Shown: positions 1 through 35,945 of the stretch, piece after piece
How positions within the stretch are numbered: position 1 is the first letter of the stretch
Layout of the letters: each line of letters begins with the position of its first letter
NCBI GenBank assembly: GCA_902622515.1
Contig: CACNQE010000016.1
Location: forward strand, 1-35,945
DNA: 35,945 nt
DNA from: an uncultured SAR116 cluster alpha proteobacterium
Lineage (GTDB): Bacteria > Pseudomonadota > Alphaproteobacteria > Puniceispirillales > Puniceispirillaceae
Direction: 5' to 3'
Notes under the pieces: model-generated
What the model was told of the DNA's origin: nothing
The model's database searches: none
Seen by the model: the letters and a program-made list of their open reading frames with translations, nothing else
Made by a program: the position numbers and the translations under genes

Positions 1-1
1 G

Positions 2-1009
2 ATTCAGGTTATTTCCTGTCATGCTGAGGGCGAAGTTGGAGATGTCATAACTGGTGGAGTGGCTCCCCCACCTGGGAATACAATCTGGGAACAGCGAACT
101 TTTATCGAGAAAGATGAAACTTTACGTAATTTCGTATTAAATGAGCCAAGAGGCGGTGTCTTTAAGCACGTAAATCTTCTTGTTCCACCAAAACACCCAG
201 ATGCTGACGCAGCATTTATCATTATGGAGCCTGAGGATACTCCTCCTATGTCTGGCTCAAATTCGATTTGTGTTTCGACCGTACTCCTGGACGCTGGTAT
301 CATCCCAATGCAAGAGCCTGTCACGAATATGACTCTGGAGGCTCCTGGTGGTCTAGTGGAGGTTATAGCACGTTGTAAAAATGGAAAAGCTGAAACAATT
401 TCTGTTCAAAATTTGCCAAGTTTTGCGGACAAACTCAATGTCCCTCTTGAGGTAGAGGGTATTGGTACGATAATTGTTGATACAGCCTATGGCGGTGACA
501 GTTTTGTGGTGGTTGAGGCTGACCCACTTGGTTTTAAACTTGTTGAAGACGAAGCCACTGATTTGGCAAAACTTGGAATGTTAATTACTAAGACGGCAAA
601 CGAACAAATTGGTTTTTCCCATCCTGGAGAGCAGAGTTGGAACCATATATCTTTTTGTGCATTTTGTGGTCCTCTATCTTCAACCCCAACAGGTCTTTTG
701 GGAAAATCTGCCGTAGCGGTGCGCCCGGGAAAAATTGATCGTTCACCAACTGGTACAGCTGTTTCAGCAAGAATGGCATTAATGCACGCAAAAGGACTTT
801 TGCAAATTGGACAAACATTCGAAGCTTTCTCAATTATAAATTCGAAGTTTACAGGTCGAATTATGAGGGAAGAAAATGTCTCTGACAAAACTGCAATTAT
901 TCCGGAAATAACAGGGCGCGCTTGGATAACGGGTACTCATCAGCATTTTCTTGATCCTGACGACCCTTGGCCCGAAGGATATAGATTGAAAGATACTTGG
1001 GGTTTCTAA
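2..1009 (+). CDS. Proline racemase-family protein (hydroxyproline epimerase/dehydratase-like), 5' end cut by window
   Basis: The reading frame is open from the first bases of the window ([20 protein letters not shown]...), so the start codon lies upstream and about 335 residues are seen. The frame carries the proline racemase fold hallmarks: the [15 protein letters not shown] segment, the YGGDSF segment and [14 protein letters not shown]. Family members interconvert or dehydrate proline and hydroxyprolines with two acid/base residues, normally Cys/Cys, Ser/Cys or Cys/Thr. Here the first is Ser (MSGSN) and the second is Thr (DRSPTG), so neither cysteine is present and the exact reaction cannot be called. 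The downstream genes look like a three-subunit D-hydroxyproline dehydrogenase, which supports a role in hydroxyproline or proline-derivative breakdown. Family assignment is firm; the substrate is inference. Confidence 0.88.
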
Positions 1010-1050
1010 AAATGAAACTACAACTTAACTTTTAACTAATAAATTTGTCC

Positions 1051-1398
1051 ATGGATGTTCACAAAACTCATTTAAGCAATGCAGATTTTAAGAAAATACT
1101 TTTGTCTGAATTACAGGATATTACGGATATTTCTCTTAAAACTGTAAAAGATAGAGCTCCTGTAGAACTTGACCAACAAGCCACTGGAAGATTGAGTAGA
1201 ATGGATGCAATGCAGCAACAATCCATGGATACAGCCAAGGAAGTTCGCAGAATAGAGAGAATAAAGCTTATAAAAGCTGCCTTGAAACGTTTAGAAGAGG
1301 GTGATTACGGGTATTGTTTGAATTGTGATGCGACTATAAGTAATGGAAGATTGAGGCTAGACCCTTCATTTTCACTATGTATCGACTGTGCTAAATGA
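1051..1398 (+). CDS. DksA/TraR-family C4 zinc-finger protein
   Basis: About 115 residues. The C-terminal part holds a four-cysteine zinc finger (CLNC ... CIDC) in the DksA/TraR arrangement, and the N-terminal part is helical and charged, as in the coiled coil of DksA. DksA-type proteins enter the secondary channel of RNA polymerase and modulate initiation. This one is shorter than E. coli DksA (151 residues) and is probably a DksA-like paralogue. An in-frame TTG lies two codons upstream of the ATG at 1051; the ATG was preferred, though no strong ribosome-binding site precedes either. It sits 41 bases after the racemase-like gene and 35 before the oxidoreductase gene on the same strand, so it is probably co-transcribed, an unusual place for a global-type regulator. 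Confidence 0.85.
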   Translation: MDVHKTHLSNADFKKILLSELQDITDISLKTVKDRAPVELDQQATGRLSRMDAMQQQSMDTAKEVRRIERIKLIKAALKRLEEGDYGYCLNCDATISNGRLRLDPSFSLCIDCAK

Positions 1399-1433
1399 AT
1401 AAACTAATCTAGTATATTATAGGGAATTGTCTG

Positions 1434-2543
1434 ATGAAAACAAAAGAGGCTGATTTTGCAATAATTGGCGGTGGTATCGTTGGGCTCTCAGTAGCTCATG
1501 GACTTTTGAAGCAAGGTGCCTCTGTTCTTTGCATTGATGGTACAGATACAGATTTCAGGGCATCTCGCGGCAATTTTGGACTTGTGTGGGTGCAAGGAAA
1601 AGGGATTAAAACGCCTTTCTATGCAGCTTGGACGCGAGATGCAGCTCGTTTATACCCCAACTTCGTTTCGGAGTTATCTGAAGAAACAGGCATGAAAATA
1701 AATTTGAGCCAAAACGGAGGTTATGAGTATTTTATAGATTCTAACGCACTAGATGAGCGAATATCTGAATATAAGAAGCTAAAAAGCGTATTAAATGGCG
1801 ACTACCCATATGAAATCTTATCCTCATCTGAAATTCGTGCAGCTGAGCCAATGGTAGGAGGGGAGACAATAGGCGCAACTTATTATCCCTACGATGGTCA
1901 TTTAAACCCGTTACAATTGTTGAAAGCGTTAACAGAATGTTGTCAAAAGTGGGGTTTAGCTCATTATCTAGGCGAGGAAATTAATATAGCCAAAAAAAAG
2001 GATGGTGTGTTCAGATTAGTAACAAAAAAGGGGCTTGAAGTTTCAGCTGAAAAAGTGGTTGTATGCGCTGGTCTAGGGGCAAAAAAAATAGGTCCCTTAT
2101 TTGGATTCATGGGTCTTGTATCACCACAGAGAGGACAAATCCTTATCACAGAAAAGGTTCCTCCAATCATTAACAGGCCCTCAGTTACTATTCGTCAAAC
2201 GAATGAAGGCGCCATTCAGATCGGAGATTCTCAAGAGCAAGTTGGGTTAAACGATAATGAAACACAGGCTGAAATGTCTCGAATAGCTCAAAATGCAATA
2301 AAGGTGATGCCAAAATTAGCTCAACTTAGATTAGTTCGGGCTTGGGGCTCTTTGAGAGTGATGTCTCCCGATGGACTTCCAATTTATCAGCAATCAACAA
2401 GCATGCCAGGTGCATTCATTGTTACTTGTCATAGCGGCATTACTTTGGCAGCAATACATTCTGCTACTTTATCTCACTGGTTAACCGGGCAAAAAAATGT
2501 CCCTGATTTATCTCAATTTAGCGAGAATCGGTTTTATGGATAA
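1434..2543 (+). CDS. FAD-dependent amino acid dehydrogenase/oxidase, D-hydroxyproline dehydrogenase beta-like (HcnC-like)
   Basis: A 369-residue DAO-family flavoprotein. The N terminus has the dinucleotide-binding motif IIGGGIVGLSVAHGL followed by an acidic residue at the end of the second strand, and the C terminus has the typical GSLRVMSPDGLPIYQQ and CHSGITLAA segments that close around the FAD. Family members oxidise secondary or D-amino acids to imines. The gene overlaps the following 2Fe-2S gene by 8 bases, and an alpha-like subunit comes next. That trio is the organisation of the heteromeric D-hydroxyproline dehydrogenases and of HcnABC/opine oxidases. The family call is secure. Hydroxyproline as substrate rests on the neighbouring proline racemase-like gene. 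Confidence 0.85.
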   Translation: MKTKEADFAIIGGGIVGLSVAHGLLKQGASVLCIDGTDTDFRASRGNFGLVWVQGKGIKTPFYAAWTRDAARLYPNFVSELSEETGMKINLSQNGGYEYFIDSNALDERISEYKKLKSVLNGDYPYEILSSSEIRAAEPMVGGETIGATYYPYDGHLNPLQLLKALTECCQKWGLAHYLGEEINIAKKKDGVFRLVTKKGLEVSAEKVVVCAGLGAKKIGPLFGFMGLVSPQRGQILITEKVPPIINRPSVTIRQTNEGAIQIGDSQEQVGLNDNETQAEMSRIAQNAIKVMPKLAQLRLVRAWGSLRVMSPDGLPIYQQSTSMPGAFIVTCHSGITLAAIHSATLSHWLTGQKNVPDLSQFSENRFYG

Positions 2544-2796
2544 ATCTTTTTTCCATTTTGAGGGTAGAAAAATTTATTTTGAACAGGGTATGAGTATTGC
2601 GGCCGCTCTATTATGCCATGGGATTAAGGATTTTCGTCAAACACAGGTTTTACGTAAATCACGGGGTCCATTTTGTATGATGGGTTTATGCTTTGATTGT
2701 CTTTTAATTATAGATGGTATTAGAAACCAACAAGGATGTATGAGACTTGCTGAACAGGGTATAATAGTTAAACGGGAAAATTCGTATCCTCTTTAG
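2536..2796 (+). CDS. HcnA-like [2Fe-2S] subunit (D-hydroxyproline dehydrogenase gamma-like)
   Basis: An 86-residue protein with a ferredoxin-like 2Fe-2S signature: four cysteines in RGPFCMMGLCFDCLL ... QQGCM, the spacing seen in HcnA and in the small subunit of D-hydroxyproline dehydrogenase. Earlier in-frame starts exist, but ATG at 2536 gives the family's normal N terminus (MDKSFFHFEGRKIYF) and overlaps the previous stop by 8 bases, as expected for translational coupling. It probably passes electrons between the two flavoprotein subunits encoded on either side. The family assignment is good; the electron path is known from relatives and not visible here. Confidence 0.83.
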   Translation: MDKSFFHFEGRKIYFEQGMSIAAALLCHGIKDFRQTQVLRKSRGPFCMMGLCFDCLLIIDGIRNQQGCMRLAEQGIIVKRENSYPL

Positions 2797-2808
2797 GAGA
2801 ATAATCAG

Positions 2809-4182
2809 ATGAAAGTTGCTATCATTGGAGCAGGGCCTGCAGGTATCATAGCATCTCTGACTCTGACATCAAAAAATGTGTATGTGACAATTTTAGATGA
2901 GCAGCACACAATTGGAGGTCAAATTTACCGAAATTTAGAAACGATTAGTGATCAAAAAGTTCAGAGTTCATACGTCGATCATGCGAACGCAAAATTACTG
3001 TTTAAGAGAGTAAAAAAAGCAGTTCACCAAAAATTGCTAACAGTTATATCAGGAGCTTCAGTTTGGTCCTTAACAAAAAATAAAGAAGTGTCATGGTCTA
3101 TTGATGGAAAAAGTTTTTGCCGGAAATTTGATGCCGTTATTCTTGCAACTGGGGCAATAGAACGTGCGATGCCGCTTGATGGGTGGACAAATCCAGGTGT
3201 GCTCACGGTAGGAGCTGCCCAGATCTTGATGAAAACAGCTCATTATGTACCTCAGAATTCTGTGCTAGTTGGCTCAGGTCCTCTATTTTATCTTGTAGCT
3301 TGTCAGATGCTTGAGCAGGGGGAACCTCCTAAAACACTATTGGAGACGCAAAGCAAACTAGATATCTTTAAGGCTTTATTTTACCTACGACCCAATCTGA
3401 TAACGACAATATATCTTTTAAGAGGTGTCGCAATGCTTGCTAAACTTAAGTTAGCAGGCATAAGACGTATAAAGTCTGTTACTGATGTTCGGATAAAATC
3501 AGATAACAGAGAACACATTATTCAATTTGTGAAAGGGAAAAAGAAAAGATATATTGAGGCACAAAACGTATTTTTGCATGCGGGAGTTCATCCAAATATT
3601 CAGATTACTCAGGCTTTGGGAATTAAACATGATTGGAACATGCAGAATTACTGCTGGGAGCCACGTGCAGATAAATTTGGCCGGACCAATCTGCAGAACA
3701 TTCTTATTGCCGGAGACGGAAATAAAATCTTGGGGTCTGATTCTGCCAAGATTTCTGGTGAAATTGCCGCTCTTAAGTTACTTGCTGACAATGGATTTTC
3801 TGTGGATGAAACGCACATTTTAAAAAAGATTAAGATTAAAAAACAACACCTTCAGTTTCGTAAGTTTTTGGACGTTCTATACGCTCCTAAGGAGTGGCAT
3901 AGCTGTCCCCCTAACGATGTGATAATTTGTAGATGTGAGGAGGTGACAGCAGGCGAAGTAAGGGAAGCAATTAAGATGGGTTGCCTTGGGCCTAACCAGC
4001 TTAAGGCGTTTTCCAGATGTGGTATGGGTAATTGTCAAGGCAGATATTGTGGTATGACTGTTATTAATTTATTTTCAGAAATACTGGGGCATACACCTGA
4101 ACAAACTGGTTATTTTCGCATTCGCACACCTATTAAACCAGTAACACTGTCGGAAATAGCAAATTTTAAAATATTGCCCTAA
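2809..4182 (+). CDS. NAD(P)/FAD-dependent oxidoreductase with C-terminal BFD-type [2Fe-2S] domain (HcnB/dehydrogenase alpha-like)
   Basis: 457 residues. The N terminus has a FAD-binding motif (VAIIGAGPAGIIASLTL), there is the typical ATGAIERAMPLDGWTNPGV segment near residues 115-135, and a second nucleotide-binding motif (VLVGSGPLFYLVA) lies at about 155-170. The last 90 residues form a BFD-like iron-sulfur domain with CRCEEV and SRCGMGNCQGRYC. This is the architecture of HcnB and of the alpha subunit of D-hydroxyproline dehydrogenase. It begins 12 bases after the 2Fe-2S gene and ends the + strand cluster; the next genes are on the other strand, and no clear terminator is visible in the 62-base convergent gap. 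Confidence 0.86.
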   Translation: MKVAIIGAGPAGIIASLTLTSKNVYVTILDEQHTIGGQIYRNLETISDQKVQSSYVDHANAKLLFKRVKKAVHQKLLTVISGASVWSLTKNKEVSWSIDGKSFCRKFDAVILATGAIERAMPLDGWTNPGVLTVGAAQILMKTAHYVPQNSVLVGSGPLFYLVACQMLEQGEPPKTLLETQSKLDIFKALFYLRPNLITTIYLLRGVAMLAKLKLAGIRRIKSVTDVRIKSDNREHIIQFVKGKKKRYIEAQNVFLHAGVHPNIQITQALGIKHDWNMQNYCWEPRADKFGRTNLQNILIAGDGNKILGSDSAKISGEIAALKLLADNGFSVDETHILKKIKIKKQHLQFRKFLDVLYAPKEWHSCPPNDVIICRCEEVTAGEVREAIKMGCLGPNQLKAFSRCGMGNCQGRYCGMTVINLFSEILGHTPEQTGYFRIRTPIKPVTLSEIANFKILP

Positions 4183-4244
4183 CTAAATAAAACACATACT
4201 CCCTATATTTATGAATTCTGACACACTAAAACCACGTTATAAAA

Positions 4245-6287
4245 TTAATCGCTAGATGTCTGTCTAGATAAAAGTTGTTGGAAACCAATTGGTACCAATA
4301 AAATTGTGCCAATTATCATCGTATTTAAGCCGGGAGCTATAAATGCGAGGGAAACAAATCCGGTGTACCAGCGCACCCAGGTTGGCATGATTTTTATCAA
4401 ATAGCCTGTGAACGCAGCACCTAGCAAACCAATTCCACACAATGCTCCTAAGAAGGTTATAGAAAAGGTCTGCCATGAAAACCCCTCCGCAACAAGCAAT
4501 AGGGCAGGTGAATAGACGAAAACAAAGGGAACTAATGCTTTTGCGATCCCCAATCTAAAAGCAGTATTTCCAGTGGTAAACGGATTGGACCCAGAAATAC
4601 CTGATGCTGCATAGGCTGCTAAGGCAACTGGTGGAGTTATATCAGCTAAAACACCATAATAAAAAACAAAAAAATGTGACACTAAGGGCTCTACGCCCAT
4701 TAAAGACAAAGCGGGAGCTGCTACCGCAACAAGGATAATATAAGTTGCAGTTGTCGGTATACCAGCCCCCATGATTATGCAAGCTATAGCAATTAAAATT
4801 AAGGAGAAAAATAAAGCTAATTGTTCAACACCGAAAATTGATAATGGCCAAAAATTTCCGAAGAAATTCGCTATATCATTAGCAGTTTGCACAACTACAT
4901 AACCTAGGCGAAAGCCAACTCCAGTGAGAGTTACAACTCCAACGATAATGCCCACGCAAGCAGCTGCCGCACCGACAGCTATAGTATTTCGAGCTCCAAC
5001 AGCCAAACTTTGATAGAGGTCATACAAATTTAGTCTATTTTCAGGCTGTAAAAATCCTACAACAACGCATGCAATTATACCGTAGACAGCAGCGAAATCT
5101 GGTGTTCTCCCTGAGAGAATAAAATAGACTAGGATGATTAGTGGAGTAAGGGTCAGCAAATGCTTTTTGAGCACTCTAAATAAGCTGGGTAATTCTTCCG
5201 AAGGTAAACCACGTAAGTTCAACCTTTTTGCCTCTAAATGCACCATAACAAATATTCCAAAATAGTGTAATAATGCTGGAAATAGAGCCGCAGCTAGAAT
5301 ATCTCTAAGGGGTATTTCTAAATATTCCACCATAATAAAAGCAGCAGCTCCTAAAATCGGTGGTGTAATTTGTCCTCCTGTAGATGATGTTGCCTCAACT
5401 GCGCCTGAGAAATGGGCAGGATAGCCTACCCTTTTCATTGCGGGAATAGTCAAAGCTCCGGTAGTTACGGTATTGGCAATCGATGAACCTGAGATTGTAC
5501 CCATAAATGCGGATGAAAAAATTGCAACCTTGGCAGGCCCTCCTGAAAATCTTCCGGCAATGACCATTGCTAAGTCAATGAATAATTGCCCAAGCCCAAT
5601 GCGGGTTGCTAGCACACCAAAAAGAATGAATAGAAAAACATATTGAGCCATTACACCTATCGCAACTCCATAGATCCCCTGGTTAGTTAAATAAAGATGA
5701 TTTACTAAACCTGCGATGCTTGTTCCGCCGTGCTTTAATGCTCCCGGTGCATAAGGTCCAAAAATTGCAAAAGCAATAAATATAATACTTATTAAAGGTA
5801 AAGTGAAGCCTATAGAACGGCGAGAAGCTTCAAGTGTAAGGATAATTAATGCTGCACCAATAATTACATCTAGCCTTCCAGGGTTGCCAACACGCTCTGC
5901 GACAAGCTCAGGCGGCAATAATGGTAAATACATTGCAGCACCTACGCAGCATAAAGATAAAAATATATCAATTATTGGAATTCCTTGAAAATGGAGATAA
6001 CTTTTTTTAATAAGCTTTTTTGGGATTCCATGTGTGGTTCTACGCAAACCAAATAATAAAAAAGCTAATCCTAGAACGAATGAGATATGAATTCCGCGAT
6101 GAACTAGCTCCCTAACCAAACCAAATCCGGACGCATAAAAATGATAAATCGACATAGTCACTAAGAAAAAGGTAACGACTAACGTTAAAATTGGACCAAA
6201 TTGCCTAAATGACATTTCAGGGTCAAAATCTTGTTCTATTTTTGTTAGTTCCTCTGGACTCAGAGAAGAAGAGTGCGAACTGGTCAT
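4245..6287 (-). CDS. TRAP transporter permease, fused 4TM/12TM (TAXI type)
   Basis: A 680-residue, very hydrophobic protein with more than 15 predicted membrane spans. It combines the small DctQ-like and large DctM-like TRAP subunits in one chain, as usual for permeases that work with TAXI-type binding proteins. Recognisable DctM segments include FSSAFMGTISGSSIANTV, ATSSTGGQITPPILGAAAF and IMGAGIPTTATYI. TRAP systems are secondary transporters driven by sodium or proton gradients. The matching binding-protein gene lies just upstream on the same strand, 111 bases away, with a strong hairpin in between. The substrate is not readable from sequence. Adjacency to ureide genes suggests allantoin or a related compound, and adjacency to the hydroxyproline-like cluster is the competing suggestion. 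Confidence 0.92.
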   Translation of the reverse strand: MTSSHSSSLSPEELTKIEQDFDPEMSFRQFGPILTLVVTFFLVTMSIYHFYASGFGLVRELVHRGIHISFVLGLAFLLFGLRRTTHGIPKKLIKKSYLHFQGIPIIDIFLSLCCVGAAMYLPLLPPELVAERVGNPGRLDVIIGAALIILTLEASRRSIGFTLPLISIIFIAFAIFGPYAPGALKHGGTSIAGLVNHLYLTNQGIYGVAIGVMAQYVFLFILFGVLATRIGLGQLFIDLAMVIAGRFSGGPAKVAIFSSAFMGTISGSSIANTVTTGALTIPAMKRVGYPAHFSGAVEATSSTGGQITPPILGAAAFIMVEYLEIPLRDILAAALFPALLHYFGIFVMVHLEAKRLNLRGLPSEELPSLFRVLKKHLLTLTPLIILVYFILSGRTPDFAAVYGIIACVVVGFLQPENRLNLYDLYQSLAVGARNTIAVGAAAACVGIIVGVVTLTGVGFRLGYVVVQTANDIANFFGNFWPLSIFGVEQLALFFSLILIAIACIIMGAGIPTTATYIILVAVAAPALSLMGVEPLVSHFFVFYYGVLADITPPVALAAYAASGISGSNPFTTGNTAFRLGIAKALVPFVFVYSPALLLVAEGFSWQTFSITFLGALCGIGLLGAAFTGYLIKIMPTWVRWYTGFVSLAFIAPGLNTMIIGTILLVPIGFQQLLSRQTSSD

Positions 6288-6350
6288 TAAAAATGGCCTT
6301 ACAAGGCTAAAAAAATTAAATTAGATAAGGATTGAGAAAAAATTTTATTT

Positions 6351-6383
6351 TTATCCCTATACCCTTTTTGGGTATAGGGATAA
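6351..6383 (-). promoter_or_regulatory. Intercistronic stem-loop between binding-protein and permease genes
   Basis: A perfect inverted repeat: TTATCCCTATACCC at 6351-6364, a five-T loop at 6365-6369 and GGGTATAGGGATAA at 6370-6383, giving a 14-bp stem. On the transcribed (-) strand no run of U directly follows the stem; the T-rich stretch begins about ten bases later. It may act as an mRNA-stabilising hairpin or a partial terminator that keeps binding-protein output above permease output, as known for other binding-protein operons. The structure is seen directly; the role is inference. Confidence 0.75.
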
Positions 6384-6398
6384 ACAATATTTAAAATG

Positions 6399-7406
6399 CT
6401 ATTTTAAAAGTCCGGCTTCTTTATAAAATCGCTCAGCGCCAGCATGTAAAGGGACTCCTACACCAGCTAGTGCACTCTCAGGAGTAATAGTTTTGCCTTT
6501 AGCATGTCCTACATCCATCAATTTACGTGACTCTTTATTCCACAACGCTTTTGTAATGTTGTAAATAAGTTCTTCATCTTCTTTTGATGAGGTAAACCAC
6601 TGAGCACCAACTGCAACTGTTGAGGTAGTATCTACACCCTCGTATGTACCAGCAGGGATGTCACTCTGGGCAAAAAAACCAAATTCGTTAACCAGTTTTT
6701 CTGCACCAGCACCAGCAATTGGTACCAGTTTTATATCAGCTGCTGAAGCAAGCTCCACAATTGCTCCTGTTGGATATCCTGCAACAACAAAAAAGGCGTC
6801 TATTTTACCGTTTCTTAGAGCTTCTGCAGCAGCATTACCCTTTAACGCCTCTGCCTGAACATCATCAACTTCAAGTCCATTAGCAGCTAAGATAAGTTTT
6901 GCATCAACACGTGTTCCGGAACCTGGTTCATCTAGCGAAACTCTTTTTCCTTTCAAATCGGCCACTGAATTAATGCCGCTATCAGCTAAAGCTACAAGAT
7001 GAATATGTTCTTGGAATAAAGCTGCAATGGTCCTCAGCTCTTTTGCTGGCTCTTTGCCTTCCATTGTGCCAGTTCCAGTGTACGCCCAGTAGGCGACGTC
7101 CGATTGTGCAAAACCAGAATTTCGTAATCCTGAAAGAATGGCGTTTACGTTATCGACAGAGCCACGTGAAGAGACTGCTGAGGCAATTAGTCCATCAACA
7201 CCGCAGCTCCCACCTTTTCCGCATTCTCTTGACCCCGGAGGTTTTGATATTGCATTCGCTATCATTCCTCCAACGGGATAATATGTGTAAGCTGTTCCGC
7301 CAGTTCCTATTGTAAAGAACTTAATGTCAGCAGCGCTAACATTTGCTAGACAACTTATTGATATAACACCAGCTAAAGCTAGTGATTTAATTGCTTTAAA
7401 AAACAT
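6399..7406 (-). CDS. TAXI-family TRAP transporter solute-binding protein
   Basis: About 335 residues with a Sec signal peptide (MFFKAIKSLALAGVISISCLANVSAAD, cleavage probably after VSA). The mature part starts with IKFFTIGTGGTAYTYYPVGG, the hallmark of TAXI proteins, followed by a SAVSSRGSVDNVNAIL segment and a central DLKGKRVSLDEPGSGTR segment. It would bind the substrate in the periplasm and deliver it to the fused permease downstream. Two starts are possible two codons apart. AGGAG at 7413-7417 lies one base from the upstream ATG (7412) but six from the ATG at 7406, so the latter is preferred. The 142-base gap to allA leaves room for its own promoter. Confidence 0.92.
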   Translation of the reverse strand: MFFKAIKSLALAGVISISCLANVSAADIKFFTIGTGGTAYTYYPVGGMIANAISKPPGSRECGKGGSCGVDGLIASAVSSRGSVDNVNAILSGLRNSGFAQSDVAYWAYTGTGTMEGKEPAKELRTIAALFQEHIHLVALADSGINSVADLKGKRVSLDEPGSGTRVDAKLILAANGLEVDDVQAEALKGNAAAEALRNGKIDAFFVVAGYPTGAIVELASAADIKLVPIAGAGAEKLVNEFGFFAQSDIPAGTYEGVDTTSTVAVGAQWFTSSKEDEELIYNITKALWNKESRKLMDVGHAKGKTITPESALAGVGVPLHAGAERFYKEAGLLK

Positions 7407-7511
7407 TTGCATCTCCTATATTTTCAACGATGATTGCTTAACTCAATTGGCAGGTCAATAGTGGACTTTGTAAGTTTTTATAAAAATGAAGTTCTTTATT
7501 AAGATTTTTCG

Positions 7512-7523
7512 CTTTAGCTAAAG
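7512..7523. promoter_or_regulatory. 12-bp perfect palindrome upstream of the TRAP transporter genes
   Basis: CTTTAGCTAAAG is a perfect dyad in the gap between allA and the TAXI binding-protein gene, about 105 bases before the latter's start. It could be an operator for the transporter genes. There is no second copy nearby, and a 12-bp palindrome can occur by chance in AT-rich DNA. Confidence 0.3.
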
Positions 7524-7548
7524 TTGAAAATAGTTATTTCCAAATCGA

Positions 7549-8043
7549 TCACAAAATTGTGTAAGGACTCTCGAACCAATGTTCTTCTAGATTTATGTCT
7601 GAAGCAATTCTATCAACTACCGCGAATATGCCTGGAGAATAGATAGGCGTTAAAACGCCATGCCAAATATTTCTATGAAAATTTATTCCAATATGTGGCT
7701 CTGTAATAAATGCATTCGGTCGTGCAGGGATTCCCTCATCATCGATTGCAACAATAACCAAAAATGGTTGCGCATGCATTGGTATAAATGCCTGGCTTCC
7801 CTTTGGATGACGCTCCATCATCTCTAATTTGCAAGGTAGTTCTCGTGGCTCAGCATTGAATAGGCTAATTCCTGGTTTGCCACCTTTTTCACATTCTACT
7901 TTTGCTAGATCGTGATGTCTTTCACACATACCTTGGTTTATCATCATGTCTGGTATATTTTTAAGTTTGAGCAAATCACCAAAAGGTCTAAACAAATCAC
8001 TGGTGATTTTTTCAGTTTCTATAAATTTTTTATCATCTGACAT
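7549..8043 (-). CDS. allA: Ureidoglycolate lyase
   Basis: 164 residues, the normal size for AllA. It carries the family segments MMERHPKGSQAFIPM, PFLVIVAIDDEG and NIWHGVLTPI. The enzyme splits (S)-ureidoglycolate into glyoxylate and urea, the last step of the ureide branch of purine breakdown. The gene starts 12 bases after allE on the same strand, so the two consecutive reactions are encoded together. Urea released here can be used by the urease encoded about 2.6 kb away on the other strand. Assignment is confident from motif content, length and context. Confidence 0.93.
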   Translation of the reverse strand: MSDDKKFIETEKITSDLFRPFGDLLKLKNIPDMMINQGMCERHHDLAKVECEKGGKPGISLFNAEPRELPCKLEMMERHPKGSQAFIPMHAQPFLVIVAIDDEGIPARPNAFITEPHIGINFHRNIWHGVLTPIYSPGIFAVVDRIASDINLEEHWFESPYTIL

Positions 8044-8055
8044 TTCTACCTGACC

Positions 8056-8892
8056 TTATAAGTGAAGAGGCATATGTCGATTAACATCTTTATATAATAA
8101 ATATCGGAAAGGCTCTGTGCCCGCAGCATAACATGCTTGAGGACAAAAAGCTCGAAGCCACATATAATCACCCTCCTCTACCTCACGCCAATCTCCATTT
8201 AAATAATAAGCACCCCTGCCTTGGAGTACATAAAGACCATGTTCCATAACGTGTGTTTCAGCAAAGGGTATAAGGCCCCCTGGCTGAAAAGTGACAATAT
8301 TTACATGCATATCATGACGAATGTCAGTGGGATCGACGAACATACTAGTTTGCCATACTCCATCGGTATCGGGCATAGATACAGGTTTAACAGCCTCATC
8401 GGATGTAATGAATGGGGTTGGGCGTTGTATCCCTTCAATTTCATCATATCGTTTTCTTATCCAATGAAACACAGCTTTTTTATTTTTACTATTATGTAAT
8501 CGCCAAGACAAACCTGCTGGCAAGTAAGCATAATTACCAGATTGAAGCGAATGAATTGAACCGTTAAATTCTAACTCAATGGAACCATCTACAATGAATA
8601 ACACATGTTCAGAACTGATATTGTCATCTGGTCTGTCTGAACCTCCTTTTGAAGATACTTCCATGATGTAATGAGAAAAACTCTCGGAAAAACCAGTCAG
8701 TGGTCTAGCAATCACCCAGAGCCTTGTTTTTTCCCAAAACGGTAAAGAGCTGGTTACAATATCTGTCATCACAGTCCTTGGAATAAAAGCATAGGCGTTA
8801 GTGAAAATGGCTCGGTCAGCGAAACGCTCAGTTTGCGGCGGCAGACCGGCTGCTGGCAAGGCATAGCTATATTTTGATTGAACAGTTATCAC
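8056..8892 (-). CDS. allE: (S)-ureidoglycine aminohydrolase, bicupin
   Basis: 278 residues forming two cupin domains, as in E. coli YlbA/AllE. The C-terminal cupin keeps the metal-binding set: Glu212, His214 and His218 in AETHVMEHGLYVLQG, and Gln252 in CPQACYAAG. The enzyme hydrolyses (S)-ureidoglycine to ureidoglycolate and ammonia, directly before the AllA step. It lies between the allantoinase gene (34-base gap) and allA (12-base gap). The enzyme that would supply ureidoglycine, allantoate amidohydrolase, is not encoded in this window and must be elsewhere if the pathway is complete. Confidence 0.93.
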   Translation of the reverse strand: MITVQSKYSYALPAAGLPPQTERFADRAIFTNAYAFIPRTVMTDIVTSSLPFWEKTRLWVIARPLTGFSESFSHYIMEVSSKGGSDRPDDNISSEHVLFIVDGSIELEFNGSIHSLQSGNYAYLPAGLSWRLHNSKNKKAVFHWIRKRYDEIEGIQRPTPFITSDEAVKPVSMPDTDGVWQTSMFVDPTDIRHDMHVNIVTFQPGGLIPFAETHVMEHGLYVLQGRGAYYLNGDWREVEEGDYMWLRAFCPQACYAAGTEPFRYLLYKDVNRHMPLHL

Positions 8893-8926
8893 ATTAATCC
8901 TTAATCGCTTGTTTCACTATTTATAT

Positions 8927-10309
8927 TCAAATAATTTTAGATAGCTTTTCAAGAGCTATTTTTTCTATTTGACGACAACAATTTGTGAATTCGGTTGCAT
9001 AATCGTTTTGCAAGCGTTCTTTTAAGTTTTCAAGCACGTCACAATTCTTAGCATCCGTGTTTGATAATATATATTTAAAACCAAATTTTTTTGTGTATTC
9101 TAGCCCAAATGTCTTGGCTATATCCTCGTCCTTTTTAGCGATATACATTTTCATAACTGAATAGTTTTTGAACATTCCAGACTGCGACTGTAATAGTTCT
9201 TTTTTCTTTTCCAGACTAGTAGTTCTGAATATTCTGCAGAATGCGTTATGAAGTCCAATTGAAGTATTGTGAGATGGACCAAGTTCTAATTTGAAAGCTT
9301 CTTCAATAATCCAACTTCCATTTTCAAATATATCTGAGAATTTTGAGATGAAGGCTTGTTCTGAAAGGGCTGTAGCTCTTGCTTTCCATGAACCCATGTC
9401 AAATGGATATTGTGCATGCCAATAATCTGAAATATCTATCCTACGGGGACACCAAACATTTTTGAAGCCTTTTATATAAGATAAAAATTTATTAAGAGAC
9501 TCTATCCTACCAGGCCTTCCAATTAATCTGCAATGTAATCCGATAGATAGCATTTTAGGTTTCCCCTTTTCACCTTCACGATATAGAGAGTTAAAGCTAT
9601 CTTTTAAGTAGGTATAAAATTGATCGCCAGAATTAAATCCTTGTACATTGGCAAATCGCATGTCGTTTGCGTCCAAAGTATAAGGTATGATTAGATGAGG
9701 CTTGTCACGATAAAGATGCCAATATGGTAAGTCATCTGCATAGGAATCTGATACATAATCTAAAATCCCTTGTTTGCAAACAAGATCAACAGAATTTATG
9801 GACGCTCTTCCAGTATACCACCCTTTCGGAGGATTACCCGTTACGGCAGTATGAAGGTCAATTGCTTTTTTAATTTGTTCCTCTTCTTCATGCTGGCTGA
9901 GGTCTTTATGCTCAATCCATTTATAGCCATGGCTTGCAATTTCCCAATTTGCTGATTGCATAGCATATACTTGTTCAGGGCTTCTAGCTAACGCTGTAGC
10001 AATTCCATATACGGTAACGGGAATATCATATTCGGTAAATAGATCGAAAATTCTCCAAAAACCGCTTCTTGCTCCATATTCATAAATACTTTCCATATTC
10101 CAATGGCGCTGATGTGGCCATGGTACAGCATTGATAATTTCAGATAGAAATCCTTCTGATTGAGTATCACCATGCAACAAACAATTCTCGCCACCTTCTT
10201 CATAATTTAAAACAAATTGAACAGCAATTTTTGCATTATTTGGCCATTTAATTTGTTTTGGTTGACAAAAATTTCCGCTTAAGTCACGAGGATATCTTTT
10301 AGGGTTCAT
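8927..10309 (-). CDS. puuE: Allantoinase (PuuE, polysaccharide-deacetylase fold) fused to a degenerate OHCU-decarboxylase domain
   Basis: 460 residues. Residues 1 to about 305 match the metal-independent allantoinase PuuE almost segment for segment: YPRDLSG, AVQFVLNYEEGGEN, NMESIYEYGARSGFWR, WEIASHGYKWIEHKD, GWYTGRASINS, DSYADDLPYW, HLIIPYTLDANDMRF and SIGLHCRLIGRPGR. This enzyme opens allantoin to allantoate. Residues from about 313 to 460 align with OHCU decarboxylase (UraD) at both ends, but the centre is eroded. The catalytic HP of the HPDLA-like motif reads QS, and the stretch with the SxxEQ motif is shortened by roughly ten residues. That half is therefore probably not an active decarboxylase. 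It is the first gene of the - strand ureide group, after a 333-base divergent gap. Confidence 0.88.
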   Translation of the reverse strand: MNPKRYPRDLSGNFCQPKQIKWPNNAKIAVQFVLNYEEGGENCLLHGDTQSEGFLSEIINAVPWPHQRHWNMESIYEYGARSGFWRIFDLFTEYDIPVTVYGIATALARSPEQVYAMQSANWEIASHGYKWIEHKDLSQHEEEEQIKKAIDLHTAVTGNPPKGWYTGRASINSVDLVCKQGILDYVSDSYADDLPYWHLYRDKPHLIIPYTLDANDMRFANVQGFNSGDQFYTYLKDSFNSLYREGEKGKPKMLSIGLHCRLIGRPGRIESLNKFLSYIKGFKNVWCPRRIDISDYWHAQYPFDMGSWKARATALSEQAFISKFSDIFENGSWIIEEAFKLELGPSHNTSIGLHNAFCRIFRTTSLEKKKELLQSQSGMFKNYSVMKMYIAKKDEDIAKTFGLEYTKKFGFKYILSNTDAKNCDVLENLKERLQNDYATEFTNCCRQIEKIALEKLSKII

Positions 10310-10522
10310 TTTTTTTCTTTCATTTTTCTTAAAATATTATAACAAAAGAAAGTCTCTAATTTAACAGAATAGTTTACAAAGGCTCTAAAAAGTTTTTTCA
10401 TTTTTATTCTTAATTTTGGCCACTTAATAGAATTTTTACTATTGATATTTAATGTCCTTTTTCGACCCATTTAACAGCTTCTTAGGTTAGCCATCTTAAA
10501 TCATTAGCTGAATGCTCAGTAG

Positions 10523-10538
10523 TGCAAAAAAGTTTGCA
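10523..10538. promoter_or_regulatory. Palindrome TGCAAA-N4-TTTGCA upstream of ureD
   Basis: TGCAAAAAAGTTTGCA is a perfect inverted repeat with 6-base arms and a 4-base spacer, 105 bases before the ureD start. Its layout equals the core of the TTTGCAAA-N4-TTTGCAAA element I recall for the ScfR-family regulator PccR of Rhodobacter (13 of 16 defined positions match). An ScfR-type regulator is encoded near the right end of this window. The symmetry is seen directly; the link to that regulator is inference. Confidence 0.45.
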
Positions 10539-10570
10539 TAGTAATGTAAAAAAATACCTTTTTACTATTA

Positions 10571-10591
10571 TAATGCAATGATATTACATTA
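10571..10591. promoter_or_regulatory. Imperfect palindrome (TAATGCAAT-N3-ATTACATTA) near ureD
   Basis: Nine-base arms separated by three bases, with one mismatched pair. It lies 52-72 bases before the ureD start and overlaps the AT-rich hexamers most likely to serve as a -10 region. This is the position expected of a repressor site. It shares the ATGYAA/TTRCAT half-site with sequence at 10534-10549. Confidence 0.35.
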
Positions 10592-10642
10592 TAATATAGC
10601 GATTTAAGAGAAAATTTATGTTTACATATTGGCTGGCTTGAG

Positions 10643-11452
10643 ATGGAAGGTATAACACCGCAAGATTGTATTCAACGAGCAAAAGGCCAAATTTCCTTCA
10701 AAGTGAGTGGGTCTAGAATTGAAAAGCTCTATCAATCTGGCTGTAGCAAATTACTTTTACCAAAAACATATGGAGAAATGAAAGAGGCAGTAATGCTTAA
10801 TACAGCTGGGGGAGTTACAGGGGGAGATATGATAGATGTAAAGATTAACGCATCTGATTGTAATCTTGCTGTAACCAGTCAGACTGCTGAAAGATTCTAC
10901 CAAAGTAATATGCACCCAGCATTGATATCAATTGATTTAAAAATTGATAACAAAACCAATTTTCATTGGTTGCCTCAAGAAACGATTATCTTTGAAGGTG
11001 CAGCAGTAGATCGAAAAATAACACTAAATATGTCATCTGATAGTCATTGCTTGTTAGCAGAGACGTTTGTTCTTGGCCGAGAAGCAATGGGCGAAAATAT
11101 TCAACAATGTCATTTTACTGATCAATGGCGTTTGTATATTGATGGTAAGCTTTTTCACTCAGAGTCAATCAGAATGATTGGGGATGTAGAAAAGCTTCTA
11201 CATTCAAATGCTAGTGCAAATGGGGCTAGAATAATATCGACAATTATTTGCGCTGGACCAAATACTGAAAAGCTCAAACCGATTGTCGAGAAAAACTTAG
11301 CATCAATGAATTCAAATTGTGCCTGTAGTTTTTTTAATAAAAAGATGATTATAAGGCTTTTAAGCTTGAATGGTGCATCTGGAAGAGCTGAACTAAATCA
11401 AATGCTAATAGCGCTTCGAAAGCAGCCGATGCCTCGGGTGTGGCAGCAATAA
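10643..11452 (+). CDS. ureD: Urease accessory protein UreD
   Basis: 269 residues, typical for UreD/UreH. It shows the family segments LLLPKTYG, EAVMLNTAGGVTGGD, TSQTAERFYQS and WLPQETIIFEGA. UreD binds the urease apoprotein and, with UreF and UreG, forms the complex that inserts nickel. It is the first gene of the ureDABCEFG operon, 16 bases before ureA. The ATG at 10643 has only a weak ribosome-binding site; no better start is available, since an upstream ATG runs into a stop after seven codons. Confidence 0.93.
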   Translation: MEGITPQDCIQRAKGQISFKVSGSRIEKLYQSGCSKLLLPKTYGEMKEAVMLNTAGGVTGGDMIDVKINASDCNLAVTSQTAERFYQSNMHPALISIDLKIDNKTNFHWLPQETIIFEGAAVDRKITLNMSSDSHCLLAETFVLGREAMGENIQQCHFTDQWRLYIDGKLFHSESIRMIGDVEKLLHSNASANGARIISTIICAGPNTEKLKPIVEKNLASMNSNCACSFFNKKMIIRLLSLNGASGRAELNQMLIALRKQPMPRVWQQ

Positions 11453-11468
11453 GTAAAGGGAGGACAAT

Positions 11469-11771
11469 GTGAAACTCAATCCAAGAGAAAAAGACAAGTT
11501 GCTTGTCTCTGTAGCAGCAATGGTGGCTCGCAATCGAAAACAAAGAGGTGTTAAGCTGAATTATCCAGAGGCTGTAGCACTGATTACAGACTTTGTGGTG
11601 GAGGGGGCACGTGATGGCCGAAGCGTAGCAGACCTTATGGCAGCTGGTGCAGAAGTTGTAACGCGTGACGAGTGTATGGATGGAATTGCAGAGATGATAC
11701 ATGATGTTCAAGTCGAGGCTACATTTCCAGACGGAACTAAGCTGGTAACTGTCCATCATCCAATTCGATAG
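11469..11771 (+). CDS. ureA: Urease gamma subunit
   Basis: 100 residues, the standard gamma-subunit length. It begins [13 protein letters not shown] and ends with [10 protein letters not shown], both characteristic. The start is GTG at 11469, preceded by AGGGAGG at about six bases. An ATG overlapping it by one base is out of frame and meets a stop at once. It forms the (alpha-beta-gamma)3 urease core with UreB and UreC in the cytoplasm. The ureB gene follows after 12 bases. Confidence 0.97.
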
Positions 11772-11783
11772 GGGGAGATATTT

Positions 11784-12089
11784 ATGATTCCAGGTGAAGT
11801 AATAACATCAGACGAAGATATAATACTAAATTCAGATAGAAAATCTGTTAGGATTGTGGTTGCAAACTCTGGCGATAGGCCCATCCAAGTAGGCAGCCAT
11901 TATCATTTTTTTGAAACTAATTCAGCCCTCGTTTTTGATAGGCAAAAATCCAGAGGAATGCGACTTGATATCGCAGCTGGCACAGCGGTGAGATTTGAGC
12001 CAGGACAAGAGCGAGAAGTGCAGCTTATTCCGTTTTCTGGAAATAAGGCTATTTTTGGATTTAATCAAAAAGTTATGGGAGCATTATAA
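11784..12089 (+). CDS. ureB: Urease beta subunit
   Basis: 101 residues starting [13 protein letters not shown], with the family segments [11 protein letters not shown] and [19 protein letters not shown] ribosome-binding site (GGGGGAG) precedes the ATG. The last base of its stop codon is the first base of the ureC start codon, so translation is probably coupled. It is a structural subunit holding the catalytic alpha subunit; it has no active-site residues of its own. Confidence 0.97.
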
Positions 12090-13798
12090 TGCCAGTCTCT
12101 TTTTCACGAAAAATTTATGCAGATATGTATGGACCTACAACGGGTGATAAAGTTCGTCTGGCTGATACCGAATTATTTATCGAAGTTGAAAAAGACCTTA
12201 CAAAATATGGTGATGAAGTAAAATTTGGTGGTGGTAAGGTTATACGGGATGGGATGGGACAATCACAGGTGTCGAGAGAAGATGGTGCTGTAGATACAGT
12301 TATAACCAATGCATTAATTGTAGATATAACCGGCATTTATAAAGCGGATATTGGCATAAAAGATGGATTAATTCATGCAATTGGAAAAGCAGGGAACCCT
12401 GATACACAGGAATCCGTAGATATTATTATTGGCCCATCGACAGAAGCGATTGCGGGTGAGGGTCATATTGTAACCGCTGGTGGTTTTGACAGCCATATTC
12501 ATTTTATTTGTCCTCAACAGATTGATGATGCTTTGCATTCTGGGTTGACTACTATGCTTGGGGGAGGCACTGGTCCGGCTCATGGAACTCTTGCAACAAC
12601 TTGCACCCCTGGCGCGTGGCATATTTCAAGAATGCTTCAGTCAGCGGATAGTTTTGCTATGAATTTAGCATTTGCAGGAAAAGGCAATGCTTCGGTGCCA
12701 GTTCCACTTGAAGAGCAAATAAACGCAGGTGCATGTGCACTTAAACTTCATGAGGATTGGGGGACAACACCGGCTGCGATTGATAATTGTCTTAGCGTAG
12801 CAGATGCGATGGATGTTCAGGTAATGATCCATACAGATACTCTCAATGAGAGTGGGTTTGTTGAGAATACAGTTTCAGCGATGAAAGGCCGTACTATCCA
12901 CGCCTTTCATACAGAGGGTGCTGGCGGTGGACATGCACCTGATATTATTAAGATTTGTGGTGAGAAACACGTGATTCCATCTTCAACAAATCCTACTCGA
13001 CCTTATACAGTGAATACACTTGAAGAACATCTTGATATGTTAATGGTTTGTCATCATCTTGATAGGTCTATTCCCGAAGATGTTGCATTTGCAGAGAGTC
13101 GCATTCGAAAAGAAACAATTGCTGCAGAAGATATTTTGCATGATATGGGCGCATTTTCTATCATTGCTTCTGATAGTCAGGCCATGGGAAGGGTTGGTGA
13201 AGTTATAACACGAACTTGGCAGACAGCTCACAAAATGAAAGTACAGCGTGGACGTCTCTCAAATGAGGTTGGAGAAAATGATAACTTAAGAGTAAAAAGA
13301 TATATCGCTAAATACACGATTAATCCTGCTATATGTCATGGCATTTCAGATCATATAGGTAGTATAGTTGTTGGTAAGCGTGCAGATGTAGTTATTTGGG
13401 ATCCAGCCTTTTTTGGTGTTAAACCTGAAATGGTTCTTCTTGGTGGAAGCATTGCTGTAGCGCAAATGGGAGACCCAAATGCGTCTATTCCGACTCCACA
13501 ACCTGTTTACACGCGGCCAATGTTTGCATCATTTGGCCGTTCTGTTGAACAATCGGCTGTTTGTTTTGTAAGTAAAACAGCTCAGGAAAAAAATATTGGC
13601 CTTGAGTTGGGACTAGCAAAGCAAACTAAAGCTGTAGAAAACACAAGGTCCATCTCAAAGGAAGATATGGTGCTAAATAATCACCTCCCAGAAATAGAAG
13701 TGCATCCAGAAACTTATGAAGTTCGAGCTGATGGGGAACTTCTGACGTGTGAGCCCGCACAAGAATTGCCGATGGCGCAACGCTACTTTTTATTTTAG
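12089..13798 (+). CDS. ureC: Urease alpha (catalytic) subunit
   Basis: 569 residues, full length. All nickel and catalytic residues are present, offset by two from Klebsiella urease: His136 and His138 (DSHIHF), the carbamylated Lys219 and His221 (LKLHEDWG), His248 (HTDTLNES), His274 (HAFHTEG), the flap Cys321 and His322 (MVCHHL) and Asp362 (ASDSQAMGR). The enzyme hydrolyses urea to ammonia and carbamate in the cytoplasm. Because the active site is intact and the accessory genes ureD, E, F and G are all alongside, a functional enzyme is expected. Nickel uptake genes are not in the window. Confidence 0.98.
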
Positions 13799-13814
13799 TT
13801 CAAAGGGGAATTTT

Positions 13815-14303
13815 ATGATGCATATCTCACAAAAAATCCTACATAATATTGAAAAAGCAAGTGCAACTGATACAATTACTCTAGATTATGAAGGTAGGTT
13901 CTTAAGACGTAAAAGATTAATATCAGATAAGGGAGTAGCTTTCTTAGTAGAACTCCCAGAAGTGCGATCAGTATCTGCAACTGATGGATTTGTTCTAGAC
14001 GATGGGCGCATTATTGCAATACATCCTAAGCCTGAACCTATTATGAAAATAACGTCTACTAATCTTGCCCGTGTTGCTTGGCATATTGGGAATAGGCATA
14101 CACCATGCCAAATTCAAACCGATCATTTGCTTATACAGCAAGACCATGTACTTGAAAATATGTTGCTGTTATTGGGTGCAAACATCGAAAAATTAGAAGC
14201 AGCATTCACACCTGAAGGGGGTGCCTATGGTCATGGGAGAACACATAGTCATGACCATAATTCATCAGAAACCTCACTCACACAGTCTAATCATCATCAC
14301 TGA
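13815..14303 (+). CDS. ureE: Urease accessory protein UreE (nickel metallochaperone)
   Basis: About 162 residues from the ATG at 13815, which follows a purine-rich GGGGAA; an in-frame start further upstream lies inside ureC and is unlikely. The C-terminal tail is histidine-rich (HGRTHSHDH ... HHH), as in many UreE proteins, and would bind Ni2+ for delivery to the UreDFG complex. The body shows the family's VAWHIGNRHTPCQ and RQDHVLE-like (QQDHVLENML) segments, the former carrying conserved residues of the metal-binding domain. Confidence 0.95.
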   Translation: MMHISQKILHNIEKASATDTITLDYEGRFLRRKRLISDKGVAFLVELPEVRSVSATDGFVLDDGRIIAIHPKPEPIMKITSTNLARVAWHIGNRHTPCQIQTDHLLIQQDHVLENMLLLLGANIEKLEAAFTPEGGAYGHGRTHSHDHNSSETSLTQSNHHH

Positions 14304-14320
14304 TAGATAGGCCTTGAAAC

Positions 14321-14953
14321 ATGCTATATCGTGATATGATGGTTCTTCAGGCTTGGTTTTCACCAGCATTTCCCATTGGCGCGTTTAGCTATTCTCATGG
14401 ACTGGAAACTGCTATTCAGGAAGGTTTGGTGTCAGAAAAAGCGAGTTTAACAAGGTGGATTAGTTATTTACTGACTGATGGGTCAGGCTGGAATGATAGT
14501 TTGTTTTTAAAAGCTGCCTATGAAAAAAGTGAAGGCGCCAATGATCTATGTATTTCTTTTTGTTCAAGCGAAGAGAGATATAAAGAAACAATTGAGTTAG
14601 GCGCTGCTTTTACACGAAGTGTTAATTCGAGCTATAAGATGAAGTTAGAACATGGCCTTGCTTATCCAGTTGCGGTTGGGTTGGCTGCAAGAGAATATAA
14701 TCTAGACCTGCAACTAACGATACAAAGCTATCTTCAGGCATTTGCAGCAAACTTGATTTCTGTTGGGGTGCGAACAATTCCCATAGGACAGCAGGCAGGT
14801 CAGGATTGTTTGGCAAGTCTTTTAACAGTAATTGAGCATATGAAAAATGACTTAATTAAAGCAGATCTTAAGTGGTTAGGGAGTGCAACATTTATGTCAG
14901 AGGTGATGTCAATGAAGCACGAAAAAGCAAATCCAAGGATATATCGAACATGA
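14321..14953 (+). CDS. ureF: Urease accessory protein UreF
   Basis: 210 residues, slightly short for UreF but with the hallmark N-terminal segment [19 protein letters not shown] and the C-terminal [17 protein letters not shown] segment. UreF acts with UreD as the scaffold that recruits UreG and is thought to gate its GTPase activity. Its stop codon overlaps the ureG start in an ATGA arrangement, indicating coupled translation. Confidence 0.95.
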
Positions 14954-15573
14954 TAAGAGATAAATTGAAATATGGTCCATTGCGTGTTGGCATAGGAGGC
15001 CCAGTTGGTGCTGGTAAGACAAGCATGACGGAAGCATTGTGCAAAAGACTTGCATCAGATATTTCTATGGGCGTCATTACCAATGACATTTATACTAAAG
15101 AAGATGCTGATTATCTTATTCGTTCACAGGTTTTATCATCTGATAGAATTTGTGGTGTTGAAACAGGTGGTTGTCCTCATACGGCTATTCGAGAGGATGC
15201 GTCTGTTAATCTAGCCGCGATGGATGAGTTGAAGGAACGTTTTCCAGATTTAGAAATGATATTATTAGAGTCTGGAGGGGATAATCTGGCAGCGACATTT
15301 AGCCCAGAGCTTGTTGACCTTACCATTTATGTAATTGATGTTTGTATGGGTGCGGATATTCCGCGAAAAAAGGGTCCCGCACTAATGAAATCAGACATGT
15401 TAGTTGTGAATAAAATCGAGCTTGCAGAGTATGTAAATGTTGATCTTGATCAAATGCGCAGAGATACAAGGCAAAATAGAGGCAAACTCCCGTTTATTTT
15501 TGGTTCAATGAGAAAAGGAATAGGGATATCTGAGCTTGTTGATTTCTTGAAAATTGAGGGAGGATTGAGCTAA
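14950..15573 (+). CDS. ureG: Urease accessory GTPase UreG
   Basis: 207 residues from ATG at 14950 ([17 protein letters not shown]). It has the P-loop [10 protein letters not shown], the nickel-binding Cys-Pro-His motif ([13 protein letters not shown]), [17 protein letters not shown], and the guanine-specificity segment VVNKIELA. UreG dimerises on nickel and GTP and powers metallocentre assembly. A longer reading frame begins inside ureF, but the overlapping ATGA start matches the normal UreG N terminus. It is the last gene of the operon. Only a weak palindrome (TAAGAATTCTTA, 15581-15592) followed by T-rich sequence could serve as terminator. Confidence 0.97.
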
Positions 15574-15608
15574 TTTCAACTAAGAATTCTTATATCTGTT
15601 TTATTTTA

Positions 15609-16022
15609 TTATTTGGTGTTAACCTGAAAAGCTGTTTTTTTTGCTTTGTTCCAATATTTAAAAAAACGTGTGAAATTAAAATTATCATCGATATGTACAA
15701 ATGCATTAGGATATACGAATTCGAGCTCAAACTCCACGGAAATCTCTCTTATTAATCGTCTCAACTCAAGGTCAGAGGTGTAAGGCGTTATAACCTTTTT
15801 TGGGGCGATTTCTTTCACGATATCTAATGTTTTTCCATGAACAATTTCAACGGGCATTGTAGTTAGAGTTTCATATATGAATACGAGCCTTTTTAAAGAG
15901 TAATTTCTTTTTTTGAAATAGGCGTCATCCCAAATAAATAATGCTCTTGAGTTAGGTGCCATTCTAGAAAATATCGGCTGGTTATCTCCGAGTCCTTTTT
16001 CATGTATATACAGTAATTGCAT
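15609..16022 (-). CDS. Photolyase-like alpha/beta (antenna-domain) protein, stand-alone
   Basis: 137 residues from the ATG at 16022, which lies one base past the stop of the FAD-domain gene. A longer frame starts inside that gene and is less likely. The sequence resembles the N-terminal alpha/beta domain of DNA photolyases: MQLLYIHEKGLGDNQPIF at the start, ALFIWDDAYF, then SLKRLVFIYETLTTMPVEIVHGK, where photolyases read the strand-helix unit before the inter-domain linker. No FAD-binding domain follows; that part is encoded separately just upstream. I infer that the two proteins together form a split photolyase. Similarity is judged by eye and is moderate. Confidence 0.6.
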   Translation of the reverse strand: MQLLYIHEKGLGDNQPIFSRMAPNSRALFIWDDAYFKKRNYSLKRLVFIYETLTTMPVEIVHGKTLDIVKEIAPKKVITPYTSDLELRRLIREISVEFELEFVYPNAFVHIDDNFNFTRFFKYWNKAKKTAFQVNTK

Positions 16023-16023
16023 T

Positions 16024-16824
16024 CTAGTATTTATCCATATTGGGGAATAACCGCTCAATGAGCTCCTCATAGTTTGCATCAAGTGGTTGATTGTTTTCTG
16101 AAGAGGTATCAACCAAGCCCGAAAAATATTTTTCTACGTTCTCAAGATTAAAAATATATGGCTTATTGCTGAAAGTGCTGGCAACCCATTGCCATGAAAA
16201 ATTATTGCTTGCCTCATCACCATCTAGAAGATGTTGCAAGAACCAAAAAGCACCTGTTTGCCATTTAATTCTCCTAAAATGGACAATATAGCTAGCTAAA
16301 TACATTCGTGCATGGTTGTGAAGGTAACCAGTATTTAGCAGTTCCTCAATGAAAAAGTTAATACAGGCAACGTTTGTCTGCGCGTTTAATATATCCTCTG
16401 GAAGGTTTTCTGAATAATCAGAGAAAGAAAAACCAGTTTTATATTCCTCCACATCACTCCAAATCCAATCTGGATGTTGAGCAGCTATTCTTTGCCAAAA
16501 ATCTCGCCATCCTAATTCCTGAATAAATTTTTCGTTTTGTTTAAAATTAGGGTTTGATTTGAGTGCAAAATTTCTCACTTCGTTTAAACTGATTATACCG
16601 TGATGAATATATGGAGATAATCTTGTTATTTTTCCATTCCCAAAATTACGTGTTTTTCCGTAACTCACTGGGTCAATTTCGCTCAAGGTTTTATATGCCT
16701 GCTCTGAACCACCAATTATACATGACTCGCTGCCTTCAGCCCATTTAGACAGACTTTTTACATATTTAATGAGAGCATCTCTACTTTTGAAATTTTTAGA
16801 AAGCTGTTCCATAAATCTTTCCAT
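16024..16824 (-). CDS. Short photolyase-like protein: FAD-binding domain only
   Basis: 266 residues matching only the C-terminal FAD-binding domain of photolyases. Visible signatures are GNGKITRLSPYIHHGIIS, FIQELGWRDFWQRIAAQ, TGYLHNHARMYLASYIVHF and ASNNFSWQWVASTFSNKPYIFN. The Asn207-Asn208 pair and Trp211/Trp213 correspond to the flavin-contacting Asn and the proximal electron-transfer Trp of E. coli photolyase. The antenna-type alpha/beta domain is absent from this chain. Bacterial short photolyase-like proteins without that domain have been described as active in DNA repair, so activity is plausible. A second ATG at 16812, after GGAAAG, is an alternative start. Confidence 0.8.
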   Translation of the reverse strand: MERFMEQLSKNFKSRDALIKYVKSLSKWAEGSESCIIGGSEQAYKTLSEIDPVSYGKTRNFGNGKITRLSPYIHHGIISLNEVRNFALKSNPNFKQNEKFIQELGWRDFWQRIAAQHPDWIWSDVEEYKTGFSFSDYSENLPEDILNAQTNVACINFFIEELLNTGYLHNHARMYLASYIVHFRRIKWQTGAFWFLQHLLDGDEASNNFSWQWVASTFSNKPYIFNLENVEKYFSGLVDTSSENNQPLDANYEELIERLFPNMDKY

Positions 16825-16894
16825 TTTAATACATAGGTAGAATATTTTTATTTTTAAACTAGGGGAAAAATAAAAAAAACTTATGAAGAACCTG

Positions 16895-16918
16895 TAAAAT
16901 CATAGTGATCTGATTTTA
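16895..16918. promoter_or_regulatory. Perfect inverted repeat TAAAATCA-N8-TGATTTTA between divergent photolyase genes
   Basis: Eight-base arms match exactly around an eight-base spacer. The repeat lies in the 132-base gap between the two divergently transcribed photolyase loci, 39 bases before the rightward start. The position and symmetry suit an operator for a shared regulator, for example a light- or oxidative-stress-responsive one. No regulator gene is adjacent. Confidence 0.45.
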
Positions 16919-16956
16919 TTGAGCTATATAAATGAGATGGAGTTAGTTGTAACCGC

Positions 16957-18492
16957 ATGGGATATAGAAAAATGATAAATGTCGTTTGGTTTAAGCGAGA
17001 TTTGCGTATTCATGATAATGAGGCGCTAACAAGCGCAGCTAAGGATGGCCCTCTATTACCATTATATATTTACGAGCCGTCACTCTGGGAACAAGAGGAG
17101 ATGAGTTTTACCAAGCAGGCCTTTTTAAGAGTAAGCCTCGAAGAATTAAACTTAGCTTTAAAAGAACTTGGCCAAGGTCTGATAATTAAAAAGGGTAACG
17201 CAGTCGATATTCTTGATAATTTGAATAAACGGCATGGTATTCGAGGTTTATATTCTCACCAGGAAACTTGGAATGGTTGGACTTATAAGCGTGATTTAGA
17301 AGTGCGAAGATGGCTTAAATCCAAGGGCATAAGATGGCATGAAGCAAGGCAGAATGGCGTCATAAGAAGTCTTGGAGACAGAAATGGGTGGGCAAAAAAC
17401 TGGCAATCACAAATGACTCTTCCATTATTTAAAGCACCACAAACAATAGACAAGGTGGTCGAAAAAACTGATAAAATAGAATTGTTTAATACTAAATCAA
17501 AACACAATTTCGAAACACAAATGCTAGCTAAAGGTGGACGAAAAGAAGGTCTTAGTTTTTTGTATAGTTTTTTAAATTTAAGGGGAGAAAATTACACTAA
17601 ACAGATGTCCTCACCTCTCACAGCCTTTGATAGTTGCTCTCTATTATCCTCCCATCTCGCTTACGGAACGGTATCAATCCGTGAGACGTTTCAGGCAGCA
17701 CAAAGTCGAAAAAGAGAAATTCAAAGTTTTGAAAAGTTGGACCGTGGCAATTGGCCATCCGCTTTAAATTCATTCCTTGGCCGTCTAAGATGGCATTGTC
17801 ACTTTATTCAAAAATTGGAGGATGAGCCGCGCATTGAATTTGAAAATATGCATCCTGCTTATGATAATTTGAGAAGTGAAAAGTTCAATGAACAATATTT
17901 TCTTGCTTGGAAAACTGGAAATACTGGCTATCCCATGATTGATGCATGTATGCGCTCCTTGATACATACTGGATGGTTAAACTTCAGAATGCGCGCTATG
18001 TTAGTGAGTTTTTCTAGTTATCATCTTTGGTTACATTGGCGACTTCCTGCCACCTATTTAGCGTCATTGTTCGTAGATTTTGAGCCTGGTATTCATTTTA
18101 GCCAAATGCAGATGCAATCTGGTACAACAGGAATAAACAGTATTCGCATTTATAATCCCGTTAAACAAAGCAGAGATCATGATCCAGACGGTATCTTTAT
18201 AAAAAAGTGGGTACCTGAACTTTCTCATTTAGCGCCAAGTGAAATTCATGAGCCGTGGCTTGGAGGTAGAATAAAGAGCTATCCTGAGCCTATCATACAA
18301 GAAAAAGAAGCTCGAAAAAAAGCATCAGAATTGTTGTATGGGTTGCGAAAAAATAATACACAGCATCAAAAAATCTCGAAGGAAATTGTTAATAAACATG
18401 GAAGCAGAAAATCTGGACTTAGAAGCAGAACTGTAAATAAAATGAAAAATCACCATTCAATGAAACCCACTCAATTAACATTTCCAGTATAA
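16957..18492 (+). CDS. Cryptochrome/deoxyribodipyrimidine photolyase family protein
   Basis: 511 residues with both photolyase domains. The N-terminal alpha/beta domain begins VVWFKRDLRIHDNEAL and the FAD domain carries TGYPMIDACMRSLIHTGWLNFRMRAM and IRIYNPVKQSRDHDPDGIFIKKWVPEL. The segment that reads ANNGGWQWAASTG in E. coli PhrB reads GIHFSQMQMQSGTTG here, so Met384 and Met386 stand where the two Trp would be, and His seems to replace the flavin-facing Asn. That points to a divergent subgroup; repair enzyme or photoreceptor cannot be decided. The C-terminal tail is basic and low-complexity. ATG at 16972 (MINVVWFKRDL) is an equally good start. Confidence 0.88.
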   Translation: MGYRKMINVVWFKRDLRIHDNEALTSAAKDGPLLPLYIYEPSLWEQEEMSFTKQAFLRVSLEELNLALKELGQGLIIKKGNAVDILDNLNKRHGIRGLYSHQETWNGWTYKRDLEVRRWLKSKGIRWHEARQNGVIRSLGDRNGWAKNWQSQMTLPLFKAPQTIDKVVEKTDKIELFNTKSKHNFETQMLAKGGRKEGLSFLYSFLNLRGENYTKQMSSPLTAFDSCSLLSSHLAYGTVSIRETFQAAQSRKREIQSFEKLDRGNWPSALNSFLGRLRWHCHFIQKLEDEPRIEFENMHPAYDNLRSEKFNEQYFLAWKTGNTGYPMIDACMRSLIHTGWLNFRMRAMLVSFSSYHLWLHWRLPATYLASLFVDFEPGIHFSQMQMQSGTTGINSIRIYNPVKQSRDHDPDGIFIKKWVPELSHLAPSEIHEPWLGGRIKSYPEPIIQEKEARKKASELLYGLRKNNTQHQKISKEIVNKHGSRKSGLRSRTVNKMKNHHSMKPTQLTFPV

Positions 18493-18589
18493 TAAGGGGT
18501 AATTCTTCCGGAGGGGAAAAGTCTTGCATTAAATTACAAAAGCCAACTAGACATTTCCTTTAATAAGAACGTTGTGATAAGTTAGTAAA

Positions 18590-19459
18590 ATGGAAACTAA
18601 AAATCCCAAAAGATTTAACTGGTCAGGTGAATTTACCTCCTCTATGCAGAAAGCATATGCGGACGATGGTTTTCTTGTTATTGATGAATTTGTTACTACC
18701 TCTGTTTGCGAAAAGCTTCTTAAACAATCAGATAAATTAATTGATGATTTTAATGTCGAAGCTCATAGAGTTGCTTTTTCAGCTACAGAACAAACTCATG
18801 CTGCATCTGAATATTTTAATAAGTCGGCTACAGATATTTCGTTTTTTCTTGAGGAAGAAGCGGTTGATGGTTCAGGGAATTTATTGAAGAAAAAACATCA
18901 TGCGGTAAATAAAATCGGTCATGCATTACATGAGCTAGACCCGGTATTTTCGAATTTTTCATATAGTAGTGATATTAAAAAGCTTGCACGTGGAGTTGGT
19001 CTTCGAAAACCATCTATGATACAATCGATGGTTATTTGTAAACAACCCTTTATAGGTGGCGAGGTTAACATACATCAAGACTCTACTTTTTTATATACAG
19101 AACCTGAAACATGCGTGGGGTTTTGGATTGCCCTTGAGGATGCGACAGTTGAAAATGGATGTATGTGGGCAGCTGCCGGAGGTCATTCATCATCTCTGAG
19201 ACATCGGTTTAGAAAAAATGGCGAAGAAATGGAAATGATTACGTTAGATGAGAGCCCGATGCCGATGTGTGATACGCCTTTGCCAGCACCTAGCGGCACA
19301 CTTGTGATTTTGCATGGACGTTTACCTCATTATTCAGCTCCAAATAGATCATCAGACTCTCGTTATGCATATGCGATGCATTTAATAGATGAGACCGCAG
19401 ATTACTTTTCCGATAACTGGCTTCAGCGTCCAAAGACATTTGAAACTAAGCAACTTTAA
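18590..19459 (+). CDS. Phytanoyl-CoA dioxygenase (PhyH) family protein, PHYHD1-like
   Basis: 289 residues, the size of PHYHD1-type proteins. The Fe(II) facial triad is visible: His162 and Asp164 in NIHQDSTFLYTEP and His247 in RLPHYSAPN, with Arg258 suited to bind 2-oxoglutarate. The segment GFWIALEDATVENGCMW is typical. These enzymes couple 2-oxoglutarate decarboxylation to hydroxylation; bacterial substrates are mostly unknown, so none is assigned. The gene is alone on this strand after the photolyase, and its stop codon overlaps the stop of psuG on the opposite strand. Confidence 0.87.
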   Translation: METKNPKRFNWSGEFTSSMQKAYADDGFLVIDEFVTTSVCEKLLKQSDKLIDDFNVEAHRVAFSATEQTHAASEYFNKSATDISFFLEEEAVDGSGNLLKKKHHAVNKIGHALHELDPVFSNFSYSSDIKKLARGVGLRKPSMIQSMVICKQPFIGGEVNIHQDSTFLYTEPETCVGFWIALEDATVENGCMWAAAGGHSSSLRHRFRKNGEEMEMITLDESPMPMCDTPLPAPSGTLVILHGRLPHYSAPNRSSDSRYAYAMHLIDETADYFSDNWLQRPKTFETKQL

Positions 19460-20370
19460 TCTTTTTTATTTAAGTCAATTGCGATTTGTGAAGCTAGTTT
19501 TGCATTATTTTTTACAAGTGAGATATTTGAACTTACACTTTTGCCATCAGAAGCAATTCGTATGTAGTCGAGAACAAAGGGCGTGATTTCTTTGCCAATT
19601 ATATTTAGCGATTTTGTCTCCTCTAAGGCCTCTATGATCCATTCTCTGACTTGCTTTTCTGGAATTTCGTTAGAACTTGGAATAGGGTTAGTAACCAAAA
19701 CTCCGCCAGAAAGAGGGAATTTCCATTTTAAACTTAAAAATTCTGCAATCTCAGAAGCAGTTTGATATGATTTTAATCCAAAGATACCAGAGTTTCGTGA
19801 CCAAAATGCAGGTAATTCCTGAGTTTTATATCCGATGACTGGTACACTATGAGTTTCTAGGTATTCCATGGTAAGATTAAGGTCTAAAATTGCCTTTGGA
19901 CCAGCACAGACGACGCAAATATTTGATTTTGCTAATTCCTGAAGGTCAGCAGAAATATCAAAAGAAGTTTCAGCACCTTTGTGGACACCTCCAATGCCGC
20001 CAGTTGCAAAAATTTGTATATTCGCTTTGGCAGCTATAATCATTGTTGCTGCAACGGTTGTTGCTCCATTGCCGCGGGTCTGCAATACTGATGGGATGTC
20101 TCTCCTACTTACCTTTTCAACTAATGATTTTGGATCGGACAAAATGTTTAGGTCTTCTGGCTCTAGACCTACTTTTATCTTTCCTGCTATTATAGCTATT
20201 GTTGCAGGTATTGAACCCTGCCTTCGAACTTCTTCCTCGAGAGCTATTGCTGTGTTGTAATTTTCTGGAAAAGGTAGACCATGTGAGATAATTGCGGATT
20301 CTAACGCAACTATTGGTTTTTTCTCAAAAATAGCCTGTTTGATTTCAGAGTTTGTCGTTATTTCTATCAT
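19456..20370 (-). CDS. psuG: Pseudouridine-5'-phosphate glycosidase
   Basis: 304 residues, full length. Family segments include PIVALESAIISHGLPFPEN, ATIAIIAGKIKVGL, FATGGIGGVHKGAE and VVCAGPKAILDL. The enzyme cleaves the C-glycosidic bond of pseudouridine 5'-phosphate to give uracil and ribose 5-phosphate. It follows the pseudouridine kinase gene with a 4-base ATGA overlap, so the two steps of pseudouridine salvage are encoded as a coupled pair. No dedicated nucleoside transporter is adjacent. Confidence 0.95.
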   Translation of the reverse strand: MIEITTNSEIKQAIFEKKPIVALESAIISHGLPFPENYNTAIALEEEVRRQGSIPATIAIIAGKIKVGLEPEDLNILSDPKSLVEKVSRRDIPSVLQTRGNGATTVAATMIIAAKANIQIFATGGIGGVHKGAETSFDISADLQELAKSNICVVCAGPKAILDLNLTMEYLETHSVPVIGYKTQELPAFWSRNSGIFGLKSYQTASEIAEFLSLKWKFPLSGGVLVTNPIPSSNEIPEKQVREWIIEALEETKSLNIIGKEITPFVLDYIRIASDGKSVSSNISLVKNNAKLASQIAIDLNKKD

Positions 20371-21281
20371 CTTAATGTCTTACCTAGCTCTGAAACTGCA
20401 GGGTTAACGGGGCTACTAATTTCAAGGGTTTTTTCTGCGAGAGAAATACCAAATTCTGCAGCTTCAAAAGAGGTCTTACCTTTGCAAATAGCATATAAGA
20501 AACCAGAAAACAAAGCGTCACCTGCCCCAGAGCTGTTGCTACTTTCAAATTTTTTGGCTTTAAAAAGTTTAAATTTTTTTCTTGTCGAGATAATAAACCC
20601 ATCAAGTGAATCAGATACTATCGCAGTACCAATGCCAGAATACATTAGCTTTTCAGAAATTTGTTGCAATGATAAATGCTCCTTAGCTGAGATAAGTATA
20701 TTTGCTTCAGCTCTATTACATTTAATCAAATTTATCTTTGATAGATATGGAATAAAGCGTTGAGCTTTCATAGAGGAGACAGTGTCTACTGCGATGATAG
20801 AATTATCCCCAAAACTATAAAAGATTTTGGTAAGTAAATCACCGGAAAGATTTCCATCAAGGATTATCAATTGTGCATTATGAATTGCTTTTATTTTATT
20901 TTTTTCATTTAAAAAGCTAGTTGGGAGGCTTTCAACCAAACCCATATCATTAACAGCTGATACAAGCTCACCTTGTTTATCATGAATAGCTAAATAGAAA
21001 TCGCTTTTTTTATTTGTATTTGAATATGAAAAATTCACTGAAACACCTGCGTTTTCTAATGAGCACTTCAACATTTTTGCAAATTCATCTCCACCAAAAT
21101 GTCCGATAAAATCTACTTCAGCACCTAGATGCCCCAAATTTTCAGCAATGTTTCTGCCAACACCACCAGGATGAATACTAACAGCACCTAGATTGGAATC
21201 TGCGAAGATTTCTTTTTCCTGTGTTATTTGACCATAAAGGTCTGCGTTAGCACCACCAATAACGATAAATTTAGCACTCAT
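20367..21281 (-). CDS. psuK: Pseudouridine kinase, PfkB family
   Basis: 304 residues with both PfkB signatures: an N-terminal GGVGRNIAENLGHLGAEVDFIG and a C-terminal NSSGAGDALFSGFL, where Asp is the catalytic base and the Gly-Ala-Gly forms the anion hole. PfkB kinases have varied substrates; the overlap with psuG makes pseudouridine the likely one. The early GANADLYGQ segment also fits PsuK. It is divergent from the cyclase gene across a 211-base gap. Confidence 0.92.
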   Translation of the reverse strand: MSAKFIVIGGANADLYGQITQEKEIFADSNLGAVSIHPGGVGRNIAENLGHLGAEVDFIGHFGGDEFAKMLKCSLENAGVSVNFSYSNTNKKSDFYLAIHDKQGELVSAVNDMGLVESLPTSFLNEKNKIKAIHNAQLIILDGNLSGDLLTKIFYSFGDNSIIAVDTVSSMKAQRFIPYLSKINLIKCNRAEANILISAKEHLSLQQISEKLMYSGIGTAIVSDSLDGFIISTRKKFKLFKAKKFESSNSSGAGDALFSGFLYAICKGKTSFEAAEFGISLAEKTLEISSPVNPAVSELGKTLR

Positions 21282-21492
21282 TGTAGATTTAAAGTCCTTT
21301 AATTTATTTCTTTAACCACATACTCTAATATTAACTTTAACACTACATTAAATCTTTTTCTTATATGTAATAAAGACAGGTGAATTTTAATTCAGGTGAT
21401 TGATTTTTAGTCAAACTTATTTTTAATAATTTTTTATGCTTTTTTCATTACAGATGCATTAAGCTAAACGTATCAAATAAAGAAGGCGTATC

Positions 21493-23283
21493 ATGAATGA
21501 AGATAAAGTATTTAGAAAAATTGCAGTAATTTTTGTTACTGATGTCGTTAATTTTTCGACGTTGATGGAACAGGATGAAGAACAGACTCTTAGGAATTTA
21601 AAAGCTTGCAGACAAATTTTAGATAATCTCTTTAAAGAGCACAGTGGGAGAATTTTTAATACAGCTGGAGATTCTGTCCTCGCGGAATTCCATAGCGCAG
21701 TCTCAGCAGTCATTTGTGCTAGCGAGTTCCAAAAACTTATCTCCGAGCGCAATGGTTCTGTTCCGTTATCTGAACAATTAACCTTCAGAATTGGTATCAA
21801 TATGGGTGATGTGGTTGTCGAGGGAACAAATTTATATGGAGAGGGTGTAAACGTTGCAGCTCGCCTTGAGGCATTATGCAAACCCGGGAGTGTTTGCCTT
21901 TCAAATAATGTTCACGATTTTGTAAAGCAAAAAGTAGACTTAAGCTTTCTAGATCTGGGCGCTCAGCAGGTTAAAAATACTATTGTCAGGGCGTTTGAAG
22001 TTGCTGGTAAAGAGAATGTAGCAACATTAAACCAAGCTGATGTTCCAAAAGAAGAGACTTTAACTGAGGCAGAAGCAAGTAAACCCCCTACCATTGCAGT
22101 ACTTCCTTTTCTAAATCTTAGTAACGACCCAGAACAAGACTATTTTGCAGACGGCCTTTCGGAAGATATTATCTCTAACCTTTCTTCTTGGAGAACCTTT
22201 CCAGTTATTTCTCGAAACTCAAGTTTTAGCTATCGAAATACAGATAAGAAATCATCTGAGATTGCGAAAGATTTAAACGCAAGATATATGGTTGAGGGTA
22301 GTGTCAGGAAAGGTGGAAACAAAATAAGGGTTACTGTGGGCCTCCTTGATGCTGTTGATGATATGCAGATTTGGTCTCAAAGATGGGACAGGTCACTTGA
22401 TGATATTTTTGAAGTTCAAGATGAAATTTCGCAATCAGTGGCTAATATAATATCACCAACTTTAAAATCACAGGAACAGAAGAGGTTGTTGAGTAAAAAA
22501 ACCTCTAATTTTAGTGCATGGGATTTATACCTAAAAGGTCTTGGGTACTATAATGATAGACAAGCTTATCAGGCGTTTTCTGACAAGCGAGAAGGTGGAA
22601 ATATTATTTTGGATTATTGTAATAAAGCTATAGAGCTAGACCCCAGTTTTTGTGATCCATACGTTTTAAAATGTCGTGTACTTTTTGAGCGGATTTTTAG
22701 TCATGAATATCAGGACGAGAGGGGTCAAAATGAGAAAGATTTCCATCGATACTCACAGAAAGCTTATGAACTTGATAGCGACAATCCTGAAGCTTTAGTT
22801 ATGTACAGCCGTTCATTTAACATAAAAAAAGATTTAGCTATGCGGAACGAATTTGCAAAAAAAGCTTTGGATGCAAATCCAAGTCATCCACAAACAAATT
22901 ATGATTATGGTTTGGCTTTATGTAATGAGAAAAAATTTGATGAGGCTCTTATCTATATTAATAAAGCTATAGATATGGACCCCGCAAATAAAGATAGGTT
23001 TGAAGGTTTTCTTCCATTATTATTTATGGCGATGCGCGACACTGAGAATTCATTAAAATGGTTATTAAAAATGAGTGAGAGAGACAGTCATAGTAGGTAT
23101 CTAGGCTGGCTTTCTTGTGTCTATGCTCACATTGATGATTTGGATAAGGCATCAGACTATTTAAAGAGATTTTTGGATGAACGTCCTGAAATAAAAACTT
23201 TATCGGATTATCGTAAAGTAGCTCCTGCAATAGCCGAAGAATTTATAATTGATGGGTTGAGGAAATCAGGCTTGCCAGAATAG
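21493..23283 (+). CDS. Class III adenylate/guanylate cyclase with TolB-like and TPR domains
   Basis: 596 residues without a membrane segment. Residues about 8-170 are a class III cyclase domain: metal-binding Asp17 (VTDVVNFS) and Asp60 (NTAGDSVLAEF), and the transition-state Asn120 and Arg124 in GEGVNVAARLE. Residues about 198-325 form a TolB-N-like region starting PPTIAVLPFLNLS. The remainder is TPR-like (for example NYDYGLALCNEKKFDEALIYINKAIDMDP). This architecture is frequent in alphaproteobacteria. The ATP-specifying Lys of typical adenylate cyclases is not present before the second metal Asp (IFNTAGD), so the nucleotide is uncertain. AGAAGG precedes the ATG. Confidence 0.9.
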   Translation: MNEDKVFRKIAVIFVTDVVNFSTLMEQDEEQTLRNLKACRQILDNLFKEHSGRIFNTAGDSVLAEFHSAVSAVICASEFQKLISERNGSVPLSEQLTFRIGINMGDVVVEGTNLYGEGVNVAARLEALCKPGSVCLSNNVHDFVKQKVDLSFLDLGAQQVKNTIVRAFEVAGKENVATLNQADVPKEETLTEAEASKPPTIAVLPFLNLSNDPEQDYFADGLSEDIISNLSSWRTFPVISRNSSFSYRNTDKKSSEIAKDLNARYMVEGSVRKGGNKIRVTVGLLDAVDDMQIWSQRWDRSLDDIFEVQDEISQSVANIISPTLKSQEQKRLLSKKTSNFSAWDLYLKGLGYYNDRQAYQAFSDKREGGNIILDYCNKAIELDPSFCDPYVLKCRVLFERIFSHEYQDERGQNEKDFHRYSQKAYELDSDNPEALVMYSRSFNIKKDLAMRNEFAKKALDANPSHPQTNYDYGLALCNEKKFDEALIYINKAIDMDPANKDRFEGFLPLLFMAMRDTENSLKWLLKMSERDSHSRYLGWLSCVYAHIDDLDKASDYLKRFLDERPEIKTLSDYRKVAPAIAEEFIIDGLRKSGLPE

Positions 23284-23370
23284 CATTCTTTTCCAAATTC
23301 GCTTTTAACTAATCAATTTATTTTCAGATTTTTTATAATTCTTTAGGAAATCAAAAAAGTTAAATTTGAT

Positions 23371-24051
23371 TTATTGGTTAAAGTTGAGACTTACTTCCCC
23401 GATTCCTGGAATGCTAACTGAAAACTCACTGCCATTTGATGGGTGCGGTGGAATGACCGAACCAAGAAGCACGATATCTCCTTTAAGGATTCCTCTTCCT
23501 AGAGCACACGCGACCCTATTACATTCATTTAATCCATCTATAATTTTTCCAATTTTAGCTTCTATATCCGTTGCAGGGTCCCAAGTCTCATCCCCTTGAC
23601 GAATATGAATCTCAAGACCTTTTGCTCCATTGGACCAACCTTTATTTGTGGATGGAAACATTACCCACCCTCTTTGAAAGATATTATCAGATAATATTGT
23701 TTCTGGGTCGCTTGGGGGAGTATGAAAATCAACTAGTTCTATAGCAGGAACCAAACTTTCAATGCTATCAATTATTTGATTCTCAGTAGCATTTTTTGGG
23801 ATATCTGAACCAATATATGCTGCAATTTCTGCTTCTAGACTTGGTTTTGACATTTCACGAACATCTGTTGTAGTGCCTGAGATAAGCTCGCCAACATCAA
23901 AAAGACCTCCGATAAGTGGTTTGCTGGTATTTAATGATTTCAGTGCTGCAGGGGAGCCAAAACCAAGCTTCCACCCAATTTGTTTCTGACCTTCTTGTTT
24001 ACGGGCATTTAACGCTTTTTCAATAATTTCTAATTGTGATTGATTAGTCAT
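23371..24051 (-). CDS. 2-keto-4-pentenoate hydratase / fumarylacetoacetase-family protein
   Basis: 226 residues related to MhpD-type hydratases and 4-oxalocrotonate decarboxylases. Key segments are QKQIGWKLGFGSPAALK, the metal-binding SLEAEIAAYIG, VPAIELVDFH and GDIVLLGSVIPPHP. Members hydrate or decarboxylate 2-keto acids in aromatic or sugar-acid breakdown. No other genes of such a pathway are adjacent; a class III aminotransferase lies 181 bases upstream on the same strand. The exact substrate is unknown. Confidence 0.85.
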   Translation of the reverse strand: MTNQSQLEIIEKALNARKQEGQKQIGWKLGFGSPAALKSLNTSKPLIGGLFDVGELISGTTTDVREMSKPSLEAEIAAYIGSDIPKNATENQIIDSIESLVPAIELVDFHTPPSDPETILSDNIFQRGWVMFPSTNKGWSNGAKGLEIHIRQGDETWDPATDIEAKIGKIIDGLNECNRVACALGRGILKGDIVLLGSVIPPHPSNGSEFSVSIPGIGEVSLNFNQ

Positions 24052-24232
24052 ATTCAGTAATTCCTTATTTTACATTTAAATTTAAGGGTACTTTTTCTAT
24101 CTCAGATAAACTTTTCTATTTAACCTAACAGTCTAAAGCAACATAAATTAGTTAAAGCCTACAGATTAATAATTTAAGGCAAAAAAATGGATGTGCTATT
24201 AAAATCTTATTTTAAGGGTGTTAGCAATAATA

Positions 24233-25615
24233 TTAAGTTTCACTCGTCATACTTAATGTATCATCTAATGCCTTTTTGAAAAGAGAGATCATAAGAGCTA
24301 TTTCATTTTCTTTGATTATAAGTGGTGGGCAAAATGAAATTGTGTCACCGATTGCACGTATGATTAATCCGTGGTGCTCTGCTCTTTCAGCACAAAATTT
24401 TCCTACTCCAATTTTTGGGTTAAAGGCTTTTCTTGTTTTCTTATTAGCGACTAGCTCAACTCCGGCTAGTAATCCTTTGCCTCTTATTTCTCCTACTAAT
24501 GGATGATAAGATAGCTCTCTCAAGCCATTGAGAAGAAAAGGTTCCATTTGTCTGACATGCTCAACGATATTTTTTTCTTCATAAATTTTTAGAGTTTCGA
24601 TCGCAACTTTTGCAGAGACGGGATGGCCAGAGTATGTAAAAGTAAGTCCAAAAACACCAATTTCATCACTTTTTTCTGACATCTCTTTAAAAACACGTTC
24701 ATTTATCATGAGAGCAGAAATCGGTAAATAGGCGCTTGATAAGCCCTTAGCACATACAATCATATCAGGAACTAACTTCATAGTAGTTGTTCCAAACATA
24801 TTTCCAGTTCGACCAAAAGCTGTAATTACTTCATCAGCAACGAGTAAAATATCATACTTTTTCAGAACAACTTGTATTTTTTCATAGTAGGTATCGGGTG
24901 GTACAATGACACCGCCAGACCCCATTATAGGTTCCGTGAAAAAAGCAGCAATAGTATCAGGACCTTCTTTTAGGATCATTGCTTCTAACTCATCAGCAAG
25001 CCGGCTCGTAAACATATCCTCATCCTCATGTTCCTGAGAATAACGATAATGGTGAGGAGGTGTGACGTGCAAAAATCCATCTAGAGGCAAACCAAAAGAA
25101 GCATGATTATAATGCATACCAGACAAACTAGCTGAAGCAATTGTATTGCCATGATAAGCCCGTAAATGAGATATCATCTTTCGTCTCTTTGGCTGCTTTT
25201 TACTATTCCAGTAATACCATACTATTCGAGCCGCACTGTCATTTCCTTCTGACCCAGAGTTTGAAAACCATATTCGTGACATTGGGACCGGGGCGATTTT
25301 GAGCAATTTTTCTGCTAATTCGATAACAGGCTGGTGACTTTTGTGATTTGTCAAATGATAATATGGCAGCTTCTGCAGTTGCTTTGTTGCCGCCTCAACA
25401 AGTCTTTCTTGTCCATAGCCTAGGGAAAGGCACCATAAGCCTGACATTCCTTCTATATATTTCTTTCCGTGTATGTCAGTAACCCAAATTCCTTTCCCGT
25501 CATTAATTATAACCGGGCCTTTTTTCAAATGTTCTTTTAAATTAGTAAGAGGATGCACTACGCTTGCAGAATCTCTTGCTTCAAATGAATTTGGCTGTTT
25601 TGTTTGTTCTGTCAT
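24233..25615 (-). CDS. Class III PLP-dependent aminotransferase (omega-transaminase-like)
   Basis: 460 residues, full length for the omega-amino acid:pyruvate subgroup. It begins with a VVHPLTNLKEH segment and has GMSGLWCLSLGYG, LPYYHLTNHKSHQP, SNSGSEGNDSAARIV, the PLP-binding Asp261 in VADEVITAFGRTG, and the Schiff-base Lys290 in CAKGLSSAYLPIS. Relatives use amines or beta-alanine, taurine or putrescine-type donors with pyruvate as acceptor. Donor specificity cannot be read. GSEGND in place of the usual GSEAND is a small deviation. The gene is divergent from the sulfatase gene. Confidence 0.9.
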   Translation of the reverse strand: MTEQTKQPNSFEARDSASVVHPLTNLKEHLKKGPVIINDGKGIWVTDIHGKKYIEGMSGLWCLSLGYGQERLVEAATKQLQKLPYYHLTNHKSHQPVIELAEKLLKIAPVPMSRIWFSNSGSEGNDSAARIVWYYWNSKKQPKRRKMISHLRAYHGNTIASASLSGMHYNHASFGLPLDGFLHVTPPHHYRYSQEHEDEDMFTSRLADELEAMILKEGPDTIAAFFTEPIMGSGGVIVPPDTYYEKIQVVLKKYDILLVADEVITAFGRTGNMFGTTTMKLVPDMIVCAKGLSSAYLPISALMINERVFKEMSEKSDEIGVFGLTFTYSGHPVSAKVAIETLKIYEEKNIVEHVRQMEPFLLNGLRELSYHPLVGEIRGKGLLAGVELVANKKTRKAFNPKIGVGKFCAERAEHHGLIIRAIGDTISFCPPLIIKENEIALMISLFKKALDDTLSMTSET

Positions 25616-25801
25616 AGAAATTACATTCTCTTTTTTTATCGCTGTTTAATCATAAATCTAAACTAATACATGGTGCAGCAAGTAAAATAAACTAGTCAAA
25701 TCAATCCGTATCAATAAATTATCAAGAGAAATCTTTGTTAATTTGATTTTTATAGTGCCATAATACAAATTGTAAATAACTTATAATTATGAGTTGATTA
25801 A

Positions 25802-27316
25802 ATGAAAAAGCAGCCAAATATTTTGTTTATTATGGCAGATGACCATGCCTCTAAGGCAATAAGCAGTTATGATGGAGGTATAAATTATACCCCCAATATT
25901 GATCGCATCGCTAATGAGGGAATGCGTTTTGACCATTGTTATGTTACGAACTCGATTTGTACTCCAAGTCGTGCATCCATAATTACAGGAACTTATAATC
26001 ATGTGAATGCAGTCACTACACTAGAGACTCCTTTAAATAACAGAATACCTAATGTTGCCAAACATCTAAAAACAGGCGGATATCAGACGGCAATAATAGG
26101 AAAATGGCATTTAGGAGAGGGAAAAAATCATGAACCATCAGGTTTTGACTTTTGGTCAGTACTCCCAGGACAGGGGGAATATTTTGACCCAGTTTTTATT
26201 GAAATGGGTAAGGAAATAGAAGAGAAGGGATATGTGACAGATATTATTACAGACAAAACACTTAAATGGCTGAAGGGAACAAATAACCAAAAACCATTTT
26301 TTTTAATGTGTCACCATAAAGCCCCTCACAGAGAGTGGGAGCCTCATCCCCAAAATAGGTCATTGTTTAAAGATGATATTGTTATACCATCAACTTTTGA
26401 TGATGATTATAAAAATAGAGCTCGCGCTGCAGCCGAAGCTAAAATGAGAATAAAAGATGATTTGACTTACGATGATTTAGGTCTTGTACAACCTGAAGGT
26501 GGTTCTGAAATTGGAGAAAAAAGTAGACCATTTAGTAATAAGCGAAAAATTCCCAACCCTAAGGATGTATCTGCTCTATTTTTAATAGATAAGGATACTG
26601 GAGAGAAATTTAGATTCAATACAAATGAGGAATTGAGCCATTTTAAATATCAACGATATATAAAACGATATTTACGCACAATACAGTCAATTGATGAAAG
26701 CGTGGGCAGGCTGTTAGATTTTTTAGATGAGAATGATATGTCAGAAAATACGCTTGTGATCTACACTTCTGATCAAGGATTTTTTCTCGGTGAGCACGGC
26801 TGGTTTGATAAGCGTTTTATGTATGAGGAGTCACTTCAAATGCCTTTTCTGGCGCGGTTTCCGGCAGAAGTCGAGGCGAGTACAATATGCCAAGAGATAG
26901 CATGTAACGTTGATTTTGCTCCAACTTTCCTAGATTTTGCAGAACTTCCAATTCCCACTTACATGCAAGGGGTCAGTCTTCGCCCACTTTTAAATCAATT
27001 AGATTTAGAGAATTGGCAGAAAGTCGCTTATCATCGATATTGGATGCATAAGGACCCAGACCATAATGCTTATTCTCATTATGGTATTCGAACACAGAGG
27101 TATAAATTGATATATTGGTATAATGATGGGTTTGATTTACCTGGCACTAACCATGGAGGGGAAGATACGGAATGGGAGCTATTTGATTGTAAGAAAGATC
27201 CATTGGAGTTATTTAATATTTATATGGAGCCAGAATATCTGGAAATAGTCTCAGAATTAACCCTACTTCTAGAAAAAAAGATGTTGGAGATTGGAGATGA
27301 CCCAGCCCATTTATAA
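25802..27316 (+). CDS. Sulfatase of the formylglycine-dependent family, probably cytoplasmic
   Basis: 504 residues. The N terminus NILFIMADDHASKA supplies the metal aspartates. The Cys-type sulfatase motif SICTPSRASIITG places the residue to be converted to formylglycine at Cys53. YTSDQGFFLGEHGWFDKRFMYEESLQMPFL is split here only by naming: Asp-Gln in YTSDQGFFLG and the GWFDKRFMYEES part are both typical. No signal peptide is seen, so the enzyme would act on an imported sulfate ester. A formylglycine-generating enzyme is not in the window. The natural substrate, such as a choline sulfate, sugar sulfate or phenolic sulfate, is unknown. Confidence 0.92.
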   Translation: MKKQPNILFIMADDHASKAISSYDGGINYTPNIDRIANEGMRFDHCYVTNSICTPSRASIITGTYNHVNAVTTLETPLNNRIPNVAKHLKTGGYQTAIIGKWHLGEGKNHEPSGFDFWSVLPGQGEYFDPVFIEMGKEIEEKGYVTDIITDKTLKWLKGTNNQKPFFLMCHHKAPHREWEPHPQNRSLFKDDIVIPSTFDDDYKNRARAAAEAKMRIKDDLTYDDLGLVQPEGGSEIGEKSRPFSNKRKIPNPKDVSALFLIDKDTGEKFRFNTNEELSHFKYQRYIKRYLRTIQSIDESVGRLLDFLDENDMSENTLVIYTSDQGFFLGEHGWFDKRFMYEESLQMPFLARFPAEVEASTICQEIACNVDFAPTFLDFAELPIPTYMQGVSLRPLLNQLDLENWQKVAYHRYWMHKDPDHNAYSHYGIRTQRYKLIYWYNDGFDLPGTNHGGEDTEWELFDCKKDPLELFNIYMEPEYLEIVSELTLLLEKKMLEIGDDPAHL

Positions 27317-27535
27317 TTTAATATGAAAACTTCTTTTTTATTGAATTAAAGCAGAGGACCATTCCTACATTAGTTTTTGAATGTGAAAGCCAAGTTGCTT
27401 CCCACAACCTTTTAACTAGGAACGATGAGGAATAAGAATTATAAGTTAATAGATTTTCAATTTTTACAACTTGGTGATTAAGTCTTTTATAATCTTAATT
27501 AGGGTTATTCTGATAGTAAGAATAATAATGAAAGA

Positions 27536-27763
27536 ATGAGAATTTTTATGGTGGAGAAAAAAAACTTAAAAGAATTTGAGATAAGTGAAATAATTGAAAT
27601 GGCGTTATCTGACCACGTTAGTTTTTCACAAATTGAATCACAATATGGTTTATCAGACAAACAGGTTAAGCAGTTGATGAGAGAAAATTTAAAGCCAAGT
27701 AGCTATAAAAATTGGCGGACGCGCGTTCGAAAATTTGGAGATAGACGACTAAGCTATAAATAA
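27536..27763 (+). CDS. Small DUF2805/TIGR03643-like protein
   Basis: 75 residues from 27536, or 71 from the second ATG at 27548. The sequence has a helix-turn-helix-like middle (FSQIESQYGLSDKQVKQLMRENL) and the family ending KPSSYKNWRTRVRKFGDRR. Basic residues dominate the C terminus. This matches the pattern I know for the uncharacterised DUF2805/TIGR03643 family; the function is unknown. It stands alone between the sulfatase (219-base gap) and the SDR gene (136-base gap), both on the same strand. Confidence 0.8.
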   Translation: MRIFMVEKKNLKEFEISEIIEMALSDHVSFSQIESQYGLSDKQVKQLMRENLKPSSYKNWRTRVRKFGDRRLSYK

Positions 27764-27899
27764 AACATTTTTTACATAATTCTTCTTTTAGTAATATTCA
27801 GCAAATATTTCTTTCGTTTATGTATATCTGTGTTATTAGTTTTTTGTTTTTTATTGAACATAGCATTTTTATCCAATTAACGTTAATAGGCAAGAATAA

Positions 27900-28622
27900 G
27901 TGTTAAAGCCAGAAAATATTGCAATAATTGGAGGTGGCGCAATAGGTACCGCCTTTGCTGAGGAATTAATAATTAAATATCCAGATAGTAAAATAAATAT
28001 ATTTTCTCGCAAATCGATAAATTTCAGTATTAATTCTATTTCTCATCATTTGATTGATTATGATGATATATCTTCAATTCATTCAGCAGCAGAGCTGGCT
28101 TCTTCCGATAGGCCCCTAGATTTAGTTTTGGTTGCAACGGGCATCTTACATGATGAACATCTCAGACCAGAAAAATCATTGAGAGATCTGTCTAGTCAGA
28201 ATTTTGAGACTGTTTTCAAGGTTAACACCATTGTGCCAGCATTAATTGCAAAATACTTCTTACCTATTTTAAGTCGAAACACAGGTTCAGTCTTTGCTGC
28301 TTTATCAGCTCGTGTCGGCAGCATTTCTGACAATCAGCTTGGTGGATGGTATGCCTATAGAGCGTCTAAGTCAGCTTTAAATATGATCATTAAGTCAGCG
28401 TCGATAGAGGTTGCTCGAAAAAATCCAAAAGCAATAGTTGTTGGACTTCACCCTGGTACTGTTGATAGTAATTTATCTAAACCATTTCAGCATAACGTTG
28501 ATGCAAGCAAATTATTTACACCTGAATTTGCGGCACAAAAAATGTTGTTGGTGTTAGCCGGTTTGACATCATCTCAGACTGGAAAATGCTTTGCCTGGGA
28601 TGGGAGTGAAATACTGCCATAA
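27900..28622 (+). CDS. Short-chain dehydrogenase/reductase, C-factor (CsgA)-like
   Basis: 240 residues starting with GTG. The Rossmann motif reads IIGGGAIGTAFAEEL, a variant of the usual GxxxGxG. The active site is Ser-Tyr-Lys: ALSARVGSIS and WYAYRASKSALNM with the YxxxK motif. A VATGILHDE segment and VVGLHPGTVDSNLS are typical of the C-factor-like SDR subgroup. The substrate is unknown. It is followed by an MFS gene 43 bases downstream, probably in the same transcript. Confidence 0.87.
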   Translation: MLKPENIAIIGGGAIGTAFAEELIIKYPDSKINIFSRKSINFSINSISHHLIDYDDISSIHSAAELASSDRPLDLVLVATGILHDEHLRPEKSLRDLSSQNFETVFKVNTIVPALIAKYFLPILSRNTGSVFAALSARVGSISDNQLGGWYAYRASKSALNMIIKSASIEVARKNPKAIVVGLHPGTVDSNLSKPFQHNVDASKLFTPEFAAQKMLLVLAGLTSSQTGKCFAWDGSEILP

Positions 28623-28665
28623 AAATGATTTCTTCATTAAAGCAGAAATTTATGAAAGTAATAAT

Positions 28666-29868
28666 ATGTTTACAAATATAATTTCTTCTGTTCAATTCAA
28701 AACGATCAAGGATATTTATTTGAATATCAGTCATTTTTTAGATCATTTCATCATGTTGATCTTTGCGAAATCTGCTTATGATGCTGGGCGACATTTTGGA
28801 ATGACTTATGACGAAATCATTATCTATGGTGTAGGTGGTTTCATTTTATTTGGTGCGGTTGCCCCACTTTCTGCAAGTTTAGCTGATAGATTTTCGAGGT
28901 CCTTGTTATTAGTGATTTATCATTTTGGGATAGGGATAGCAGCCATCTTAGCTGGGTTTACACAATCGGTTTGGCAACTTGCTATTGCAATCAGTTTGAT
29001 TGGCGTGTTTGCTTCAATCTATCACCCTGTTGGAATTGCAATGCTCATAAAAAGTAATAAAAAAATAGGCTTTAGGCTTGGAATAAACGGTGTATTTGGA
29101 AATATGGGTGTAGCTGCTGCCCCTCTTATAGCTGGAATATTGTTAACTTTCGGTGACTGGAGGCTATGCTTTATTATGCCAGGTTTGTTTTGCCTGATTT
29201 TTGGGATCGCTTTTATCATCGCATTAGAGGAAGAAAAAAAACAAACTCAGAAAATAAAAAAGAAACAACATTCTTTTTTCTCGCCAAACTGGAAGCTTGC
29301 TTTAACAGCTGTATTTTTATCCACAGCAAGTGGTGGATTTGTTTTTGGTGCTATGACATTTGTCGTTCCTAGATATTTTGAAGTTTCCATGATTAGTTTA
29401 ACTAGTTCAGTTGCTATTACTGGATTTTTGGCTTCTCTTGTATATGCTTGTGCTTCTTTTACTCAAATAGCAGTTGGTTGGATAATTGATAGGGTAGAGC
29501 CAAAATGGGTTCTATTTTGTATCGGTATGGGCCAAATACTCTTTATTTTCCTTACATCTCAATTTACTGATTTTGCTCTATTTTTTGCTATGCTAATAGC
29601 AATGAGCTTTGTATTTGGTCAGATACCAATAACAGATACAATTTTATCCAGATATGTCCCCGATGAATGGCGCGCAAAGGCGTTGAGCTTTAAATTTATG
29701 TTGAATTTGGTAGTTGGTGCTTCCGTATTACCAGTGTGTGGATTATTGTTACAATCCGGGGTACTTATGAGTTCTTTGTTTGTTATATTAAGTTGTGTTG
29801 CTACTTTGGTAGTCGCCTCTGCCATTATCCTTCCTATTCAAATTGCGTCTGAAAGGCAAGATTTGTGA
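28666..29868 (+). CDS. Major facilitator superfamily transporter
   Basis: 400 residues from ATG at 28666; an earlier in-frame ATG overlaps the SDR gene and adds a non-hydrophobic extension, so it is less likely. About twelve membrane spans, with the MFS loop motif ADRFSRSLLLVIYHFGIG after span 2 and SIYHPVGIAML further on, a pattern like that of fosmidomycin-resistance or related MFS families. The charged loop EEEKKQTQKIKKKQ separates the two halves. No substrate can be named. A clear terminator follows 22 bases after the stop. Confidence 0.88.
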   Translation: MFTNIISSVQFKTIKDIYLNISHFLDHFIMLIFAKSAYDAGRHFGMTYDEIIIYGVGGFILFGAVAPLSASLADRFSRSLLLVIYHFGIGIAAILAGFTQSVWQLAIAISLIGVFASIYHPVGIAMLIKSNKKIGFRLGINGVFGNMGVAAAPLIAGILLTFGDWRLCFIMPGLFCLIFGIAFIIALEEEKKQTQKIKKKQHSFFSPNWKLALTAVFLSTASGGFVFGAMTFVVPRYFEVSMISLTSSVAITGFLASLVYACASFTQIAVGWIIDRVEPKWVLFCIGMGQILFIFLTSQFTDFALFFAMLIAMSFVFGQIPITDTILSRYVPDEWRAKALSFKFMLNLVVGASVLPVCGLLLQSGVLMSSLFVILSCVATLVVASAIILPIQIASERQDL

Positions 29869-29883
29869 TGAGATGTCGGAAGC

Positions 29884-29913
29884 AAAAAAAGAGCCCATTA
29901 AGGGCTCTTTTTT
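29884..29913. terminator. Bidirectional rho-independent terminator
   Basis: Stem GAGCCC (29891-29896) and GGGCTC (29902-29907) with loop ATTAA, flanked by A7 on the left and T6 on the right. It can therefore terminate both the rightward MFS transcript and the leftward aceA transcript, which converge here. Confidence 0.93.
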
Positions 29914-29929
29914 GTTTAAAATCTTTGAT

Positions 29930-30256
29930 TTAGTTAGTTTTAGTTTGTGCGGCTAGTTTGCTGTCATGCTCAAACGTCACTGCATATAAAGCCTTTCCAT
30001 CGAATAATTCAGATAACTGAGAGCCTTCGCTTGCAAAAAACTTATGGGCTTCAATTCTGGAGGTAAGGCGATACCCTTTTGCAGACAGGTTTTGTTTGTG
30101 AAACATAATTGCCGCTTCTGTAAAACTAGGTGCAAGTATTGTTATCTTGTTTTCTTCGTCAGACGATAATGGTGTTGTCTGAGGAGTGTTATTCATGATT
30201 TGATTCCCATTTGCATTAGGGGGAGTATTTTTTAAATCTTGAGTAAAGTTTGTCAT
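29930..30256 (-). CDS. Hypothetical protein downstream of isocitrate lyase
   Basis: 108 residues, not recognised. The first 35 residues are Asn/Thr/Pro-rich and look disordered. Residues about 38-98 (KITILAPSFTEAAIMFHKQ, GYRLTSRIEAHKFF, LSELFDGKALYAVTFE) look like a small folded alpha/beta domain. No signal peptide or membrane segment. It begins 8 bases after aceA on the same strand and ends before the shared terminator, so it is almost certainly co-transcribed with aceA. A role linked to the glyoxylate shunt is possible, but that is only context. Confidence 0.75.
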   Translation of the reverse strand: MTNFTQDLKNTPPNANGNQIMNNTPQTTPLSSDEENKITILAPSFTEAAIMFHKQNLSAKGYRLTSRIEAHKFFASEGSQLSELFDGKALYAVTFEHDSKLAAQTKTN

Positions 30257-30264
30257 TTTATTCT

Positions 30265-31575
30265 CTATTCTGCCGCTTCAGTTTGCTGCTCTAAATTAGT
30301 TTCATTAACGAATTGTGCATTCTCTGTGCTGTCTTCAAGCGCAGTAGTTGAGGGATTTCCCCTAACTGCTACAGATACTGCATCAAACCAACTCGCGCCA
30401 ACTTCTCTTTGATGACGGTGGGCCGTGAACCCACGTGGTTCTGCTACAAATTCTGCATTTTGTAGATCCATATATGCAGCCATTCCACGGTCTCTGTAAT
30501 CATCTGCTAACTCAAACATTGCATGATTAAGTGAATGGAAACCTGCTAAAGTAATAAACTGGAACTTAAATCCCATTCTACCAAGTTCTTTTTGGAAGTG
30601 CAGGGCTTCTTCAGAAGTCATGTGAGAGGCCCAATTAAAAGAGGAACTGCAATTGTACGCCAACATTTGTTCAGGAAACTCTTTTCTTATTGCATTTGCA
30701 AAATCTTCCGCTTGTTTTAGGTCTGGCTTGGAGGTTTCCATCCAGAGTAAATCTGCATAAGGGGCAAAAGCTAGACCACGTGTTACGCAGCGATCGAAAG
30801 CATCTTTATCATCCAACGTGTAAAAACCTTCCTCAGTGCGTTGCCCAGAAATAAAAGGTTTATCTCTGGGGTCAATATCGGATGTGATGAGTTTGGCGCT
30901 ATCTGCATCTGTTCTCGCCATAATTATGGTAGACACGCCGCATACATCCGCAGCGAGCCTTGCCGCATTCAGATTGCTAATTGCTTGCTGCACTGGAATG
31001 AGGACTTTGCCACCCATGTGACCACACTTTTTTTCGGAGGCTAGTTGATCTTCGAAATGAACTCCAGCTGCACCAGCGGAAATATAAGATTTAGTAATCT
31101 CATAAGCATTTAGTGCTCCGCCAAAACCAGCTTCGCAATCTGCTACTATAGGAGCCATCCAATTTTTGGTTGCCTTTCCATTCTCTAAGACGTCAACCTC
31201 ATCTGCTCTTAAAAGAGTATTATTTATACGACGGGCCAATTCAGGTCCAGAATTTGCTGGATAAATTGACTGATCTGGATACATGGAACCTGCAGTATTA
31301 CTATCAGCTGCAACTTGCCAACCTGATAGATAAATGGACTTTAAACCAGCGCGTACCTGCTGCAGTGCCTGATTTCCTGTCATAGCTCCCAGGGTTGGCA
31401 CGTAGTCTTCTGTTTGAAGTAAATTCCATAGGTTATTGGCTCCATTTTTTGCCAACGTATATTCTATTTGTACAGACCCAGATAACTTTTGCACATCCTC
31501 CATAGAATAATCTCTCTCGACATGGTCAAAACGACCTTCATGTGATTGTGTTCTTTTTTCATATGTGGTTGTCAT
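30265..31575 (-). CDS. aceA: Isocitrate lyase
   Basis: 436 residues from ATG at 31575, close to E. coli AceA. GGAG at 31583-31586 lies seven bases before this ATG but only one base before the alternative at 31581, so 31575 is preferred. The catalytic motif KKCGH is present (Cys184) in [17 protein letters not shown], along with GWQVAADSN and [10 protein letters not shown]. The enzyme cleaves isocitrate to glyoxylate and succinate in the glyoxylate shunt, allowing growth on acetate and other C2 units. Malate synthase is not in the window. The gene is divergent from an ScfR-type regulator and probably under its control. Confidence 0.97.
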
Positions 31576-31663
31576 GTTCATTCTCCGTCTTAAAACATTA
31601 AAGATAGACATGTATTATCAAATAAAAATTAAAATACTAGTAAAATTGTGTATTAAAATAAAA

Positions 31664-31677
31664 TGTAAACATTTACA
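31664..31677. promoter_or_regulatory. Palindrome TGTAAA-CA-TTTACA in the aceA/regulator promoter region
   Basis: Perfect 6-base arms with a 2-base spacer, about 90 bases upstream of the aceA start. The right arm extends to TTTACAAA (31672-31679), close to the TTTGCAAA box of RamB/ScfR-type regulators. Likely operator for the adjacent regulator. Confidence 0.55.
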
Positions 31678-31695
31678 AATAAAAATTTGAAAAAA

Positions 31696-31727
31696 TTGTA
31701 AATATTTTTTATTTATTATATTTACAA
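31696..31727. promoter_or_regulatory. Inverted repeat TTGTAAATAT-N12-ATATTTACAA
   Basis: Perfect 10-base arms separated by 12 bases, 62-93 bases before the preferred regulator start. The outer halves repeat the TTGTAAA/TTTACAA box found in the neighbouring palindrome. This makes four boxes in about 65 bases, consistent with autoregulation plus control of aceA. Confidence 0.55.
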
Positions 31728-31788
31728 ATTCTTTATTATGAACCTCAATTTAGGATTATTAAATTCTTTGTATGGAAAAGGATGTCAA

Positions 31789-33213
31789 ATGTCAGAACTT
31801 CCCGTTAGTAAAATTACAATAGGTCCAAAGCTAAGAAAATTGAGACAAAATCTTAATCTCAACCAGGCTGATATGGCTGCTGAACTTGGCATATCAGCAT
31901 CTTATCTCAATTTGTTAGAAAATAATTCTCGACCAATTACGGTTCCACTATTATTCAAGCTTGGGCAGACCTACGATATCGATTTACGTGAAATCGCAGA
32001 AGACGACAGCGCCAAATTAATAGCAAGATTAGCGGAAGTTTTCTCAGATCCAACATTAAAAGAGCTGCGTTTGTCTAGAAGGGATATTCAGCTACTTGCA
32101 AATCAACACAGTCAAGCGGCACAGACTATGATTGGATTATTTGAGTTGTATGAAACAATGCGAGATGCGGCTTACAGTGAAAAAAAGGTTGAACAAACTC
32201 TTTTACAACCCAAACCTGTAGAGGAGGTGCGCAAATTTTTAGAAAATGCTGGTAATTATTTTGACATATTGGAGAGGGCTGCAGAAAACTGCAGAGAAAC
32301 TGCCAAATTAAGAAATGGTTTTCTTTTTTCCGATTTAGTAGCCTGGTTAGAAAAAGAGCATGAAATTCAAACTAGGTTAATGCCCATTAACGTGATGGGG
32401 AGTATGTTAAGACAGTTTGACTTTCATAGAAATAGAATTTTGTTGTCAGAAGCAATGCCTGAAGAACAACGATTGTTTCAGCTATGTACACAAGTGGCTT
32501 TAGTTATATCTCAGCCACAACTTGATACGATCATTTCGGAATCTGGAATCGACAATATTGAGGCAAAAAATTTACTCAAAATGACATTATCTAACTATTT
32601 TGCAGGATGCTTGATGATGCCGTATGATAGTTTTCTTAACGCCGCCATTGAATCAAAGTATGATTTAGAGCAATTAACCAATCGCTTTAGTGCAAGTTTT
32701 GAACAAATTTGTCATCGACTTACCACTCTGAACAAGCCAAATGCGAGAGGTATAGAATTCTTTTTTCTTAGAGTTGATGAGGCGGGACATATCTCAAAGA
32801 GGCTTTCTGGAGGTGGGGTTGAATTTGCACGATATGGAGGCTCGTGTTCAAGGTGGATTCCCCATCAAGCATTTAGGTCTCCAGGCCAAATCCAATTCCA
32901 ATTTGCAGAATTAGAGGATGGCCATAAATTTATTACAATAACCAAAACAGTCGCAAAACCGAGAACTGAGCCTGCGTATATTGGCACCCCAATATACGCA
33001 ATAGCGCTTGGTTGTGATGCAAGATATTTGAAAGAAATTTGCTATACCGAAAGACTTACTTCTGAAAAATTTACTCATACTGTCCCAATAGGCTTATCCT
33101 GCCAATCCTGTGAAAGAAGTGATTGTCAACACAGATCAGTTCCTCCAATCGGGCATGAGATGAAGTTAGATCTCACTAAACGATATGTTGGTTTATATCA
33201 TGTACGGAATTAG
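31789..33213 (+). CDS. XRE-type short-chain fatty acyl-CoA regulator (ScfR/RamB-like)
   Basis: 474 residues from ATG at 31789, which has AAGGA seven bases upstream; an in-frame ATG at 31738 is less well placed. Residues about 10-65 form a helix-turn-helix (LRKLRQNLNLNQADMAAELGISASYLNLLENN). The long middle and C-terminal regions match the ScfR/RamB/PccR family, ending with a cysteine-rich GLSCQSCERSDCQHR segment. Relatives sense acyl-CoA or acetate-related metabolites and control the glyoxylate shunt or propionyl-CoA use. The divergent aceA and the TTTACAA boxes between them make aceA the obvious target. The last four bases overlap the convergent DMT gene. Confidence 0.9.
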   Translation: MSELPVSKITIGPKLRKLRQNLNLNQADMAAELGISASYLNLLENNSRPITVPLLFKLGQTYDIDLREIAEDDSAKLIARLAEVFSDPTLKELRLSRRDIQLLANQHSQAAQTMIGLFELYETMRDAAYSEKKVEQTLLQPKPVEEVRKFLENAGNYFDILERAAENCRETAKLRNGFLFSDLVAWLEKEHEIQTRLMPINVMGSMLRQFDFHRNRILLSEAMPEEQRLFQLCTQVALVISQPQLDTIISESGIDNIEAKNLLKMTLSNYFAGCLMMPYDSFLNAAIESKYDLEQLTNRFSASFEQICHRLTTLNKPNARGIEFFFLRVDEAGHISKRLSGGGVEFARYGGSCSRWIPHQAFRSPGQIQFQFAELEDGHKFITITKTVAKPRTEPAYIGTPIYAIALGCDARYLKEICYTERLTSEKFTHTVPIGLSCQSCERSDCQHRSVPPIGHEMKLDLTKRYVGLYHVRN

Positions 33214-34127
33214 GTTCTTATTTTGATTTCTGTTGATGATTTACCCTGGTTCTCACGATACCATAGATAGATTCCAGATGTGACTATTAAACCTATTCCA
33301 ACAAAAGTAAGATATGAAGGAATGTCATTAAAAATAAAGTATCCAAGAATGGTGGCTCCGACAATCTCTAGATATTGGAAGGGAGCAAGTAAATTAGCTG
33401 GTGCTTTTGTTGTAGCAAACACAATCATAAGATGTCCTATCATTGCCACTAAACCAAGAGAAAACAGCAGTTGGAGTTCTATCCAGCTTGGGTTGGTAAA
33501 ATATAAATCACTGCTATCGGGAAATGCTAGGATAAGTAATAACATTATTGGACTGATTATTAGCCCCATTTGAAATTGCAATTGAATGGGTAGAATTTTC
33601 TCAGAAAAAAATCGAGTTATAAGCATATAAACTGCAAAGCAGAAAGCCGTGATTAGCGGTAAAAATGCAACTATTCCTACTGAATTAAACTGGGGCCTTA
33701 TTATAATAAGGGCCCCAATAAATCCTATTATTATAGCCATAATTCTTCTAAATCGAATAATTTCTCCTAGAAAAATTACTGATAAAAGTGTGAGTATCAT
33801 TGGTTCAACGAAAAAGATAGAAATACTATCTGCCAGAGGCATATGTTTCACAGCAATAAAAAAGCAGAATGTTGTAAGACACATCGCTATTGCTCTTACT
33901 ATTTGTAACCCAAAATATTCAAAATTAAATTTTAACTGATTTGTTATAATTAATACAGGAAGTAAAAATAAAACTTGTAAAACAAATCTAAATAAAACTA
34001 TTTGCCCAGATGATATTCCACCTTGTCCTAATATTTTAGCCAGGCAATCTAATAAAGGCAGGAGCAACATTGCTCCGCACATAAGGCCGATTCCATGCTC
34101 AGTTTTACGGATTGAGTTCTCGTTCAT
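33210..34127 (-). CDS. DMT-superfamily (EamA) transporter
   Basis: 305 residues with about ten membrane spans in two EamA repeats, each beginning with a GLMCGAMLLLPLLD- or AFCFAVYMLITRF-type helix. Typical segments are LADSISIFFVEPMILTLLSVIFLGE and APFQYLEIVGATILGYFIFNDIPS. Members export metabolites or amino acids, or import small solutes; nothing narrows this one. The gene is read toward the regulator gene and overlaps its stop. A near-perfect palindrome lies inside it (33691-33717). Confidence 0.88.
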   Translation of the reverse strand: MNENSIRKTEHGIGLMCGAMLLLPLLDCLAKILGQGGISSGQIVLFRFVLQVLFLLPVLIITNQLKFNFEYFGLQIVRAIAMCLTTFCFFIAVKHMPLADSISIFFVEPMILTLLSVIFLGEIIRFRRIMAIIIGFIGALIIIRPQFNSVGIVAFLPLITAFCFAVYMLITRFFSEKILPIQLQFQMGLIISPIMLLLILAFPDSSDLYFTNPSWIELQLLFSLGLVAMIGHLMIVFATTKAPANLLAPFQYLEIVGATILGYFIFNDIPSYLTFVGIGLIVTSGIYLWYRENQGKSSTEIKIRT

Positions 34128-34322
34128 TTGATTATTGTTATTTGGTTTTCAATGTTTTTTCCACATTAATTTCAGACATAATTTTTGTTATTAAGCGTTT
34201 AATTTGCACATCCCGAAACAATCTTTCGGATAATTTAAAAATAAAAGTAGTTTTAAAAACTAAAATTCAAATCTCTGTGTCGTTATCTATTCAAAGTAAA
34301 AAGTTATTATAGAGAAATAGTC

Positions 34323-34841
34323 ATGATAAAAACTCAGCATATGATTTCCTTTTTAGTGGCACCATTTTTATTGGCAGCATGCAGTTTATCAACCACACCG
34401 TACACCACCTCTAACCACACCATATATAAGAAGGTGGCGCAGCAGGCTGAACCAACTGAGGTAGTATCGCAACCTAGTCCTGTAACAATAAAAACGGATG
34501 TCGTTGATAATCCGCAACCACCCAAAAAAGAATTTGACCAACCTATTCCTGGTACTGAGAAAATTATAATGAGGGCAGACTCAATATTAAATTCAGAGAA
34601 AAGTTGCCACAAAATCATGACTTTAGGCTTGGCAATATCTGAAGATTATAATCAGGCAATGATATCTCTGAAAAATAGAGCATTTTTAGTGGGTGGTAAC
34701 GCAATCGCTGTTCTCAAATTATATGAAGACCATGATGCATTTGCTGCAGCAACTTCAAATATGACTGTGGAACAGAAAGAAAACCATATTACTGCAAGTA
34801 ACGTGTCGGGAATTGTAGCAAATATATACCAATGTCTTTAA
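34323..34841 (+). CDS. Putative outer-membrane lipoprotein, RcsF/DUF4156-like C-terminal part
   Basis: 172 residues. A lipoprotein signal with lipobox LAAC places the lipidated residue at Cys20 (Cys14 if the second Met is used). Residues about 21-80 are Thr/Pro/Gln-rich and look like a flexible linker. The last 85 residues include AMISLKNRAFLVGGNAIAVLK, which resembles the helix-strand unit of RcsF and DUF4156 lipoproteins, and two cysteines (Cys98 region and the final YQCL) that could pair. The function is unknown. The repeat-rich surface protein starts 39 bases downstream on the same strand. Confidence 0.72.
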   Translation: MIKTQHMISFLVAPFLLAACSLSTTPYTTSNHTIYKKVAQQAEPTEVVSQPSPVTIKTDVVDNPQPPKKEFDQPIPGTEKIIMRADSILNSEKSCHKIMTLGLAISEDYNQAMISLKNRAFLVGGNAIAVLKLYEDHDAFAAATSNMTVEQKENHITASNVSGIVANIYQCL

Positions 34842-34880
34842 TGGAGATGTTCGTCAATCAAAATTTTGAGTAAGTTAATT

Positions 34881-35945
34881 ATGACAAAAACTAAATTATT
34901 TTCCGTATTATTTGCACTCTTTAGCTTTGTTCTAACACCTTTCGCTGTTGCGGATATTATGATTAACGAGACTACAACCACTTTGACCGCTAATTCATCA
35001 GACAATATCGGGGTGGGGACAACTTCGCTGGGAAGTTTGACCTCTGGTACAAATAATGTGGCCATCGGAGATAATAGTTCAAATTCTACAACGACTGGTT
35101 CACATAACATTGCATTAGGAGATAACAGTGGAGGCGGTATTGTTACGGGTCAGGAAAATATCGCTATTGGCGATAACACACTCTCTTCAACAAATGCTGG
35201 GTCCGGAAATATCGCAATAGGCAGTTCAACATTAAGTAATGCTACTGGTAACGATAATATTGTAATAGGACGAGATTCTGGTAGTAGTATAACGAGTGGT
35301 CAAGGTAATATCATTATCGGTAACGATACTGGATTTTCTCTTTCAAATGACAATTATAAATTGATAATTGACTCCCATAGCTCCTCTGGAGACCCCCTTA
35401 TTGTGGGCGATATGCAGGCAAATACGCTTACCGTAAATGGTACTTTCAATACCGATAATATGACTTTAGACGAAAACCTATCTGTCACTGGGACACTGAA
35501 TGTCACAGGTCTTTCTACTATGGATAATACATCTATAACCACTCTTAATGTGTCTGGAAACTCAAATCTCACTGGAACTTTAGGTGTGACTGGTGACTCA
35601 ACTTTTTCAACTTTAAGTTCGACTGGTTTAGCCGAGTTAAATACTTTAAATGTTGACAATGGAATAACGATTGATGCTGGAGGTTTTACCGTCACAGCAG
35701 GTGGCGCAGCAGTAACTGGTGATACTACAATAACAGGCAATCTTAATGTCTCCGGTACTGTAACTTCAGCGAGTACGGTAAGTGTCTATGATAATATAAC
35801 AGTAAGTGATACTGCGAATATCAATAATTTGAACATTTCAGGTGTAGCTACATTATCAGATAATCTAACGGTCGCAGGCGCTTTAGACTTAAATAATAAT
35901 TTGGATGTTCAGGATAATGCAACTTTAGGCGGCACATTAGGTGTA
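34881..35945 (+). CDS. Secreted repeat protein with YadA-head-like repeats, 3' end cut by window
   Basis: The frame is open from ATG at 34881 to the right edge (355 residues seen). A Sec signal peptide is clear (MTKTKLFSVLFALFSF..., cleavage probably after AVA at about residue 24). Residues 40-150 contain seven repeats of the N-[IV]-x-[ILV]-G type at Asn42, 59, 76, 93, 110, 126 and 143, a period of 17 residues. This is reminiscent of YadA/trimeric autotransporter head repeats. From about residue 180 a second repeat type follows (LTVNGT, LSVTGT, LNVTGL, LNVSGN, LTVAGA), like beta-helical fibre or adhesin stalks. The residues are mostly Gly, Asn, Ser, Thr and Asp, with no Cys. A surface adhesin or fibre is inferred; the anchoring end is outside the window. 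Confidence 0.8.
   Translation, partial: MTKTKLFSVLFALFSFVLTPFAVADIMINETTTTLTANSSDNIGVGTTSLGSLTSGTNNVAIGDNSSNSTTTGSHNIALGDNSGGGIVTGQENIAIGDNTLSSTNAGSGNIAIGSSTLSNATGNDNIVIGRDSGSSITSGQGNIIIGNDTGFSLSNDNYKLIIDSHSSSGDPLIVGDMQANTLTVNGTFNTDNMTLDENLSVTGTLNVTGLSTMDNTSITTLNVSGNSNLTGTLGVTGDSTFSTLSSTGLAELNTLNVDNGITIDAGGFTVTAGGAAVTGDTTITGNLNVSGTVTSASTVSVYDNITVSDTANINNLNISGVATLSDNLTVAGALDLNNNLDVQDNATLGGTLGV
34996..35330 (+). repeat. Tandem 17-residue (51-base) repeats in the surface protein gene
   Basis: Seven degenerate units centred on an NIAIG-like core, one 16 and the rest 17 residues apart. DNA identity between units is limited (for example aatatcgctattggc, aatatcgcaataggc), so the repeats are maintained mainly at protein level. 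Confidence 0.8.

Follow-up and report, generated by a model that had tools for sequence, protein, structure and literature searches.

The window, meaning the whole stretch of 35,945 nucleotides analysed here from an uncultured SAR116 cluster alphaproteobacterium, contains two adjoining minus-strand genes that would encode the two domains of a photolyase as separate chains, with a divergent full-length photolyase/cryptochrome beside them on the plus strand. These features are arranged as follows:

15609 to 16022, minus strand: 137-residue predicted alpha/beta-domain subunit (P0002), homologue of the canonical N-terminal photolyase domain (DNA_photolyase, PF00875), assigned through profiles, relatives and predicted fold.
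16023 to 16023, minus strand: single intergenic base between the P0001 stop codon and the P0002 ATG, from the coordinates.
16024 to 16824, minus strand: 266-residue predicted FAD-binding catalytic subunit (P0001) of the short photolyase-like (SPL) type, with Pfam FAD_binding_7.
16957 to 18492, plus strand: divergent full-length photolyase/cryptochrome of 511 residues, outside the pair, with DNA_photolyase and FAD_binding_7 in the usual order.

The gene of P0002 lies downstream of that of P0001 on the same strand, with a gap of exactly position 16023, and the coordinates, strand, lengths (266 and 137 residues) and one-base spacing given in a preliminary description of this DNA were all correct on recheck. 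The two genes probably form one operon, for which translational coupling would be expected. Regarding other members of the superfamily, three FAD_binding_7 genes are present in the genome (G000), namely the short one, the 511-residue neighbour and a 478-residue open frame on contig C1. The end of what we take to be a urease gene cluster (10643-15573, plus strand, with ureD-, ureC-, ureE-, ureF- and ureG-like genes) adjoins the pair in convergent orientation.

P0001 matches FAD_binding_7 with 81.2 bits (cut-off 27), and neither a further Pfam family up to E 1 nor a DNA_photolyase domain was found in the chain. It had been described as an FAD-binding domain only, with an intact NN-x-x-WQW core, and this reading held, as the ASNNFSWQW motif is present and FAD_binding_7 is the sole Pfam match. 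The best PDB sequence matches are the class I photolyases 1tez and 1owl. By alignment with the Anacystis photolyase (1owl), residues E283, W286, N349, M353 and D380 correspond to E103, W106, N170, M174 and D201 of P0001, and D382, N386, W367 and W390 to D203, N207, W188 and W211, all nine (E103 to W211) being invariant in a 23-sequence alignment. Among them, E283, W286, M353, W367 and W390 serve the binding of CPDs, contact with FAD and electron transfer. The position of W314, which we take to be the distal tryptophan of the canonical triad, is occupied by F134. In addition, N349, D380, D382 and N386 belong to a published list of FAD contacts, in which W346 appears in print as T346 (PMC9426592), and four positions of that list differ, as T240, W280, W346 and A385 are I66, F100, Y167 and S206 in P0001. 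The chain thus combines FAD_binding_7 with FAD- and lesion-contacting residues, these four published FAD positions being different. Its only cysteines are C35 and C154, so that it lacks the Fe-S cysteine set. Of the four Fe-S cysteines, the one at residue 154 (the GVACID position) often persists in relatives after the disappearance of the other three, as would be seen if an ancestor had possessed the Fe-S cluster and lost it.

P0002 alone matched no family in Pfam, gave one match far under its cut-off in NCBIfam and found no credible match among PDB sequences; consequently, its alpha/beta identity is not decidable from the single sequence and had to be sought through its relatives. When a profile of 64 members was compared by hhalign with eight canonical N-domains, the probability was 96.9 (E 1.7e-10), with only residues 1-78 of P0002 covered, and two unrelated proteins of the window used as controls gave 0.9 and 0.4. 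PF00875 was matched by 22 of the 64 family members at E <= 0.01 (best 2.3e-7), and Usp, a family of similar fold, by seven. Against PDB, 17 of the 21 hits of the profile up to E 10 were cryptochrome/photolyase chains (best E 0.018) and the other four were not.

The AlphaFold2 model of P0002 (pLDDT 91.3, pTM 0.79) has five strands with helices. Searched alone, Foldseek places CoaD nucleotidyltransferases, which share the fold class, on top and mixed with photolyases. All 50 entries listed by VIA-align, which re-ranks the Foldseek matches, are photolyase/cryptochrome chains with Z from 9.1 to 11.6, such as 8ijy (Z 10.8, 2.3 angstrom over 106 residues), and a CoaD-type identity was set aside because that list holds photolyases and cryptochromes only. 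Taken together, the profile score, the PF00875 matches of the relatives and the modelled fold confirm P0002 as a predicted member of the photolyase N-terminal alpha/beta-domain family, as the preliminary description had proposed from its resemblance to the domain missing from P0001. The profile and structure comparisons thus matched both chains to photolyase domains, and an unrelated fold of the small protein did not emerge; the alpha/beta domain typical of the superfamily is found here on a separate chain, whose own sequence escapes Pfam.

Regarding the conservation of the pair, the FAD gene (E < 1e-100) was found in 28 of 101 related genomes and strong P0002 matches in exactly these 28, a gene arrangement that is far from chance; this count leaves out three P0002 matches with E of 0.02-0.09 and, in G001, an additional partial one (E 0.002). 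In 27 of the 28 loci the partner is immediately preceded, on its own strand, by the FAD gene (cut by a contig start in two cases); in the remaining genome, G006, the partner is divided between two contigs, the first 47 residues adjoining the FAD gene. Scanning GTDB with the FAD-domain profile gave at least 582 passing candidates, and the best 80 were examined, with titles from Proteobacteria, Cyanobacteria, Acidobacteria, Chloroflexi and others. Among these best 80 of at least 582 loci, the partner follows the FAD gene on its strand at a distance of up to 265 bases in 66 and is fused in one; the other 13, all cyanobacteria, show no partner in a flank of up to 3 kb, and in 13 of 13 of their genomes it is encoded elsewhere. 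As P0002 belongs to the alpha/beta family and its gene is conserved beside the short FAD gene, in 27 of the 28 loci of relatives and in 66 of the best 80 GTDB loci, the preliminary description was borne out on the two points on which it depended, fold and linkage. The closest P0001 match among those listed in the scan is from an uncultured SAR116 cluster alphaproteobacterium (97 % over P0001). The locus L048, titled as a Klebsiella pneumoniae MAG and probably mislabelled or mis-binned, encodes an FAD chain that shares 64 % identity with P0001, next to a partner gene.

The co-occurrence was similar in broader samples. In Alphaproteobacteria, the FAD gene and the partner were each found in 7 of 240 genomes, the same seven (7/7), and in Pseudomonadota two of 200 genomes (G000 and G144, both also in the former sample) had the FAD gene, each with its partner. 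Inverted single-chain photolyases, reportedly described as NewPHL by Emmerich in 2020, were kept apart in these counts. In Cyanobacteria, the FAD gene was present in 25 of 146 genomes and the partner in 25 of 25, leaving out two NewPHL-type genomes and G379 (E 6e-75), a Persicobacter-type single chain; counting G379 would give 26 FAD genomes against 25 partner genomes. In the Synechococcus-type family, whose seven NewPHL-type genomes were not taken as carriers, the FAD gene was found in 39 of 121 genomes and the partner in 40, the odd partner gene being at a contig edge; G738 (E 1e-76), having a fused partner domain, was kept in the count. The samples overlap, as G000 and G015 belong to both the relatives and the Alphaproteobacteria sample, and G492 to both cyanobacterial ones. 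Moreover, in four genomes of the Cyanobacteria sample (G404, G417, G442 and G444), both genes are kept although a distance of over 400 kb separates them on a single contig.

The divergence of the two chains is also matched, with a Spearman coefficient of 0.76 for 90 dereplicated of 108 pairs (best of 1000 permutations 0.14), and of 0.66 for 53 pairs lacking the Fe-S motif, 0.91 for 37 pairs with it and 0.76 for 11 unlinked pairs; shared species history partly accounts for this correlation. Both genes are under purifying selection: dS could be estimated in 6 of 15 congener pairs for P0001, giving dN/dS of 0.06-0.21, and in 8 of 15 for P0002, giving 0.05-0.25, with some of the dS values saturated. 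Among phage records, ten had P0001 matches (29-34 % identity) and no P0002 relative was found up to E 10; likewise, none of the 14 plasmid records matched at E 1e-20 contained an actinobacterial SPL.

The junction of the two genes varies. Of 94 split pairs, 85 are distinct; in 58 of these 85 the genes overlap and in 75 they are no more than 15 bases apart. The second gene, having its own start codon at the junction, occurs in all three phases (49, 28 and 8), so that translational coupling is expected rather than a fixed frameshift. Six pairs (L075, L076, L078, L087, L096 and L107) have both halves in one frame with exactly one stop between them and are possible recent fissions or pre-fusion states. 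A 358-residue frame in L020 was ruled out as a fusion, being merely a long open frame that differs in frame from the FAD gene.

Natural fusions keep the same reversed order, which supports the two-component photolyase proposed in the preliminary description. Three Deinococcus plasmids (L031, L032 and L041) carry one gene of 456-472 residues with the FAD domain first and a P0002-like domain last, and a fourth has the split form with a 4-base overlap. The P0002 profile matched a six-sequence alignment of C-terminal or partner domains, built from these four Deinococcus proteins (three fused, one split) and two fused Persicobacter proteins, with a probability of 99.5 (E 7e-23). In the Synechococcus-type family, 22 of the 39 are split and 17 fused, the fused L092 included, and parsimony on its tree counts four split/fused changes (3-5 across bootstraps), one of them being required by starred branches alone. 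The model of the fused L092 is confident (pLDDT 90.1, pTM 0.90), the matches of its FAD portion being (6-4) and class I photolyases with Z of about 16-18; one of the 50 rows of its VIA-align list, mitoribosomal 7pub_Ff (Z 14.4), is unrelated, which limits the trust in such matches for helical parts.

A third kind of reversed-order single chain, the Persicobacter type, was counted apart. Its C-terminal domain is missed by the P0002 HMM, and profile comparison gives 96.2 % (E 2e-9). Full-length photolyase/cryptochromes of the same group as the 511-residue neighbour in the window stand beside or near reversed-order genes in Persicobacter and in some Alpha- and Gammaproteobacteria, the membership being tree-supported for those from L034, L051 and L053:

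L034, 2234-3574; L035, 2351-3562; and L207 (cyanobacterium): Persicobacter-type fused protein, FAD domain followed by the C-terminal domain.
L034, 3560-5039; L035, 3443-5018; likewise L046, L051 and L053: full-length photolyase/cryptochrome by a reversed-order gene, with N-domain identity of 26-47 %.

In the Chloroflexi loci L087 and L096, a different full-length photolyase, presumably of the Fe-S (6-4) type, is near the reversed-order pair.

A quick tree was built from 134 FAD domains, 101 of these rows falling in the paired class. P0001 falls in a clade of 58 rows (97, starred), mostly proteobacterial and all separate genes, in none of which the C-x2-C...C motif was found. The clade with the Fe-S motif (42 rows; 95, starred) is mostly cyanobacterial, with Chloroflexi, Acidobacteria, Deinococcus and three alphaproteobacterial pairs, and comprises split, unlinked and fused forms; a divergent Deinococcus, QL22, has the motif and lies outside both paired clades. 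The generalisation that no proteobacterial pair carries the Fe-S motif was found to be wrong, as the alphaproteobacterial pairs L141-L143 have it and fall in that clade. The NewPHL-type rows form a clade of their own (99, starred). Across the wider tree, three changes are required to explain the fused state, and starred branches impose each of them: one falls outside the paired class and two inside it, in Deinococcus and in Synechococcus L092, where the fusions are nested among split forms. The tree of the paired class therefore indicates that the reversed order is old in the class and that the split form is the established condition around the window. The root relative to canonical photolyases is unreliable because of long branches, and the class may have come either from a canonical enzyme by permutation or from parts never joined in the canonical order; the preliminary description likewise offered an ancestral origin or derivation by circular permutation and fission.

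Considering these results, P0001 and P0002 are best explained as the halves of one obligate heterodimeric photolyase, with a catalytic and an alpha/beta subunit, a reading to which we assign a probability of about 0.82. The basis lies in domain homology, conserved linkage, co-occurrence when the genes are unlinked, same-order fusions and purifying selection, all of which were observed. The 266-residue chain would bind FAD and the DNA lesion and perform the light-driven electron-transfer repair, and the 137-residue chain, made as a separate subunit from the adjoining gene of one operon, would dock onto it and complete the fold, possibly holding an antenna chromophore. A stable heterodimer in the organism of the window is predicted indirectly, by the fusions and by the model of the fused protein.

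It is also conceivable, if unlikely, that the FAD chain works alone and that P0002 is a dedicated helper for cofactor delivery, stability or light sensing, with no photolyase-like two-domain complex. A Rhodococcus SPL is reported to bind FAD and repair CPDs by itself (Xu, 2021), in which case the alpha/beta chain would be non-essential in vitro, and the CoaD nucleotidyltransferases at the top of the Foldseek matches, together with the seven Usp matches in the family of 64, would suit a helper. Such a role is difficult to reconcile with natural fusions in the same order, with a fused L092 model reaching a pTM of 0.90, with the matches to PF00875 in 22 of the 64 members and with a VIA-align list in which 50 of 50 entries are photolyase/cryptochrome chains. 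Slightly less probable still is a cryptochrome-like photoreceptor or regulator, repair being left to the two full-length photolyases of the genome; the two other FAD_binding_7 genes and the loss of the distal tryptophan from P0001 are compatible with it, and the retained class I-type active-site residues argue against it, as does the lower UV-C survival upon loss of Phr4/Phr5 and the protection of E. coli from UV-C by phr4/phr5 (PMC9426592). The joining of both frames into a single polypeptide by programmed frameshifting or stop readthrough appears very improbable: recoding has been raised as a possibility for the Synechococcus phr4/phr5 (PMC9426592), and the six same-frame pairs with a single stop would allow it, against which stand the three phases of the second gene (49, 28 and 8 of 85), its own start codon and the unlinked genes of several cyanobacteria.

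For the heterodimeric photolyase, the lesion is probably the cyclobutane pyrimidine dimer, judging from the class I-type active-site residues and the lack of Fe-S cysteines in P0001; this is the least certain step, because the Fe-S relatives from Synechococcus are predicted in print to be (6-4) photolyases. A NewPHL-type match, assigned by score (best match E 1e-39 to 1e-50), occurs in none of the 28 paired relatives and in 39 of the 73 other relatives, and 11 of these 39 genes, which were fetched, form one clade with Ruegeria, Asticcacaulis and Peteryoungia proteins. In the Synechococcus-type family, seven small-genome members have a NewPHL-type match and no partner gene. By score, then, pair-bearing genomes are without a NewPHL-type gene both in the 101 relatives and in the 121 Synechococcus-type genomes, and the two types seem to stand in for one another in related genomes. 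Such mutual exclusion points to a common job, the pattern being confounded by descent, and on this ground the pair may do the job of NewPHL, repairing CPDs in single-stranded DNA.

That the same two halves are kept together in several bacterial phyla suggests that a supposed one-domain family works as a two-part machine. We lean, with some reserve, towards regarding the SPL class, put forward elsewhere as the one-domain forebear of every photolyase and cryptochrome, as the catalytic subunit of an obligate two-chain photolyase, in which the split would be standing across much of the class and the chains would have been joined (or split) repeatedly; its alpha/beta subunit would have been overlooked because it is encoded by a separate, fast-evolving small gene. 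If this is true, the family shows photolyase assembly from parts, ongoing in living lineages. If SPLs are half enzymes, assays of the lone FAD chain may have missed antenna function and native stability, and the argument for a one-domain ancestor of photolyases loses its footing. Moreover, with split, unlinked and fused versions occurring naturally, direct tests of how the domains of a photo-enzyme separate and join become possible. The sunlit surface sea, where UV repair matters, is the habitat of SAR116 bacteria.

Comparing the pair with known systems, a heterodimeric photolyase from the adjacent genes SynWH7803_0266/0267 was proposed in 2012 (PMC3441193), and phr4/phr5 and the fused phr6 were named in 2022 in marine Synechococcus and Cyanobium, where the reversed domain order and the same gene set in Nostoc punctiforme were noted (PMC9426592). 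In that source, Phr4 and Phr6 are described with four Fe-S cysteines throughout, and Phr4/Phr5 are predicted to be (6-4) photolyases on the basis of these cysteines and UV-C data (PMC9426592). As in the window, the FAD gene is first and the alpha/beta gene second, adjacent or fused, thus in reversed order, and the Synechococcus and Cyanobium loci fall in the two profile families of P0001 and P0002, the Phr4/Phr5 of RS9916 being compared by description. The difference is that P0001 and its 58-row clade lack the four Fe-S cysteines of Phr4 and Phr6. A two-gene and fused reversed-order photolyase is therefore already known, and the idea was not new with the preliminary description. In the literature searched, which covered few subscription papers, neither a description of the partner outside cyanobacteria, nor pairs free of Fe-S cysteines, nor a general co-occurrence of SPLs with an alpha/beta partner was found. 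What is new is the predicted variant free of Fe-S cysteines in SAR116 and in most of the proteobacterial pairs seen, together with sequence evidence that "short photolyase-like" proteins would generally have their alpha/beta domain as a separate subunit.

SPLs are described as devoid of an alpha/beta domain and as candidate ancestors (PMC9649867, PMC9498864), the S. elongatus SephrC is treated among them (PMC9178010), and NewPHLs and SPLs are placed in one group by a 2026 paper (PMC13274461). Likened by description, P0001 alone fits an SPL, being an FAD domain with no N-terminal alpha/beta domain and having class I photolyases as closest solved structures; unlike that description, every surveyed genome counted as a carrier of the FAD gene has a separate or fused partner. 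The NewPHL is an inverted single-chain photolyase with a C-terminal Z-domain (PMC9426592, PMC13274461), and it shares with the pair the inverted order, FAD domain first, and related FAD domains. However, it is one chain instead of two, and P0001 lies outside the NewPHL-type clade, the type being assigned here by architecture. Between P0002 and 22 C-terminal domains of NewPHL-type rows, no profile similarity was detectable (hhalign probability 6.7); an F-F...K motif ends both. Finally, both domains of the canonical photolyase/cryptochrome (PF00875 followed by PF03441) are homologous to those predicted for the pair, which carries them on separate chains and in reversed gene order.
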